Positions 1-64,000 of a DNA stretch of 64,000 bases are shown here, in pieces. Under the pieces are notes generated by a model. That model saw only the letters and a list, made by a program, of their open reading frames with translations. It did no database searches and was not told where the DNA came from. Source of the stretch: an uncultured Planktomarina sp. (GTDB lineage: Bacteria > Pseudomonadota > Alphaproteobacteria > Rhodobacterales > Rhodobacteraceae); contig CALSQF010000008.1 of NCBI GenBank assembly GCA_943788425.1, positions 1 to 64,000 on the forward strand, written 5' to 3'. Position 1 is the first letter of the stretch, and every line of letters begins with the position of its first letter. Both the position numbers and the translations under genes were made by a program.

Positions 1-60
1 GCTCACCTGCCCGCGCACCTGCGCCGCGAAGGCCTTGCCATCAATCAACTGTGCAGTCAT
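1..60 (-). CDS. folD: FolD, N-terminal fragment (cut by window edge)
   Basis: The first 60 bases read on the minus strand give a 20-residue N terminus, MTAQLIDGKAFAAQVRGQVS, which matches the usual start of bifunctional methylenetetrahydrofolate dehydrogenase/methenyltetrahydrofolate cyclohydrolase (the I-D-G-K/A-x-A-A/x-V-R pattern). A good ribosome binding site (GGGAGA, about 7 bases upstream) supports the ATG at 60. The cytoplasmic enzyme interconverts methylene-, methenyl- and 10-formyl-tetrahydrofolate. It follows fhs on the same strand, 84 bases downstream, so both steps of the formate/one-carbon branch are adjacent. The rest of the gene lies outside the window. Confidence 0.85.
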   Translation of the reverse strand, partial: MTAQLIDGKAFAAQVRGQVS

Positions 61-144
61 CTATCATCTCCCAAACCCAAAATTTCTGCCTTCAAATCGG
101 AAACCCAAAGGCGCATCCCCGCATCCAAAGGCGCGGGGACGTGC

Positions 145-1821
145 TTAGAACAAGCCTTCGATTTCACCCGCATCATTGAGCATGATTGTTTCGGCAGCTG
201 GCTTGCGCGGCAATCCCGGCATGGTCATGATTTCGCCGCAAACCGCTACAATAAAGCCAGCGCCGGCGGAAAGGCGCACTTCACGAACCGGCACTGAGTG
301 GCCCACAGGCGCACCGCGCAGATTCGGATCCGTGCTGAAGCTGTATTGGGTCTTGGCCATACAGACGGGCAAGTGCCCATAGCCCTGCGCCTCCCAATCC
401 TTCAACTGATTGCGGATCTTTTGATCCATCAAAGCCTCATCGGCGCGGTAGATGCGTTTACAGATGGTTTGGATCTTTTCAGCCAGCGGCATTTCATCTG
501 CGTAGATCGGCGCAAAATTGGCCATATCCGAATCTGCAACCTCCGCCACACGTGTGGCCAAGGCTTCAGCGCCCTTGCCGCCAAATTCCCAATGTTGCGA
601 AATAATTGCTTCGGAGCCTTGCCCGGCCACAAAGTCTTTTACCGCTTGCACTTCAGCCTCAGTATCGGTGACGAAATGGTTGATTGCGACAACCACAGGC
701 ACGCCAAAACTCTTCAGGTTTTCGATGTGGCGTCCCAAGTTCGGGCAACCAGCTTTCACCGCGTCCACATTCTCAACGCCAAGATCAGCCTTCGCGACAC
801 CACCGTTCATTTTCATCGCTCGAACCGTCGCCACCAGCACCACAGCGGACGGCGCGAGCCCCGCTTTGCGGCACTTGATGTTGAGGAATTTCTCTGCGCC
901 CAAGTCGGCACCAAATCCGGCCTCCGTCACCACGTAATCACAAAGCTTCAGAGCGGTTGTTGTGGCGATCACCGAGTTACAGCCGTGGGCAATATTGGCA
1001 AATGGACCACCATGCACAAAGGCAGGGTTATTTTCCAAAGTTTGTACTAGGTTAGGCTGCATCGCATCTTTCAGCAGGACGGTCATCGCACCATCTGCTT
1101 TAATGTCTCGTGCAAAAACCGGGCTGCGGTCACGACGATAGGCCACGATCATATCACCGAGGCGTTTTTGCAGATCGGTCAGATCTTTGGCCAAACAAAG
1201 AATGGCCATTACCTCCGAGGCAACGGTGATGTCAAAACCCGCTTCGCGTGGGAACCCATTGGACACCCCACCCAAAGAGGTTGTGATCTGGCGCAGGGCG
1301 CGGTCATTCATATCAACAACCCGGCGCCACACCACGCGGCGCGTGTCGATATCAAGCTCATTGCCCCAATAGATGTGGTTATCGATCATCGCGGACAAAA
1401 GACTATGCGCCGAGGTGATTGCGTGGAAATCGCCAGTGAAGTGCAAGTTCATATCTTCCATCGGCACGATTTGCGCGTAGCCGCCCCCGGCTGCGCCACC
1501 CTTCATACCGAAATTCGGCCCCAAAGAGGCTTCACGAATACAGACCATTGCCTTCTTGCCGATGCGGTTCAAACCATCGCCAAGACCAACGGTGGTCGTG
1601 GTCTTACCTTCACCCGCTGGCGTTGGATTGATGGCGGTCACCAAGATCAACTTGCCATTCTTACGGTCTTGAACGGAATTGATGAAAGACTGGCTCACTT
1701 TGGCCTTATCGTGGCCGTAAGGCAGAAGATCTTTGCTCTCGATTCCAATCTTTGCGCCAATGTCCTGAATGAGGGCTTTTGAAGCACCGCGTGCAATTTC
1801 AATATCCGATTTATAGCTCAC
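145..1821 (-). CDS. fhs: Formate-tetrahydrofolate ligase
   Basis: Formate-tetrahydrofolate ligase makes 10-formyl-THF from formate, THF and ATP in the cytoplasm. The protein is 558 residues, the family's usual length. The P-loop-like TPAGEGKT motif is at residues 67-74, followed by the conserved [10 protein letters not shown] and [10 protein letters not shown] segments. I chose the GTG at 1821 because it gives the family N terminus ([11 protein letters not shown]) and has GGAGACG just upstream. The frame stays open 37 codons further to 1932, but that extension is basic, low-complexity and unlike the family. The gene lies directly upstream of folD on the same strand, probably as an operon feeding purine and formyl-Met synthesis or oxidising C1 units from methylated amines. 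Confidence 0.96.
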
Positions 1822-2113
1822 TTTACGTCTCCAATGTGACCGCTTGATCAAAGTATACCGTTGCATGTACCGCGATCTGCGACAAAGTAGCAGAGTAAAT
1901 CCGACATTTGCACTCGCGTGTGCGGCAGCCAATTGACCTCTGTGGGGTTCATTGGAAACCCGTGCTACAACTTTGAAATTTTTTTGCTAACATTTAGGGA
2001 CATTAGTAGGACACGTCTTTGAAACGAGACATTTTCATTTTGCATATCATAATGCTGATTGGTGCCGCAGACCTTATTCTTTGGATCACTTAATCCAATC
2101 CAGCTATGCAGGC

Positions 2114-2716
2114 CTATAAAAAGCGCATTTGTCCGTCCGCCTGCCAGGCCCGTTGCTCTGGGCAATGCAGGCGCAGCACATCGCCCAAGACCAGGTCGCC
2201 GGGGCGCTCGACCCATGCGGTCACGCCGCGCTTGCCCTTTGCATGGGCTTTAAACGATTTCCCCTGCCCTGGCAGATCCCGTTCAATGGTCATGCCGACT
2301 TGGTGGCAAGGGTAATTTTGCATATCCACCACCAGGGTCGTGCCTTGCGGTGCCTGGAGCCGTGAAGACGGCGGGAGATGGGAGAAATCTGGGCATCCTG
2401 ACAGCACCATCGTTGCCCCCAGCCACTGGGGATTGAAATGCGCAAGCCCCATGTCGCGCGCAATCTCATCAATTTCTTCCTGACTGACGATGCTTAGCTG
2501 CCGAACATTGATGATCTCCGTGCCACACGGATGCTGTTGTAAGACACGGCTGTCTGAAGCACGGGTCCGCCCTAGATGCGCAGCACCGGTAACCCCGTCC
2601 CAATCCAAGTCCAGCCTTTTGCGCGGCTCTGTCTCGATTTCAATGTCGCGCCGATGGGTAACCACGCCCAGCCAAGTAATGGTGAGATAAACATTTGTTG
2701 CGCGCAAAACAGGCAT
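2114..2716 (-). CDS. MOSC domain-containing protein
   Basis: This 200-residue protein resembles MOSC-domain proteins (molybdenum cofactor sulfurase C-terminal domain), the family of YiiM and mARC, which bind molybdenum cofactor or carry sulfur on a conserved cysteine. The candidate cysteine is C108 in SGCPDFSHLP. The preceding GATMVLSG and the later PGDLVLGD segment near the C terminus also fit the fold. The start is backed by a very strong Shine-Dalgarno sequence (TAAGGAGG). It sits downstream of ftsH on the same strand, immediately after the ftsH terminator, so expression may depend on read-through or a weak promoter of its own. Substrate unknown. Confidence 0.75.
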   Translation of the reverse strand: MPVLRATNVYLTITWLGVVTHRRDIEIETEPRKRLDLDWDGVTGAAHLGRTRASDSRVLQQHPCGTEIINVRQLSIVSQEEIDEIARDMGLAHFNPQWLGATMVLSGCPDFSHLPPSSRLQAPQGTTLVVDMQNYPCHQVGMTIERDLPGQGKSFKAHAKGKRGVTAWVERPGDLVLGDVLRLHCPEQRAWQADGQMRFL

Positions 2717-2730
2717 AGCTGCGCCTCCTT

Positions 2731-2764
2731 AAAAAAGCCCCCGCCTTTGTATCTGGCAGGGGCT
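2731..2764 (-). terminator. Rho-independent terminator of ftsH
   Basis: On the minus strand AGCCCC-T-GCC and GGC-G-GGGGCT form a GC-rich stem with one mismatch around a 9-base loop, followed by TTTTTT. It begins 8 bases after the ftsH stop codon and just precedes the MOSC gene's ribosome binding site. Confidence 0.88.
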
Positions 2765-2771
2765 CAAAGTC

Positions 2772-4694
2772 TTAGGCCGTGGGCTCAGGTTCCATCCCGC
2801 CGCTGCCACTGCTGCCGCTCGGCTTCTGCTTGGTTTTGGGCACTGCCGTCACCGATGGTGTGCCGCCAGATGTCGCGCTGTCATCCTCATCACCATCACG
2901 GTCAAGGCTCTCGCCCTCCATCACCTTTTTGATTTCTGCTCCGGTGAGGGTCTCATATTCCAAAAGACCCTGCGCCAAATTCTCAAAGCGCTCTTTATTG
3001 TCAAGGATGGTTTTCATGGCCAAATCATAACCATTTTGCACAAAGCTGCGCACCTCAGTTTCGATCAATTCCTTGGTAGCCGCCGAGGTCGACAGGCCGG
3101 ATGTCCGGCCAGAATAGCCTTCCGCCGCTTCGGAATAGTCAATATTACCAACTTTATCGGACATGCCCCAACGCATGACCATAGCCCGCGCCAGATTAGA
3201 GGCCTGTTGAATATCGCCTGACGGGCCATTGGACACCTGATCTTCGCCATATTTGAAGATCTCAGCTGCTTTACCCGCCATGGTCATCGCCAACTCGTCA
3301 TGGCACTCGTCTCGGTAGAAGTTGAGGCGATCCATTTCTGGCAAGCTCATTACCATACCGCCAGCGCCGCCACGGGCAATGATTGTGGCTTTATAAACAG
3401 GTTGGCATTTTGGCAGAAGCGAACCCACCAGAGCATGACCGGCCTCGTGATAGGCTGTTTTCTCCAATTGTTCCTTGGTGCGCACCATGGAGCGCCGCTC
3501 CGCGCCCATAAGGATCTTATCCTTGGCTTTTTCAAAATCTTCCATAGTCACCAAACGGCGCCCAATACGCGCGGCGGCCAGTGCCGATTCATTTACCAAA
3601 TTGGCGAGATCCGCACCCGAGAAACCAGGGGTACCGCGGGCAATGATCCGCAAATCCAAATCAGGGCCCGTCGGCAATTTGCGCGCATGCACGCCCAAGA
3701 TTTTCTCGCGCCCTCTCAGATCCGGACTGGGAACAGTTACCTGCCGGTCAAAACGCCCCGGACGCAGCAAAGCCGGATCAAGCACATCTTTGCGGTTTGT
3801 CGCCGCCACGATAATGATGCCCTCGTTGGCTTCAAAACCATCCATTTCAACCAAAAGCTGATTGAGTGTTTGCTCACGCTCATCATTTCCACCGCCGTAG
3901 CCCGCACCACGCGCCCGGCCAACAGCGTCGATTTCATCGATAAACAAAATGCAGGGCGCATTCTTCTTCGCCTGCTCAAACATATCGCGGACCCGGCTCG
4001 CACCGACGCCCACAAACATCTCCACAAAATCCGAACCAGAGATCGAAAAGAAAGGCACGCCCGCTTCACCCGCAATGGCCCGCGCAAGGAGGGTCTTACC
4101 CGTGCCCGGAGCGCCTTCCAGCAAAGCCCCTTTAGGAATTTTACCGCCCAATCGGCTAAATTTTTGCGGGTTCTTCAGAAAATCAACAATTTCTTCCAGC
4201 TCTTCTTTGGCTTCGTCAATGCCAGCAACATCGTCAAATGTGACATTGCCCTGCTTTTCGGTGAGCATCTTCGCGCGACTCTTGCCAAAGCCCATAGCTC
4301 CGCCCTTACCACCGCCCTGCATCCGGTTCATAAAATAGATCCACACCCCAACCAGCAGCATGATCGGCAGGAGCGACAACAGAATCGATTGGAACATTGA
4401 AGTTTCTTGCGACGTGGCAGCAACGCTCACGCCTTTAGACACCAAAAGATCGCTGATCTGCGCATCACCTGGAACGATTGTGACATATTCCGTGCCATTT
4501 GGCCCAGTATAAGTGACCGTTTCACCATCCAGCGTTGCGCGGCTGACTTGCCCATTTTCAACCGCCTGAACAAAGTCAGAATAGGTCGTACTGCGGCTCG
4601 AGGCTGTACCTGCATCCCCAGAAAACAAACGAAACAACATCAATAGCAAGATGAACAATACAAACCAAAAGGCGAGGTTGCGTAGATTACCCAA
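2772..4694 (-). CDS. ftsH: ATP-dependent zinc metalloprotease FtsH
   Basis: FtsH is a hexameric inner-membrane AAA+ protease that degrades membrane and regulatory proteins. The 640-residue protein has TM1 at about residues 8-24, a periplasmic domain, TM2 at about 104-122, Walker A GAPGTGKT at 194-201, Walker B LFIDEID at 250-256, the second region of homology with RPGRFDRQ near 311-318, and the zinc site HEAGH at 416-420. The C-terminal tail is Ser/Gly/Pro-rich and low complexity. The Walker A surroundings read LLEGAP where most homologues have LLVGPP, and a later segment reads ARGGAGG where homologues usually have PRGGALG; both look like mild divergence. It is the last gene of the tol-pal-tilS-ftsH block, 96 bases after tilS. 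Confidence 0.98.
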
Positions 4695-4790
4695 GGGAAA
4701 CTCCTATTAGAACCGCAATGTGTCGACACGGTATAGCGTCGGACTTTGACTTAAGATAGACATCATACCGCTTTATTCAATGGGTTACTA

Positions 4791-6011
4791 TCATTCCCAG
4801 GGCGGTGAAACTACCTCAAGCATATCTTTTGGGCCAAAATGCGCCATTGGTGCGGCCAAAAGGGTTTTCCCTTGCCACAAAGACGGGCTGGCCAAAAGCG
4901 CTAAACGCGGACGACCACTCTCCCGCCACTCCGGGCATTGCGCGAGACCAGAGGGGCCAAGCGCCCGAATTTCATATGATTTCTTACATTTTGTGATGGA
5001 TACCCGGCCATCCCAGGGCGCGCCACCCTGGGCCACCAAACCCTCAACCACAGAAAACTCCCGAGAAATGCGCAGTACATTCTCAGGCTGCGGTATTAGG
5101 ACACATCCGTGCAGAGTTTCGGTTTTTTTTGCGGCAATAGCCCTAAGCAGCGCAGAATTTCGGGGCCTGTAGGGCTTACCGCTAATCCAATTAAGGGCAT
5201 CCGACACCATGCGCTCGACATATTCGCGCGGCAAGCTGCTCAATGCTACCCGATCAAAAAGCACATCGGTGACATCAATTTGCGCCACCTGGGGCCAAAG
5301 GCCTCGCACAGAATACTCCAGAGCCTCTTGAACGTAGCCCATGCGAGTTGCGGTTTTGGCCAGCCGAAGGCTCGTCAATCCAAGCGCATCTAAGTCCGGC
5401 GCCGCCTGACGCATGCGCACGCGCATGAAGGCTGGATCTTCATTGCTTGGATCATCGCACCAGCCCTGTCCCTGTGCACGCAGGAAAGCTTGCAACTCCA
5501 CCCTGGAAAACTCAAGCAGCGGGCGCAGCCATTCCATACCTCGCTCTGCCCAGCGCCCACGCATCACGCTGAGACCATCGACTCCAGAACCGCGTGCCAA
5601 CCGGATTAAAAAGTTTTCCGCCACATCAGTCTGGCTATGCCCCAAACAGATACAGCTGCACGCCAGATCCCGCCCCCAAGCGGCCAGCGCATCATAGCGC
5701 GCGCTTCGGGCGCGCGCTTGCAGATTGGGTCCCGTTGGCAGATCGCTTACAGTCAACGTGCTATGGGCTACGCCCAACTTGGCGCAGAGCGCGCTCACCC
5801 ATTGCGCTTCCTCCTTTGCTTCAGCCCGCAACCCATGGTCGACAGTCGCGGCGCGCAAATGCGCCTGAGGCATGGCGGCACGCAAAGAAAGGAGCAGCGC
5901 CACAGAATCAGATCCTCCCGACACTGCGACCCCAATCACTGCATCTTTTGGCAGCTGCGCAAAGCGCTCCGCGCTCTGCGATAGAATATGATGAGGCAGC
6001 TCCAAGCTCAT
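4791..6011 (-). CDS. tilS: tRNA(Ile)-lysidine synthase
   Basis: TilS ligates lysine to C34 of the tRNA-Ile(CAU) anticodon, converting it to lysidine so that it reads AUA and is charged with Ile. The 406-residue protein has the PP-loop ATP pyrophosphatase motif SGGSDS at residues 31-36, then DHGLR, and the GHSQTDVAENFLIRLARGSG region typical of the catalytic domain. The C-terminal part is poorly conserved, as usual for the family. Its ATG overlaps the cpoB stop codon (ATGA), so translation is probably coupled. The order pal-cpoB-tilS-ftsH is common in alphaproteobacteria. Confidence 0.96.
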   Translation of the reverse strand: MSLELPHHILSQSAERFAQLPKDAVIGVAVSGGSDSVALLLSLRAAMPQAHLRAATVDHGLRAEAKEEAQWVSALCAKLGVAHSTLTVSDLPTGPNLQARARSARYDALAAWGRDLACSCICLGHSQTDVAENFLIRLARGSGVDGLSVMRGRWAERGMEWLRPLLEFSRVELQAFLRAQGQGWCDDPSNEDPAFMRVRMRQAAPDLDALGLTSLRLAKTATRMGYVQEALEYSVRGLWPQVAQIDVTDVLFDRVALSSLPREYVERMVSDALNWISGKPYRPRNSALLRAIAAKKTETLHGCVLIPQPENVLRISREFSVVEGLVAQGGAPWDGRVSITKCKKSYEIRALGPSGLAQCPEWRESGRPRLALLASPSLWQGKTLLAAPMAHFGPKDMLEVVSPPWE

Positions 6012-6796
6012 GAGCAGGACAGTTCAGCCTCGGCCAGCTTGGCATCCGCTGCAACCTCCGTCTGCGCATAGCGATACTGAACTTCACTGAGCGTCAAACA
6101 GCCCTCTTGTGCATTGCCCATGCGATGAAATGACAAAGCAAGATGATATAGAGCCGAGGGCGCGACCTCATTGGCCTCATCCACGGAATAGGCCTCTAAA
6201 TAGGCCCGCGCTGCCAGACGAAACTCCGCACTATCCATATAGGCATGTCCCAAAAGCAAATGCGCCCGCTGCGTCAGCGGCCCAATGGGAAAGGCCATAA
6301 CAAATTCTTTGAACATTTGCGCAGCGCTGCGGGTGTCGCCCGACAGCAACATATCATTTGCCGCATCAAATTCAGCTTGCTCCGAAATCGTTAATATCTC
6401 ACCGGTCAGAACCAAATCCAATCCCGAATCCTTATCAGATCCGAGCGGGAGTGTGGCGCCCAATTGCGTCACCTCACAGCCCGGCTCCATGGCGCAAATG
6501 CGCGCCTCAAGCAGGGCAATCCTTTGAGTCGCATCCCGGACAATAGCGGAAATGCGATAGGCCAGCTCTTCTGTCTGGCCCGTTAAACGCTGCAACTCAT
6601 TTTCAATCGCAGCTGTTCGATCCAGCAACGCCCCGTCATTTGCCAGAGCACCCATTTGCGTGGCGGTCAACTCCAAGCTCAGGCGTTTGGTTTCATACAA
6701 TAGACCCGCAAGGTCTTGACGCATATCCGCCAAACTGTCGGCAGAGGCGGGACCAGACAGCCCCGCGATCAAGAACAATACGCGGCCCAGTTTCAT
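6008..6796 (-). CDS. cpoB: Cell division coordinator CpoB (YbgF), TPR protein
   Basis: CpoB is a periplasmic partner of TolA that links outer-membrane constriction with septal peptidoglycan synthesis. The 262-residue protein has a Sec signal peptide with cleavage after ASA (residue 19), an N-terminal coiled-coil-like Leu/Glu/Arg segment (about 20-80) corresponding to the trimerisation region, then a linker with two Cys residues (CAMEPGC), and TPR repeats from about 135 to 260 (AQMFKEFV..., LLLGHAYMDS..., ALYHLALSFHRMG). The start overlaps the last base of pal and the stop overlaps tilS. It belongs to the Tol-Pal operon. Confidence 0.93.
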   Translation of the reverse strand: MKLGRVLFLIAGLSGPASADSLADMRQDLAGLLYETKRLSLELTATQMGALANDGALLDRTAAIENELQRLTGQTEELAYRISAIVRDATQRIALLEARICAMEPGCEVTQLGATLPLGSDKDSGLDLVLTGEILTISEQAEFDAANDMLLSGDTRSAAQMFKEFVMAFPIGPLTQRAHLLLGHAYMDSAEFRLAARAYLEAYSVDEANEVAPSALYHLALSFHRMGNAQEGCLTLSEVQYRYAQTEVAADAKLAEAELSCS

Positions 6797-7305
6797 CAGC
6801 TCAAGCTTTGGGTCAAGATAGTGACTGTCCGGCGATTTTTCTCATAGCACCGCTCAGAACTGCAAATTTCCACCGGCCGCTCCTTGCCGTAGCTGCGGGT
6901 CTTTAGGCGTAGGCCTGAAACGCCGCGCGCAACAAGGTATTCCTGAACAGATTGCGCCCGCCGGAAGCCCAGCGCCAGATTGTATTCGCGCGTCCCCCGC
7001 TCATCCGCATGGCCTTCCAATACAATGACATATCCGGGGTTGCTGAGGAGCCACTCCGCCTGAATGTCCAATGCGGCCTTGGACAAGCTGTTCAATGTAA
7101 ACTCATCCACATCAAACAACACCGTATCGCCAACTGAATTTTTGAAATAGGCTCGAGAAGCTGGATCGTTCAAATCCTCAGAGCTGATGTCAGTGTCATT
7201 CCAACCGGACCCACCCTCAAGTCCTGCTGTGTTGTACCCTCCATTTGTATCAGCGCAGGCCGCGAGGGTCACCATAGCCGCGAGGGCCAGATACATCATT
7301 CTCAT
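6796..7305 (-). CDS. pal: Peptidoglycan-associated lipoprotein Pal
   Basis: Pal anchors the outer membrane to peptidoglycan. The 169-residue protein has a lipoprotein signal peptide with lipobox LAAC (lipidated Cys17), a short flexible linker rich in Gly/Asn/Asp, and an OmpA-like peptidoglycan-binding domain from about residue 55, including EGHADERGTREYNLALG and the RRAQSVQEYL helix. The residue after the lipidated Cys is Ala, which fits Lol sorting to the outer membrane. The ATG has GGAGA upstream. It is 44 bases after tolB, in the usual order tolB-pal-cpoB. Confidence 0.97.
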   Translation of the reverse strand: MRMMYLALAAMVTLAACADTNGGYNTAGLEGGSGWNDTDISSEDLNDPASRAYFKNSVGDTVLFDVDEFTLNSLSKAALDIQAEWLLSNPGYVIVLEGHADERGTREYNLALGFRRAQSVQEYLVARGVSGLRLKTRSYGKERPVEICSSERCYEKNRRTVTILTQSLS

Positions 7306-7349
7306 GTTGGTCTCCTTTCACAGAAACATAGCATCATCAGACCCCCACC

Positions 7350-8672
7350 CTAAGGCAGGACGGGGCCCCAAGAGGGATCAGAAGCAGGGCTGCGCAGGTT
7401 CATGGCGCGCAGGTTCCTACCAGAAATATCGACCGAATACAGGCTCGGCGCACCCTTTGGCCCCTGAGTTTCGCGGGTAAACATAATCACCCGCCCATTG
7501 GGAGACCAGCTGGGCCCCTCATCCAAGAATGAGGCCGACAAGAGCCGTTCTTCACTGCCGTCGGTGCGCATTACACCAATTCCAAAGCGCCCGTTGCTTT
7601 GCTTGGTAAAGGCGATCAAATCGCCACGCGGGCTCCAGACCGGCGTACCATAGCGCCCATTTCCAAAGGATATCCGCTTCGGCGTGCCGCCCGTAACCGG
7701 CATAACATAGAGCTGCTGCGTGCCGCTGCGGTCACTTTCAAAGACAATTGAGCGCCCATCAGGGCTAAAACTTGGGGCCGTATCAATGGAGGGGCTCGAC
7801 GTCATCCGTGCCGAACGCGCGCTGTCTAACTCCATGAGATAAATATCAGTGTTGCCACCCTGCTCAAAGGAATAAACCACCCGCTTGGCATCGGGTGAAA
7901 ACCGCGGTGAGAAAGCCATACCATTGTCCGGTGTCGGCAGGCGCTTGCGCGCGGCGCTGCTCACGTTGAGCTGATAGATCTGCGGAAAACCAGTCTCCCA
8001 GCTGGTATAGAGCACCTGCTTGCCATCTTTCGAGACGCGTGGTGCGAGAACAGTATTCTCGTTGCCAGTCAAAAATTGCAAATTTTCGCCGTCATAATCC
8101 ATGATGGCCAAACGCTTGAGCCGTTGGTCTTTCGGGCCAGACTCAGAAACGAAAACGATTTTGCTGTCGAAATATGGCCCCTCACCAGTGATGCGCGTAT
8201 ACACTTGATCGGCCACCTTATGGGCCATGCGGCGCACAGCTTTGGTGCTGCCGCTCAGCTGCATACCGCTGCCCAGCTGCACGCCCGAATAGATGTCAAA
8301 AATGCGAAATTTGACGGTCAGCCGTCCAAAGCTGTTAGTTTTAACCGCAGCAGTGACCAAAGCCTGCGTATTGATGGCGCGCCAATCAGGATAGCGCACA
8401 GGCTCATCAAAGCTGCTGCGCTGTGCGATAAATCGGCTTGGCGGCACTTCGCGGAACAGTCCACTGCTGGACAAATCTGTCGCCACAATGCGCGACATTT
8501 CTGTGGCAATCGTCACCGCCTCAATATTTTCCGCTTCGAACATCGGAACCGCAAAGGTAAGAGGCTCAATCACCCCATCAGTGATTTCAATTCGCAAAGG
8601 ACCATTTTGCGCCATGCCCGTACCTGTCCACAGGGCAAACGCCAAAACACCAAAATAGATCAATCGCTTCAT
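7350..8672 (-). CDS. tolB: Tol-Pal system protein TolB
   Basis: TolB is a periplasmic beta-propeller protein that binds Pal and TolA. The 440-residue protein has a Sec signal peptide (hydrophobic residues 5-20, cleavage likely after GMA), an N-terminal TolB domain, and six WD40/PD40-like blades in the C-terminal half, visible as repeated SPDG/SPDA/SPRG/SPNG-containing strands (for example [40 protein letters not shown]). The stop codon of tolA overlaps its ATG by four bases. It is part of the tolQRAB-pal-cpoB operon. Confidence 0.97.
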
Positions 8673-9799
8673 CGCACTCTCATTTTCTCTGGGTTAAATG
8701 TTAATTCCACACGCCGCCAAGTTGCATATTGATCTTTCGGCAGTTCAAATCCCTGTGCGCCGCATCCTCGTATCGCACGCAGCGCGGTTTCAAAAGCCCG
8801 CTCTGCGCTGATGTCATCTCCCCCCTCATAGCCAAGCATCTTGATGCTGTTAGCCACGGGTTTTGCGTCAAGTGTCAGCTCCACCTCCACCACTACAATC
8901 GTCGACAAGGCCGCCGATGACAAGGCTCCAAGGTTCCAACATTCTGCAACCGCCAGCTGCATACCACGAATATATTGTTCTGCCAAAGGTGCCGCTGCGG
9001 ATTCCGCCCCCCCAGGGGCGGCATCATCAGCCATCAGTGCTGCGTTCAAAGCCGCTGTTACCGGATCAATTTGTGACCCTTCAAGCTCTGATTCCGATGG
9101 TTCGGGCGCGATCACAGCGCGCGGGGCCGGCCGAATGCGGGGCCGCAGCGACCGTTCTGGCGCATTGGCCGTTACCGCCGGGGCCGCAGAGGGTTCCTCC
9201 GCCTCTGTGACAATTTCAGGGGCCGCGGCTTCGCGGGCCTGTGCCTCCTGCTCCTGCGCCACTTCCGCCGGAGCGTCTTGTGGGGACGCCGCCACGCGGC
9301 TCTCGGCACCCAGGTTCATCTCCACGTCAGGTGCATCAATGGCGACGGGCGCGATCCTCTGCGCGGGGCGTGGCTTTGGCGGCAGGCTGGTTTGCAGTGG
9401 CTTCTGCGCGCTGTCATCCACAAGAGGCGCCTGCAGCTCGACGGGTGGCAAGATCATCACATCTTGCACAGGTGCAACCATTTCGGGCCGCCGCAAAGGC
9501 AGGGCATCATCTGTTGAAATTGGAGTTAAGTTTTGCGCCAATTGCGCGGGAGCGCCATCCACCTTTGGCGCGCTGGGACCCGCGGCAGCCTCCGCAACCA
9601 GACTCGCCTCTGCACTCGGAATTTCAGTGGAAATCTCCGGGCTGCTATCGTTTACCATAATGTCAAACAACTCAGAAGAGACGACAGAAACATCTGCAAA
9701 CTTAATCTGAGGCGGCTTGCGGGAAAAATCCCCGTTAGACAAAAACCAGCCCATTAAACCGAGATGGAGGGCGAAGGAAATATAGCTGCCCGGCGACAT
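8669..9799 (-). CDS. tolA: TolA-like energy transducer of the Tol system
   Basis: TolA connects the inner-membrane TolQR motor to Pal and TolB. The 376-residue protein has one N-terminal membrane anchor (about residues 5-20), a long Ala/Pro/Glu-rich, low-complexity periplasmic stalk (about 60-260), and a C-terminal globular domain containing [16 protein letters not shown] and a TonB/TolA-like beta-alpha-beta segment. The stalk diverges freely, so assignment rests on the anchor, the C-terminal domain and position between tolR and tolB. It starts 6 bases after tolR and overlaps tolB by 4. Codon composition is GC-rich because of the Ala/Pro content. Confidence 0.92.
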
Positions 9800-9805
9800 G
9801 CGACC

Positions 9806-10276
9806 CTATCCACCGGAGCCGTCAAATGCTGGACCACCCAGATCTGTGACCAAGCCGATATTGCCGAAGCCGGCTGCGTTCATCGCTCCCATGACCTGCA
9901 TCACCCGAGCATAGGGAATGGCGCCATCGGCCCGCAGAAAGACCTTATCATCTGCACGCTCCTGTGCGATGCCGCGCAGACGGGTCAAAAATTCCGTCTC
10001 TAGCGTTTCGGTTGTCTGTATCACAATTGCACCCTCAGCCGTGAGTGTGACGGTCAATGGCTCCTCTGATTCACTCGGCAAGGCACCGGCAGCAGTTTTG
10101 GGCAAATCAACATCTACCCCAACTGTCAGCAACGGCGCCGCCACCATAAACACGATCAGCAAGACCAACATCACATCCACGAATGGCGTGACATTAATCT
10201 CAGCCACAGGCCGGCTGCGCCGGCGCTGGCGTCGCCGACCGGAGCGCTCCTCCGCCATATCCATCTTGATAGCCAA
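9806..10276 (-). CDS. tolR: Tol-Pal system protein TolR (ExbD family)
   Basis: TolR works with TolQ as a proton-driven motor. The 156-residue protein starts with a basic cytoplasmic stretch (RSGRRRQRRRSRP), followed by EINVTPFVDVMLVLLIVFMV, whose membrane Asp is the proton-channel residue of the ExbD/TolR family. The remaining ~110 residues form the periplasmic dimer domain. It lies 3 bases after tolQ and 6 before tolA, so the three are almost certainly co-transcribed. Confidence 0.97.
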   Translation of the reverse strand: MAIKMDMAEERSGRRRQRRRSRPVAEINVTPFVDVMLVLLIVFMVAAPLLTVGVDVDLPKTAAGALPSESEEPLTVTLTAEGAIVIQTTETLETEFLTRLRGIAQERADDKVFLRADGAIPYARVMQVMGAMNAAGFGNIGLVTDLGGPAFDGSGG

Positions 10277-10279
10277 GGC

Positions 10280-10954
10280 TCAGCCTCCCAATTGGCGCGA
10301 CAAAATGGTTGCAAACTCGTCCGCAAAGGCTTCATAGCCCGCAGTAACCCGATCGCAGCCAGCGCTGAGATGGTTGTAAAACACCACCGCTGGGATCGCA
10401 GCCAAAAGCCCGAGGCCCGTAGCCAAAAGCGCCTCGGCGATCCCCGGCGCCACGACCGCTAAATTGGTATTTTGTTGCGCTGCAATTTCGATAAAGGCGT
10501 TCATGATGCCCCAGACCGTCCCGAACAGTCCAATGAAGGGCGCCACCGAGCCAATCGAGGCCAAAATTGCCAATCCACTTTGTAAATCATTCGATTGCTT
10601 GCCCAAAGCCACATCCATGGAGCGCTCTATCCGCGATTGTGCCCCGGCAATCAACACCCCATCGCTGCGATGAGAGCGCCGCCATTCGGTCATTCCGGCC
10701 GTAAAAATCAGCTCGCTGCCGCCTTTTGGCACAGCGCCGATTTTGTCATAGAGCTCATCCAGCGGCTCGCCAGACCAAAAGGCCTTGTCAAACTTAGCAG
10801 CCCTACGCCGCGCCAGGTTCAAAGCGATGCGCTTGTTAATCGCGATGGTCCAAGACCAAATTGACAGGCCAATCAGCAACACAATCACCGCCTGAACTGG
10901 TAGTGTCGCACGTGAAAATAGGGCCCAAATCGAAAAATCGATTGCTGCTTCCAT
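10280..10954 (-). CDS. tolQ: Tol-Pal system protein TolQ (ExbB family)
   Basis: TolQ is the proton-channel subunit of the Tol motor. The start at 10954 gives a 224-residue protein beginning MEAAIDFSIWALF, the family N terminus, with GAGG about 10 bases upstream; the frame is open 24 codons further to 11026 but that stretch is unlike the family. TM1 lies at about residues 18-38. The conserved TM2/TM3 block with GLFGTVWGIMNAF and AEALLATGLGLLAAIPAVVFYN is in the C-terminal half. It heads the tolQRAB genes and is preceded by ybgC on the same strand after a 91-base gap. Confidence 0.97.
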   Translation of the reverse strand: MEAAIDFSIWALFSRATLPVQAVIVLLIGLSIWSWTIAINKRIALNLARRRAAKFDKAFWSGEPLDELYDKIGAVPKGGSELIFTAGMTEWRRSHRSDGVLIAGAQSRIERSMDVALGKQSNDLQSGLAILASIGSVAPFIGLFGTVWGIMNAFIEIAAQQNTNLAVVAPGIAEALLATGLGLLAAIPAVVFYNHLSAGCDRVTAGYEAFADEFATILSRQLGG

Positions 10955-11045
10955 GTGAATGCCTCTGCTTGTGGCTCTTTGACCAAGTTTTGCGCAACTG
11001 TAGCGAAAAACCTTACAAAAAGCCAAGCATTCGCTGCAATAGTTT

Positions 11046-11435
11046 TTAGGGGTTAGAATTTCGGCGGAGTTCTGCCGGAAGACGGGTCGGTTTGCCCGCC
11101 TCCGTCAGGGCCACGATCGTCACTTCAGCGGTAAAAAGCACCTGCCCCGCGCGCTGCACCTCTTGGTGCAAGATCCATCGTGCTGGAGTGGATGACCATC
11201 GCTGGCTCACAACCTCTAACAAATCCCCCAGCCTTGCGGGAGCCAAGTACTCTGCCTGAATGGCGCGTACGGCGAAAAACACGCCACCTGCCTGAAGCGC
11301 TAATTGATCCACTCCCAGTTGCGCCACCCAAGTCGAACGCGCCCGTTCGATGAACTTTAAATAATTGGCATAATAGACGATACCGCCCATATCCGTGTCT
11401 TCGTAATAAACAGTTAATTCAAACCTATGGCTCAT
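11046..11435 (-). CDS. ybgC: YbgC family acyl-CoA thioesterase
   Basis: YbgC is a hotdog-fold acyl-CoA thioesterase commonly encoded at the head of tol-pal clusters. The 129-residue protein has the family active-site motif YYEDTDMGGIVYYANYLKF near the N terminus, with the catalytic Asp in the D-x-x-G block, and the ERAR helix after it. Its ATG overlaps the stop of the preceding unrecognised gene by four bases. The physiological substrate is uncertain: short-chain acyl-CoA or acyl-ACP of phospholipid metabolism in other bacteria. Confidence 0.93.
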   Translation of the reverse strand: MSHRFELTVYYEDTDMGGIVYYANYLKFIERARSTWVAQLGVDQLALQAGGVFFAVRAIQAEYLAPARLGDLLEVVSQRWSSTPARWILHQEVQRAGQVLFTAEVTIVALTEAGKPTRLPAELRRNSNP

Positions 11436-12061
11436 TGAGCCGCCTCAATCCGCGCAGCCAATCGCAGCGTATGGCTGGCATCATTGGCGCGCGCCGGCAT
11501 CACCGGATCATAGCCCGCGCGCAGCAAGGCGGCAATCTCAGGTCGCATGACTGTGGTGCCATTGTCCAGCACAGCCAGAGGCGAGCGGTTTTTAAACGCC
11601 TCTTGTGACCACAAGAACATGGCCTGCACCGCCTGCGACAACGCCAGGCTATCGGCCCCCAGTTGTTGCAGGGCCTCATCGACGCGCAGAAAGACGAAAC
11701 AAGCCTGAATTGCACCCTGATCGTCAAACCGAAAAGCGCGATATTGATTGGCCTGCGCGGCAACGAGGCGATCCACCACGTTGTCCAAATGCGGGATCAT
11801 CTGATCGAGATCTGGCACGGCGCGCAATTCTTCCCAATCGGAAAAAAAGAACATCATCAGATTGCTGCCCAATTCCGGATCCAATTCATCGGTGTGGTGC
11901 CCCGCAGCGATACACACGGCCTCAATTGCCGACTTCATGATGACCAAAGTCTCGTCCTGCACGCCAAAAACCACTGGGCAAATCGGACGGCCCCAGCGGG
12001 CAAAGACATAGCTGTCGTCGGTCCGGGTGAACATGCGTTCAATCTCGCTTGCCGTTAACAC
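11432..12061 (-). CDS. Conserved protein of unknown function between ruvB and ybgC
   Basis: I do not recognise a named domain in this 209-residue protein. It is soluble (no signal peptide or membrane segment) and acidic overall. It has a patterned N-terminal half with Trp, two Cys (positions about 28 and 50) and an HH pair near residue 55, and a helical Gln/Ala/Leu-rich C-terminal half. Its stop overlaps the ATG of ybgC by four bases, so it is translationally coupled to the tol-pal operon, and it follows ruvB by 89 bases. From general acquaintance such a gene recurs at this site in Rhodobacteraceae, but I cannot verify that. A role tied to envelope or Tol function is only inferred from position. 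Confidence 0.7.
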   Translation of the reverse strand: MLTASEIERMFTRTDDSYVFARWGRPICPVVFGVQDETLVIMKSAIEAVCIAAGHHTDELDPELGSNLMMFFFSDWEELRAVPDLDQMIPHLDNVVDRLVAAQANQYRAFRFDDQGAIQACFVFLRVDEALQQLGADSLALSQAVQAMFLWSQEAFKNRSPLAVLDNGTTVMRPEIAALLRAGYDPVMPARANDASHTLRLAARIEAAQ

Positions 12062-12150
12062 GAGCCAATCCTTCTATTGCCACAAAACGCGCGCCCCTCA
12101 TAACGCTCTACAGGGTGTTTGGCTAGGCTCAGCAGCCAGGCGCGTTGCGG

Positions 12151-13200
12151 CTATTCAAACAGCTGAGCCTGAGACGCCGGCTGCGGCGGCGCCATACCCA
12201 GATGCGTCCAAGCCTTCTGAGCCAACATACGGCCCCGCGGGGTGCGCTGTATCAAACCTTTTTGCAACAGATACGGCTCAATCACCTCTTCCAACGCATC
12301 ACGGCTCTCTGACAGGGCCGCAGATAGAGTTTCAATCCCCACCGGGCCACCCACATAATTCTCCGCAATCAAACGCAAATAGCGGCGATCTGCGCCATCC
12401 AACCCCAGATAATCCACACCCAAACGGGTCAGCGCATGATCAGCGATTGCTTGGGTGATACGCCCATCTCCTTCCACAACTGCGAAATCCAGAACCCGGC
12501 GCAGCAAGCGCCCGGCAATGCGCGGCGTGCCACGCGCGCGTTTGGCAATCTCCCGGGCGCCTGCATCATCCGCTGGTACGCCAAGGAGTTTGGCGTTGCG
12601 CGTCACAATCTGGTGCAACTCTGCATCTGTGTAAAATTCCAAGCGCGTCGGGATACCGAACCGATCACGCAGAGGTGTCGTGAGCAGACCCAAGCGCGTT
12701 GTCGCGCCGACGAGCGTGAAAGGCTGCAATTCTATGCGCACGGTACGCGCCGCCGGGCCCTCTCCAATCACAAGATCCAGTTCAAAATCTTCCAAGGCCG
12801 GATAAAGAATCTCTTCCACCACAGGGTTAAGGCGGTGAATTTCATCAATAAACAACACATCGCGCGCCTCAAGGTTGGTCAAAATCGCGGCCAAGTCCCC
12901 CGCTTTGGCCAAAACCGGCCCGCTGGTCATACGGAAATTCACACCCAATTCGCGCGCCATAATCTGCGCCAAGGTGGTTTTGCCAAGACCCGGCGGCCCG
13001 TGAAACAGCGCGTGGTCCATAGCCTCGCCGCGCTGCCGCGCCGATTGAATGAAGACATTCAAATTGGCGCGCGCCGCCTCTTGTCCGATAAACTCACTTA
13101 GCCCTTTGGGCCGTAAAGCCTTGTCGCCATCCTCCACAAGCCGTTCGGGCCGCAAGGTCGGATCAGGCGCGGCGGAACCGCTGTCCCATTCGGCGATCAT
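12151..13200 (-). CDS. ruvB: Holliday junction helicase subunit RuvB
   Basis: RuvB is the hexameric AAA+ motor that drives branch migration of Holliday junctions with RuvA. The 349-residue protein has the typical N-terminal [11 protein letters not shown] segment, Walker A GPPGLGKT at residues 68-75, Walker [12 protein letters not shown], sensor region [19 protein letters not shown], and the C-terminal winged-helix DNA-binding domain ending [12 protein letters not shown]. The ATG overlaps the ruvA stop codon (ATGA). It is part of ruvC-ruvA-ruvB. Confidence 0.98.
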
Positions 13201-13871
13201 ATCTTAGGCGCCATTTTCTTGAGTGCCGCACGGATCAAGCTTGCAGAATCCACCCCTCCCATTTCGCCACTTAACTGCGCCACAACCGCCGCCGCTTCCC
13301 CTGGAGCATAACCCAGATTGCTCAAAGCCGACAAGGCATCGGCCTGCGCCGAGGGGGACGCAGCGGGCGCGGGCTTTGCCGGAACGGCAGGCCCTGCGCT
13401 CTCTATCACCGCTGCCTCCTGCACATCATCCTGGTGGATCTCAGCCGCCCCATCCATCATGGCCATAACGGCCGGCACCTTATCTTTCAGCTCGATCACC
13501 ACCCGTTGTGCGGTTTTTGGTCCAACACCCTTTGCCGCTTTCAAAGCTGTCCAGTCACCCATTGCGATGGATCGGCTCACCCCATCAGGCCCCAAAGCCC
13601 CGAGGATCGCCAGGGAGGCCTTCGCCCCAATCCCTTGCACAGACATCAGCAATCGGTGCCACTCCTTTTCGACCAGAGAGGTAAAGCCAAACAATTGCAT
13701 AAGATCTTCACGCACCAATAAATCCGTGTAGAGCGCAACAGCCTCACCGACAGGCGGTAAAACCGCAAGGGTGTGGTCGGAACAATAAACCATGTACCCC
13801 ACGCCACGCACATCTAGCATGACATGATCGCTGGCTTTATAGTCTACGCGCCCTGACAGTTTTCCAATCAT
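13197..13871 (-). CDS. ruvA: Holliday junction helicase subunit RuvA
   Basis: RuvA tetramers clamp the Holliday junction and load RuvB. The 224-residue protein has domain I ([12 protein letters not shown]... beta barrel), domain II with two helix-hairpin-helix motifs ([16 protein letters not shown] and [22 protein letters not shown]), a variable Ala/Pro-rich linker (about residues 140-172), and the C-terminal domain III ([18 protein letters not shown]) that contacts RuvB. Both ends overlap neighbouring genes by four bases, so translation of ruvC, ruvA and ruvB is probably coupled. Confidence 0.98.
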
Positions 13872-14374
13872 CCACTTGCCCTTTGCAATGCGGCCTGAAA
13901 ATGATTACCCGCTTGGATATGATGCGCGTGACAAATGGCAATCGCAAGCGCATCTGTTGCATCGGGCCCAACCAATTGCGCACCCGGCAGTTGCAAAGAG
14001 ACCATATGCTCGACCTGCCGCTTGTCCGCGTGCCCCACGCCCACCACCGCTTTTTTCACCGCGTTGGGCGCATATTCTCCCACCTCCAGCCGAAACTTCG
14101 CAGGCACCAGCATCGCAATTCCGCGCGCCTGGCCCAATTTCAACGTCCCCGCCCCATCGCGGTTCACAAAGGTTTGCTCCACGGCCGCATGACTCGGCTC
14201 ATAGCACTCAATCACCTCAGACAGCCCGTTAAACAGCGCCAATAAGCGCCCAGCCAAGGGCCCCGGCAGGGTTTGACATTGACCATTGGCCACATGCCGC
14301 AGCTTGCTGCCTTGCACATCCACAAGCCCCCAGCCTGTGGAGCGCAAACCCGGATCAATGCCCAATACCCGCAT
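13868..14374 (-). CDS. ruvC: Crossover junction endonuclease RuvC
   Basis: RuvC cuts Holliday junctions symmetrically. The start at 14374 gives 168 residues beginning [16 protein letters not shown], the family N terminus with the first catalytic Asp (D7). A GAGGGGC ribosome binding site lies about 8 bases upstream. The frame is open to 14416, but the extra 14 residues are not family-like. Other acidic catalytic residues are visible in AAVEQTFVN and near the C terminus in [12 protein letters not shown]. It is the first gene of ruvCAB; the stop overlaps ruvA. Confidence 0.97.
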
Positions 14375-14651
14375 AGAATTGCCCCTCGCAAATTCGTGTT
14401 GTGCCTTAATTAGCACGAAACGCGAACATCTGAAAAGCAGTCATTTCGATTGTGGCGCAAATTTCAGCGGTACTTAACCCCAATTTTGAACAAAGACCTC
14501 TTAAAAACAGAACCCTATATCTCCAAAAAGGTATGCAAAAATCGCATATCGGTTATGTTGTTTTTCCCAGTAGCCAAGACCTCGTAGCGCGCCTAAATGC
14601 CCAGCATAAAGACACACACCCCCGGCATCATTTTCCGAAAGGACGTCCCCA

Positions 14652-14855
14652 ATGGCATTTCTTGACACATCCCGCAGCTCCGCAATGTCCTCATCTCGCA
14701 CAATCCTTGCAAATTTCGCCGCCGCCGTCTCCACAGCCATTATACGCTGGAACGATGCGCGCGTCACACGCAAGGCCCTGTCACAACTGACATTGCGTGA
14801 ACTCAATGACATAGGTTTGGCAGCCGGTGACATCGAACGCATCGCACGCCGCTGA
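14652..14855 (+). CDS. Small DUF1127 domain protein
   Basis: This 67-residue protein has the DUF1127 (YjiS-like) core in its C-terminal half: ARVTRKALSQLTLRELNDIG followed by LAAGDIERIARR, where R/K-x-L-x-x-L-x-x-R-x-L-x-D-I-G is the family signature. The N-terminal half is Ser/Ala-rich. AAAGGAC lies about 8 bases before the ATG. DUF1127 proteins are small Arg-rich factors; some in alphaproteobacteria bind RNA or affect phosphate and RNA metabolism, but no role can be assigned here. It is a lone plus-strand gene between ruvC and prmA, with a hairpin terminator behind it. Confidence 0.82.
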   Translation: MAFLDTSRSSAMSSSRTILANFAAAVSTAIIRWNDARVTRKALSQLTLRELNDIGLAAGDIERIARR

Positions 14856-14888
14856 TACACGCCTACCATCGGGAATCATGCCCGATTT

Positions 14889-14922
14889 CAAAACGTCGCG
14901 CTGATCTCAGCGCGTTGTTTTG
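14889..14922. terminator. Bidirectional terminator between DUF1127 gene and prmA
   Basis: CGCGCTGA-TC-TCAGCGCG is a perfect 8-bp inverted repeat with outer CAAAAC/GTTTTG arms. This gives T-rich tails on both strands, so it can serve both converging genes. Confidence 0.75.
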
Positions 14923-14938
14923 CTTTCGAGCCTGAAGG

Positions 14939-15811
14939 CTACTGGTGCCGGCGCAGCGTCAAAGCGCTCCATTCTCCGAGATCTTCGCGGGTTTGCAAGT
15001 CGAAACCCTGCGCCTGATAGGCCTCAACGATATCCTCGGCTTGCTCAATCAACAGCCCCGACACAATGGCCAGGCCGCCAGGTGCCAGGTGCGCCGCCAT
15101 TTCAGGCGCCAGCTCAATCAGCGGGCCTTTCAGGATATTTGCAAAAATAAGATCAAAAGGTGCGCCTGCCTGCACCACAGGCGAGTCAAAGCCAATGGCC
15201 TCAACACAGCCCACCTGGCCCTCCAACCCATTGGCTTTCACATTGGCAAGTGCCACCTCGACCGCCACCGGATCAATGTCACTGGCCAGAACAGACGCCG
15301 CGCCCACACGGGCGGCAGACATGGCCAAAACGGCCGTACCGCAACCGAGATCAAGGACATTGTCGAACCGCTGCGCATCATCCAACAGCCGGTCATAGGC
15401 TCGCAAACAGCCTAGCGTGGTCCCGTGATGCCCGGTGCCAAAAGCCATGGCCGCTTCGATCAACAGGCCAATACGATCCTCAGGTAAAAGCGCGGCATCA
15501 TGGCTGCCATAAACGAAAAATCGCCCAGCCTCGACTGGCGGCAATTCGCGGCGCACTTTGGCAACCCAATCTTGATCCGGCACTACGGATACGACAAAGG
15601 GCCCTGCTCCAAAAGCGGCCGACAACAAAGTCAGATCAATATCATCGGGTGCATCGAGAAAATACCCACCCACTTCCCAAATGCCCTTGCCGTCTTCAAC
15701 TTCAAATACCCCGACCCCAGTTGGTGCAGGCTCCAGCTCTTCAAGCGCCTCTCCCAGAGCTTCTGCTTGAGATTTACCGGGCAATGTCGTCAGGGCGGTG
15801 TAGGTCAGCAC
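14939..15811 (-). CDS. prmA: Ribosomal protein L11 methyltransferase
   Basis: PrmA trimethylates ribosomal protein L11 using SAM. The 290-residue protein has an N-terminal substrate-recognition domain (about 1-100) and a C-terminal Rossmann-type methyltransferase domain with the PrmA-specific AFGTGHHGTT motif, the SAM-binding VLDLGCGTAVLAM glycine loop, DIDPVAVEVA, and NILKGPL (usually NILANPL in this family). It stands alone on the minus strand, convergent with the small DUF1127 gene. Confidence 0.96.
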   Translation of the reverse strand: MLTYTALTTLPGKSQAEALGEALEELEPAPTGVGVFEVEDGKGIWEVGGYFLDAPDDIDLTLLSAAFGAGPFVVSVVPDQDWVAKVRRELPPVEAGRFFVYGSHDAALLPEDRIGLLIEAAMAFGTGHHGTTLGCLRAYDRLLDDAQRFDNVLDLGCGTAVLAMSAARVGAASVLASDIDPVAVEVALANVKANGLEGQVGCVEAIGFDSPVVQAGAPFDLIFANILKGPLIELAPEMAAHLAPGGLAIVSGLLIEQAEDIVEAYQAQGFDLQTREDLGEWSALTLRRHQ

Positions 15812-15941
15812 GGGTCGGCTCCAATGGTTTTATGTGCCCATATCCTGTCTGGCCAGCCATCGCAATTGCTTGCCACCCGCGCCATATGCGAAGGGCACGC
15901 CCGCCGCAAACTCAAGGACAGAGCCGCGGCACGCGGCGCAG

Positions 15942-16595
15942 TTAGGTGACAGCCAATCCGATCGGACAGGTCACCCCAGTTCCGCCTATGCCGCAATAGC
16001 CATTGGGATTTTTCGCCAAATATTGCTGATGATAATCTTCGGCATAGTAAAACGGGGGCGCAGGCAAAATTTCACTGGTAATCGCGCCAAAGCCAGAGGC
16101 CCTCAGCTGCTCTGCAAAGACAGTCAGACTGGCCTTTGCAGCCTGTGCCTGCTCAGCTCCGTAGGTATAAATGCCAGAGCGATATTGCGTGCCGCGATCA
16201 TTGCCCTGGCGCATACCTTGGGTTGGATCATGGCCTTCCCAAAAGACCTTCAGCAAAGCCTCATAAGTCATAAGTGACGGATCAAATATCACGCGAACCA
16301 CTTCGTTGTGTCCAGTTATTCCGCTGCAAACCTCTTCATAGGTCGGATTGGGTGTGTAGCCGGCCGCATAGCCCACCATGGTCAACCAGACCCCGTCAAT
16401 ACCCCAAAACATCCGCTCCACGCCCCAAAAGCAGCCCATGCCAAACATCGCCTCCTGCAACCCCGCCTCTGGAGCGGCTTGCAAGGGACGGCCCGTTAAA
16501 AAATGCGTGGGGGCGGTGGCAATTGGGGTGCCACGCCCAGGCAAGGCTTGGTCCCGTGAAACCATCTGTGACTTTTCTTGCGACATAAAAAACAT
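15942..16595 (-). CDS. msrA: Peptide methionine (S)-S-oxide reductase MsrA
   Basis: MsrA reduces the S-epimer of methionine sulfoxide in proteins. The 217-residue protein carries the active site GCFWG with catalytic Cys55, then [17 protein letters not shown] and [12 protein letters not shown], and a C-terminal stretch with possible resolving cysteines ([13 protein letters not shown]). The 50-residue N-terminal extension before the core is typical of longer alphaproteobacterial MsrA. The ATG at 16595 has GGGAG six bases upstream, which supports it over the Met three codons later. It is 130 bases upstream of prmA on the same strand; that gap holds nothing recognisable. Confidence 0.97.
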
Positions 16596-16684
16596 CTTTG
16601 ACTCCCTTCAAGCTTAACCTCAGATATAAGGGGGATCGGACGGATATCCAGTACAGAAGCCTGTGTCGCACCGCAAACGGCCCG

Positions 16685-17893
16685 TTATCGGCACAAAATT
16701 GTCTCATAACCCGGTCGGGGCTGTCTGGGAATCAACAAAGCCAGCCCCAGTGACGTCAGCGCCATGCTAGCGGCCAGCACAAACACCAAACTTGGCGAAA
16801 ATAGCCACAAAAATCCCAAAAACACCGGCAGCCCCACAGCCGCAATATGGTTGATCGTAAACGCCACCGCGGCCGTTGGGGCAATATCGGCCGGATCTGC
16901 AATTTTTTGGAAATAGGTTTTCAGGGCAAAGGCGAGTGAGAAAAATAAATGGTCTATCACAAACAAAGCCCCCGCCAGCATCACACCCCAGCCAAACATA
17001 TAAATGCCCCCATATGTCAGAAACACCAGGGCCAAACCCGCATATTCAAAGATCAACGTATTGCGCTCTCCGTAGCGCGCCACCACTCGGCCAAATATCG
17101 GCCCAATGAACATATTCATCACAAGGTTGATTAAATACAGAGACGTCAATTCATGCACATCAAATCCAAAACGTTCCACCATCATAAAGCCCGCGAAGAC
17201 CATGAAGATCTGCCGCCGCGCACCGGCCATGAATTGCAGCGCATAATACAGCCAATAGCGTTTGCGCAGCACCATGGTTTTATGTTGCGGCGTGGGTGAT
17301 TGGAATTGTGGGTAAAGTATCATACAGGAAAGGGCGATGGCCGCCGTAATGCCGCCCGAAATCATATAGGCCGTATTAAAACTCAACGCGAGCCATTCCC
17401 AAGTGATAACGATCACGCCAAACGCCACCAGCGAAGCTGCCGAGCCCATGGCCAATAGCCAGCCCAGAACCTGCGGTGCCTGCGCCTTAGAAATCCATTG
17501 CAATTGCAGCGATTGGTTGACCGTTTCATAATAATGAAAGCCAATAGAAGAGAGCAATGTCAGCGTTAAAATTCCGCCCATTTGCGGAAACCAAGCGGTC
17601 AATGCCGTGGCCACCCCCAAGAGCACCAAGGACAACAGACCCAAGACCTGCTCACGCACAAAAACGATGATGGCAATGACCCCGACCGCAAGAAATCCAG
17701 GAATTTCCCGCACCGAGTGCAATAGACCGATGTCTGCGCCATCAAAATTGGCCACTTCGATCACAAAATTATTGAGCAACGCACTCCAAGTTGCGAAGGC
17801 AATGGGCATAGCTGCGGCCATCACAAACAGCAAAAATATCGGTCGGCGCCAGATTGGCGCCGATTGCGCCTCTTGCAAAGTTACGATCTGCAT
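16685..17893 (-). CDS. MFS transporter, divergent from lldD-like gene
   Basis: This hydrophobic 402-residue protein has the 12 predicted membrane helices of a major facilitator permease, with a central cytoplasmic loop around QSPTPQHKTMVLRKR. The ATG at 17893 has GGAG upstream and yields a cytoplasmic N terminus (MQIVTLQEAQSAPIWRRP); the frame is open 18 codons further. Substrate cannot be read from sequence. It is divergently transcribed from an FMN-dependent 2-hydroxy-acid dehydrogenase across a 124-base region with a palindrome, so carboxylate transport such as lactate or glycolate is possible, but it is not LldP-like. Confidence 0.8.
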   Translation of the reverse strand: MQIVTLQEAQSAPIWRRPIFLLFVMAAAMPIAFATWSALLNNFVIEVANFDGADIGLLHSVREIPGFLAVGVIAIIVFVREQVLGLLSLVLLGVATALTAWFPQMGGILTLTLLSSIGFHYYETVNQSLQLQWISKAQAPQVLGWLLAMGSAASLVAFGVIVITWEWLALSFNTAYMISGGITAAIALSCMILYPQFQSPTPQHKTMVLRKRYWLYYALQFMAGARRQIFMVFAGFMMVERFGFDVHELTSLYLINLVMNMFIGPIFGRVVARYGERNTLIFEYAGLALVFLTYGGIYMFGWGVMLAGALFVIDHLFFSLAFALKTYFQKIADPADIAPTAAVAFTINHIAAVGLPVFLGFLWLFSPSLVFVLAASMALTSLGLALLIPRQPRPGYETILCR

Positions 17894-17983
17894 AGTCCCA
17901 CTCCAAAGCACCGCCTGGCCCAAGCACCGCCGGCAAATGCAAACCATCAGGCGGATCTTTACCTCTATCTCACATATTGGTAA

Positions 17984-18003
17984 TGTAAATTGACCAATTT
18001 ACA
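17984..18003. promoter_or_regulatory. Perfect 20-bp palindrome, candidate operator of MFS/lldD pair
   Basis: TGTAAATTG-AC-CAATTTACA is a perfect 9-bp inverted repeat with a 2-base centre. It ends 14 bases before the lldD-like ATG and 90 bases from the divergent MFS start. An overlapping ATTGGT...ACCAAT pair (17976-17981 and 17993-17998) is also present. The layout fits a dimeric regulator such as a GntR-family lactate or pyruvate-type repressor, but the regulator gene is not in the window. Confidence 0.6.
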
Positions 18004-18017
18004 GCAAAGGCTAGGCT

Positions 18018-19181
18018 ATGCCCGTAATCACGACCATTCAAGACCTGAAAGAGATTTATCAGCGCCGCGTGCCACGAATGTTTTATGACTATTGCGAAAG
18101 CGGCAGCTGGACCGAGCAGACCTTCGGCGATAATATTTCTGACTTTGCCAAATTACGCCTGCGCCAACGCGTTGCCGTTGATATGACCAACCGCAGCACC
18201 GCGTCCAAAATGATTGGCCAAGACGTCTCCATGCCCGTGGCCCTAGCCCCGGTCGGTATGACCGGCATGCAATGCGCCGATGGCGAGATCAAAGCCGCCC
18301 GTGCCGCTGCCGCTTTCGGTGTGCCCTATACCTTGTCGACCATGTCGATATGTTCGATCGAAGATGTTGCAGTAGCCTCAGACGCGCCATTTTGGTTTCA
18401 GCTCTACACCTTAACCGATGAGGATTACTCAGATCGTTTGATCCAGCGGGTGAAAGATGCCAATTGCTCCGCACTCGTGATCACCCTGGACTTACAGATA
18501 TTGGGGCAACGTCACAAAGATTTGAAAAATGGCCTCTCAGCCCCACCAAAATTGACTGCCAAAACCATAGCCAATCTGGCGACCAAATGGAGCTGGGGCC
18601 TCGAGATGCTCGGCACCAAGCGCCGCGGCTTCGGCAATATCGTAGGGCATGTCAGCGGCATCTCCGACACCACCTCCCTCAGCGCCTGGACCGCCGAGCA
18701 ATTTGACCAAGCGCTTGATTGGAAAAAAGTTGAGATCTTGATGAAAAAATGGGGTGGTAAGGTCATTCTGAAAGGCATCTTAGATCCCAAGGACGCAAAA
18801 ATGGCGTCAAAACTGGGGGTTGATGCGATCATTGTATCGAACCACGGCGGGCGGCAGCTCGACGGCGCGCTATCCTCAATCCGCATGCTGCCAAGTATCG
18901 TCGAGGCCGTGGATGGCAAATGCGAGGTCTGGATGGATGGCGGCATCCGCAGTGGGCAGGACATCCTCAAAGCCAAAGCCCTTGGCGCGACGGGAACGAT
19001 GATCGGCCGGTCTTATATATACGGTCTTGGCGCGATGGGTCAGGCCGGCGTGACCAAAGCTCTGGACGTCATGCAAAAAGAGTTGGACACCACGATGGCG
19101 CTCTGCGGGCATCGCGACATCAACGATGTGACCCGCGATATTCTCTACATTCCAGAGGATTTTGAGGGACGCTGGGCCTAG
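18018..19181 (+). CDS. lldD: FMN-dependent alpha-hydroxy-acid dehydrogenase (L-lactate dehydrogenase type)
   Basis: Members oxidise 2-hydroxy acids (lactate, glycolate, mandelate) with FMN, passing electrons to quinone or oxygen. The 387-residue protein shows the family features in order: N-terminal RRVPRMFYDYCESGSW, ALAPVGMTGM, FQLYTL, a membrane- or loop-associated insert (about 170-210), the Lys in VILKGI, and the catalytic His/Arg motif SNHGGRQLDGA, then DGGIRSGQDILKAKALGA and the FMN phosphate site MIGRSYIYGLGAMG. L-lactate is the likeliest substrate, with other hydroxy acids possible. It is divergent from an MFS permease with a shared palindromic operator candidate. Confidence 0.87.
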   Translation: MPVITTIQDLKEIYQRRVPRMFYDYCESGSWTEQTFGDNISDFAKLRLRQRVAVDMTNRSTASKMIGQDVSMPVALAPVGMTGMQCADGEIKAARAAAAFGVPYTLSTMSICSIEDVAVASDAPFWFQLYTLTDEDYSDRLIQRVKDANCSALVITLDLQILGQRHKDLKNGLSAPPKLTAKTIANLATKWSWGLEMLGTKRRGFGNIVGHVSGISDTTSLSAWTAEQFDQALDWKKVEILMKKWGGKVILKGILDPKDAKMASKLGVDAIIVSNHGGRQLDGALSSIRMLPSIVEAVDGKCEVWMDGGIRSGQDILKAKALGATGTMIGRSYIYGLGAMGQAGVTKALDVMQKELDTTMALCGHRDINDVTRDILYIPEDFEGRWA

Positions 19182-19695
19182 CGCGACACAGTTCAGGCTG
19201 CCTAAATTGCTATTGGCATTAGACGGCCAAGCTAAGGCCCAAATCACGAGCGCAACCAAAATGCCCTTACTCAATAATTCCCTTACTCAACAGGGCGATT
19301 TCAACGCTGTGACCTTCATAAAAACCGGAAGCGGCCCGTCGGACCTCAACCGCTGTAAATGGGGGTTTTACGGACATATCTGTCCTTCTATTCTTTCAAT
19401 ATGACGATGCCTCGCAGCCCACATGCAACAAAATCGGTGCTTATAATGCGGTTTATCAACTTATTATTATAGAAATATCATGTGTTTATATTTTCAGGCC
19501 TCTCCTTTGCAGTCACTGCAAAATAAAAACCGCCTCTGGCATCTCGCAGGTAAGTGGCAGACTATATGCACTGAGGTCATGGCTTTGGCCCATTAAAATA
19601 ACTGCGTAGAAAATGAGTATTTACAAAGAGCACCGCTTAATACGGCCAACCCAGCCCGAGCATATTTGCTTTCGCAAGCTTTTGTTTGTGAGGGT
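19182..19695. other. Gene-poor 514-base region between convergent genes
   Basis: No protein-coding frame here looks real. The region becomes AT-rich from about 19380. It holds a direct repeat of CCCTTACTCAA about 17 bases apart (around 19264 and 19280) and a 17-bp palindrome at 19506-19522. The tail of the MFS gene on the minus strand begins at 19696. No tRNA-like cloverleaf and no clear U-tract terminator was seen. An untranslated RNA is possible but unsupported. Confidence 0.5.
19506..19522. repeat. 17-bp perfect palindrome TTTGCAGT-C-ACTGCAAA
   Basis: TTTGCAGT and ACTGCAAA are exact inverted repeats around a single C. The palindrome lies in an AT-rich gap far from any start codon (about 325 bases past lldD and 174 bases past the 3' end of the MFS gene), so it is not an obvious operator for an annotated gene. 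It could be a hairpin, since TAAAAA follows on the plus strand, or a protein site for an unannotated transcript. Confidence 0.55.
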
Positions 19696-20841
19696 TTACG
19701 CGCGCCGCAACAGAAAGGTCAGCGGAATGGCTGTAAGACTAAGTGCTGCGGCGGCGAGGAACGCAATGCGCAATCCAAAAAAATCGGACAATAGCCCCAT
19801 CAAAGATGGCGCCAAAAAGAATCCAGCAAATCCCAGAACAGCCACGCGTGAAATCGCCTCAGTGCGCAGATGGTCCGGCACTTTTTGCCCCACCAATGCC
19901 AAGCCCAAAGGACCGACAACCGAGATGCCAAGGCCTAAAATACCAAATCCAATAGCGGCCAAAAAGGGCGTAAGGGCCAAGGCGGCCAAAGTCCCCCCAG
20001 CCGCGGCCACCAATGTGGCCAGTATGATGACTTTTGTCTCAGAAAAAATTTGCGACACCGCCTGGCCGGAAAACCGCCCGATCGCCATGGTCAGGCCCAG
20101 CATCGCCGGCCCCATCGCCCCTTCGGCCGCACGGCCCTGCAGACTGCGCTCAATATGCAAGGCAGACCAGGTCTCGACGGTCGCTTCGGTCATAAAGGCA
20201 ACCAAAACGATCAATCCGCATAAAATAATTGGCTTTAGCGGATAACGACCGCCCGTGCCGGCGCCCGAAGCAGCATATCGAGGGGGCATGTAAAGAAAGA
20301 TCGATAGGATCAAAATCGCTGCTGCCAAAGTCGCGAAGGCGGGTCCGGGCGCAATCTGCGCCTCGCGGGCCAAACCGCTCAAAATCGCTGCAACCGCGTA
20401 ACCAACCGAAAACATGCCGTGATTTGCATTCATCAAAGGTTTACTGTGCAGCTGCTCCAACTCGCTGACCCGCGCATTCATCAGCACATCGGTGAAACCC
20501 GAGGCGGCGCCAACAATCACCATCGCCAGACCAAAGCTCAACGCATCTGTGGCAAAGCCTGGCAATAGAAAGCTCATCGTTAAGGCAACGCTGCCAACCT
20601 GCATGCCGCGCGCGCCGAGCAAACGATCTAAACGCGGTGCTAAGACCATCGAGCTGACTAGTCCAAGCGCATTGCACAGCAACAGCAAGCCAAAAGTGGC
20701 ATCGCTGACATGCAAACGCGCTTTGATCTCCGGCACATAGGCCGCAAAACATCCCCAAAACATGCCAACGATCACAAATGCAACCGCAGGTCGGCGGGAC
20801 AGATATAGGGCGTGAAAAACTTGCATGGCCTGCTTTTTCAT
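19696..20841 (-). CDS. MFS transporter (YbjJ-like)
   Basis: This 381-residue major facilitator has about 12 membrane helices. The N-terminal half has AAYVPEIKARLHVSDATFGLLLL and a following GARGMQVG loop, resembling the YbjJ/FucP-like group of MFS proteins of unknown or sugar-related substrate. The ending LLRRA is a short basic cytoplasmic tail. No partner gene is adjacent; rplY is divergent, 128 bases away. The substrate is unknown. Confidence 0.8.
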   Translation of the reverse strand: MKKQAMQVFHALYLSRRPAVAFVIVGMFWGCFAAYVPEIKARLHVSDATFGLLLLCNALGLVSSMVLAPRLDRLLGARGMQVGSVALTMSFLLPGFATDALSFGLAMVIVGAASGFTDVLMNARVSELEQLHSKPLMNANHGMFSVGYAVAAILSGLAREAQIAPGPAFATLAAAILILSIFLYMPPRYAASGAGTGGRYPLKPIILCGLIVLVAFMTEATVETWSALHIERSLQGRAAEGAMGPAMLGLTMAIGRFSGQAVSQIFSETKVIILATLVAAAGGTLAALALTPFLAAIGFGILGLGISVVGPLGLALVGQKVPDHLRTEAISRVAVLGFAGFFLAPSLMGLLSDFFGLRIAFLAAAALSLTAIPLTFLLRRA

Positions 20842-20921
20842 AGCCGCGCGTCTCTTGCAAGAAACAAAGTAAACAAGGGCTTTTCTTTTGCCTCATATGG
20901 CCCTATACGGCGCACTTCAAC

Positions 20922-20948
20922 GGGGCATACACCCTTGGAGGATGCCCC
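20922..20948 (+). promoter_or_regulatory. Hairpin in the rplY 5' leader
   Basis: GGGGCAT and ATGCCCC form a perfect 7-bp stem around a 13-base loop, 21 bases before the rplY start codon and just ahead of its AAGGAA ribosome binding site. Ribosomal-protein leaders often bind their own product, so autoregulation is possible; this is inference. Confidence 0.5.
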
Positions 20949-20969
20949 CCCATTTTAAGGAATAGACCC

Positions 20970-21605
20970 ATGGCAGGACAGATCCCAGATCTAATCGCTT
21001 CGGTACGGACGGGGACAGGCAAGGGGGCCGCTCGTCAATCTCGCCGCGCAGGCAACGTACCAGGCATCGTTTTCGGTGGTGAGGCAGACCCGTTGCCCAT
21101 CGATATACCGTTCAACAAATTGTTTTCACTCTTGAAAGCAGGACGCTTCAAGTCAACTTTGTTCAATCTCAAAGTAGAAGGTCACGACGACGTGCGCGTT
21201 ATCTGCCGCGATGTGCAACGCCACACTGTGAAAGATTTGCCAACACATGTTGACTTCATGCGTCTGCGCCGGACATCAAAAATCAATCTCTATATCCCGG
21301 TTGAGTTTTTGAATGAAGCCACATGCCCAGGCCTGAAAAAAGGCGGCGTGCTGACCTTGGTGCGTCCTGAGGTGGAACTGGTGGTCACTGCAGGGGATAT
21401 CCCTGAGAAGATCACAGTTGATCTGGCCGAGCTCGAAGTTGGTGATGTGATTACCATCTCATCTGTCGACCTGCCAAAAGGCTCCAAACCGACAATCGAC
21501 CGTGACTTTGTGATCGCCAATATCGCAGCACCCTCTGGTCTGCGCTCTGCCGATAATGAAGCGGATGACGAGGCCGAAGAGGTTGAAGTCGCAGTCGAAG
21601 AGTAA
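20970..21605 (+). CDS. rplY: 50S ribosomal protein L25/general stress protein Ctc
   Basis: L25 of the Ctc type binds 5S rRNA. The 211-residue protein has the N-terminal L25 domain (about 1-95: [24 protein letters not shown] and [23 protein letters not shown]) followed by the C-terminal TL5/Ctc beta domain (LNIPVEF-type core read here as [19 protein letters not shown], to about 190). It ends in an acidic tail of Glu/Asp/Val, common in alphaproteobacterial versions. AAGGAA precedes the ATG. A strong terminator follows, then pth on the same strand, a standard pairing. Confidence 0.97.
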
Positions 21606-21637
21606 ACCTCGACCCTCGAGCCGATGTGAACCATTTG

Positions 21638-21665
21638 AAACCCCGCCAGAGATGGTGGGGTTTTT
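21638..21665 (+). terminator. Rho-independent terminator after rplY
   Basis: AAACCCCGCC-AGAGAT-GGTGGGGTTTTT: a GC-rich stem (one G-T pair) with a 6-base loop and a T-tract, 33 bases after the rplY stop. It separates rplY from pth. Confidence 0.88.
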
Positions 21666-21731
21666 GCATTTCTAACCCAACATCCGCGCAAATCTCTTTC
21701 AACCCACCGGTTTGGCCGTTAAACTCATCTT

Positions 21732-22418
21732 ATGAAACTCTTCGTAGGCCTCGGAAACCCCGGCGCAAAATATGCGCATAATCGGCATAATATTGGCTTT
21801 ATGGCCCTTGATAGAATTGCCGCAGATCATCAGTTTACCCCCTGGCGCTCAAAGTTTCAGGGACAGGTTTGCGACGGCACATTGGCTGGGCAAAAGCTGT
21901 TGTTGCTCAAACCCACAACCTTCATGAACCTCTCAGGTCAATCGGTGGGAGAAGCCGTACGGTTTCACAAGATCCATCTAGCTCAGGTCACCGTTTTTCA
22001 CGATGAATTGGATCTCGCGCCAGGCAAATTGCGGCTCAAACAGGGCGGCGGTCATGCGGGGCATAATGGTCTTCGCTCAATCCACGCCAATTTGGGAGCA
22101 GACTACGGGCGCGTGCGGCTGGGCATTGGTCATCCTGGCCATAAGGACGCGGTGGCCGGCTTTGTACTCCGAGACTTTGCCAAGGCAGATCAGAATTGGC
22201 TGGCGGCCATGCTGACGGGAATCGGCAATGGCGCGAAGCATTTGGCCGCCGGGGATAGGACAAAATTCATGAACGCTGTCGCCTTGCAAACCGCCCCACC
22301 GCGCTCTTCAAAAACCACCAAAGCTGCGGCGCAAAAACCTCCAGAGCCCGCGGCGTCTCCCGCCGATCTCGCACCTGCTCCCTCTCCTTTGCAAAAGCTT
22401 CTCGACAAATTCAAATGA
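21732..22418 (+). CDS. pth: Peptidyl-tRNA hydrolase
   Basis: Pth recycles peptidyl-tRNA released from stalled ribosomes. The 228-residue protein has the signature GLGNPGAKYAHNRHNIGF with catalytic His, then LKPTTFMNLSGQSV, the FHDELDLAPGKLRLK segment containing the active-site Asp, and GGGHAGHNGLRSI. Residues after about 185 form an Ala/Pro/Ser/Lys-rich tail longer than in the E. coli enzyme, a common alphaproteobacterial extension. It follows rplY by 126 bases and has its own transcription start region because of the intervening terminator. Confidence 0.97.
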   Translation: MKLFVGLGNPGAKYAHNRHNIGFMALDRIAADHQFTPWRSKFQGQVCDGTLAGQKLLLLKPTTFMNLSGQSVGEAVRFHKIHLAQVTVFHDELDLAPGKLRLKQGGGHAGHNGLRSIHANLGADYGRVRLGIGHPGHKDAVAGFVLRDFAKADQNWLAAMLTGIGNGAKHLAAGDRTKFMNAVALQTAPPRSSKTTKAAAQKPPEPAASPADLAPAPSPLQKLLDKFK

Positions 22419-22551
22419 AACGCCATTTCGAACGCCAAGCGACGCTGGCATGCGGTTACACTTGTGGCCCGAACAAAAGCGGATAGAGTAAGGGGAATGG
22501 ATTTTCACGGCCGTTGGATCACTTGGACGGTACCACAGCTGGAGCACTGAC

Positions 22552-22926
22552 ATGCAAAAAGACATCGAAATTAATGTTTTTGGCCTGCCCCTCGCGCCTT
22601 GCTCGCAGGAGCCCTTGACTGGTTTTTTCCGCGATGGGTCCTGCAATACCTGTGCCCAAGACACAGGCAGCCACACAGTTTGCGCGGTGATCACCGCTGA
22701 GTTTCTCGCATTTTCGAAGTACCTCGGAAATGACCTGAGCACCCCGCGGCCAGAATTTGGCTTTGCAGGCCTGAACGCCGGCGACCGCTGGTGCCTTTGC
22801 GCCGGCCGTTTTTTGCAAGCCCATGAAGAGGGTTGCGCGCCACAGGTGCAGCTCGGGTCGACCCATCAAAAGGCTTTGGACATTGTTCCGATTGAAATCC
22901 TGCGGCTCTATGCAACGCCCAAATAG
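22552..22926 (+). CDS. DUF2237 family protein
   Basis: This 124-residue protein shows the DUF2237 pattern along its whole length: NVFGLPLAPCSQEPLTGFFRDGSCNTC, then GSHTVCAVITAEFLAFSK, GNDLSTPRPEFGFAGLNAGDRWCLCA and the C-terminal THQKALDIVPIEIL. Conserved cysteines (near 17, 31, 34, 44, 81 and 83) suggest metal binding or redox chemistry, though no function is established. It is soluble, without a signal peptide. It is transcribed in the same direction as pth, 133 bases downstream, and convergent with trpB. Confidence 0.87.
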   Translation: MQKDIEINVFGLPLAPCSQEPLTGFFRDGSCNTCAQDTGSHTVCAVITAEFLAFSKYLGNDLSTPRPEFGFAGLNAGDRWCLCAGRFLQAHEEGCAPQVQLGSTHQKALDIVPIEILRLYATPK

Positions 22927-22947
22927 AGGTCGCAAAGAAACCTGAGG

Positions 22948-24180
22948 CTAGGCCCCAGTGTTCATCTCAATTCCCAGAGCCGCCGCTACGGTAAAGATAT
23001 CCTTGTCTCCGCGTCCGCACATATTCATGCAAATTAAGTGATCGGCTGGCAAGTCAGGCGCGATTTTCATGACATGGGCCAAAGCGTGGCTTGGCTCCAG
23101 AGCTGGAATGATACCCTCAAGTTCACAGCACAGCTGAAAGGCTTCCAGCGCTTCCACATCCGTGATCGAGACATATTCCGCCCGGCCAATATCATGAAGC
23201 CAGGCATGTTCCGGACCAATCCCGGGGTAATCAAGCCCCGCTGAAATCGAGAATCCTTCCAAAATTTGCCCATCATCATCCTGCAGTAGATAGGTGCGAT
23301 TGCCATGCAGCACACCGGGACGCCCGCCAGTCAGCGAAGCGCAATGCTCCATCTTGGCGTTCACGCCTTTACCCCCGGCTTCGACGCCGATGATTCCCAC
23401 CGAACTGTCATCGAGGAAGGGATAAAACAGCCCCATGGCATTGGAGCCGCCACCGATGGCGGCAATCAATGTATCCGGCAGGCGCCCTTCCTGCTGCAGC
23501 ATCTGCGCGCGCGCTTCGTTACCGATAATGGCTTGGAAGTCTCGTACCATCGCGGGATAGGGGTGGGGGCCTGCCACCGTGCCAATGCAGTAGAATGTAT
23601 CCTCCACATTGGTCACCCAGTCGCGCAGCGCATCATTCATAGCGTCTTTCAATGTGCCGCGACCGGATGTGACCGGCACGACTTCTGCGCCCAAAAGCTT
23701 CATGCGAAACACATTTGGCTCTTGGCGCTCAACATCATGCGCACCCATGTAGACCACGCATTTCAAACCAAATTTGGCACAGACCGTAGCGGTGGCCACC
23801 CCATGCTGACCCGCACCAGTTTCAGCGATAATCCGGCTTTTTCCCATGCGGCGGGCCAAGATAATCTGGCCCAAGACATTGTTAATTTTATGCGCACCGG
23901 TGTGGTTGAGCTCATCCCGTTTCAGATAGATCTTCGCACCGCCCAAATGCTCGGTCAAACGCTCCGCATAATATAATGGGCTCGGCCGGCCAACATAATT
24001 GGTCCAAAGATCATTCATCTCTTCCCAAAAGCTGTCATCGGTCTTGGCAAATTCATATTGCCGTTCGAGATCCAAGATCAGCGGCATTAAAGTTTCTGAT
24101 ACAAACCGCCCCCCAAAATCGCCAAAACGACCCTGTTCATCCGGTCCTGTAGTAAAGCTGTTGAGCAGATCGTCGGCCAT
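22948..24180 (-). CDS. trpB: Tryptophan synthase beta subunit
   Basis: TrpB condenses indole with L-serine to tryptophan using PLP. The ATG at 24180 gives 410 residues beginning [24 protein letters not shown], with GAGGGAG upstream; the frame is open 35 codons further but that part is basic and not family-like. The PLP lysine is K98 in [10 protein letters not shown]. Other landmarks are [13 protein letters not shown], the phosphate-binding GGGSNAMG and the C-terminal [10 protein letters not shown]. It lies 82 bases after trpF; trpA is not adjacent in the window. Confidence 0.98.
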
Positions 24181-24262
24181 AGTTTTCTCCCTCGCGCGTC
24201 TCAGATAAGAGGTAGCGCCCTGCCCCTCTAAGGTAAAGGGCCGGTCGCGATTTTCCAACGCT

Positions 24263-24901
24263 TTACCTATTGGCTTCAGATACAAATTTCGCCATCAGCG
24301 CGGCGTTTTTTTGGCCGGGCGCCGTTTCAATGCCCGAACTGACATCGACTTGCTGAGCGGCGCAGCATCGTACCGCCTCGGCCACATTGTCAGGTGTCAG
24401 ACCACCGGCCAGCATCCAAGGTACGGACCAGTTTTCGCCCTCAAGCAGTCGCCAGTCGAAAGACAGACCATTGCCACCAGGCAACGCTTCTCCCTGCGCC
24501 GGTTTGGCATCCAAAAGCAGTTGATCGACCACGCCGGAATAAAGCTGCGCGCGGGCCACATCGTCACGCGATGCTATTCCCAGGGCCTTCATCACCGGTA
24601 AGCCATAGCGCGCTTTCACGGCCGCCACACGCTCCGGGCTTTCCGTGCCATGAAGTTGCAGCATGTCGAGAGGTACAGAGGCGGTGATGCGATCAAGAGC
24701 CGCATCGTCGGCATTCACCACCAAAGCAACTTTTGCGAGGCCCACAGGCGCATGCCGCGCCAAGCCGCGTGCCGTCTCAATTGTAACATTGCGGGGTGAT
24801 TTCTCGAAAAATACCAAACCGATATAGGCCGCCCCTGCGGTCGCAGCGGCATCTATGTCGTCCTGCGTGGTCAAGCCGCAAAGCTTGGCGCGCACCTTCA
24901 T
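24263..24901 (-). CDS. trpF: Phosphoribosylanthranilate isomerase
   Basis: TrpF converts N-(5-phosphoribosyl)-anthranilate to the 1-deoxyribulose form in tryptophan synthesis. The 212-residue TIM barrel has [17 protein letters not shown] with the catalytic Cys near the N terminus, [24 protein letters not shown], the second catalytic Asp in [19 protein letters not shown] and [13 protein letters not shown]. The start overlaps the last four bases of lapA. The order ihfB-lapA-trpF-trpB is typical of Rhodobacteraceae. Confidence 0.97.
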
Positions 24902-25251
24902 GAAACTTCGTCCAAAAGCGCCAAAATTTCATCTTTGTCTTTATTGGCGGACGTTGCCTTCAATTTGCTCACCTCACGCTCCAAGCGCACGACCTGCATA
25001 TGCTCGCTGCGCGCGGCGCTTCGGTGCTTCATCTCCCGCAACCACTCCCACACAAAGCCAATCAAAAGTCCCAGGGTCACGCCAAGGAAAATTACCACGA
25101 AGAGTGGGACTTGCATTTGTACGTTGAAACCGATCAGCTCACCGAGAGCTTCCGGCAAAAGCGTTAAACGCACAACCCCCCGGTTGGCTAGGGCCACGGA
25201 AATCAAGCTGATCGCAATAAAGCCCAAAACCATGTGCCGCAGATAGCGCAT
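24898..25251 (-). CDS. lapA: LapA family (DUF1049) membrane protein
   Basis: This 117-residue protein has two membrane helices (about residues 6-23 and 46-68) and a C-terminal cytoplasmic, coiled-coil-like segment ([27 protein letters not shown]). That is the layout of LapA (YciS), which helps control LPS assembly by adjusting LpxC turnover in enterobacteria. Its partner LapB (YciM) is not next to it here. It starts 1 base after ihfB and overlaps trpF by 4 bases. Confidence 0.82.
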
Positions 25252-25252
25252 T

Positions 25253-25534
25253 TTACTTCCCGTTTAGACGGTCTCTCAAAAGCTTGCCTGTCTTGAAAAA
25301 AGGCACATGCTTTTCTTCAACAGATACAGACTCGCCTGTCCGCGGATTGCGGCCAATACGAGGGTCACGTTTTTTCACAGAAAAAGCCCCAAAGCCGCGC
25401 AATTCAACGCGATCGCCTTCAGCCATCGTATTTATTATTTCTTCAAAAATAGTGCTCACGATTTTCTCAACATCACGCTGATGAAGATGCGGATTTTCAT
25501 CCACTAATTTTTGAACCAATTCTGAACGAATCAT
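25253..25534 (-). CDS. ihfB: Integration host factor beta subunit
   Basis: IHF-beta forms a DNA-bending heterodimer with IhfA. The start at 25534 gives the usual 93 residues ([20 protein letters not shown]...); the frame is open 12 codons further. The DNA-binding arm is seen as [27 protein letters not shown], with the intercalating Pro in the RNPRTG hairpin tip. Upstream lies a ~260-base AT-rich gap containing the rpsA terminator, so ihfB probably has its own promoter there. Confidence 0.96.
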
Positions 25535-25740
25535 AGTATCCCCCTCGAAACTGTAAAAGTCATGAGCCACCCAAGCCCTGGTTATAGGTTACAGGAAAAC
25601 CATGCCGATTGTGAACCTATTGTTTTGTCAATATGTGAAAAAAACAAAAAAATAACAACTCAGGCGAGAAATAATCAATAAACGTGGTCTTCACAAAAAT
25701 TCTGGTTCTATTTTTAATTTAAATCAGGGACTTGAAGCCA

Positions 25741-25767
25741 AAAAAATCCCGCCAGGGCGGGATTTTT
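25741..25767 (-). terminator. Rho-independent terminator of rpsA
   Basis: AAATCCCGCC-AGG-GCGGGATTT with runs of A/T on both sides: a strong stem with a 3-base loop, 27 bases after the rpsA stop, with TTTTTT on the minus strand. It could work in both directions. Confidence 0.9.
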
Positions 25768-25793
25768 CAGATTTTTGTTCGATAACAGATCGG

Positions 25794-27470
25794 CTATTCG
25801 TCAGATTTAAGCGCGGCGCCCAAGATATCGCCCAAAGACGCACCTGAGTCGGAAGACCCATACTGCTCGACCGCTTCTTTCTCTTCTGCAATCTCACGCG
25901 CTTTGATGGACAGGCCAAGACGGCGTGTTTTCGCATCAATATTTGTAACGCGCACATCCACTTTATTTCCGATACCAAAACGATCTGGACGCTGCTCTGC
26001 ACGATCGCGTGACAGATCAGAACGACGAATAAACGACTTCATGCCTTCATATTCGACTTCAATGCCACCATCTTCGATCGCCGTAACTTCAACAGTGATG
26101 ATCGAGCCGCGTTTCACGCCGCCAACCGCATCTGCGAATTTGTCACCACCCAAAGCTTTGACAGACAGGCTGATGCGCTCTTTTTCGACGTCCACTTCAG
26201 AGACAACGGCCTGAACCATGTCACCTTTGCGGTAATCGCCAATCACATCTTCGCCGCGGCCTTCCCATGTCAGATCTGACAGGTGAACCATACCATCTAT
26301 GTCGCCTTCAAGCCCGATGAACAAACCAAATTCCGTGATGTTTTTAACCTCACCTTCCACCTGGCTGCCCTCAGGATGTTGCTCTGCAAAGACTTCCCAT
26401 GGGTTGCGCTGTGTTTGCTTCAGGCCCAAGGATACGCGGCGCTTCACGCCATCAATTTCCAGGACCATCACATCAACCTCTTGCGATGTTGATACAATTT
26501 TACCCGGATGCACATTTTTCTTAGTCCAAGACATCTCAGACACATGCACCAAACCTTCAACGCCAGCCTCCAGCTCAACAAACGCACCGTAATCGGTGAT
26601 ATTTGTCACGCGGCCTTTGTGCTGTGACGCCAGTGGGTATTTCACGCTGACGATATCCCATGGATCATCCATCAACTGTTTCATGCCCAGGCTGATACGA
26701 TGGGTCTCTTTGTTGATTTTGACAACTTGGACTTTCACAGTCTCACCAATTGTCAGGATTTCTGACGGGTGGTTGACGCGGCGCCAGGCCATGTCAGTGA
26801 CATGCAACAGACCGTCGACACCGCCCAGATCCACAAAAGCACCGTATTCTGTGATGTTTTTCACCACACCGTCCACACTGTCACCTTCGGCCAGTTTGCC
26901 GATAACTTCAGCGCGCTGTTCGGCACGTGACTCTTCCAAGATCGCTCGGCGCGACACAACGATGTTGCCGCGGCGGCGGTCCATTTTCAAAATCTGGAAC
27001 GGCTGCTTCAACCCCATCAATGGGCCCGCATCACGCACGGGACGCACGTCGACTTGACTGCCCGGCAAGAAGGCCACAGCGCCGCCAAGATCCACAGTAA
27101 AGCCACCTTTCACACGACCAAAGATCGCGCCATCGACGCGCACTTCGTCTGCATAGGCTTTTTCAAGACGATCCCAGGCTTCTTCACGGCGGGCCATTTC
27201 ACGGCTGATGACAGCCTCGCCCTTGGCGTTTTCTGCGGCACGCAAGAAAACTTCGACCGTATCCCCAACGGAGATGACGGGAGCTTCGCCGGGATCTGCA
27301 AATTCTTTGATATCTACGCGGCCTTCCATTTTGTAGCCGACGTCGATGATGGCCTGTCCCGCTTCGATTGCGATGACTTTGCCTTTGACCACTGTGCCCT
27401 CTTCGGGCGTGTCAATCTCGAAGCTTTCTTGCAAAAGGGCTTCGAATTCTTCCATTGTTACGCTTGCCAT
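25794..27470 (-). CDS. rpsA: 30S ribosomal protein S1
   Basis: S1 brings structured or weak-Shine-Dalgarno mRNAs to the 30S subunit. The 558-residue protein contains six S1 RNA-binding repeats; repeats 3-6 are plain, for example GVVKNITEYGAFVDLGGVDGLLHVTDMAW, GRVTNITDYGAFVELEAGVEGLVHVSEMSW and GEVKNITEFGLFIGLEGDIDGMVHLSDLTW. The first two repeats are degenerate, as in other bacterial S1. In this lineage cmk normally sits directly upstream; here a ~3.9 kb accessory segment intervenes. Confidence 0.98.
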   Translation of the reverse strand: MASVTMEEFEALLQESFEIDTPEEGTVVKGKVIAIEAGQAIIDVGYKMEGRVDIKEFADPGEAPVISVGDTVEVFLRAAENAKGEAVISREMARREEAWDRLEKAYADEVRVDGAIFGRVKGGFTVDLGGAVAFLPGSQVDVRPVRDAGPLMGLKQPFQILKMDRRRGNIVVSRRAILEESRAEQRAEVIGKLAEGDSVDGVVKNITEYGAFVDLGGVDGLLHVTDMAWRRVNHPSEILTIGETVKVQVVKINKETHRISLGMKQLMDDPWDIVSVKYPLASQHKGRVTNITDYGAFVELEAGVEGLVHVSEMSWTKKNVHPGKIVSTSQEVDVMVLEIDGVKRRVSLGLKQTQRNPWEVFAEQHPEGSQVEGEVKNITEFGLFIGLEGDIDGMVHLSDLTWEGRGEDVIGDYRKGDMVQAVVSEVDVEKERISLSVKALGGDKFADAVGGVKRGSIITVEVTAIEDGGIEVEYEGMKSFIRRSDLSRDRAEQRPDRFGIGNKVDVRVTNIDAKTRRLGLSIKAREIAEEKEAVEQYGSSDSGASLGDILGAALKSDE

Positions 27471-27643
27471 GTGGCGTTAATTCCTTACGTTTATGTTTCT
27501 GGCCGTGCGGTTGTCTCCGCCGGTCTTGAGTTGCATTGGTCCAAGGAAACAACGCGGACTTCAACGCCAAGAAGGGCCGGTGATAGCCGACCCTGCTATA
27601 ATGCTCATAATCCACGACTGCTGCCACCTTTTGGACAGGGCCG

Positions 27644-27672
27644 CGTATAGGGGCAAAATTCCAATCTTGCAA
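27644..27672 (-). promoter_or_regulatory. Candidate sigma-70 promoter for rpsA
   Basis: On the minus strand TTGCAA (27672-27667), 17 bases, then TATACG (27649-27644). It lies about 170 bases upstream of the rpsA ATG, implying a long leader. With cmk separated from rpsA, a dedicated promoter is expected. Confidence 0.5.
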
Positions 27673-27713
27673 GAGCCGATCACCAATGTAATGCTCACCA
27701 ATAGAAGGCACCT

Positions 27714-28040
27714 ATGCCACACGCCGATCTCAAATATTCCCCAGATCTTTCCTTCGATCCGCAAGATATGTTCACAGCCATTGAACAAACCATTCTGGCC
27801 CACGATTCCGGCTCCGGCAATTGTAAATGTCACAGCTATCCAGCCGAGGCCAGCAACCACACCCATCTGCTGATTGGGATTTCAATGCTGAGCAAACCGC
27901 ATCGCGATGAGGCATTTACGCTAAGTCTGCGCGACGCAATCGCAGCCGCAGTCAAATGTCACCTGAAACAAAGCTGCTATATATCGCTCGCTATCACATA
28001 TTCAGACGCCATGTATCTCACAGACCCGCACAATATTTGA
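27714..28040 (+). CDS. Putative CHMI-like tautomerase (5-carboxymethyl-2-hydroxymuconate isomerase family)
   Basis: This 108-residue protein begins MPH, which after Met removal exposes Pro1, the catalytic base of the tautomerase superfamily. The spacing of MPHADLKYSPDL, the central HTHLLIGISMLSKPHRDEAF and the late SLAITYSDAMYLTDPHNI resembles the CHMI (HpcD) family at about the right length (110-130). AAGG lies about 6 bases before the ATG. It is small and divergent, so the assignment is tentative. It starts just upstream of, and divergently from, the rpsA promoter region. Confidence 0.55.
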   Translation: MPHADLKYSPDLSFDPQDMFTAIEQTILAHDSGSGNCKCHSYPAEASNHTHLLIGISMLSKPHRDEAFTLSLRDAIAAAVKCHLKQSCYISLAITYSDAMYLTDPHNI

Positions 28041-28129
28041 TCAAACTCCGAGCAGTCCTGACCTACTGGAATAATGGCACAGCAATCTGACAAAACTGCG
28101 CCTGCAAGCCTGTCGCATGCGTGCCGAGA

Positions 28130-29152
28130 TCAATCGCGCGGACAATTCGCGGGTGTGATGATTTGCACATCGGCCGGTCCCTGAGCTGAGACCGGTGGGC
28201 GCAGCTTGTGATAGGCTGTGATCTGCTGGAAAGCTTGGGCGAGATCTGCGCGGAGATCATGATGCAGGACGAATGCCAACCGGCCCCGCCGCAGCAAACT
28301 GCAGTTTTCGCGGTCCAAGTCATGGGCGATGAAGAATTCCGGTTCGAGCTCTTCATTGGCCAGCGTAGACAAAATGGCCGCATTGGCCCCGCCCATCGAA
28401 TAGACACCGAGCAGGTGATCCAATCCAGCCACTGCTTGGCGGATTCGCTCTGCCGTTCCGAGCGCCAGCCCTGCCCCGCCACTGGCCTCACGCAGACTTA
28501 CCTGCGGGCACAGCCGGGCCATTTCCGACGCAAAGGCCCGCGCCCGTGCCTCTTCGCCTTGAAACTGCCGGCGCGATGTCGTGGTCAAAACTGAACCGCT
28601 GCGGCCTTGCAGCCGTTGCGCAAAGAGATATGCCGCTGTGCGTCCCGCATTTGCATTGTTCAACCCTACATAGGCCAACCGCGCGCAGTCAGGGCAATCG
28701 GTAAATACGGTCACCACCGGGATTTTAAGATCAAGCAGCCGATCAATCTTAGCGCGAATTGGTGCCACATTCTGCGCCTTGAGCACAATGCCCTGACTGC
28801 CCCGCTTGGCAATCTTGGACAGGATCGCCACGGTTTTGCCCGGTCCGATATCTTCCGCAAAGTGGAACCTTGGCCGAATGACGGCAGGCGTAAATTGCGG
28901 CAAAACTTGGGTAGTGGCCCAGCGCAGCTCGTCGGAAAACCTCCGCGGCGCTTCGACCACGATATCTATGAACATCCGCCGCCCCCGCGCAGCCAATTGC
29001 CCCTCTTGCCGTGTCAACTCCACAATCGCCGCCTGCACACGCCGTGCAGTCTGTGCACTGACATGCGCGCGCCCATGCAATGCGCGATCGACCGTGGCCA
29101 AACTAAGGCCCGATTGCAAAGCAATCTCTTTGAGAGGAAAAGGATGTTTCAT
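28130..29152 (-). CDS. LacI family transcriptional regulator
   Basis: This 340-residue protein has the N-terminal LacI helix-turn-helix (LKEIALQSGLSLATVDRALHG, residues 7-27), the hinge region, and a periplasmic-binding-protein-like effector domain (about 60-330; GIVLKAQNVAPIRAKIDRL, VGLNNANAGRTAAYLFAQRL). Sugars or related small molecules are usual ligands. It is divergent from the PhyH-type dioxygenase, with three phased repeats in the short gap, so that gene is the probable target. No purine-rich ribosome binding site precedes the ATG; the bases there are pyrimidine-rich, so translation may be leaderless or weak. Confidence 0.88.
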   Translation of the reverse strand: MKHPFPLKEIALQSGLSLATVDRALHGRAHVSAQTARRVQAAIVELTRQEGQLAARGRRMFIDIVVEAPRRFSDELRWATTQVLPQFTPAVIRPRFHFAEDIGPGKTVAILSKIAKRGSQGIVLKAQNVAPIRAKIDRLLDLKIPVVTVFTDCPDCARLAYVGLNNANAGRTAAYLFAQRLQGRSGSVLTTTSRRQFQGEEARARAFASEMARLCPQVSLREASGGAGLALGTAERIRQAVAGLDHLLGVYSMGGANAAILSTLANEELEPEFFIAHDLDRENCSLLRRGRLAFVLHHDLRADLAQAFQQITAYHKLRPPVSAQGPADVQIITPANCPRD

Positions 29153-29181
29153 TGAGGTGTTTTTGAGGTGTATTGAGGAGT
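29152..29181. repeat. Three phased TTGAGGTGT-type repeats between LacI regulator and PhyH gene
   Basis: TTGAGGTGT (29152-29160), TTGAGGTGT (29163-29171) and TTGAGGAGT (29173-29181) are spaced 11 and 10 bases apart, about one helical turn each. They abut the LacI start codon and lie 54 bases before the dioxygenase ATG. They may be a regulator-binding array; LacI proteins usually prefer palindromes, so this is uncertain. Confidence 0.5.
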
Positions 29182-29234
29182 TTCACAAGCCATTTCTGGC
29201 TAAGCTGCTATCAACCACCAAACAGGAGCGCGAA

Positions 29235-30377
29235 ATGCAAGCCTATCTTTCCCCAGACGAGTGCAATCTGGAAGAGTTCATCCAGCAAGTGACCCGAAAC
29301 CTTACCCCGCGAGAGGTGCCGCAGGCCCATGATATACAACACAACATTCCTGTCTATGATGTGACACAGTTAGATCTCACCGGCGACACCCGCGCCCTAA
29401 AGGCCGAATGGGCGCATGTATTTCTCAAATCCGCTGGGGTGTTGCTGCTCAAAAATGCCTTTCCAGACATCAGTTGCATTGACACAGCCAGCACGATTTA
29501 TGAACGCATCATCGCAGATGAAAAAGCCGCTCAAGGGGGGAAGGCCGATCACTTTGCGGCCTCTGGCGCCAATGACCGCATCTGGAATTCCGCACAAAAA
29601 CTTTGCCACCATGACCCCAAGGTCTTTGCGCAATATTTTGGAAATTTAGCGATTGATGCGGCCTGCGAGGCTTGGCTTGGGCCAAATTACCAGATGACCG
29701 CGCAGGTTAATCTGGTGCGACCCGGCGGCGCGGCGCAAAGCCCACATCGCGATTATCACCTTGGGTTTCAACCGCGCGACGTTGCCGCACGCTATCCGGC
29801 TCATGTGCATGACCTCTCGCCTGTATTGACGCTGCAAGGGGCGGTCGCGCATGTGGACATGCCGACTGAAAGCGGACCGACCAAGCTACTGCCTTTCAGC
29901 CAAAGCTATCGCCACGGCTATCTGGCCTTTGCCTTACCAGAATTTCGCGCCTTCTTTGAAGAAAATTTCGTCCAAGTGCCGTTGCAAAAGGGCGATGTTT
30001 TGTTTTTCAATCCAGCCCTCTTCCACGCCGGTGGTGCCAATGTGAGCCAAGATATTCAGCGCATGGCCAATCTGCTGCAGGTCTCTTCCGCCTACGGGCG
30101 CTCTTTGGAAAATCTGGACCGCCAGAACATGACCCATCACCTCTATGAGGTTCTGGCACGCGGGGACCATGGCCTCTCAGAGCCGCAGGTCGATGCCGCA
30201 ATTTCCGCCTGTGCGGAGGGCTACTCTTTTCCGACCAATCTCGACACAGATCCACCCATCGGCGGTCTGGCCCCAGAAACTCCCGCAGCATTGTGCCGTC
30301 GGGCCTTGGCCAATGAGATGCCCGTGCAAGAGTTCAACGCCGCGTTAACAGCGCTCTACGCACGCAAAAAAGCCTAA
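29235..30377 (+). CDS. Phytanoyl-CoA dioxygenase (PhyH) family Fe(II)/2-oxoglutarate oxygenase
   Basis: PhyH-family enzymes hydroxylate substrates with Fe(II), 2-oxoglutarate and O2. The start at 29235 has AGGAG upstream and gives 380 residues; the frame is open further upstream but runs through the divergent regulator. The iron ligands are visible: H171 and D173 in SPHRDYH, and the distal H264 in ALFHAGGANVS, with R276 nearby as likely 2-oxoglutarate ligand. At 380 residues it is longer than most PhyH proteins (~280), with an extra N-terminal segment and a helical C terminus. It is divergent from the LacI gene. Substrate unknown. Confidence 0.83.
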   Translation: MQAYLSPDECNLEEFIQQVTRNLTPREVPQAHDIQHNIPVYDVTQLDLTGDTRALKAEWAHVFLKSAGVLLLKNAFPDISCIDTASTIYERIIADEKAAQGGKADHFAASGANDRIWNSAQKLCHHDPKVFAQYFGNLAIDAACEAWLGPNYQMTAQVNLVRPGGAAQSPHRDYHLGFQPRDVAARYPAHVHDLSPVLTLQGAVAHVDMPTESGPTKLLPFSQSYRHGYLAFALPEFRAFFEENFVQVPLQKGDVLFFNPALFHAGGANVSQDIQRMANLLQVSSAYGRSLENLDRQNMTHHLYEVLARGDHGLSEPQVDAAISACAEGYSFPTNLDTDPPIGGLAPETPAALCRRALANEMPVQEFNAALTALYARKKA

Positions 30378-30389
30378 GCTCCTCTCGCC

Positions 30390-31388
30390 CTAAGCATAGC
30401 GCTCAGGCCCGGCCCATTGCGCCCCAGAATAGCGATCCCCATTGATCCAGCCCATGGGGAGCGCCGCTTCAACCGCCGCCAGCTCCTGAGCGCTCAGGCC
30501 ATAATTTGCCCCCGCCACAAGGGCTTTGAAATGGTCTAGGTTGCGCGTGCCCGGAATGGGCAGGATATGGTCCCCTTTGGCCAAACACCAGGCAATCGCG
30601 AGGCCGGCCGCTGTCAAACCCATCTGTGCTGCGAGGGCGCGAAAACTTGCGGCCGCCTCGATATTCATGCTCAGGTTTGGCTCCATGAAACGGGGATTTT
30701 GAGCCAAAAAAGGCATGGATTGTGCCGCCTCGCGCCGATGCGGTGTATCGGTCAATAGGCTTCGGCCAACCGGGGAGAAGGCCACAAAGGTCGTGCCGAG
30801 ATCGGCGCAGGTTTGCAAAATACCCAATTCCGGCGTGCGCGTAGAAAGGGAGTATTCCGACTGAAGCGCCGCCACGGGATGCACCGCGTGGGCCGCTCTA
30901 AGAGAGGTTGGAGAAATTTCAGAATATCCAAAACCACCAATTTTGCCCGATTTTATGAAGCCCGCAAGGGTTTCCGTAACCTCTTCTATGGGGACAGAGG
31001 GATCGCGGCGGTGGACATAATACAGATCAATATACTCCAGCCCAAGTCGCTCGAGACTGTTGTCCAATTGCTCTGTCAGATAGGCCGCTTCATTGTTGAA
31101 CAAGCGGTTTGGATCTTGGCGGTCTGTTATGCCGCCCTTGCTGGCGATGTGAAAGAAGGATCGCGCCTGCGGATTTTCTGCCAGATAGGCACCGATGTGA
31201 CGCTCTGAACCGCCCATGCCATAGACGCTGGCCGTATCAATATGGCCCACACCCAGATCTCTCGCGGCATCCAAAATGGCAAACACCTCTTCGCGGCTCA
31301 CCTCCCCGTAGAAATTAGAAAAGGACATCGCACCGATGCCCAGCCGTGACGTCCTTGCGCCACTATGGGGGAAACTACGATTTTTCAT
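30390..31388 (-). CDS. Aldo/keto reductase
   Basis: This 332-residue NAD(P)H-dependent reductase has the aldo/keto reductase TIM barrel: [12 protein letters not shown] at the N terminus, catalytic Asp and Tyr in [14 protein letters not shown], Lys in IASKGGITD, His in YYVHRRDP, and the cofactor site [10 protein letters not shown] near the C terminus. The ATG at 31388 lies inside the 3' end of cmk (14-base overlap) with AAGGA upstream. An alternative start at 31436 would add 16 basic, unlikely residues. It follows cmk on the same strand, so it is probably co-translated with a housekeeping operon despite its accessory character. Substrate unknown. Confidence 0.9.
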
Positions 31389-32046
31389 CGGGAAAATCCT
31401 TATCAATGGCCGCAATGGCCTGCGCAATCGCGGCACTTAAACTCAGCTCAGAGGTATCAATCAGAACCGCGTCCTCTGCCGCCGCCATCGGAGCTGTGGC
31501 ACGGGAGCTGTCGCGGGCGTCACGCGCAATTACATCCTGTAAAACCTGTTCAAACGTGGTTTCGGCACCGCTGGCCACAAGCTCCTTAAAGCGCCGGTCG
31601 GCCCGCACATCTGCATTGGCGGTGACAAAGAGTTTCACCTCGGCTTGCGGCACAATCACCGTGCCAATATCGCGCCCGTCCAACACTGCACCGCCTTCCC
31701 AGCGCGCAAAGCGGCGCTGAAACTCCAGCAATTCCGCCCGAACCTCGGGCATGACTGCCACATCGGCGGCCGCCTGTGACACCTCTGCACTGCGCAGCCC
31801 ATCTGCTTGTAAATCATCCACCGTGAGATTTTCTGCCGCGCGCAAAGGATCGGAACCGCTCAACACCTGCGCCCCAACAGCCCGGTACAAAAGCCCCGTG
31901 TCTAAATGCGCCAAGCCATAATGGGCCGCAATTGCACGGCTGATAGAGCCTTTTCCAGCGGCGGCCGGTCCATCAATGGCGATGGTGAAAGCCGTGCCGG
32001 AGCCAAATGGCTTGCGGTCATTTCTATTGGCCTGCCCTGCTTTCAT
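31375..32046 (-). CDS. cmk: Cytidylate kinase
   Basis: Cmk phosphorylates CMP and dCMP. The 223-residue protein has the P-loop GPAAAGKG at residues 26-33, the [11 protein letters not shown] segment, [21 protein letters not shown] and the lid-region [12 protein letters not shown]. The ~20-residue N-terminal extension is a little longer than usual; an internal start would remove it, but the ATG at 32046 overlaps the aroA stop (ATGA), which argues for translational coupling. The aldo/keto reductase gene overlaps its 3' end. Confidence 0.96.
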
Positions 32047-33392
32047 GAGCAGGTCCGCACAATAGAAGCACCCAAAGCTGCCATCAGAGGCTCAAAAATT
32101 GGAAAAGATGTTGCCACTGGCCCGCCATCGTCAATCGACATACCTTCCCGAGCGCCCATCCCAAGGATCAAAAATGACATGGCGATGCGGTGATCGAGAT
32201 GCGTTGCGGCCAAAGCGCCGCCTTTTACCTGGCCACCCTGCCCGTGCACATGCCACCAATCGGGACCATCCTGCACCGTGACCCCCGCCGCGCGCAGCCC
32301 CGTCGCCATGGCTTCTATCCGGTCACTTTCTTTAACGCGTAGCTCTTTGACACCGTGCATCCGGGTGACACCCTGTGCAAAACTGGCCACCACGGAAAGG
32401 ATTGGATATTCGTCAATCATAGAGGCCGCCCGCTCCGGCGGCACCGCAATCCCCCGCATATTAGGGGAATATTTCGCGCGCAGATCGGCCACGGGCTCAC
32501 CGCCTTCCTCGCGCATATTCTCAAATGTCAAATCCGCACCCATCTCTTGCAAGGTGTCGAACAGGCCGGCACGGGTCGGATTGAGGCCAATATTGGGCAC
32601 TAACACATCAGAGTCCTCCACAATCAACGCGGCACAGACCGGGAAGGCCGCCGACGAAGGATCACGCGGCACAATGATATCCTGAGAGCGCAATTCTGGC
32701 TGGCCTGTGAGGGTGATCACCCGGCCCGCGTCGGTCTGCTCCACCGTCAATTCGGCGCCAAAGCCCACCAGCATCCGTTCGGTGTGGTCACGCGTGGCTT
32801 CTTTTTCTATGACAACTGTCTGACCCGGCGAGTTCAGACCCGCCAGAAGCACCGCGGATTTCACCTGTGCCGAGGGCATCGGCACCTCATAACGCACCGA
32901 CAAAGGCTGCGTAGCCCCGATAAGTGTGAGCGGTAAGCGACCCTCAGAGCGGCCATGGGACTGCGCACCAAAGAGCGCCAAAGGATCCGTCACCCGGCCC
33001 ATTGGGCGCTTGTTCAAACTGCCATCACCGGTAAACGTGGCCGCGATCGGAGAGGTGGCCATCGCCCCCATGATCAGCCGAACCCCAGTGCCGGAGTTGC
33101 CACAGTCAATCACCTGATCTGGCTCGGCAAATCCGCCAACCCCCACCCCATGCACCAACCAGGAGCCGTCACCGTGATTGATGACCTCAGCGCCGAAGGC
33201 CTGCATCGCCTTGCCGGTGTCCAGCACATCATCGCCTTCAAGCAGCCCTTGGATGCGGGTCTCCCCGAGGCTAAGCGCCCCCAAGATCAATGAACGATGC
33301 GAGATAGATTTATCCCCCGGCACATCCGCTTGGCCCCGCAACGGGCCAGATTTATGCGATGTCATTGGAAGTGCTGCGCCATGGCCTGACAT
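32043..33392 (-). CDS. aroA: 3-phosphoshikimate 1-carboxyvinyltransferase (EPSP synthase)
   Basis: AroA joins shikimate-3-phosphate and PEP in aromatic amino acid synthesis. The start at 33392 has AAGGGG upstream and gives 449 residues. Landmarks are [16 protein letters not shown] (shikimate-3-phosphate site), the [17 protein letters not shown]-binding region, [15 protein letters not shown], the DEYPILSV catalytic Asp region and the late KESDRIEAM. In the LIMG segment the PEP-loop residue order resembles the glyphosate-tolerant class II group less than class I, but this needs alignment. It leads the aroA-cmk operon; the stop overlaps cmk. Confidence 0.97.
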
Positions 33393-33465
33393 ATTCGTCC
33401 CCTTACAAGTTGACAAAGTGATAGCGTCCCAGCCACGCAAGGTCCACCGCTGAGCGCTGTTGTGG

Positions 33466-34152
33466 TTAGGATTTTTGGAAGGTTAAATAATGCGGACGGC
33501 GGCCTTCCCGCAGGGCTTTTTGCTCATATCGTGTTGAGATCCAATCTCCCCAAGCCATGCGCCAATCTTCCGGCCCCTCTGCCAGCCAGTCAAAGCAGGC
33601 CTTTGGAACTTCTTGCAAAGTTTGACGCACATAATCCTCAATATCTGTTGCAACGCGAAACTCAGCACCCGCCATTAAGCAGCGACTGAGTGGCTCCAGA
33701 TGCTCCTGCGTGACAAAGCGCCGACGATGGTGGCGCAGTTTTGGCCAAGGATCGGGATAGAGCAAAAATGCCTTGCTGACGCTTTGCTCCGGTAAGACAT
33801 CCATAAGATCGCGAGCGTCCCCCATGTGTAACTTGATATTCTCGACGCCCGCCTTGCGCATTTTTCCCAGCAACATCGCCACACCGTTGACATAGGGTTC
33901 CACCCCAAGAAATTGAACCTCAGGATTGGCCAAGGCTTGATGCACCAAGTGCTCGCCACCGCCAAACCCGATTTCCAACCACAGCGGCTTGCCCGACGCG
34001 ACCTGCTGCATATCGAGCAGGCTTCGCTCGGGATTGTCCTCGCGGGAGATGCCGTCGACGCTGAGCTTGGGCAAATCTTCTGTCAGGTAACGTTTTTGCG
34101 CGGCATTGAGAGCCTTGCCTTTGATGCGCCCATAAAAATTTCGATGTTCCAT
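33466..34152 (-). CDS. trmB: tRNA (guanine-N7-)-methyltransferase
   Basis: TrmB makes m7G46 in tRNA using SAM. The 228-residue protein has the SAM loop [44 protein letters not shown] and the family-defining [17 protein letters not shown] motif. It lies 79 bases after metK and 73 bases before aroA on the same strand, so SAM-making and SAM-using genes are adjacent. Confidence 0.97.
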
Positions 34153-34231
34153 GGCCTGTCTCTTACAAAAAGGATGCGCCTGCGCGCAGCCAATTGGTCA
34201 CTGATCTGGGCCCACTCACGCGCCCCTGCGC

Positions 34232-35413
34232 CTACACGGCTTTTTTGAGCGCTTCAACCAAGTCAGTCTTTTCCCAACTAAAGCCGCCATCGGCCTCAGG
34301 CGCGCGGCCAAAGTGCCCATAGGCTGCGGTCCGTTGATAGATCGGCTTGTTCAAGCCCAAATGTTCGCGAATGCCGCGCGGCGTAAGATCCATAGACTGC
34401 GCCACCGCCCGTTCGATCGACTCTTCGGACAGCTCTGCGGTGCCATATGTATCCACATAAATTGACAAGGGCTTAGAGACGCCAATGGCATAGGACAATT
34501 GCAGGCAACAACGCTCTGCCATACCGGCCGCCACGATATTTTTGGCCAAATAGCGCGCCGCATAGGCCGCCGAACGGTCCACTTTGGTGGGATCCTTGCC
34601 CGAAAACGCGCCGCCGCCATGTGGCGCGGCACCGCCATAGGTATCGACAATAATCTTGCGCCCCGTCAAACCGGCGTCGCCGTCCGGGCCACCAATCACA
34701 AAAGTACCAGTTGGATTAACCCACCATTCGGTTTTGCCTGTAATCCAATCGGCCGGCACGACCGCGCGGATATAGGGCTCGACAATGCTGCGGATATAGG
34801 CACTGTCCTGATCTGCGGAACGGTGTTGCGTCGATAAGACAATCGACATGATCTCAACAGGCTTGCCGTTCTCATAGCGCAATGACAATTGCGACTTGGC
34901 ATCAGGTCCAAGGTCCGGCGCGCTGCCGTCTTTGCGCGCCTGGGCCAAACGCCGTAAAATCGCATGAGAATATTGGATGGGCGCGGGCATAAGCTCAGGG
35001 GTCTCAGTGGTGGCATAGCCAAACATGATCCCTTGATCGCCCGCTCCCTCATCTTTGTTTGCGCCGGCATCCACCCCTTGGGCGATATGCGCTGATTGTT
35101 CATGCAAAAGATTGGTGACTTCAACGGTTTTCCAATGAAACTTGTCTTGCTCATAGCCGATGTCTTTGATGCAACCCCGAGCGATTTGATCAATTTTCCC
35201 CATATGGTGCGACAGTTTTTCTTTGTCACTCAAGCCAACTTCGCCGCCAATAACAATGCGGTTTGTCGTGGCGAATGTTTCGGCGGCCACCCGCGCCTCC
35301 GGTTCTTCGGTTAAAAAAGTGTCAAGCACGGCGTCAGAAATTCGGTCGCATACTTTATCCGGATGCCCTTCAGAAACAGACTCTGAAGTAAAAATATAAT
35401 TTGATCTTGTCAT
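34232..35413 (-). CDS. metK: S-adenosylmethionine synthetase
   Basis: MetK makes SAM from methionine and ATP. The 393-residue protein has [24 protein letters not shown] at the N terminus, the [12 protein letters not shown] hexapeptide-like loop, [24 protein letters not shown], and the [20 protein letters not shown]-loop-like segment. The leader carries a SAM/SAH riboswitch that overlaps the Shine-Dalgarno region, so expression is expected to fall when SAM or SAH is abundant. It lies between lnt and trmB. Confidence 0.98.
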
Positions 35414-35417
35414 GGGG

Positions 35418-35462
35418 AGCGCTCCAATAAAATGTAAGCTGCGCCAGGAAGCCGTTGCAGCT
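35418..35462 (-). promoter_or_regulatory. SAM/SAH riboswitch in the metK leader
   Basis: On the minus strand the leader reads AGCTGC-AACGGCTTCCTGGC-GCAGCT, then a short A/T stretch, then ATTGGAGC just before the metK ATG. This matches the SAM/SAH RNA of Rhodobacterales: P1 stem (AGCTGC/GCAGCT), the conserved AACGGCTTCCTGGC core, and a pseudoknot between GCTTCC in the core and the GGAGC that serves as Shine-Dalgarno. Ligand binding should stabilise the pseudoknot and block ribosome access. Confidence 0.93.
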
Positions 35463-35467
35463 AAGGC

Positions 35468-35496
35468 TTCCTAAAAGTCCCACCGCGAGGCGTCAA
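35468..35496 (-). promoter_or_regulatory. Candidate metK promoter
   Basis: On the minus strand TTGACG (35496-35491), a 17-base spacer, then TAGGAA (35473-35468). The -35 is strong and the -10 weak. The predicted start near 35462 would be the first base of the riboswitch P1 stem. Confidence 0.42.
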
Positions 35497-36956
35497 TGAT
35501 AATCTCGCCCGCGCCTGTAAAAATGCCCCAGGATCAAGACTCCAACAAGGGTCAATAGGCCAAGCCAAGGATTTTTTGCATAAAATGTTGCTAGGCGGGG
35601 TCTGGGAATCGGCGCATCTAGCGCCCCGCGCTCGTGAAGATCCAACCGATCGCTTGACCGCCCCCAAGGATCAATCACAGCAGTGACGCCGCGATTGGCC
35701 ACCCGCAACATCGGCAGGCCCAGTTCAACGGCGCGGGCGCGCGCCTGGGCAAAATGCTGAGCCGGGCCCTGCCCCTCGCCGAACCAGCCATCATTGGTAA
35801 TCAACACCAACAGATCAGGACGGGTGTCGCCGCGTCCAACAAACTGCGGGAAAATCCCTTCATAGCAGATCAACGGCTGGAGCCGACCGATACCTTCGAT
35901 ATCAATTTGTGCCGGACCACTGCCAGCTGAAAATTCAGGGAAATCATACCCAAAGGCCCGAGCCAAATGGCTGAGGGGCAGATATTCCCCGAACGGCACC
36001 AAACGGCTCTTGTGATATTCGCCCTGAATCTCCCCTTGTGGTGCCACCACGCCCAGAGTGTTGAAATACTGGCCCGCCGGGTTGCGGCTCTGGTAGCCAA
36101 CCACCACATGCGCGCCCTGCGCCGCGCCGGCAATCTCGCGCCGGGCCAACTCTATGGGCAGATAGACCGAAGTTTCGGGCCAAATAATGAGATCAACCGC
36201 AGGCCCCGCGTGGGTAAGAGATAGATGCCTTTGATAGATTGCCTGCGTCTTGTCCGGGTTCCATTTGTTTTCCTGTGCCACGTTGGGATGTATCAAACGC
36301 ACAATCGGCCGGTTCTCATCTACCGGGCCGCTGCCTGGCCCCTGCACAGGCACGAAGGGCAAGGCGAGGCTCAGGGTCAAAATAACCAATCGCGGCATCA
36401 CCCGCCCCCGGGCGATCAGCGCCGCCAGGATCAGGGTCAAAAGACTCATGCCATGAGGTCCAATAATAGCCGCGAGTTGGTAGGCGATTGTGTCAATCCA
36501 CACATAGCCCAGCAAGGCCCAAGGAAACCCGGTGAACAGGTAGGAACGGGCGAGCTCAGCTGCCAATAGCGCGAGACAGACCCAAAGCCGCACACGCCCG
36601 CGTGCCAGTGCAAAAGCGCCGCCCCAAAACAGGGCCAATCCCCCCGCCATAGCCAGCAAGGCAAAGGGTGCAACCCAGGCAGTGCCGCGGCCCTCTACTA
36701 AGAAGGGCTCAACAATCCAAGCCAAGGCGACCAAAAAATAGCCAAACCCGAGGCCCAAACCGCGCCAGAAATGCGGCAGGCGGGTCTGCGGGCGGATTAT
36801 CCAAAATCCAAAGGCCAATCCGACAAGCGTAAGCGCTGGCTGATCCACAGGGGCCTGCCCCAGCCCAGCAAGCCCACCTGCCGCGACCGTCAAGGCCCCT
36901 TGCCCCCATGCTGGCGCTTGCGCCCAAAGCCTATGAGCTGCTGATGGCTCTAACAT
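35493..36956 (-). CDS. lnt: Apolipoprotein N-acyltransferase
   Basis: Lnt adds the third acyl chain to lipoproteins in the inner membrane. The 487-residue protein has about six to seven N-terminal membrane helices (to about residue 210) and a periplasmic nitrilase-like domain with Glu in LIIWPETSVYLP, Lys in EYHKSRLVPFGEYLP and nucleophilic Cys in LICYEGIFP, then a final membrane helix (LLTLVGVLILGHF). Its start overlaps the 3' end of corC by 26 bases. It is the last gene of the miaB-phoH-ybeY-corC-lnt block, and Pal in this window is one expected substrate. Confidence 0.96.
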   Translation of the reverse strand: MLEPSAAHRLWAQAPAWGQGALTVAAGGLAGLGQAPVDQPALTLVGLAFGFWIIRPQTRLPHFWRGLGLGFGYFLVALAWIVEPFLVEGRGTAWVAPFALLAMAGGLALFWGGAFALARGRVRLWVCLALLAAELARSYLFTGFPWALLGYVWIDTIAYQLAAIIGPHGMSLLTLILAALIARGRVMPRLVILTLSLALPFVPVQGPGSGPVDENRPIVRLIHPNVAQENKWNPDKTQAIYQRHLSLTHAGPAVDLIIWPETSVYLPIELARREIAGAAQGAHVVVGYQSRNPAGQYFNTLGVVAPQGEIQGEYHKSRLVPFGEYLPLSHLARAFGYDFPEFSAGSGPAQIDIEGIGRLQPLICYEGIFPQFVGRGDTRPDLLVLITNDGWFGEGQGPAQHFAQARARAVELGLPMLRVANRGVTAVIDPWGRSSDRLDLHERGALDAPIPRPRLATFYAKNPWLGLLTLVGVLILGHFYRRGRDYH

Positions 36957-37830
36957 GGGCTCTCAGCCTTTTGATCCGTCTCGGATCTGCATCGACGATT
37001 TCAAACTCGACCCCAGCAGGGTGTTTGATGACCTCGCCCCGCGCGGGCACTCGGCCCAGTAGCATAAAGACCAACCCACCCAGCGTGTCGACCTCTTCGG
37101 GATCCACCTCTGCGACCTCCGACAGATCTCGGCCAATTTCCTGCTGAAACTCATCCAAAGGTGTCTTGGCCTGCGCGAGGTAACTGCCCGGTTTTTCAAC
37201 CACCCAAAAGTCACCCTCTGCCGGATCGTGCTCATCCTCAATCTCGCCAATCACCTGTTCGATCAAATCTTCAATGGTCACCAGCCCATCCGTGCCACCA
37301 TATTCATCAATCACCAAAGCCATATGAATACGATCAGCCTGCATTTTGGTGAGCAATATGCCAATCGGCATAGAGGGCGGTACAAACAATAAGGGGCGCA
37401 GCATAGATTTGAGCACCAAACGCCCACCAGAGCCGTTAAACCCGTGTTTGAGGGCCAGATCTTTCAAATGCACAAACCCAAGAGGTGTATCCAGGGTTCG
37501 ATTGTAGACGGGCAAACGCGTTAGACCGGTGTTGCGAAACACATGAACCAAATCTTCTTTGGTGATGGTCACAGGCACGGATTTAATATCCGCCTTAGGC
37601 ACCATCACGTCTTCCACCCGCAATTGCCGCAGGTTCCAGATGCCGGGAATAATCTCTTCCCCATCGGGCCTGAAAAATTCAGAGCTATGCTTCTGTGGCA
37701 AACGACCGCCAGAGAAGGCCCATTTCAAACGATCCCAAAAGCCCAGCGCCTGTGTCTGTCTACTCGAGGGGTCTTCGGCGGTCTCAGAGCCGCCGGCCGT
37801 GTCATCACTTTGTGGCATATCACCAATCAT
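36931..37830 (-). CDS. corC: CorC/HlyC-type CBS-domain protein
   Basis: This 299-residue soluble protein has two CBS domains (about residues 75-195: RVEDVMVPKADIKSVPV, TRLPVYNRTLDTPLGFVHLKDL, MALVIDEYGGTDGLVTIEDLIEQ) and a C-terminal CorC_HlyC/transporter-associated domain (about 210-295). It is usually encoded between ybeY and lnt and has been linked to magnesium/cobalt efflux and membrane homeostasis in enterobacteria. It lacks the N-terminal DUF21 membrane domain of larger relatives. The ATG overlaps ybeY by four bases and the 3' end overlaps lnt. Confidence 0.92.
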   Translation of the reverse strand: MIGDMPQSDDTAGGSETAEDPSSRQTQALGFWDRLKWAFSGGRLPQKHSSEFFRPDGEEIIPGIWNLRQLRVEDVMVPKADIKSVPVTITKEDLVHVFRNTGLTRLPVYNRTLDTPLGFVHLKDLALKHGFNGSGGRLVLKSMLRPLLFVPPSMPIGILLTKMQADRIHMALVIDEYGGTDGLVTIEDLIEQVIGEIEDEHDPAEGDFWVVEKPGSYLAQAKTPLDEFQQEIGRDLSEVAEVDPEEVDTLGGLVFMLLGRVPARGEVIKHPAGVEFEIVDADPRRIKRLRAHVRAISSS

Positions 37831-38330
37831 TGGGTTTCATTATTCATTACATAAGGGTTGGAAATGCCGAGGCTTGTAAGCATTTTGATTTCAAGACCCT
37901 CCATCACGTCCGCATCTGCATCCTCTATGTGATCATAGCCTAGAAGATGCAATGTCCCATGAAGCAAAAGATGGGTCAGGTGATCGAGAATTGCAAGCCC
38001 AGCCGCCTGCGATTCGCACAAACAAGTCTCATAGGCGATTGCAATATCACCCAATTCAGAGTCCGCCGCCCGTTTGGGCTGCGCGCCAGGCTTATGCACA
38101 GACAAGTCAGCAGCGGGCCAGGACAGCACATTGGTCGGCTGAGGCTTGCCGCGGAAATCTTGGTTTAGCTGGGCAATCTGAGCGTCATCACAGGCCATCA
38201 CAACCGCGGTGCATTGCGCCGGAAGCGGCAGATATTGGGGTATGACATCGCCCAGTTTTGCGCCAATCGCCGCCAGTTCTTGCGCCTGCCAGCGGGCATC
38301 TTCCAAAATAAACTCAAAGGTCAGGCTCAT
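37827..38330 (-). CDS. ybeY: Endoribonuclease YbeY
   Basis: YbeY is a zinc-dependent endoribonuclease for 16S rRNA 3' maturation and ribosome quality control. The 167-residue protein has the diagnostic HxxxHxxxxxH metal motif in LHGTLHLLGYDHIED, with NVLSWPA upstream. Both ends overlap neighbours by four bases (phoH and corC), showing tight coupling. Confidence 0.96.
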   Translation of the reverse strand: MSLTFEFILEDARWQAQELAAIGAKLGDVIPQYLPLPAQCTAVVMACDDAQIAQLNQDFRGKPQPTNVLSWPAADLSVHKPGAQPKRAADSELGDIAIAYETCLCESQAAGLAILDHLTHLLLHGTLHLLGYDHIEDADADVMEGLEIKMLTSLGISNPYVMNNETQ

Positions 38331-39325
38331 GTGCCATCCGCGTCATAGGCTTCAATAATCGCCGCCACCAAGGGATGACGCACCACGTCTTTTGAGGTGA
38401 AGTAATTAAAGCTAATTTTCGGAATATCCGACAACAAACGCTCCGCATCAGCCAGCCCCGATTGGACACCGCGCGGCAGATCAATCTGCGTGCAGTCGCC
38501 GGTGATCACCATGCGGCTTCCCTCTCCCAAACGGGTCAAGAACATCTTCATCTGCATTGACGTTGCGTTTTGCGCCTCATCCAATACCACAAAGGCATTC
38601 GCCAAGGTTCTGCCGCGCATAAAGGCCAAGGGGGCAATCTCAATTGTCTTATCTTCCATCAATTTCGCCATTTGCTTGGCCGGTAGAAAGTCATTCAGCG
38701 CATCATAAAGTGGCTGCATGTAAGGATCGACTTTTTCCTTCATATCGCCCGGCAAAAATCCCAAACGCTCCCCGGCTTCCACAGCGGGGCGAGACAGAAT
38801 AATCTTATCGACCCGTCCGGTGATGAACATTGACACAGCCACGGCCACGGCCAGATAGGTCTTACCTGTGCCCGCAGGCCCAATGCCGAAAGAGAGCTCG
38901 TTTTTGAACAAGGCCTCGACATAGGCCTTCTGCGCCTCTGTGCGCGGTTCGACCAATTTCTTTCGGGTTTTAATCTCTACCACTCCGCTGCGGAACATCT
39001 CCATCTGCTGATCGGTGCCGCCGGCGTCACCACCGGCCATATTCATCCTGAGCTCAGCGGTCACATCAGCGGGTGTCACAGGCCGCCCCTGCTCGAGCCG
39101 TGTATAGAGAGATTGCAAAATCGCAGATGCCTGTGCCGCTCCATCCGCATCGCCGACCAAAAGCAATTGATTGCCCCGGCGCACAATTTGAATGGCGTGA
39201 TGCGTCTCTATCGTGGTGAGATTGCGATCAAATTCTCCGCAGAGCTCCGCCAATAGGCGGTTATTGGGAAATTCAATCCGAGATTCGTTTTGTTCAGCGG
39301 TGGCTGTTACGGCGTCTTCTGCCAA
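38327..39325 (-). CDS. ybeZ: PhoH-like ATPase (YbeZ)
   Basis: This 332-residue PhoH-family P-loop ATPase partners with YbeY in rRNA metabolism. An N-terminal KH-like region (about 1-110) is followed by the PhoH domain with Walker A GPAGTGKTYLAVAVAV, SRPAVEAGERLGFLPGDMKEKVDPYMQPLYDAL, FVVLDEAQNATSMQMKMFLTR (Walker B) and VITGDCTQIDLP. It lies between miaB and ybeY on the same strand and overlaps ybeY by four bases. Confidence 0.96.
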   Translation of the reverse strand: MAEDAVTATAEQNESRIEFPNNRLLAELCGEFDRNLTTIETHHAIQIVRRGNQLLLVGDADGAAQASAILQSLYTRLEQGRPVTPADVTAELRMNMAGGDAGGTDQQMEMFRSGVVEIKTRKKLVEPRTEAQKAYVEALFKNELSFGIGPAGTGKTYLAVAVAVSMFITGRVDKIILSRPAVEAGERLGFLPGDMKEKVDPYMQPLYDALNDFLPAKQMAKLMEDKTIEIAPLAFMRGRTLANAFVVLDEAQNATSMQMKMFLTRLGEGSRMVITGDCTQIDLPRGVQSGLADAERLLSDIPKISFNYFTSKDVVRHPLVAAIIEAYDADGT

Positions 39326-39422
39326 GGAGGTCCCCTAAATAGGTCTAACGTGCTTTCGCAGACTATAGCGCGATTCTCGCAAGAGGAAGGCCCACAGCAA
39401 ACAAAATACACAAAACAAAAGA

Positions 39423-40754
39423 TCATGCGCCCCCAAGCGGGCTCGCGTCCACAACCTGCCCTGTCAGCGAGTTGGTCATATCCTTGAGGATCCGCACCGG
39501 GATAACTTGCCCAATCATATGATCAGGCGCCTCGGCATGGACCGCGTGGAGATACTCGGATTTCCCAATCAACTGCCCCTCACGGCGGCCTTTCTTCTCA
39601 AACAGAACCTTCACCTCGCGCCCCACCATGGCGGCTTGGGCGGCGCGTTGCTGTTCGGTCAAAAGCGCTTGCAGCTCTTGCAGTCGAGCAGAGGCCACTT
39701 CGGGCGGCACTTCAGCGCGTTCGGCCGCAGGCGTTCCCGGGCGCGCGGAATATTTGAAGGAATAGGCCTGCCCGTAGCCTACGCGGCGCACAAGATTCAA
39801 AGTATCGTTAAAGTCTTGGTCCGTTTCACCGGGGAAGCCGACAATGAAATCTCCCGATAAAAGCAAATCGGGTCGGGCGCTACGGATACGCTCGACCAAG
39901 GAAAAATAGCTCTCACGCGTGTGTTTGCGGTTCATGGCTTTCAAAATACGATCACTGCCAGATTGCACGGGAAGATGCAGATAAGGCATCAGCTTGTCAC
40001 AGGTGCCATGGGCTTCAATCAGCGCGTCATCCATGTCATTGGGATGGCTGGTGGTAAAACGAATGCGCTCTAGCTGCTCAAGCTCTGACAATTGCCAGAT
40101 CAAGCCGGCCAACCCGCCCGCATGCCCGTGATAGGCATTCACATTCTGGCCCAGAAGCGTAATTTCGCGCACACCGCGCGCCACCAAATCCGCGGCCTCT
40201 GCCATGACGCGCTCTGCTGGGCGGCTCACCTCGGCGCCGCGCGTATAGGGCACAACGCAAAAAGCGCAAAATTTATCACACCCTTCCTGCACCGTTAAGA
40301 ATGCGGTGGGACCGCGTTTGGCCTTGGGCCTGCTGGCGAGATGGTCAAATTTATCTTCCTCGGGAAAATCAGTATCCAGCGCACGCTTGCCGCTCTGAAC
40401 CCGCGTCTCCATCTGAGGCAATTTGTGATAGGATTGCGGGCCCACCACCAAATCGACCATCGGCTGCCGCCTAATAATTTCGGCCCCTTCCGCCTGAGCC
40501 ACGCAGCCGGCAACACCAATTTTCAGACTTGGCTTTGCAGCTTTCAGCCCGCGAAATTTACCCAATTCCGAATAGATTTTCTCGGCGGCTTTTTCACGAA
40601 TATGGCAGGTATTTAGCAAGATCATATCTGCATCATCCGCCGTATCGGTCTGCACATAGCCCTCCGCACCAAGGGTTTCGGCCATCCGTTCACTGTCATA
40701 GACGTTCATCTGACAGCCATACGTCTTGATATACAGCTTTTTCGTATCGGCCAT
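39423..40754 (-). CDS. miaB: tRNA-2-methylthio-N6-dimethylallyladenosine synthase MiaB
   Basis: MiaB is a radical-SAM methylthiotransferase modifying A37 of tRNAs. The ATG at 40754 has AAGGAA upstream and gives 443 residues beginning [21 protein letters not shown]; the frame is open 25 codons further. The N-terminal UPF0004 domain holds the first cluster Cys residues (YGCQMN, NTCHIRE, VAGCVAQ), the radical-SAM CxxxCxxC is in [17 protein letters not shown], and the C-terminal TRAM domain spans about 375-440. It heads the miaB-phoH-ybeY-corC-lnt run. Confidence 0.97.
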
Positions 40755-41012
40755 GGTCAATTCCTTTTCGGCAAGGCTTGCTTGCGGCGCTGATACCGCG
40801 TGAATTCTTCCCTTGCAATGCGTGTGCATTTCAGGGATTTTATCTCAGAATTTTCATTAGGCAATTTCATGCAGTTCCCAACGCTTAAAAGGCATTTAAA
40901 CTAAGCCAAAGGCCATGCACCCTAAGGACCGTTTGCCTTTAGTTTCGCGCAGGATGATATCGAGCTGACCCACCCAGTCGCGCATCATATAAAATTAGGG
41001 TTTCGTCAGACG

Positions 41013-41720
41013 GTGGTGTTGGCCAATACTCCACTTGTTCGACCGGTAGATCTGCCTGCCGAAACCGCCTTCGTCCGGCGCGCCACAGATATCAGCCAAG
41101 AGATAGATGCCATCATCTCTGCCCTGCCCCGACAATGGATCTATTGCTGCTATAATGGCGAATATTTATTTTACCCGTTTTGCGAGTCCCGCAGCATTGG
41201 AGAAATCATCGCCTTCGCCACCGACGAGCGCCGCAAGACGATCCCCACGACCGTGGTCGACCTCTATGCGGGAAATTTACCGCAGAGCCCAGATGGGGTG
41301 GATGTCACAAGCGCCTATTTGGATCGGTTTGGGTATTACGCAGAGATACGGCAAGACGCCCAAAACGTCCCGCTCGAGCGGCAGGTCAATATCTTTGGCG
41401 GCTTACGGTGGCGCTTTGAGGAACACGTTCCATGGGAAAAACGGCGGCTTGATCGCGTGGCTCTGTTTCAGGCCGTTCGTGGGTTGAAATTCCAGCCCGA
41501 TCTCACCTTCAAACTGCCAAAATTCAACAAAATTTCTTTCCCATGGCATCACAATTTAACCGCAGCTGTCGGCTCGTTTTGGGCGGCCAAATCTTTGCGC
41601 CGCAATCCGGACAGCTGCAATGCTATTTCCAGTTTTCAATGGCCGGGATCGGAGCAATTTAAATGGCACTCACAGCACTTGATGGATCTGGGGTTTATGG
41701 AACCGGGTCAGTGGTTTTGA
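41013..41720 (+). CDS. Conserved protein of unknown function with apparent 5' frameshift
   Basis: I do not recognise a named domain. The 235-residue reading from GTG 41013 is rich in aromatic residues, with conserved-looking blocks WIYCCYNGEYLFYPFCESRS, FGGLRWRFEEHVPWEKRR and the ending LDLGFMEPGQWF. It recalls a roseobacter family sometimes annotated as glycosyltransferase-like, but I cannot confirm this. The coding signal continues upstream to 40926 (FAQDDIELTHPVAHHIKLGF) with no start codon and a TAA at 40923. One extra T in the T-run at 40932-40934 would join it to ATG 40915. It is convergent with irr, 8 bases away. Confidence 0.6.
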   Translation: MVLANTPLVRPVDLPAETAFVRRATDISQEIDAIISALPRQWIYCCYNGEYLFYPFCESRSIGEIIAFATDERRKTIPTTVVDLYAGNLPQSPDGVDVTSAYLDRFGYYAEIRQDAQNVPLERQVNIFGGLRWRFEEHVPWEKRRLDRVALFQAVRGLKFQPDLTFKLPKFNKISFPWHHNLTAAVGSFWAAKSLRRNPDSCNAISSFQWPGSEQFKWHSQHLMDLGFMEPGQWF

Positions 41721-41721
41721 G

Positions 41722-41745
41722 TGAGGCGCTAAGACTTGCGCCTCA
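41722..41745. terminator. Stem-loop between convergent hypothetical gene and irr
   Basis: TGAGGCGC-TAAGACTT-GCGCCTCA is a perfect 8-bp stem with an 8-base loop, just past the plus-strand gene and overlapping the 3' end of irr. There is no U-tract, so it may be a weak or factor-assisted terminator. Confidence 0.4.
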
Positions 41746-42163
41746 GACGAATAACCACATCTACTTTGGCGATCTCCGCCCCATCCGGCGCATCGGGCAG
41801 TACCGCAATTTTTAATTGCTCTGCCGGGGCATCCACCAACTCGGCGCTGTCTTCCCAATAAAAATGCGGATGATCCGTAATATTGGTATCAAAATAGCTC
41901 TTTGCGCCATCTACAGTAATTTCACGCATCAAGCCAGCATCACAAAAGGCGCGCAGGGTATTGTAGACAGTGGCCAAAGAAACCTTGTCGGCGTGATCAT
42001 TGCTCGCAGCAAAAAGGCTTTCAGCGGTAACATGCCTATTGTTACCATCACCAATCAATCGTCGCGCCAAAATGACCCGCTGCCGTGTCGGGCGCAACCC
42101 GCCTCTGGCCAACCATTGGTCGACAGTCCGATGCGTTTCACCCGAGCTTTTTGCGTAATCCAT
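41729..42163 (-). CDS. irr: Iron response regulator Irr (Fur family)
   Basis: Irr is an alphaproteobacterial Fur-family regulator that responds to heme and iron and controls iron and heme genes. The 144-residue protein has the winged-helix region (LRPTRQRVILARRLI, LATVYNTLRAF) and the Irr-type dimer domain FDTNITDHPHFYWEDSAELVD. Where classical Irr has a HHH heme-binding run, this reads HPH. It lacks the CxxC structural zinc motifs of typical Fur, supporting Irr over Fur. It lies next to fabA, divergent across 156 bases, a usual arrangement. Confidence 0.88.
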   Translation of the reverse strand: MDYAKSSGETHRTVDQWLARGGLRPTRQRVILARRLIGDGNNRHVTAESLFAASNDHADKVSLATVYNTLRAFCDAGLMREITVDGAKSYFDTNITDHPHFYWEDSAELVDAPAEQLKIAVLPDAPDGAEIAKVDVVIRLRRKS

Positions 42164-42252
42164 AGGGTCAATATGACGCCTTGCGACTAATTTTCAATGG
42201 CAAAAGTTCAAAATATAAACCAGCATAGTGAAAAAACGAGGCTTCGGCAGCC

Positions 42253-42280
42253 TTGCCACATGCCCTCAGACGTATATAGA
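42253..42280 (+). promoter_or_regulatory. Candidate fabA promoter
   Basis: TTGCCA (42253-42258), 16 bases, then TATAGA (42275-42280), 39 bases before the fabA start. It lies in the irr-fabA divergent region. Confidence 0.45.
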
Positions 42281-42319
42281 GCTGTAATCAAAACCGTTAC
42301 ACTAACGCAGGAGCCCAAT

Positions 42320-42829
42320 ATGCCATCACATTTTCCGACCTCTTTCGACAAAGACGGTCTTTTGAAATGCGCCCGTGGCGAGCTCTTCGGTCCAGGGAAT
42401 GCGCAATTGCCCGAACCACCGATGTTGATGATGGATCGCGTGACTGAGATCAGCAGCGACGGTGGCCTGCACGGCAAAGGGCATGTGATTTCAGAATTTG
42501 ATATTCATCCCGAACTATGGTTTTTTAAGTGCCACTTCCCAGGCGATCCGGTCATGCCTGGATGTCTGGGTCTGGATGCGCTGTGGCAATTGACCGGGTT
42601 CAATTTGGGATGGCGCGGCATGCCGGGGCGCGGACGAGCTTTGGGCGTCGGCGAGGTGAAATTCACTGATATGGTCACGCCAGAGGTCAAGACGATCACC
42701 TATCATGTTGACTTTACGCGTGTTATTGATCGCAAGCTGAAACTGGGCATGGCCGATGGCCGTATGTTTGCAGATGGCAAAGAAATTTATACAACGGCCA
42801 ATATGAAAGTTGGCTTGTTCACCGATTAA
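42320..42829 (+). CDS. fabA: 3-hydroxydecanoyl-ACP dehydratase/isomerase
   Basis: FabA dehydrates 3-hydroxydecanoyl-ACP and isomerises it to the cis-3 product that starts unsaturated fatty acid synthesis. The start at 42320 follows GCAGGAG and gives 169 residues, the usual length; the frame is open upstream to 42197 but not family-like. The catalytic dyad is visible as H72 in [10 protein letters not shown] and D86 in [10 protein letters not shown]. It is 14 bases upstream of fabB. It is divergent from irr. Confidence 0.97.
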
Positions 42830-42843
42830 TCTAAGGGGATCAC

Positions 42844-44073
42844 ATGCGCCGTGTAGTCATCACAGGCCTGGGTATTGTCTCACCCATTGGCAATAATTTC
42901 GACGAAGTGACCGATGCGCTGAAAGCGGGCCGGTCAGGGATTGCTTTTGAACCAGAATATGCAGAGAACGGCTTTCGCAGCCGGGTTGCAGGTATTCCGA
43001 AAATCAACCCAGCCGAGCATATCGACAAGCGCCACATGCGCTTCATGGGCACGGGTGCAGGTTACAACTATCTGGCTATGGATCAGGCCATTGCCGATTC
43101 CGGCCTGGAGGAGAATGAAGTCTCCAATGTCCGCACAGGGCTGATCATGGGCTCTGGTGGGCCTTCGACTGCGAATTTCCACGCGGCTTTCGACGTTGTA
43201 AAAAACCGCGGTGGACCAAAACGCATGGGGCCTTTCATGGTGACGCGGTGCATGAGCTCGGCGCATTCTGCGACTCTGGCCACGCCTTTTAAAATCAAGG
43301 GCTTGAACTACTCCATCACCTCCGCTTGCGCCACTTCGGCCCATTGCATCGGCAATGCGATGGAGCAAATTCAGCTTGGCAAACAAGATGTGGTCTTTGC
43401 TGGAGGTGGTGAAGAGGTGCATTGGTCGCTCTCCTGTCTGTTTGATGCGATGAACGCCATGTCATCGAAGTACAATGATACACCCGAAACGGCCTCACGC
43501 CCCTATGACGCCAACCGCGATGGGTTTGTTATCGCCGGCGGCGGCGGCGTCTTGGTTCTCGAGGAACTGGAGCATGCAAAAGCACGCGGCGCGAAAATCT
43601 ATGCCGAAATGACCGGCTATGGCGCCACATCGGACGGCGCAGATATGGTGGCCCCCTCTGGTGAGGGCGGTGAGCGCTCAATGCGCCAGGCGCTCGCCAT
43701 GCTAGATCCAGATCGCAAGGTAAACTATATCAACGCCCATGGCACCTCTACCCCAGCCGGCGATGTCACCGAAGTGCAGGCCGTGCGGAATATCTTTGGT
43801 CAGGGATCAACACCACCGATCTCCTCGACCAAATCCCTGACGGGGCACTCTTTGGGCGCAACCTCGGTGCACGAAGCCATCTATTCGCTCTCAATGATGC
43901 AAAATAGCTTCATTTCTGCCTCCGCTAATGTGCAAGAGCTCGATCCGGCTCTGGATGCCTCAGAGATTGTCACCACACGCCAAGACGATGTTGAACTCGA
44001 CACGATTCTTTCCAACAGCTTTGGTTTTGGTGGCACAAATGCGACCCTAATTATGAGCAAATTTAACGGATAA
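42844..44073 (+). CDS. fabB: 3-oxoacyl-ACP synthase I
   Basis: FabB elongates acyl-ACP, including the cis-3-decenoyl intermediate from FabA. The 409-residue thiolase-fold enzyme has the nucleophile C162 in [12 protein letters not shown], the two catalytic His residues in [11 protein letters not shown] and LTGHSLGAT, and the C-terminal [12 protein letters not shown]. It directly follows fabA (14 bases) and precedes fabI (1 base), so the three form an operon. Confidence 0.97.
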
Positions 44074-44074
44074 T

Positions 44075-44866
44075 ATGATGGCAGAACTTCTTAAAGGAAA
44101 ACGCGGTCTCATCACCGGCATTGCAAATGATCGCTCCATCGCATGGGGCATCGCAGAGGCTATGAAGGCCGAAGGCGCAGAATTGGCTTTCGGCGTGCAA
44201 ATGGATGTCTTTGGCGAGAAGGTCAAACCTTTGGCGGCTGATATGGGTGTAGATCTGGTGCTGGATTATAATGTGCAAGATGATGCCAGCACACAAGCAG
44301 CCTTTGACACATTGGCTGATAAATGGGGCGGGCTGGATTTTGCCGTGCACGCCATCGCCTATTCCGACAAAAGTGAATTGACCGGACGGTTCGTTAATAC
44401 CAGCCGCGAAAATTTCAAAAACTCTTTGGAGATTTCGGCATATTCCTTCATCGACATGGCTAAGAAAGCTGAGCCTTTGATGAAAGATGGCGGCACTTTG
44501 ATCACGTTGACCTATCAAGGCAGCCGCAAGGCCACGCCTTGGTATAATGTCATGGGTGTCGCCAAGGCGGCACTGGAATCGGCGGTGGTCTATCTGGCCA
44601 ATGATTTGGGCCCGCAAAAAATTCGCGTGAACGCGATTTCGCCCGGCCCGATGAAAACCCTCTCCGGCGCGGCCATTGGCGGTGCACGCAAAACGTTCCG
44701 CTTTACCGAAGCCAACACCCCTCTGCGGGCCAATGCCACCAAAGCCTCCATCGGCGGCACAGCGGTTTATTTGGCATCAGATTATGGCGAATGCACCACC
44801 GGCGAGACCATAATGGTGGATGGTGGTCTTCACATCTTGGGCCTACCGCAACCCGAGAATTTCTAA
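44075..44866 (+). CDS. fabI: Enoyl-ACP reductase FabI (NADH)
   Basis: FabI reduces enoyl-ACP in the last step of each elongation cycle. The 263-residue SDR-fold protein has GLITGIANDRSIAWGIAEAM for NADH binding, HAIAYSDKSELTGRF, the Tyr-x6-Lys pair Y157/K164 in YNVMGVAK, and RVNAISPGPMKTLSGAAI. Either of two adjacent Met codons (44075 or 44078) may be the start. The Ser in ISPGP and Gly near the active loop match the triclosan-sensitive FabI class. A hairpin terminator follows. Confidence 0.96.
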   Translation: MMAELLKGKRGLITGIANDRSIAWGIAEAMKAEGAELAFGVQMDVFGEKVKPLAADMGVDLVLDYNVQDDASTQAAFDTLADKWGGLDFAVHAIAYSDKSELTGRFVNTSRENFKNSLEISAYSFIDMAKKAEPLMKDGGTLITLTYQGSRKATPWYNVMGVAKAALESAVVYLANDLGPQKIRVNAISPGPMKTLSGAAIGGARKTFRFTEANTPLRANATKASIGGTAVYLASDYGECTTGETIMVDGGLHILGLPQPENF

Positions 44867-44903
44867 GAACGACAGGTTCTTAGATATTATCTCAAAACTT
44901 TCC

Positions 44904-44926
44904 GCCCGGCGGCAACGCCGGGCTTT
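44904..44926 (+). terminator. Terminator after fabI
   Basis: GCCCGGC-GGCAAC-GCCGGGC is a perfect 7-bp stem with a 6-base loop followed by only TTT, 37 bases after the fabI stop. It lies just before the 3' end of the convergent dehydratase gene. Confidence 0.65.
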
Positions 44927-44927
44927 C

Positions 44928-45905
44928 CTAGTGACAGGGATAGGTTTGAAGTGCGCGGGTGAACAGCTGCGCATCGATATTGCCGCCAGAGGCGATGCAT
45001 ATCACATGATCACCGCTCAGCTGATCCCCATGATATAGGGCAGCTGCCAGCGCAATGGCCCCGCCGGGCTCAAGCACAAGTTTAAAACGGCTGAAGGCTA
45101 CAGAAATCGCACGCAGGCAATCGTCTTCTGGCACAACAATGCCAGGTCCGCACAGATCGCGCATGAGCGGGAAGGTCATTTCTCCGGGACTCCGGGTCAC
45201 AATGGCGTCGCAAATGCTGCCGCCGCTACGATCATTGCTTTCCCGACGTCCGCTTTGCAACGAGCGGGTCACATCATCAAAATCGACGGGCTCCACGGGC
45301 CGCACGCGCATCTCTGGCGCCTGATGCTCCAGCGCCAAAGCCACACCCGAGGTCAAACCGCCACCGCCACAACACACCAAAACATCAGCCTTCGCGATCC
45401 CAACCGCTGCAGCTTGCGCCGCTATTTCCAACCCACAGCTGCCCTGTCCTGCGATCACTTCAGGGGCATCATAAGGCTTGATCAGGCTCAAACCGCGCAC
45501 TTCAGCCAAATCCGCGCCGATCGCCTCACGATCCTCGCGGTCTCGATCATATAAAATCACCTCTGCCCCCAATGCGCAGGTATTCTCAACCTTCAATTGG
45601 GGCGCATCTTTCGGCATTACGATGACGGCTGGAACCCCATGCAGACGCGCGGCCAGCGCCACGCCCTGCGCATGATTGCCTGATGAATAAGCAATCACGC
45701 CCGCCGACCTCACCTCAGGTGCAAGAGCCGAGACCGCAGACCAGCCGCCGCGAAATTTAAATGACCCGGTATGTTGCAAAGCCTCTGCCTTGACCCAGAC
45801 CCTGCGCCCCGCGATCTCATCGACAAAGGAAGAATTGAGCAGCGGGGTGCGCCGCACCTGCCCCTCCAGACGCTGGGCCGCCGCCCGTATCATCTCAATG
45901 TTCAT
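44928..45905 (-). CDS. PLP-dependent threonine/serine dehydratase family protein
   Basis: This 325-residue fold-type II PLP enzyme has the cofactor lysine K50 in HTGSFKFRGGWSA, the SSGNHAQGVALAA loop, the Gly-rich phosphate-binding CCGGGGLTSG, and a late SGGNIDA. It matches catabolic threonine/serine dehydratase, serine racemase or hydroxyaspartate ammonia-lyase; these cannot be told apart by eye. It lacks the C-terminal ACT-like regulatory domain of biosynthetic IlvA (~500 residues), favouring a catabolic role. It is 3 bases downstream of the haloacid dehalogenase gene, so the two are co-transcribed. Confidence 0.83.
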   Translation of the reverse strand: MNIEMIRAAAQRLEGQVRRTPLLNSSFVDEIAGRRVWVKAEALQHTGSFKFRGGWSAVSALAPEVRSAGVIAYSSGNHAQGVALAARLHGVPAVIVMPKDAPQLKVENTCALGAEVILYDRDREDREAIGADLAEVRGLSLIKPYDAPEVIAGQGSCGLEIAAQAAAVGIAKADVLVCCGGGGLTSGVALALEHQAPEMRVRPVEPVDFDDVTRSLQSGRRESNDRSGGSICDAIVTRSPGEMTFPLMRDLCGPGIVVPEDDCLRAISVAFSRFKLVLEPGGAIALAAALYHGDQLSGDHVICIASGGNIDAQLFTRALQTYPCH

Positions 45906-45908
45906 TTT

Positions 45909-46592
45909 CTACACCCCTGCTATCGCCGGAATCCCAGTTAAATCTTGCAACTGATGACGCGGGGTCCATGGCAGGCGATCCACCGGCTCACCGCTCCGGT
46001 TCACCCAAGCGGTCGAAAAGCCATATTCCGCTGCCGCTGCCGCATCCCAACCATTGGAGGAGACAAAAAGCACCTCCTCAACCCGACATCCGAAATGCGT
46101 GCCAACCAGGTCATAGACTCGGCGGTCTGGCTTGAAAATACCGACAGATTCAACCGACAACACCGCATCCAGCCGATCTGTAAGCCCGGCAGATGCAACG
46201 GCACCGTCCAACATATCTGGCGAACCATTGGACAAAATAGCCGTGTTGAGGCCCGCCGCCTTGAGTGCCGCAAGCATTGCCGGCACTTCGTCATAGGCCG
46301 CCAAACTCCAATAGAGATCCAGCAGGTCTTTTCGCAGGCGCACGCCCGAGACCCCATTGGCCTCCATCGCCCAATCAAGCCCATCTTGGGTCACCTGCCA
46401 AAAATCAGTGTGAGCGCCCATCACAGCTCGCAACCAACTGTATTGCAGCTGTTTTTGACGCCAATCTCCAGCCAATTTCGCCCAATTTTCCGCAATTTCA
46501 GCATTTTCTGGGCGGCCAGCTGCTTCGCGGGCCGCAGAGGCCACATCGAACAAAGTCCCATAGGCGTCGAAGACGCAGGTTGTGATAGCCAT
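45909..46592 (-). CDS. Haloacid dehalogenase, type II
   Basis: This 227-residue HAD-superfamily protein resembles S-2-haloacid dehalogenases, which hydrolyse L-2-haloacids to D-2-hydroxyacids. Motif I is FDAYGTLFDV with nucleophile D9, motif II Ser in ILSNGSPDML, motif III Lys in GIFKPDRRVYDL, and motif IV SSNGWDAAAAAEYGF; the Asn-Gly-Trp-Asp sequence is characteristic of the dehalogenase group. The ATG at 46592 has GGAGG upstream. It is upstream of and close to the PLP dehydratase and divergent from the pcaD-like gene (57 bases). Confidence 0.87.
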   Translation of the reverse strand: MAITTCVFDAYGTLFDVASAAREAAGRPENAEIAENWAKLAGDWRQKQLQYSWLRAVMGAHTDFWQVTQDGLDWAMEANGVSGVRLRKDLLDLYWSLAAYDEVPAMLAALKAAGLNTAILSNGSPDMLDGAVASAGLTDRLDAVLSVESVGIFKPDRRVYDLVGTHFGCRVEEVLFVSSNGWDAAAAAEYGFSTAWVNRSGEPVDRLPWTPRHQLQDLTGIPAIAGV

Positions 46593-46649
46593 AGAATCCT
46601 CCATAAGATGCTCGCAACGATAGCGACAATCGCCAAAAGGGGAAGAGCC

Positions 46650-47438
46650 ATGCAAGTCTTCGACAAGTCAGGAATGCATATTCATTATCGCGACGAGGGT
46701 GACCCACAGGGAGCTCCTTTGGTCTTTTCCAATTCTTTGGGCACAGATATGCGGCTGTGGGATCAGATCATGCCTTTGCTGCCCGAAGGTCTGCGCATCA
46801 TTCGATATGATATGCGGGGGCACGGTCTGAGCGATTGTCCAGAGGCGCCCTATTCCATGGGTGCGCTCATCTCTGACGCAGAAGCGCTGCTCGATCACCT
46901 AAAGATTACATCCTGCCTCTTTGTTGGCCTGTCTATCGGAGGTATGGTTGGCCAGGGTCTGGCGAGCAAAAGGCTCGATTTGATCCGGGCCATGGTTCTT
47001 TCAAACACAGCTGCAAAGATCGCCACCAAAGATATTTGGCAAGACCGGATTGACAGCATCCGAAAAGATGGCAATGGGCCCGTGGCTGACGCCACAATGC
47101 GGCGGTGGTTTAGCCCTGAAATGTACGGCACGCAGGCCATGGCGCCCTGGGCCAATATGCTGCAGGCCACGCGCAAGGAGGGCTATATCGGCTGCGCTCA
47201 CGCGATTTCTGGAACAGATTTTCTGACTCCGACATCGGCTTTGCGCTTGCCGGTTATGGGCATCGCCGGAGATCACGACAGCTCAACCCCACCTGATTTG
47301 GTGCGCGAAACCCTCGAGCTGATCCCCGGCAGCAGCTTTCACATCATCCGCGGCGCGGGCCATCTGCCCTGCGTTGAGCGGCCGGTGCAATTTGTTCAGC
47401 TCTTGAGCGATTTTTTGCGGGCAACCGGACACATCTAA
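46650..47438 (+). CDS. pcaD: 3-oxoadipate enol-lactonase-like alpha/beta hydrolase
   Basis: The enzyme family opens 3-oxoadipate enol-lactone in the beta-ketoadipate pathway. The start at 46650 follows AGGGGAAGAG and gives 262 residues. The catalytic triad is visible: Ser95 in VGLSIGGMVG, Asp in GIAGDHDSSTPP and His in RGAGHLPCVERP. Lactonase-type features SNSLGTDMRLWD and RYDMRGHGLSD are near the N terminus. No other ring-cleavage genes of the pathway are in the window, so a related esterase role is possible. A transporter follows 19 bases downstream. Confidence 0.83.
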   Translation: MQVFDKSGMHIHYRDEGDPQGAPLVFSNSLGTDMRLWDQIMPLLPEGLRIIRYDMRGHGLSDCPEAPYSMGALISDAEALLDHLKITSCLFVGLSIGGMVGQGLASKRLDLIRAMVLSNTAAKIATKDIWQDRIDSIRKDGNGPVADATMRRWFSPEMYGTQAMAPWANMLQATRKEGYIGCAHAISGTDFLTPTSALRLPVMGIAGDHDSSTPPDLVRETLELIPGSSFHIIRGAGHLPCVERPVQFVQLLSDFLRATGHI

Positions 47439-47457
47439 TTACTCTAGGAGTCCTGAC

Positions 47458-48684
47458 ATGAACAAACCCCTGGCCTTTACCTTCATCATTGTCACGCTGA
47501 CAATTGATGCCATGGGCATTGGCCTGATTATTCCTGTGATGCCAGATTTGCTGCAAGACATTGAGGGTGGAGATCTCGGCCATGCAGCCATTTGGGGTGG
47601 GATTTTGTCAATGGTCTTCGCCTTGATGCAATTTCTTTTTGGTCCAACTATCGGCTCGCTCAGTGACAGATACGGACGCCGTCCCGTCCTGCTGGTCTCA
47701 TTGCTTGTGATTGCCGTTGATTATGTCGTCATGGGGCTGGCCCATTCGATCTGGCTGCTGGTTCTGACCCGCGTCATTGGCGGCATCGCCGCCGCCACCC
47801 AAGCCACTGCCGCAGCCTTCATCTCGGATATCTCGACCAAGGACAACCGTTCCGCCAACTTCGGCATACTGGGCGCCTCCTTTGGTGTTGGCTTTGTGCT
47901 GGGGCCACTGATCGGTGGTCTTTTGGGCGAATATGGTTTCCGCGTCCCCTTTTTCGCCGCCGCAGGGCTTGCCAGCCTCAACCTCCTGTTGGGATATTTT
48001 GTGTTGCCCGAAACGGTGAGCAAACCCATGCGCCGCCGGTTTGATCCAGCCCGGGCCAATCCTTTAGGCGCGCTGGTGCAAATTCGTAAAATCCCCGGGC
48101 TCGCGCGCTTCTTACTGGTGTTTTTTCTCTATGAATTTGCCTTTTATTCATATCCTGCGATTTGGGTGTATTACGCCAAAGCACAGTTCAATTGGGAGCC
48201 TGGCATGGTTGGCCTGTCCTTGGCCTCCTTCGGGATTTCCGTTGCCGTTGTCGAGGGTCTGTTGATTCGCAGAATCTTGCCCTGGCTTGGTGAAAAGCGC
48301 ACCATAATCATCGGCTTTATGTTCAATATCGCCATGTTTTCCGCTTTGGGCTTTCTCACCTCGGGGTTTTGGGCCCTCATCATCGCGCCGTTCTCGGCAC
48401 TTGGCTCGATCGTTGTCCCCGCAATGCGTGGCATAATGGCCAATAAGGCGGCCAGCAATCAGCAAGGGGAATTACAGGGTATCATCGCCTCAACCCAATC
48501 TTTGGCGGTTATTTTTGCCCCCTTGGTGCTGACCTATGTCTTTTATCTCGCCACACGCCCGGGTGGGCCGGTCTTTCTGCCGGGCGCGCCGTTTCTTTTG
48601 GCTGCAGCCGTGGTGGCGATCACGCTGACCTTATTCACCACCCGGCCAAGGGGAAGCATCTCTGGACAAAATTCAGCCCCTTAA
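47458..48684 (+). CDS. TetA-like MFS transporter
   Basis: This 408-residue permease has about 12 membrane helices and drug-H+ antiporter features: DAMGIGLIIPVMPDLL in TM1, GSLSDRYGRRPVLL as the loop 2-3 motif A, and a following TRVIGGIAAATQATAAAFISDI. It resembles the TCR/Tet group, but no substrate can be assigned, and export of catabolic intermediates is possible. It lies between the lactonase-like gene and the alcohol dehydrogenase, so a catabolic operon is likely. Confidence 0.8.
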   Translation: MNKPLAFTFIIVTLTIDAMGIGLIIPVMPDLLQDIEGGDLGHAAIWGGILSMVFALMQFLFGPTIGSLSDRYGRRPVLLVSLLVIAVDYVVMGLAHSIWLLVLTRVIGGIAAATQATAAAFISDISTKDNRSANFGILGASFGVGFVLGPLIGGLLGEYGFRVPFFAAAGLASLNLLLGYFVLPETVSKPMRRRFDPARANPLGALVQIRKIPGLARFLLVFFLYEFAFYSYPAIWVYYAKAQFNWEPGMVGLSLASFGISVAVVEGLLIRRILPWLGEKRTIIIGFMFNIAMFSALGFLTSGFWALIIAPFSALGSIVVPAMRGIMANKAASNQQGELQGIIASTQSLAVIFAPLVLTYVFYLATRPGGPVFLPGAPFLLAAAVVAITLTLFTTRPRGSISGQNSAP

Positions 48685-48753
48685 ATGTCGCAAAACCTCT
48701 TGCAGGTTCTGCAACAGCCCTTAGCCTCGGGGCATCTATCTCATGGAGCCGAA

Positions 48754-49839
48754 ATGACCCGTATCAAAGCCGCCGTCGCCCATGCCTTTGGCCAGCCTCT
48801 TTCCATCGAAGAGGTTGAACTGGCGCATCCGAAACCTGGTGAAGTCGAAGTTACCCTCGATGCCTGCGCCATTTGCCACTCAGACATCACATATCTGGAT
48901 GGCGGTTGGGGCGGCTCACTGCCTGCGGTCTATGGCCATGAGGCGGCGGGACGCATTTCTGCCCTTGGCGATGGGGTCACTGGGCTAAAGGCTGGCGATG
49001 CGGTCGTGGCAACATTGATTCGCTCTTGTGGCACTTGCCCCGCCTGCTGCACAGGCCGGCCGACAGGCTGTGAAACCGCCTATGACGGGGACAAAGGCCC
49101 GCTGTCCATGCCGGACGGCAGCAAGTTGCATCAAGCTATGGCCAGCGGGGCCTTTGCCGAGCGCGTGGTTGTTGCGCAAACTCAGGTCGTGAAAATCGGC
49201 GATGATATCCCCATGGATGTAGCCTCTCTCATCGCCTGCGGTGTGATCACTGGCGTGGGAGCGGTGGTTAATGCTGCTCAAATGCGCCCTGGCCAAGATG
49301 CGGTCGTCATTGGAGCGGGAGGGGTTGGTCTCAACGCTATCCAGGGCGCACGGATCGCCGGCGCCCGGCGGATTGTCGCCGTGGATATGCTGCCAGAAAA
49401 GCTCGACATTGCTATGGAATTTGGCGCAACCCACGGGGTGCTGGCCACCGGCGAAACGCCTTGGGTTGAGGCGCTGCAGGCGCTGGGCCGCGGCGCGGAT
49501 GCAGTTTTTGTCACAGTGGGTGCCGCCGGCGCCTATACCACCGCGCCCAATTATCTCGCCAGTGGCGGCAAGGTCATTATGGTGGGCATGCCCGCAACAG
49601 GCGCCGCCTCTTCCTATGAAGCCGGAAATCTTGCGGCGGCCTCGCAAGCCATGATCGGCTCCAAAATGGGAGATGTGGTTATCCAACGCGATATCCCATG
49701 GATCGTGGATCTGTACCGCCAAGGCCGCCTAAAGCTTGATGAATTGATCTCGGCCCATTGGAGCCTTGCGCAAATCAATGAGGCCATCGCAGATACAAAA
49801 ACTGGATCCGCAAAGCGGAATGTGATCCTGTTTAAATAA
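48754..49839 (+). CDS. Zinc-dependent alcohol dehydrogenase
   Basis: This 361-residue medium-chain dehydrogenase has catalytic-zinc ligands C41 (ICHSD) and H62 (GHEAAG), and structural-zinc ligands C92, C95, C98 and C106 in SCGTCPACCTGRPTGC. The NAD-binding Rossmann motif is VIGAGGVGLNAIQGA. The start at 48754 has GGAG upstream; an earlier ATG at 48685, directly after the transporter stop, would add 23 residues. The fold and zinc pattern resemble class III/S-formylglutathione-linked formaldehyde dehydrogenases and related enzymes, but the substrate is unclear. Confidence 0.88.
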   Translation: MTRIKAAVAHAFGQPLSIEEVELAHPKPGEVEVTLDACAICHSDITYLDGGWGGSLPAVYGHEAAGRISALGDGVTGLKAGDAVVATLIRSCGTCPACCTGRPTGCETAYDGDKGPLSMPDGSKLHQAMASGAFAERVVVAQTQVVKIGDDIPMDVASLIACGVITGVGAVVNAAQMRPGQDAVVIGAGGVGLNAIQGARIAGARRIVAVDMLPEKLDIAMEFGATHGVLATGETPWVEALQALGRGADAVFVTVGAAGAYTTAPNYLASGGKVIMVGMPATGAASSYEAGNLAAASQAMIGSKMGDVVIQRDIPWIVDLYRQGRLKLDELISAHWSLAQINEAIADTKTGSAKRNVILFK

Positions 49840-49893
49840 ATTGGCAACCACCTCAAACCCGCCACAAGAAGGCGCAGATATTGGAACATTGAT

Positions 49894-51135
49894 ATGAAAC
49901 TGCAAGATCTTGAAGTGATCGTCACGGCGCCTCCTGCACCCGGCTGGGGGGGGCGCTATTGGATCTTTGTCAAAGTCACCACCGACACTGGAGTTACGGG
50001 GATCGGGGAGTGCTATGCCAGCAGCCTCGGGCCGACCACAATGACACATGTGATCCACGATGTCTTCGAGCGGCATATGCAGGGACAAAGCCCAGAAGAT
50101 ATCGAACTGATGTTTCGCCGCGCCTATTCCAGCGGTTTCACCCAAAGACCAGATTTAACGGTCATGGGGGCTTTTTCGGGGCTGGAAATTGCCTGTTGGG
50201 ATATTCTTGGCAAGGATCGTGACCGCCCAGTCTGGGCGCTTTTAGGCGGCAAAATGAATGAGCGCATTCGGGCCTATTCTTATCTCTACCCACTCGAGCA
50301 CCACGATGTGAACAATTTTTGGGGCAACGCAGATCAAAACGCAGAATCTGCGCGCGCGGCCCTTGCCAAAGGTTACACGGCAGTAAAATTTGACCCTGCT
50401 GGTCCCTATACTTTGCGCGGCGGGCATATGCCGGCCATGTCTGATATTCACCAATCCATTGCTTTTTGCAGCGCCATCCGTGAGGCCGTGAGCGACAAGG
50501 CCGATTTATTATTTGGCACCCATGGGCAGTTTTCAACCGCAGGCGCCATTCGGCTTGGCACGGCGCTGGAGCAGTTTTCACCGCTTTGGTTTGAAGAGCC
50601 CATACCGCCCGATAATATTGCTGAAATGGCCAAGGTGGCCCGCGCTGTCACCACACCGATCGCCACCGGGGAGCGCTTGACCACCAAAGCTGAATTTGCC
50701 GAGGTCTTGCGGCAAGGGGCAGCCACAATCTTACAGCCCGCTTTGGGCCGGTCGGGCGGCATTTGGGAGACCAAGAAAATCGCCGCCATTGCGGAAGTGT
50801 ATAATGCGCAAATGGCTCCGCATCTTTATGCCGGACCAGTGGAATGGGCCGCAAATATCCACCTTTCGGTGTCCATCCCCAATACTTTGATTGCCGAAAC
50901 CATTGAAACACCCTTCCATGATGCTTTGATTAAAAGCTCGATCCAAGTTGAAAACGGGTTCATAACAGCGCCCAGCGCCCCGGGTCTTGGCATTGAGTTT
51001 GACGAGGTGCTCGCCTGGGCCCATCCCTACGAAGATGATGGAAAACACCTACATTTGCAGATGCAAGAGGCACCATGTGACTACCAAAACGGCAATCTGT
51101 TCCTTGGAGGTGCGCCGCCCAAACCCATGGATTAA
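49894..51135 (+). CDS. Enolase-superfamily protein (mandelate racemase/muconate lactonizing type) with altered active site
   Basis: This 413-residue protein has the capping domain and TIM barrel of the mandelate racemase group. Visible positions: K165 in AVKFDPAG, E234 or E235 in WFEEPIPP, E260 in ATGERLTT and H310 in MAPHLYAG. At the first metal-ligand position, usually Asp, the sequence reads LLFGTHGQ, with G208. At the His-Asp dyad, usually QPD, it reads QPALGRSGG. It may belong to a dehydratase or racemase subfamily with a different metal site, or have lost classical chemistry. It ends the plus-strand catabolic run, 54 bases after the dehydrogenase. Confidence 0.82.
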   Translation: MKLQDLEVIVTAPPAPGWGGRYWIFVKVTTDTGVTGIGECYASSLGPTTMTHVIHDVFERHMQGQSPEDIELMFRRAYSSGFTQRPDLTVMGAFSGLEIACWDILGKDRDRPVWALLGGKMNERIRAYSYLYPLEHHDVNNFWGNADQNAESARAALAKGYTAVKFDPAGPYTLRGGHMPAMSDIHQSIAFCSAIREAVSDKADLLFGTHGQFSTAGAIRLGTALEQFSPLWFEEPIPPDNIAEMAKVARAVTTPIATGERLTTKAEFAEVLRQGAATILQPALGRSGGIWETKKIAAIAEVYNAQMAPHLYAGPVEWAANIHLSVSIPNTLIAETIETPFHDALIKSSIQVENGFITAPSAPGLGIEFDEVLAWAHPYEDDGKHLHLQMQEAPCDYQNGNLFLGGAPPKPMD

Positions 51136-51184
51136 AGCGTCTGGGCAATGGGTGCGGGACACATTGCCCAGTGCGCGCTGCTCC

Positions 51185-53632
51185 TTAACTGCGCATTTTT
51201 AACCCATCGGGGTCGTAAAGCGGCGCGGACTGTATTTCGGCGTTGTACATTTGCCCTAAAATTTCGACCTCTAACTTTTGCCCACCGGCGCTAAGCTCTG
51301 CGGGAACATAGCCCATCGCCATAGAGCGACCGACATGATGGGCAAAGCCGCCGGACGAGATATAGCCAACGGCCGCGCCCTGATGCAGGATCGCCTCATC
51401 ATTGGACACATCGATCCCCTCAAGCTCGAGGGTTAAGGTGACCAAGCGCTTGGCCGGTTGTTTCCCCGCTAGAGCGGCAGATTTGCCGATGAACTCTTTG
51501 TTCCAATTGATGAACCCATCAAGACCGGCTTCAGCGGCGGTAAAATCGGGTCTGAAATCGAGGCCCCAAGCGCCCCAGCCTTTCTCAAGCCGCATCGACA
51601 TCAAAGCCCGCGCGCCGTACCAGCGCAGACCCTTGTCTGCCCCAGCCAGCTCCACCGCTTCGGTCAGGCGGCGCAAATATTGGGGCTTGCAGTAAATTTC
51701 ATAGCCCAATTCACCCGAAAAACTGATCCGGGTCAGGATTACCGGAACGCCCGCAACATAGGTCATTTTGGTGTCGCGAAAGGCGAAGCCTGCGGCGCTG
51801 ACATCCTCGCGGGTCAATTCAGCCAACACCGCTCGGGAGTTTGGACCGCTGAGCGCCAAACCATGCCAATCCTCACTGACATTGCGATAGCGCACATCGG
51901 CAGGCAAATCGCGCGTGAACCAACGCCTATGGGCTTCTTGCATCGTTCCCGATCCAAAGAGCATGAAATGATCCGCCCCATAACACGCCACGGTTAAATC
52001 ACCGTAGAGCCTGCCCTTTTCCGTCAACATCGGCGTCAAAGTCACGCGGCCGGGTTTTGGCACGAAACCGGCCAAGATCCTGTCAAGATAGGCACGGGCT
52101 CCCGGGCCCTTGAATTCATGTTTGGCGAAATTGGCCACCTCAATCGCCCCAACATCTGCGCGCACAGCTGCCACCTCACGCGCCACATAGTCATGGCTGC
52201 GGTTGCGTTCAAAACTGGGCGCCTCATGGGCGTCTTCAGGGCCATTGGCAAACCAAAGCGCATGTTCCAAACCAAAACTCTGATCCATGCGCGCACCCTT
52301 GGCCAGCAGATGATCGTAAATCGCAGTAGTTTTCTGCAGACGCCCCTTCGGCAACGTCTCATTGGGAAAGGTCATCACAAAACGACGTTCGTAGTTTTCA
52401 GTCGATTTCACCGTGCCCCAATCTGGCGTCGCCCAATCACCAAAACGTGCCACATCCATGGCCCAGACATCGATTGAGGGCTCCCCATCTATCATCCATT
52501 CGGCCATGGTCAGCCCAACGCCGCCCCCTTGGCAAAAGCCCGCCATAACTCCGACCGCGCACCAATAGTTCGTCATTCCTGGCACGGGGCCAATCATCGG
52601 ATTGCCATCCGGGCCAAAAGTAAAGGGACCGTTGATTGCTTGCCGAATGCCCACCTCCCCCAAAACAGGAATACGCTCAAAGGCAAACTCCAAACGATCT
52701 GCGATTTGCTCCAGATTTGGTTGCAACAATTCATGGCCAAAATCCCAGGGGGTGCCATCTACTTTCCAAGGGGTTCCGCGCTGCTCATAGGTGCCCAAAA
52801 GCAGCCCGTCCCGCTCTTGGCGAAAATAGATATTGGCCTCATAATCAATTCCACAGGGCAAGCGGTTCGGTGCATCAGCAATGGCTTGGATCTTTTCCGT
52901 CAACAGGTAGTGATGCTCCATCGGCTGCACCGGAATCTTGAGCCCCTGCATCTGCCCCACTTCGCGCGCCCAAAGCCCGCCACAATTCACGATATGCTCC
53001 GCGTTGATCGTACCGCGCGGCGTGTGTACGTCCCAGCTTCCATCTGGCCTCTGAATGGTCTTTGTCGCAGGCGTATGGGTGAAATATTGTGCCCCATGCA
53101 CCTTGGCCGCTTTGGCGAAGGCATAGGTCGCCCCAGAGGGGTCCAAATCGCCATCTTGATCATCCCAAAGCGCGGCAATGTAATGTTTTGGATCAATCAA
53201 CGGATGGCGATCAGCCACTTCCGCCGGACTGATGAACTCTTGACTAAGGCCCATATAGCGCGCCTTCGACCGTTCGCGTTTGAGGTAATCATACCAGGTT
53301 TTATTTGACGCCAAATAAAACCCTCCGGTCATATGCAGCCCAACCGAATGGCCCGAAAGCTCCTCAATTTCTTTGTATAGGTCGATGGTATAGCCTTGCA
53401 GACGGCTGATGTTCGGATCGCTTGAAATCGTGTGAATTTGCCCAGCCGCGTGCCAGCTAGACCCCGATGTCAGCTCGTCGCGTTCGAGCAAAACTGCATC
53501 GTTCCAGCCAAATTTTGCCAGGTGGAACAAGATAGAACAGCCCACGACACCGCCGCCAATAATCACGACTTTCGCATGGCTGGGTAGAGCTTTTGCTCCG
53601 CCCCCGTTTTCGGATTTTTGAATCTCTGGCAT
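51185..53632 (-). CDS. Dimethylglycine/sarcosine dehydrogenase-like FAD and folate protein
   Basis: Enzymes of this kind oxidatively demethylate dimethylglycine or sarcosine and pass the methyl group to tetrahydrofolate. The 815-residue protein has an N-terminal DAO domain with FAD motif VVIIGGGVVG (residues 22-31), the SSWHAAG segment whose His61 is the usual site of covalent FAD attachment, an FAO_M linker (about 395-450), then GcvT-like aminomethyltransferase N- and C-terminal domains (about 460-810; TRISFSGELGYEIYC, HVGRSMAMGYVP). It lies just after the MttB-type gene, in the same direction, and near gcvTHP, so demethylation to glycine is the likely role. Exact substrate unproven. Confidence 0.88.
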   Translation of the reverse strand: MPEIQKSENGGGAKALPSHAKVVIIGGGVVGCSILFHLAKFGWNDAVLLERDELTSGSSWHAAGQIHTISSDPNISRLQGYTIDLYKEIEELSGHSVGLHMTGGFYLASNKTWYDYLKRERSKARYMGLSQEFISPAEVADRHPLIDPKHYIAALWDDQDGDLDPSGATYAFAKAAKVHGAQYFTHTPATKTIQRPDGSWDVHTPRGTINAEHIVNCGGLWAREVGQMQGLKIPVQPMEHHYLLTEKIQAIADAPNRLPCGIDYEANIYFRQERDGLLLGTYEQRGTPWKVDGTPWDFGHELLQPNLEQIADRLEFAFERIPVLGEVGIRQAINGPFTFGPDGNPMIGPVPGMTNYWCAVGVMAGFCQGGGVGLTMAEWMIDGEPSIDVWAMDVARFGDWATPDWGTVKSTENYERRFVMTFPNETLPKGRLQKTTAIYDHLLAKGARMDQSFGLEHALWFANGPEDAHEAPSFERNRSHDYVAREVAAVRADVGAIEVANFAKHEFKGPGARAYLDRILAGFVPKPGRVTLTPMLTEKGRLYGDLTVACYGADHFMLFGSGTMQEAHRRWFTRDLPADVRYRNVSEDWHGLALSGPNSRAVLAELTREDVSAAGFAFRDTKMTYVAGVPVILTRISFSGELGYEIYCKPQYLRRLTEAVELAGADKGLRWYGARALMSMRLEKGWGAWGLDFRPDFTAAEAGLDGFINWNKEFIGKSAALAGKQPAKRLVTLTLELEGIDVSNDEAILHQGAAVGYISSGGFAHHVGRSMAMGYVPAELSAGGQKLEVEILGQMYNAEIQSAPLYDPDGLKMRS

Positions 53633-53686
53633 ATCAGTCTAACCGTCTTTTAAGTTCTAGTTTTCAAGCCTAGCATGGCCGTTCTC

Positions 53687-55219
53687 TCAATACCAAGCGT
53701 CCGGAATTTCAGATTTTCGGCGCTCCACATAGGCTTGCAATTCTTCCTTCACACCTGCGTCAATCGGCGGAGGCTTATAGGCACGCAACCGGCTGGTCCA
53801 GCGTTCATAGGCCCGCTGCCGCATATCTTTCGCCCCACCGTCTTCCCAGCTTTCGACATTTTCGCTGTCGCTGAGCGCTGGCTCATAAAAGGCAGTTTGG
53901 TAATTGCGCATGGTATGGGCCGAGCCGAGAAAATGCCCAGCCGGTTCAACCTCGCCATAGGCATCACGCGCAAGCGCTTCAGGGCTGCAATCCAGCCCGG
54001 CACCCAGTTTTTGATAGCCGCCCAAACGGTCCGCATCCATCACCAGCTTTTCAAATCCAGTGCAGAGCCCACCTTCCATCCAACCGGCTGCATGAAGAAC
54101 AAAATTTGCGCCGGCCAGCATGGTGGAATGCATGGAATCGGTACTCTCATAAGCCGCCTGTGCATCTTCGATTTTGCTTGCGGTCAAAGATCCACCACAG
54201 CGCAGCGGCAAGCCCGCAGCCCGCGCCATTTGACCAATGGCATAGTTCGACAGGATCGGTTCTGGCATGCCAAAGGTTGGCGCGCCTGATTTCAGGCTCA
54301 TTGAACTGAGAAAATTGCCTAAGACAAATGGCGCCCCTGGGCGGATCAGTTGCGAAAAGGCGCAGCACATCAGCGCCTCTGCCATGGCTTGGGTGACCGA
54401 CGCTGCGGTGCTGACAGGTCCCATCGCGCCCGATAGTATAAAGGGGACCACCACGATCCCCTGGCCGCGGCTGCAATAGGTATCAATCGCCTGAGTGACC
54501 ACTTTGTCGACCAAAAGCGGTGAATTTGTGTTCACATTGCCCATGATGACACAGTTTTGATCCATCACCTCGCGGCCAAAAACAATTTCCGCCATGTCCA
54601 CGCTGTCCTGCGCCCGGCTTTGTTCGGTGATCGCGCCCAGATGCGGTTTGTCCGAACAGGTCATATGCAAATACAACATATCCAAATGACGCTTGCTCAC
54701 TGGCACATCGCAGGGTTCACAAATCACCAAGCCTCCATGATGCAAATTCGGGAGCATATAGGTCAGCTTGATCAATTTCTCGAGACTGTCCAGATCCCCA
54801 TAACGTCGGCCCTTTTGCAAATCGCGCACGAATGGCACGCCGTAGATCGGCGCAAATACTTGATTTTGTCCGCCTATAACCACATCGCGGGCTCTGTTGC
54901 GGGCAATTTGGGTGAATTGCTCCGGCGCGGTCTTGCACAATCCGCGGACCTGAGATGCCTCCATGCGCACCCGGTCGCCGTCAATCCGCGCACCGGCCTG
55001 GCGCCAAATCTCAAGCGCCTTTGGATCATCACGGAACGCAATGCCAACGTCTTGCATCAACCAATCAACCTGCGCCTCAAGCTGCGCCATAGTAGCGTCA
55101 TCTAACGGGTCGAAAAACGCCAATCGCCGCTTCAGATAGGGGCTGGGCGGTGCAGTACCAATTCCCGCCTCATTGCCTTGCCGCGCCCGTGCTCCGGTGG
55201 TTGATTTTCGTCGGGCCAT
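53687..55219 (-). CDS. MttB-superfamily (trimethylamine methyltransferase family) protein, non-pyrrolysine
   Basis: The 510-residue protein belongs to the MttB/COG5598 family, whose pyrrolysine-free members demethylate quaternary amines such as glycine betaine onto a corrinoid protein. Features are the N-terminal region after residue 25 (LKRRLAFFDPLDDATM, WLMQDVGIAF), and the barrel segments GNVNTNSPLLVDK, QGIVVVPFILSGAMGPVS, FVLGNFLSSMSLKSGAPTFGMPE and GGSLTASKIEDAQAAYES. There is no in-frame amber codon. No corrinoid-protein or reductive-activase gene is visible in the window. It is 54 bases upstream of the dimethylglycine dehydrogenase-like gene, on the same strand. Confidence 0.87.
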   Translation of the reverse strand: MARRKSTTGARARQGNEAGIGTAPPSPYLKRRLAFFDPLDDATMAQLEAQVDWLMQDVGIAFRDDPKALEIWRQAGARIDGDRVRMEASQVRGLCKTAPEQFTQIARNRARDVVIGGQNQVFAPIYGVPFVRDLQKGRRYGDLDSLEKLIKLTYMLPNLHHGGLVICEPCDVPVSKRHLDMLYLHMTCSDKPHLGAITEQSRAQDSVDMAEIVFGREVMDQNCVIMGNVNTNSPLLVDKVVTQAIDTYCSRGQGIVVVPFILSGAMGPVSTAASVTQAMAEALMCCAFSQLIRPGAPFVLGNFLSSMSLKSGAPTFGMPEPILSNYAIGQMARAAGLPLRCGGSLTASKIEDAQAAYESTDSMHSTMLAGANFVLHAAGWMEGGLCTGFEKLVMDADRLGGYQKLGAGLDCSPEALARDAYGEVEPAGHFLGSAHTMRNYQTAFYEPALSDSENVESWEDGGAKDMRQRAYERWTSRLRAYKPPPIDAGVKEELQAYVERRKSEIPDAWY

Positions 55220-55317
55220 ATCCGCTCCAGTTTGCTGATCGACCCTATACTAGGCAAATCCACCCCACCACCGAACCGCCATTAACGACGAAACCATGTC
55301 AAAAACCCACGGTTTTG

Positions 55318-55331
55318 CGCCGATATCGGCG
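55318..55331. promoter_or_regulatory. 14-bp perfect palindrome in mttB/rhodanese divergent region
   Basis: CGCCGATATCGGCG is self-complementary, between the minus-strand mttB-like start (55219) and the plus-strand rhodanese start (55393). It is a candidate operator only. Confidence 0.3.
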
Positions 55332-55392
55332 GCGCCGGTAAGTCTTTGCAATCTGCGCCCCATAGGCTACCAATGTGGTAAGGAGGCACAGT

Positions 55393-55797
55393 ATGACCCA
55401 AGTGATTACAACATCTGTCAAAGACTTGGTGGCCGCAGCCAACGCAGAAGTCACCACCCTTACTGTGGAACAGGCCCAGGCACTGATTGACAGCCCGGAC
55501 CATGTGATTGTGGATCTGCGTGACATACGCGAGTTGCAACGCACAGGTAAGATACCAGGCGCTTTTTCCTGCCCGCGCGGGATGCTGGAATTTTGGATTG
55601 ATCCAGCCAGCCCCTATCATAAAGAGATTTTCAACCAAGATAAGACCTATGTATTTTACTGTGCCAGCGCTTGGCGTTCGGCCCTAAGTGCGAAAGTGGC
55701 GCAAGATATGGGACTGGCACCGGTGGCCCATATTTCTGGCGGCTTTACCGCATGGCTCAAAGCCGATGGACCCGTTGAGGCGCTGCCAGAAAAATAG
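55393..55797 (+). CDS. Single-domain rhodanese-like sulfurtransferase
   Basis: Rhodanese domains carry persulfide on a cysteine. The 134-residue protein has the domain order VDLRDIRELQRTGKIPGA, a following FSCPRGMLEFWID, and the active-site loop with C90 in VFYCASAWRSALSA, then HISGGFTAWLKADGP. The start at 55393 has AGGAGG upstream; six codons of open frame precede it. It is cytoplasmic, with no signal peptide. It is divergent from the mttB-like gene and 33 bases before the aminotransferase, suggesting a shared transcript. Role here unknown. Confidence 0.9.
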   Translation: MTQVITTSVKDLVAAANAEVTTLTVEQAQALIDSPDHVIVDLRDIRELQRTGKIPGAFSCPRGMLEFWIDPASPYHKEIFNQDKTYVFYCASAWRSALSAKVAQDMGLAPVAHISGGFTAWLKADGPVEALPEK

Positions 55798-55830
55798 CGC
55801 CCGAGCACTTGGGGTAACAAAAGAGGTTTC

Positions 55831-57201
55831 ATGCAAAATTCACCGTCTCCTGAAGAACTACACGCCTTTGATCGGGAGCATTTCTTGCACCCATGGCATG
55901 ATATGAACGCGTGGCGTGGCTATGATAATATGTTGGTGCAGGAAGCGCAGGGTATCTATCTTTACGATGAAACCGGCAAGAAATTTATAGACGGTCCCGG
56001 CGGCATGTGGTGCGTGCAGATCGGCTATGGGCAAGCAGAGATGGCTCAGGCAATCGCAGCCCAGGTGCTGGAAATGCCCTATGCCTCACCCTTTACCAAT
56101 GTGACCCAACCTGGCGCGATGCTGGCCAAGAAATTGGCCGATTTTGCGCCAGGGGATTTGAACAATGTATTCTTCACCACAGGCGGCTCCACAGCCGTCG
56201 ATACCGCTTTGCGGGCGATGCAGTTTATGAACAATAGTCTTGGACGACCCGAAAAGAAGATGATCCTAGCTCGGGAGAAAGGCTATCACGGCTCGACTTA
56301 TCTGGCAGCATCCGTGAGCGGAAAAGAGCGGGATGTCACCAAATTCGATGTCGAAAGTCGCTTGGTGCATTTCCTACCCAATGTGAATCCCTATCTGCGC
56401 CCCGATGAAATGAGTGTCGCGCAATGGTGCGATGCCAAAGTGCAAGATCTTGAAGAGGCTATTGCCCAGCTTGGGGCCGAAAATATTGGCGCGTTCATTG
56501 CCGAACCTATTTTGAGCTCAGGCGGTGTGATTGTTCCGCCAGAGGGGTATCATAAACGCACCTTCGATATCTGCCGCGCCCATGATATTTTATATATCTC
56601 TGATGAGGTGGTCACTGGCTTCGGACGACTCGGTCATTGGTTTTCCTCCGAGGCTGTATTTGGAATTCAGCCCGACATCATTACCTGCGCCAAAGGCTTG
56701 ACCTCCGGCTATTTGCCCTTGGGCGCCTGTATTATTTCTGACCGCATGATGGAGCGGATGACCCATCGAGGTGACGTCTTATTCTCCAACGGCTATACCT
56801 ATTCGGGCCACCCAGTGAGCTGTGCCGCAGCCCTGAAAAATATAGAAATTTTGGAGCGCGACAATGTATTGGCACATGTGCGCGATATCGCCCCCTATTT
56901 CCAAGAGCGGCTCGCGCGGTTGGCGCGTTACCCAATCATTGGTGACGCCCGGGGCGCCGGTTTGATCGGGTGCATAGAAGCGCGGCTGAGCAAGGATGGC
57001 TCGCGGCTTGAAGATGAACGCGAAATCGGCGCGATGATTGATGAGGCGTGCCATGACCGCGGACTGATTGTACGGCCCTTGATCAACATGTGCGTGTTTT
57101 CGCCGCCGCTCATAATCAGCAAAAATCAGGTGAATGGTTTGTTTGACATTCTAGAACAAGCCATTGAAACGGTTTGTGACAATTTCGATCTGCCCCCATG
57201 A
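55831..57201 (+). CDS. Class III (omega-amino acid) aminotransferase
   Basis: This 456-residue PLP aminotransferase has class III features: [14 protein letters not shown], the [15 protein letters not shown] cofactor-phosphate region, [14 protein letters not shown], the metal-free active-site [11 protein letters not shown] and the cofactor Lys in [16 protein letters not shown]. Substrates in the group include putrescine, beta-alanine, taurine and 4-aminobutyrate, and cannot be separated here. It starts HFLHPWHDM, close to putrescine/beta-alanine:pyruvate types. It lies 33 bases after the rhodanese and upstream of gcvT (153 bases). Confidence 0.88.
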
Positions 57202-57278
57202 TCCTGATCTGGTCATGTAACCCATAGGGCTGTATTTTAGTTCTTAACCCATAAACAAAATCGGTGTCATTATTTGAC

Positions 57279-57306
57279 TTGAAAAGCATTAAAAAAATCG
57301 TATAAA
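57279..57306 (+). promoter_or_regulatory. Candidate promoter of gcvTHP
   Basis: TTGAAA (57279-57284), 16 bases, then TATAAA (57301-57306), 48 bases before the gcvT ATG. This is the best-matching sigma-70-like promoter seen in the window. Confidence 0.65.
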
Positions 57307-57314
57307 CGAAAAAG

Positions 57315-57330
57315 TTTCCGATAGTGGAAA
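57315..57330. promoter_or_regulatory. Inverted repeat TTTCC-N6-GGAAA near the gcvT transcription start
   Basis: TTTCC-GATAGT-GGAAA lies 8-24 bases past the -10 box, over the predicted transcription start. A repressor operator is plausible. No glycine-riboswitch consensus is seen in the remaining leader. Confidence 0.45.
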
Positions 57331-57354
57331 AATGTTCAAGAACGGGAAAATATC

Positions 57355-58452
57355 ATGAGCGATACACCCAAACGTACAGCATTATATGATCTTCACTGCG
57401 CCTTGGGCGGCAAAATGGTTGATTTCGCGGGATGGGAAATGCCCGTGCAGTATCCTATGGGTATTATGGGTGAGCATCAGCACTGCCGCAACAAAGCAGC
57501 CTTATTTGACGTGAGCCACATGGGGCAAGTCCTGTTGCATGGCCCCAATGCCGCCGAAAAATTGGAAGCCTTGGTTCCAGCCGCTTTGAGCACATTGCCC
57601 GAGGGCAAAGCACGCTACACATTCTTCACCAATGAGACTGGCGGCATCATGGATGACCTGATCGTATCGAATGCGGGCGATCATTTGTTCTTGGTGGTCA
57701 ATGCCTCTATGCGCGCTCAAGATATCCCGCATATGAAAGCCCATCTAAAAGACATTGAGGTCACAGAAATTTTCGACCGTTGCCTAATTGCGGTACAAGG
57801 CCCCTCAGCGCAGGATGTGGTGGCCGGGCATTGTCCGCAGGCGACTGAATTGAACTTTATGCAGACTTGTGAGGCGCTGATCGATCACACGCTCTGCCGA
57901 ATTTCACGCTTGGGCTACACCGGTGAGGATGGCTATGAAATTTCCATTCCAGAAGCCGATGCCGAACGGATTACACGGTTGATGCTGGATCATCCAGACT
58001 GCGCCCCGGCCGGACTTGGTGCCCGAGATAGCCTGCGTCTCGAAGCGGGATTGTGCTTATACGGCAATGATATAACACCTGATACATCCCCTATTGAAGC
58101 CGGTCTCAACTGGGCCATTCAAAAAAGTCGGCGCGAAGAAGGCGGCTTTCCCGGTGCGGCGCGTATCATAGCAGAGTTGGAACATGGCGCGGCGCGCAAA
58201 TTGGTCGGCATCATGCCGCAGGGCCGCGCCCCAGCACGCGCAGGGGTCGAAATTCACGACCTGCACGGCAACGCCATTGGTGAGATCACTTCAGGTGGTT
58301 TCGGCCCAACCGTCCAAGGTCCGGTTGCTATGGGCTATGTAAAGGCCCATCACAGCGCGCCGGGCCAAGAGCTGCACCTGATCATTCGCGGCAAGCCGCA
58401 GCCGGCCACGGTCTGCGCGCTGCAATTCGTTCCACAAAATTACAAACGCTAA
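57355..58452 (+). CDS. gcvT: Glycine cleavage system T protein (aminomethyltransferase)
   Basis: GcvT transfers the aminomethyl carbon from lipoylated GcvH to THF, giving methylene-THF and ammonia. The 365-residue protein has GKMVDFAGWEMPVQY, DVSHMGQVLLHG, ARYTFFTNETGGIMDDLIV, the SRLGYTGEDGYEISIP barrel and the catalytic Asp/Arg region GLGARDSLRLEAGLCLYGNDI, with the C-terminal domain ending in GYVKAHHSAPGQ. It is followed by gcvH 13 bases later. Products feed folD and fhs chemistry. Confidence 0.97.
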   Translation: MSDTPKRTALYDLHCALGGKMVDFAGWEMPVQYPMGIMGEHQHCRNKAALFDVSHMGQVLLHGPNAAEKLEALVPAALSTLPEGKARYTFFTNETGGIMDDLIVSNAGDHLFLVVNASMRAQDIPHMKAHLKDIEVTEIFDRCLIAVQGPSAQDVVAGHCPQATELNFMQTCEALIDHTLCRISRLGYTGEDGYEISIPEADAERITRLMLDHPDCAPAGLGARDSLRLEAGLCLYGNDITPDTSPIEAGLNWAIQKSRREEGGFPGAARIIAELEHGAARKLVGIMPQGRAPARAGVEIHDLHGNAIGEITSGGFGPTVQGPVAMGYVKAHHSAPGQELHLIIRGKPQPATVCALQFVPQNYKR

Positions 58453-58465
58453 ACGGGAGACCCAA

Positions 58466-58831
58466 ATGACGACATATTATTCCGAAGAACACGAATGGAT
58501 CATAGTGGAAGGCGACACTGCCACCATCGGCATCACAGCCCATGCCGCAGAGCAATTGGGCGATATCGTCTTTGTAGACCAAAAAGAGGAAGGCGATGAG
58601 TTTGAAAGCGGCGATGAAATCGGTGTGATTGAATCGGTTAAAGCGGCCTCTGAAATCTTCGCCCCTGTGGACGGGGAGATCATTGCAGCCAACGAGCTTT
58701 TGCAAAGCAACCCCGCCGCCTTAAACGAAAATCCCGAAGCAGATGCTTGGATTTATAAAGTCAAACTCTCCGATCCTGCCCAGCTCGAAGGGCTGATGGA
58801 TTTGGCCGGTTACAAAACTTTCATCGCTTGA
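58466..58831 (+). CDS. gcvH: Glycine cleavage system H protein
   Basis: GcvH carries the lipoyl arm between P, T and L proteins. The 121-residue protein has YSEEHEWI at the N terminus, GITAHAAEQLGDIVFVD, and the lipoyl lysine in GVIESVKAASEIFAPVDGEI, followed by NENPEADAWIYKV. Length is typical. It lies between gcvT and gcvP in the same direction. Confidence 0.97.
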   Translation: MTTYYSEEHEWIIVEGDTATIGITAHAAEQLGDIVFVDQKEEGDEFESGDEIGVIESVKAASEIFAPVDGEIIAANELLQSNPAALNENPEADAWIYKVKLSDPAQLEGLMDLAGYKTFIA

Positions 58832-58882
58832 CCACCCACAGACTTAATCGCTGAACCACAGACTAAAAGCGGAGCTACACGC

Positions 58883-61723
58883 ATGCCTTTTGAACTGACC
58901 ACTTATGAAGCCTATGATTTCGCCAACCGTCGACACATCGGCCCATCGCCGTCAGAGATGGAAGAGATGCTGCGCACCATTGGATTTGATAGCCTGGATG
59001 CATTGATCGATGCGACCGTGCCACAGGCCATCCGTCAAACAGCTCCGCTAGACTTTGGCCCGGCAATGTCCGAGCGCGATGCGCTGCATCACATGAAACA
59101 AGTGGCCAGCAAAAACCAAGTCCTGACCTCGCTGATTGGTCAGGGCTATCACGGCACCACCACCCCAGCGCCCATCCTGCGCAATATCTTGGAAAATCCC
59201 GCTTGGTACACCGCCTACACCCCCTATCAGCCAGAAATCTCGCAAGGGCGGCTTGAAGCTTTGCTGAATTACCAAACGATGGTGAGCGATCTTACTGGGC
59301 TAGATATTGCCAACGCCTCCTTGCTCGATGAAAGCACAGCGGCCGCAGAGGCGATGACGATGGCCATGCGCTCTGCCAAGTCAAAATCACAAACTTTCTT
59401 TGTAGATGAGAACTGCCATCCGCAAAATATTGCTGTGATTCAAACCCGTGCGGAACCTTTGGGGATCGAGATTGTTGTGGGTTGCCCAGACGATTTGGAC
59501 GCAAGCGCCGTTTTTGGCGCCATTTTCCAATATCCCGGCACCTATGGGCATGTGCGCGACTTCACATCCCAAATTGAGGCCCTGCATGCGCATAAAGCCT
59601 TGGCTATTGTTGCGGCAGATCCACTATCTCTGGCACTGCTCAAAAGCCCTGGTGAGATGGGCGCGGATATCGCCATTGGCTCCACTCAGCGCTTTGGCGT
59701 GCCCATGGGCTATGGCGGACCGCATGCAGCCTATATGGCGACACGGGATGCCTTCAAGCGTTCAATGCCTGGCCGGATCATCGGCGTCTCAGTGGACAGC
59801 CGCGGCAATAAGGCGCTGCGCCTGGCGCTACAAACCCGTGAACAGCACATTCGGCGTGAGAAAGCCAACTCGAATGTTTGCACCGCGCAAGCGCTCTTGG
59901 CGGTGATCGCCTCCATGTATGCGGTCTATCATGGGCCGGACGGTATAAAAGCCATTGCACAATCGGTACACCGCAAGACAAGCCGCCTCGCCAAAGGGCT
60001 TGAGTCCTTAGGCTTTGATGTGCAACCTGAGGTCTTCTTTGACACGATCACCGTGCATGTTGGGAACCTCCAAGGGGTGATCCTACAGGCCGCCGTGGCC
60101 AATGGAATCAACCTGCGCAAGATTGATGCGGACCGTGTCGGCATCAGCCTTGATGAGCAAACACGCCCAGAAACCATCGAGGCAGTGTGGCGCGCCTTTG
60201 GTAGCGATCTGAAGGATGACAGCAAGGCCAATCGGGCCTATCGCCTGCCAGATTCCATGCTGCGCGAAAGCGCCTATCTTACCCATCCTATTTTCCACCT
60301 CAACCGCGCCGAAGCGGAAATCACCCGCTATATGCGCCGGCTAGCAGACCGCGATTTAGCGCTGGATCGGGCTATGATCCCACTGGGCAGCTGCACGATG
60401 AAGCTCAACGCCACCATAGAGATGATCCCGGTGACTTGGCCAGAATTTGCCAATTTGCACCCATTCGTGCCTGTCGATCAAGCGCGCGGCTATCATGAGA
60501 TGTTTGCGGATTTAAATGCTAAGCTTTGCGACATAACTGGCTATGATGCCATCAGCCAGCAGCCCAATTCGGGCGCACAGGGTGAATATGCTGGCCTGTT
60601 GACCATCCGAAAATACCATGCAGCCAATGGGCAAGCGCATCGGAATGTCTGTTTGATTCCCACATCCGCCCATGGAACCAACCCAGCCTCCGCACAAATG
60701 GTTGGCTATAAGGTCGTTGTCGTGGGATCAGATGCTGACGGCAATATCGATGTCGCCGATTTTCGTGCCAAAGCAGAACTGCACAGCGACGCCCTGGCCG
60801 CCTGTATGATTACCTATCCCTCGACACATGGGGTGTTCGAGGAAACCGTGCAAGAAGTGTGCAAGGTCACCCATGATCACGGCGGTCAGGTCTATATCGA
60901 CGGGGCCAATATGAACGCTATGGTTGGCCTGTCGCGACCTGGCGATATTGGCGGTGATGTCTCACACCTCAATCTGCACAAGACTTTCTGCATTCCCCAT
61001 GGCGGGGGCGGGCCAGGCATGGGGCCGATTGGTGTAAAGGCCCATTTGGCCGCGCATTTGCCAGGCCATCCGGAATATGGAAGCGACGTTGGACCGGTCT
61101 CCGCAGCACCTTTCGGCTCACCGTCCATCCTGCCGGTCAGCTGGGCCTATATCCTGCTAATGGGCGGCGCCGGCCTCACGCAAGCGACAAAAGTGGCTAT
61201 TTTAAACGCCAATTACATTGCCGCGCGTCTCGAAGGTGCGTTTGACATTCTCTACACCTCCAAAACGGGGCGCGTGGCGCATGAATGTATCATCGACACA
61301 AGACCCCTCAATGAGGCAGCGGATGTCACAGTAGATGACTGCGCCAAACGCCTGATGGACAGCGGCTTTCATGCGCCGACAATGAGCTGGCCCGTCGCGG
61401 GCACCTTGATGGTTGAGCCCACCGAGTCCGAGCCTAAAGCCGAATTAGATCGCTTCTGTGACGCTATGCTCTCGATCAGAGCAGAGGCGCAGGACATTAT
61501 TGATGGCAAAATGGATCGTATCAATAACCCCCTAAAAAACGCGCCACACACAGTCACGGATTTGATCGAAACCTGGGACCGGCCCTATAGCCGTGAGCAG
61601 GCTTGCTATCCTGCGGGCGCTATGCGGGGTGACAAATATTGGGTGCCCGTGAACCGTGTGGATAATGTACATGGCGACCGCCACCTGATCTGTACCTGCC
61701 CCCCTTTGGAAGCCTATGAATAG
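58883..61723 (+). CDS. gcvP: Glycine dehydrogenase (decarboxylating), P protein
   Basis: GcvP decarboxylates glycine with PLP and passes aminomethyl to GcvH. The 946-residue single-chain form contains fused N- and C-terminal halves: [18 protein letters not shown] and [17 protein letters not shown] in the first, [41 protein letters not shown] and the PLP Lys in [21 protein letters not shown] (near residue 700) in the second. It is the last gene of gcvTHP and overlaps the 3' end of the broken dadA-like gene by 10 bases, tail to tail. Confidence 0.98.
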
Positions 61724-62964
61724 GCCTGATAGCGGGCCGGGTCAAAGGCAGACAGATCTGCATTTCTGGGTTGATTGCTGACCATATAAGCAATCAACCG
61801 CCCGGTTTTTGGTCCAGCCGTCAGCCCGATATGTTGGTGACCAAAAGCCATATGGCCATTGTCTATGGCGCGGGCAGGCCCAATGCGCGGTAGGCTGTCT
61901 GACGTGGCCGGCCTACGCCCCATCCAGTCGCTCATGTGATCGTAAGTCAAGTCGGGAAACAGCGTTGCAATCTGTCGCTTGGTGAACTGTACTGGCCCAT
62001 CCTGCACCGCCGCCTCGGTGCTGGTAAATTCCACCACCCCCGCATATCGGATGCGCCCTTCCATGGGGGTCACAACATATTTGCCGGCAGCCACCATCAT
62101 CGGCGCTTTGGGCATGGCGCTGAGATTATGCAGCTCAATATGGTAGCCGCCCTCGCTCTCAAAGGCCAAGCGTTTGATCCCAAGCTTCTTTGCCATCTTG
62201 CCCGACCAAGTTCCCATGGCCAGAACGATATGATCGCCCGTGACCCGGCCCTGATCTGTGATTAAGGCCTTATAGGCTCCATCCTGCAGCTCGATATCTT
62301 CAATTTGGCCACGAGCATCGTGCCGCCTTCCGCTTGAAAACGCGCCAGGAGCGCGGCCAGATAGGCCCCCGGATCTGAAATACGGCCACTGTTCTTATAA
62401 CACACAACTTTGGCACATTGACCGCTGTAAAGCGGATCTCTGATCCGCATAAGCCGCCCCATCGAGCCCCTCAATCTCATAGCCATGCGCACGGCGCAGC
62501 ACACGGCCTGACTCATCTGCGAAGTAACTCGTCTCTGTGGCGTAACCAAAACAGAAATCCTCTTGACTGATAAAGCGCTCTGCTCCGGTTACCTCGGCCA
62601 AAGATTGATGCTGGGCATGGCTATCGGACAAGAGATAAGATAGGGAACAGGCGCAATGTGCCACATGAACTGCGCGAGCAAAGCTGAGAAATTTCGCCAA
62701 AAAAGGCAACAGGCGAGGCAGATAGCGCCATTCTAAAAATAACGGTTCATCACGGCTGAACACCATTTTTGGCAGCTTTTGCGCCAATCCAGGCACAGGC
62801 ACCGGCAGGATCGCACCCGCAGCCAGAACGCCCGCATTGCCATAGCTGGTGCGCAACGCCCCATCCATACGATTCACAAGCGTGAGCTCATGCCCCGCCC
62901 GTTGCAGCCAAATTTCCGAAGAAACTCCAACGATACCGGCGCCGGCAATCACAACATGAACCAT
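61714..62964 (-). pseudogene. D-amino-acid dehydrogenase-like FAD oxidoreductase, two frameshifts
   Basis: A DadA-type flavoprotein is encoded in three pieces. Frame A starts at 62964 (MVHVVIAGAGIVGVSSEIW, FAD motif; GAAGG-like ribosome binding site) and runs to a stop at 62395. The family sequence continues in a second frame from about 62460 (IRDPLYSGQCAKVVCY, SDPGAYLAALLARFQAEGG). It then returns to the first frame from about 62305 (EDIELQDGAYKALITDQGR, DHIVLAMGTWSGKMAKK) to 61714. One base is extra near 62447 and one missing near 62306. The shifts compensate, so the C terminus is in the original frame. It may be decayed or a sequencing error. It is tail-to-tail with gcvP and divergent from the binding-protein gene. 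Confidence 0.82.
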
Positions 62965-63049
62965 GGGTTTTACCTTCATTTTTACAAGGCGAAAGCCGCG
63001 AGACCGCCCTTTGCAACCGCCCCACCGCAAGTCATATCGAATAGAATTC

Positions 63050-63078
63050 TTGAAGCAAACAAAAAGCTGGTCTAAAGT
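63050..63078 (+). promoter_or_regulatory. Candidate promoter of the binding-protein gene
   Basis: TTGAAG (63050-63055), 17 bases, then TAAAGT (63073-63078), 35 bases before the ATG at 63114. An AAGGAGA ribosome binding site follows. Confidence 0.55.
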
Positions 63079-63113
63079 TTTTTCACGGCGGTTTGCCGAC
63101 AAGGAGATACATT

Positions 63114-64000
63114 ATGAACCTGAAAAAAATATTGCTGGCCACCACGGCCGCAACACTTGTCAGTGGCGCCGCGACAGCCGCCGATGACGGATTGGTTGTG
63201 CTCGATTGGTCTGGCTATGAAGACGAGGGCTTCTTCCAAAAGTATATCGAAAAGCATGGTGATGCGCCAACATACTCCTTCTTTGGTGAAGAAGAGGAAG
63301 CTTTCCAGAAACTGCGTGCGGGTTTCAGAGCGGATGTCTCACACCCTTGCAGCCAATCTGTGTCAAAATGGTTAGAAGCCGGCCTGCTCGAGCCGCTTGA
63401 CACCTCACGGATTGAACTGTGGGATGATGTGAATATGGAGATGAAAGAAGCCTTCAAATTTGACGGCGGGTATTATCTTCTGCCGATGGATTGGGGCACG
63501 ACAGCTTTGACCTATCGCACAGATATGGTTGACATGGCGAAAATGGACAGCCTATCGGTGTTCCTTGATCCCGCCTATGCTGGCCGGATTGCACTGCCAG
63601 ATAATGTCGATGACATCTACGCCTTGGGCTATTTGGCCAATGGTCTCGCCGATTGGACCAAAGCCACCGACGCCGATTTTGAAGCTGCCTCTGCCTGGCT
63701 GCGTCAAGCGCATCAAAATGTGCGGGCCTATTGGGCCGATGGCGCAGAATTGGCGCAATTGATGGGCAGTGGTGAGGTTGTTGTCTCGTGGGCCTGGAGC
63801 GAAACGCCTGCTACCATGGCCGCCGAGGGCCTGCCGGTTGAAGCCAACCGCTCGACAAAAGAGGGCTCTTCAAGCTGGTTCTGTGGCTATGTGAATTTGG
63901 CAAATGGACCCAATCCAGAAGACAAAATGTATGATTTCTTCAATGCATGGATGGACCCCGGCTCAGCAGGTTATATCGTGTCAGAATGGGGCTATGGCCA
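63114..64000 (+). CDS. PotD-like polyamine ABC transporter substrate-binding protein (cut by window end)
   Basis: The frame is open from ATG 63114 to the end of the window, at least 295 residues. It has a Sec signal peptide (KKILLATTAATLVSGAATA, cleavage after about residue 22), then LVVLDWSGYEDEGFFQKY. Blocks FFGEEEEAFQKLRAGF, DVSHPCSQSVSKW, DWGTTALTYRTDMV and WAWSETPATMA match the spermidine/putrescine-binding PotD/PotF family. AAGGAG precedes the ATG. Permease and ATPase genes would be expected downstream, outside the window. In this setting it could carry polyamines or other cationic amines. It is not a confirmed glycine-betaine binder. Confidence 0.87.
   Translation, partial: MNLKKILLATTAATLVSGAATAADDGLVVLDWSGYEDEGFFQKYIEKHGDAPTYSFFGEEEEAFQKLRAGFRADVSHPCSQSVSKWLEAGLLEPLDTSRIELWDDVNMEMKEAFKFDGGYYLLPMDWGTTALTYRTDMVDMAKMDSLSVFLDPAYAGRIALPDNVDDIYALGYLANGLADWTKATDADFEAASAWLRQAHQNVRAYWADGAELAQLMGSGEVVVSWAWSETPATMAAEGLPVEANRSTKEGSSSWFCGYVNLANGPNPEDKMYDFFNAWMDPGSAGYIVSEWGYG

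Follow-up and report, generated by a model that had tools for sequence, protein, structure and literature searches.

The SAM/SAH RNA is described as sitting upstream of metK in Rhodobacterales (PMC2864571, PMC4239095). In the published account of its mode of action, a ligand-stabilised pairing conceals the Shine-Dalgarno sequence (PMC7367207), and single-molecule work on this riboswitch reports slow refolding after vectorial release (PMC10516623). On the promoter side, the closest described class are the CarD-activated promoters of Rhodobacter sphaeroides, which are reported to lack the last T of the -10 box (PMC8407463). No paper on the promoter or the start site of SAM/SAH riboswitches was found among the titles listed by the literature searches, which covered few subscription journals. 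A family-wide comparison links this well-studied minimal riboswitch to its promoter and predicts the start of the metK mRNA. The riboswitch itself is already known, and a promoter fused to the aptamer is a modest new detail.

The element before metK in the window, which is the whole stretch of 64,000 nucleotides that was analysed, is an ordinary SAM/SAH riboswitch and a member of the known family. The Rfam covariance search accepted the motif claimed by the first-pass annotation and placed SAM-SAH (RF01727) at 35466-35420 on the minus strand with 49.2 bits against a gathering cut-off of 40, covering the whole model (1-49). This is the sole above-threshold Rfam match in the window. The score above the curated gathering cut-off, the position directly upstream of metK, the Rhodobacteraceae-type lineage and the Shine-Dalgarno sequence within the pseudoknot strand are as in the described SAM/SAH riboswitch (PMC2864571, PMC7367207). 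In addition, P1 covaries across the 18 leaders of the genus, with two-sided changes at four of its six pairs and 88.9 % of cells paired, and its covariation score was reached by 0 of 500 shuffles. The GGAGC in the pseudoknot strand, which faces GGCTTCC and lies 8 nt before the ATG region, is invariant across the same 18 leaders, so that the pseudoknot pairing itself shows no covariation. By analogy with its published relatives, the window riboswitch would bind SAM/SAH and repress translation (PMC2864571, PMC7367207). The positions given earlier for P1, the core, GGAGC, the TTGACG/TAGGAA boxes and an 8-nt complement of the core with its 11-nt loop were all found again in the sequence (Table 1). 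RF01727 was found once in the source genome, which is about 93 % complete; a second copy was looked for there and not found. As a separate observation, GGAGCGCTCC at 35425-35416 forms a perfect palindrome across the Shine-Dalgarno sequence just before the metK ATG, and the same letters occur in leaders L007, L071 and L184.

Table 1. Coordinates of the genes, promoter and RNA elements around the metK leader of the window.
Feature	Position	Strand	Basis
metK, S-adenosylmethionine synthetase	34232..35413	-	ORF; three Pfam SAM synthetase domains; ATG 35413-35411
SAM/SAH riboswitch RF01727	35420..35466	-	Rfam 49.2 bits; between lnt and metK
Shine-Dalgarno GGAGC, pseudoknot partner of core	35421..35425	-	sequence, Rfam; role as described in PMC7367207
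P1 3' strand GCAGCT	35437..35442	-	sequence; P1 two-sided changes
Aptamer core AACGGCTTCCTGGC	35443..35456	-	sequence and Rfam match
Core segment GGCTTCCT, partner of upstream complement	35446..35453	-	read from sequence
Loop TTAGCTGCAAC, 11 nt between AGGAAGCC and GGCTTCCT	35454..35464	-	sequence
P1 5' strand AGCTGC	35457..35462	-	sequence; P1 two-sided changes
Predicted transcription start, A35462 or G35461	35461..35462	-	predicted from -10 position; spacing comparison
AGGAAGCC, complement of aptamer core; overlaps -10 box and discriminator; carried by read-through RNA only	35465..35472	-	sequence, conservation and folding tests
-10 box TAGGAA, no final T	35468..35473	-	sequence; TA invariant in 18 genus leaders
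-35 box TTGACG	35491..35496	-	sequence; TTGAC invariant in 18 genus leaders
lnt, apolipoprotein N-acyltransferase	35493..36956	-	ORF; Pfam CN_hydrolase and LNT_N; upstream of metK

The comparison was based on genomes of the genus and of the family. The riboswitch was found in 18 of the 20 genus genomes, 17 times over the cut-off. For the other two, G010 (listed as 94 % complete) and G017, neither a riboswitch nor a metK match was found, which may be due to assembly gaps. In the family, 347 of 395 genomes had a match and 342 of them were over the cut-off, counted under stricter filters that lose weak matches. Outside the genus, 160 of the 344 family matches were used, chosen among the highest- and the lowest-scoring ones and not from the middle, together with 80 loci from a metK scan. 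The set of 222 distinct leaders goes back to 259 loci: L199 was skipped because it lies at the same place as L018, an aptamer was recognised by pattern in 228, the 30 loci without aptamer all came from the metK scan, and five exact duplicates and one short leader were removed. An Lnt frame was found in 218 of these 222 leaders. Another set kept 167 of 179 anchored loci after dropping 11 with weak anchors and one that was too short, and the complement was counted in 166 of them, excluding one with an N. The metK tree includes 16 of the 18 genus loci, as L008 and L014 were too short.

A promoter resembling TTGAC[CG]-N17-TA, with a score of at least 8.5 of 10, is located just upstream of the aptamer in 200 of the 222 distinct leaders, and the spacer is 17 nt long in 194 of these 200. 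Within the 75 nt that precede the core, 139 of 167 leaders carry the exact form of this motif, compared with 33 of 33,400 shuffled versions and 0 of 167 control stretches taken 200-275 nt upstream. The metK promoter, predicted to be of the sigma70 type, is therefore well supported by comparison. A T at the last position of the -10 box is present in 1 of the 200 strong promoters and absent from 199, which agrees with what is reported for CarD-activated promoters (PMC8407463). The TTGAC -35 box, the -10 box starting with TA, the 17-nt spacer and the missing final T are all sequence features shared with these alphaproteobacterial sigma70 promoters, for which the CarD data come from another genus (PMC8407463). 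The window promoter shows the same combination, with TTGAC at -35, 17 nt between TTGACG and TAGGAA, and a -10 box without final T. This site was passed over by the generic promoter scan, because that scan demands a T at the last -10 position.

By the score used, 22 of the 222 leaders have no strong promoter. Some of these weaker-scoring leaders carry TTGCAA where the -35 box is expected. In L034, L063, L080, L087, L137, L170 and L193, which were scored, and in L250, which was judged by eye, CATTGCAAA replaces TTGAC at the -35 place and is surrounded by a shared block, and this group could perhaps represent another promoter type or a regulator site; L080 and L087 also carry an altered core, GGCTACC.

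The distance between the promoter and the aptamer sets the genus apart. From the end of the -10 box to the core, it is 11 nt in 15 of the 18 genus leaders, 12 in two and 13 in one, compared with 13-28 nt (mode 18, one leader at 13) in the 182 strong-promoter leaders outside the genus. P1 is 4-6 bp long in all 18 genus leaders, including 6 bp in the window, whereas, of the 182 others, 150 have a P1 of 7-9 bp (mode 7) and 32 one of at most 6 bp. If transcription starts at the seventh nucleotide beyond the -10 box, the unpaired 5' flank would amount to -1 to 2 nt in the genus, at most 2 in 18 of 18 leaders, and to 1-15 nt outside it, at least 3 in 162 of 182. Hence, the spacing of 11-13 nt and the short P1 together put the predicted mRNA start of the genus within 2 nt of P1. 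Since the genus represents one evolutionary origin, this contrast is descriptive. The Spearman correlation between P1 length and promoter distance is 0.24 over all strong leaders and 0.03 without the genus, so the two properties go together only as a genus trait.

In the window, A35462 is the sixth and G35461 the seventh nucleotide after the -10 box, and they are the first and second base of P1. We infer from the boxes that the metK mRNA starts at one of them, with an uncertainty of about 1 nt. The claim that the predicted start coincides with the first base of the riboswitch thereby gains from comparison, as the promoter keeps almost the same distance throughout the 18 genus leaders. Compared with other RF01727 leaders, the predicted transcript of the window would have no 5' flank, and the aptamer would form the extreme 5' end of the metK mRNA. 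A purine occupies the sixth and seventh nucleotide after the -10 box in 67 % and 72 % of leaders in the genus and in 66 % and 57 % elsewhere; this conservation at the predicted start is weak, and in the genus these bases also belong to P1. Streamlining features have been reported in one genus of the RCA cluster (PMC10675870). The genus of the window may belong to this cluster, and such features could suit a compaction of its leader. In-vitro work on the SAM/SAH riboswitch could adopt such a natural 5' end.

The best explanation as a whole, to which we assign a probability of about 0.85, is an RF01727 switch on metK with a promoter that starts the mRNA at P1 and an upstream complement that is incidental. 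The riboswitch would control the translation of metK, with a sigma70-type TTGACG-N17-TAGGAA promoter predicted to start the mRNA at A35462 or G35461, such that the RNA would open with P1 and have essentially no 5' flank. At high SAM/SAH, the core would pair with GGAGC as a pseudoknot and the Shine-Dalgarno sequence would be hidden, and at low SAM/SAH the ribosome would bind. The 8-nt complement would be -10 and discriminator DNA that is absent from the metK mRNA, and its pairing would be a chance event confined to one clade, with at most secondary consequences in read-through RNA. This explanation builds on the family match, the sequence and the conservation and spacing of the promoter; the start site is predicted, as is the ligand response, the latter from published relatives. 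Against it speak the weak -10 box, which has no final T, the fact that the start is a predicted one, and the 22 of 222 leaders in which no strong promoter was scored. The good conservation of the segment relative to the spacer in the clade of the window, the pairing of the helix on the genus alignment and the lowered P1 of genus read-through leaders, all given below, also count against it.

An unlikely alternative is that the fusion of promoter and aptamer is functional in itself, in that a fully paired 5' end slows decay by RppH and RNase E and P1 serves both as aptamer and as protective stem. The predicted flanks of at most 2 nt throughout the genus, as against at least 3 nt in most other leaders, would fit this idea, as would reports that RppH requires at least two unpaired nucleotides at the 5' end and prefers three (PMC7144940) and that 5' structure stabilises some mRNAs (PMC3997798). 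However, the RppH rule comes from other bacteria, the start is predicted to about 1 nt, and the spacing is accounted for equally well by drift or by a leader that has become compact. Moreover, P1 length is unrelated to promoter distance outside the genus, and the published P1 forms with and without ligand (PMC7367207), so that any protection would not depend on SAM. Rather improbable, too, is a wider version in which +1 became the first base of P1 in the genus, P1 shrank to the transcript, the paired 5' end may protect the mRNA, and the lnt read-through RNAs of one clade are in addition locked out of the SAM response by an 8-bp helix.

This helix is the subject of a further alternative, which goes back to the first-pass annotation and which we consider very unlikely. 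It assumes two transcript types: short mRNAs that respond to SAM, and mRNAs reading through from lnt that carry AGGAAGCC, pair it with the core as an 8-bp hairpin at the expense of P1 and the pseudoknot, and are translated at any SAM level. Mutually exclusive helices, upstream or downstream, are a general concept among riboswitches, and the helix of the window would likewise exclude P1 and the pseudoknot in read-through RNA. It differs from such systems in that it is not conserved and that one of its arms lies outside the predicted metK transcript. No terminator-like site is listed between lnt and metK, which would allow such RNAs, and an intrinsic terminator in this gap was accordingly dropped as a candidate.

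The occurrence of the complement does not point to a general element. When the 40 nt before P1 were dinucleotide-shuffled, 59 of 20,000 versions had eight contiguous Watson-Crick pairs to the core, and among 1000 shuffled versions of the 110-nt leader 43 had some 8-bp hairpin; as a post-hoc find, the window complement is mildly unusual, roughly a 1-in-23 event. The exact complement with eight Watson-Crick pairs is present in 3 of 166 leaders, where about 0.5 are expected, namely the window (L001), L005 and L007. The sister leaders L002-L004 have six Watson-Crick pairs, or nine with G-U. Allowing G-U, at least nine pairs are found in seven leaders against about 2.2 expected, and six of the seven belong to the clade of the window. 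These six complement-bearing leaders (L001-L005, L007) form one clade with a support of 100/100 in the metK tree of 23 rows.

The suggested covariation of the complement among relatives did not appear, as the genus alignment has zero two-sided changes for the upstream helix, although the core arm is nearly invariant and this test therefore has little power. The helix pairs in 71.8 % of the cells of this alignment compared with 26.8-53.5 % when slid, as is commonly the case for a structure derived from one of the aligned sequences. In the six leaders of the clade, 1 of 8 columns varies in the segment and 8 of 17 in the spacer, so that the segment is the better conserved of the two. Five of the eight AGGAAGCC bases lie in the -10 hexamer, and this overlap would give another reason for the conservation of the segment. 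The upstream segment probably belongs to the promoter and pairs with the core by chance; it illustrates how a regulatory switch can be suggested by an 8-bp complement that overlaps a promoter.

Folding supports the helix in the window itself, within predictions that ignore the pseudoknot, the ligand and the cotranscriptional order. P1 has a probability of 0.89 in the short leader, and in leaders starting at 35473 or further up the helix reaches 0.98-1.0 with P1 near 0; the helix fold has -21.1 kcal/mol, the best P1 fold of the same RNA -17.0. The helix lies at 0.91-1.0 at every length folded in the read-through leaders of the window, L005 (0.91-0.99) and L007, and is thus the prevailing structure in three leaders, out of 18 in the genus and 6 in the clade. 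In contrast, its probability in L002-L004 is 0.11-0.17 when 17 upstream nucleotides are included and 0-0.04 when 60 are, and 0.995 is attained among them only by L002 at 29 nt, although P1 is still low via other pairings in several of their longer folds.

The family-wide fold test covered 17 of 18 genus leaders and 197 of 204 others, leaving out those with a P1 below 4 bp or an N, with 20 mononucleotide shuffles each. Outside the genus, the mean P1 probability of 60-nt read-through leaders is 0.71 in native form versus 0.66 with shuffled upstream sequence, with 24 of 197 below 0.1. In the genus, it is 0.41 versus 0.67, with 7 of 17 below 0.1; this figure goes the way of the first-pass annotation, but six of these 17 leaders are the clade of the window, and in L013 and L017 it is other pairings that displace P1. 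The predicted contrast between short and read-through folding thus holds for the window, while over the 197 leaders outside the genus the native upstream sequence costs no more P1 than a shuffled one. Likewise, the competing helix is near-complete in the read-through fold of the window, but as a general mechanism it falls short, and we rejected it as a conserved element owing to its restriction to one clade, its erratic folding in the sisters and the lack of a family-wide effect. By these folds, the helix would dominate any read-through RNA of the window, and a recent, clade-specific effect may exist; such RNA, if present in the species of the window, could escape SAM control.

We give the least credence to metK being made mainly from operon transcripts begun upstream of lnt, with the TTGAC/TA pair as a minor promoter, since the 79-nt gap between the two genes on one strand and the unlisted terminator would favour it but an idle site would not be kept as a strong promoter with a nearly constant spacer across the family.

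At the boundary to lnt, the TGA stop at 35495-35493 falls within the -35 box. Such a TGA inside the -35 TTGAC is seen in 88 of 196 leaders, the window included, and in 45 of the 196 the -10 box opens with TAA or TAG; chance alone would often place such stops where an open frame enters a promoter. In L003, L004 and L005, the lnt frame crosses both the -35 and the -10 box to end in a TAG that overlaps the beginning of P1, and coding sequence, riboswitch and promoter thus share DNA.

Elsewhere in the window, no tRNA genes were found, and three further Rfam matches, all under their cut-offs, were rejected as other RNA families and taken as chance or coding similarity. A match to PYLIS_3, the Rfam family for the mttB pyrrolysine insertion sequence, is located at 54187-54088 on the minus strand and stays below its cut-off with 34.4 against 38 bits. 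It sits inside an open 510-aa ORF (55219-53687) and probably reflects coding similarity to an mttB without pyrrolysine.
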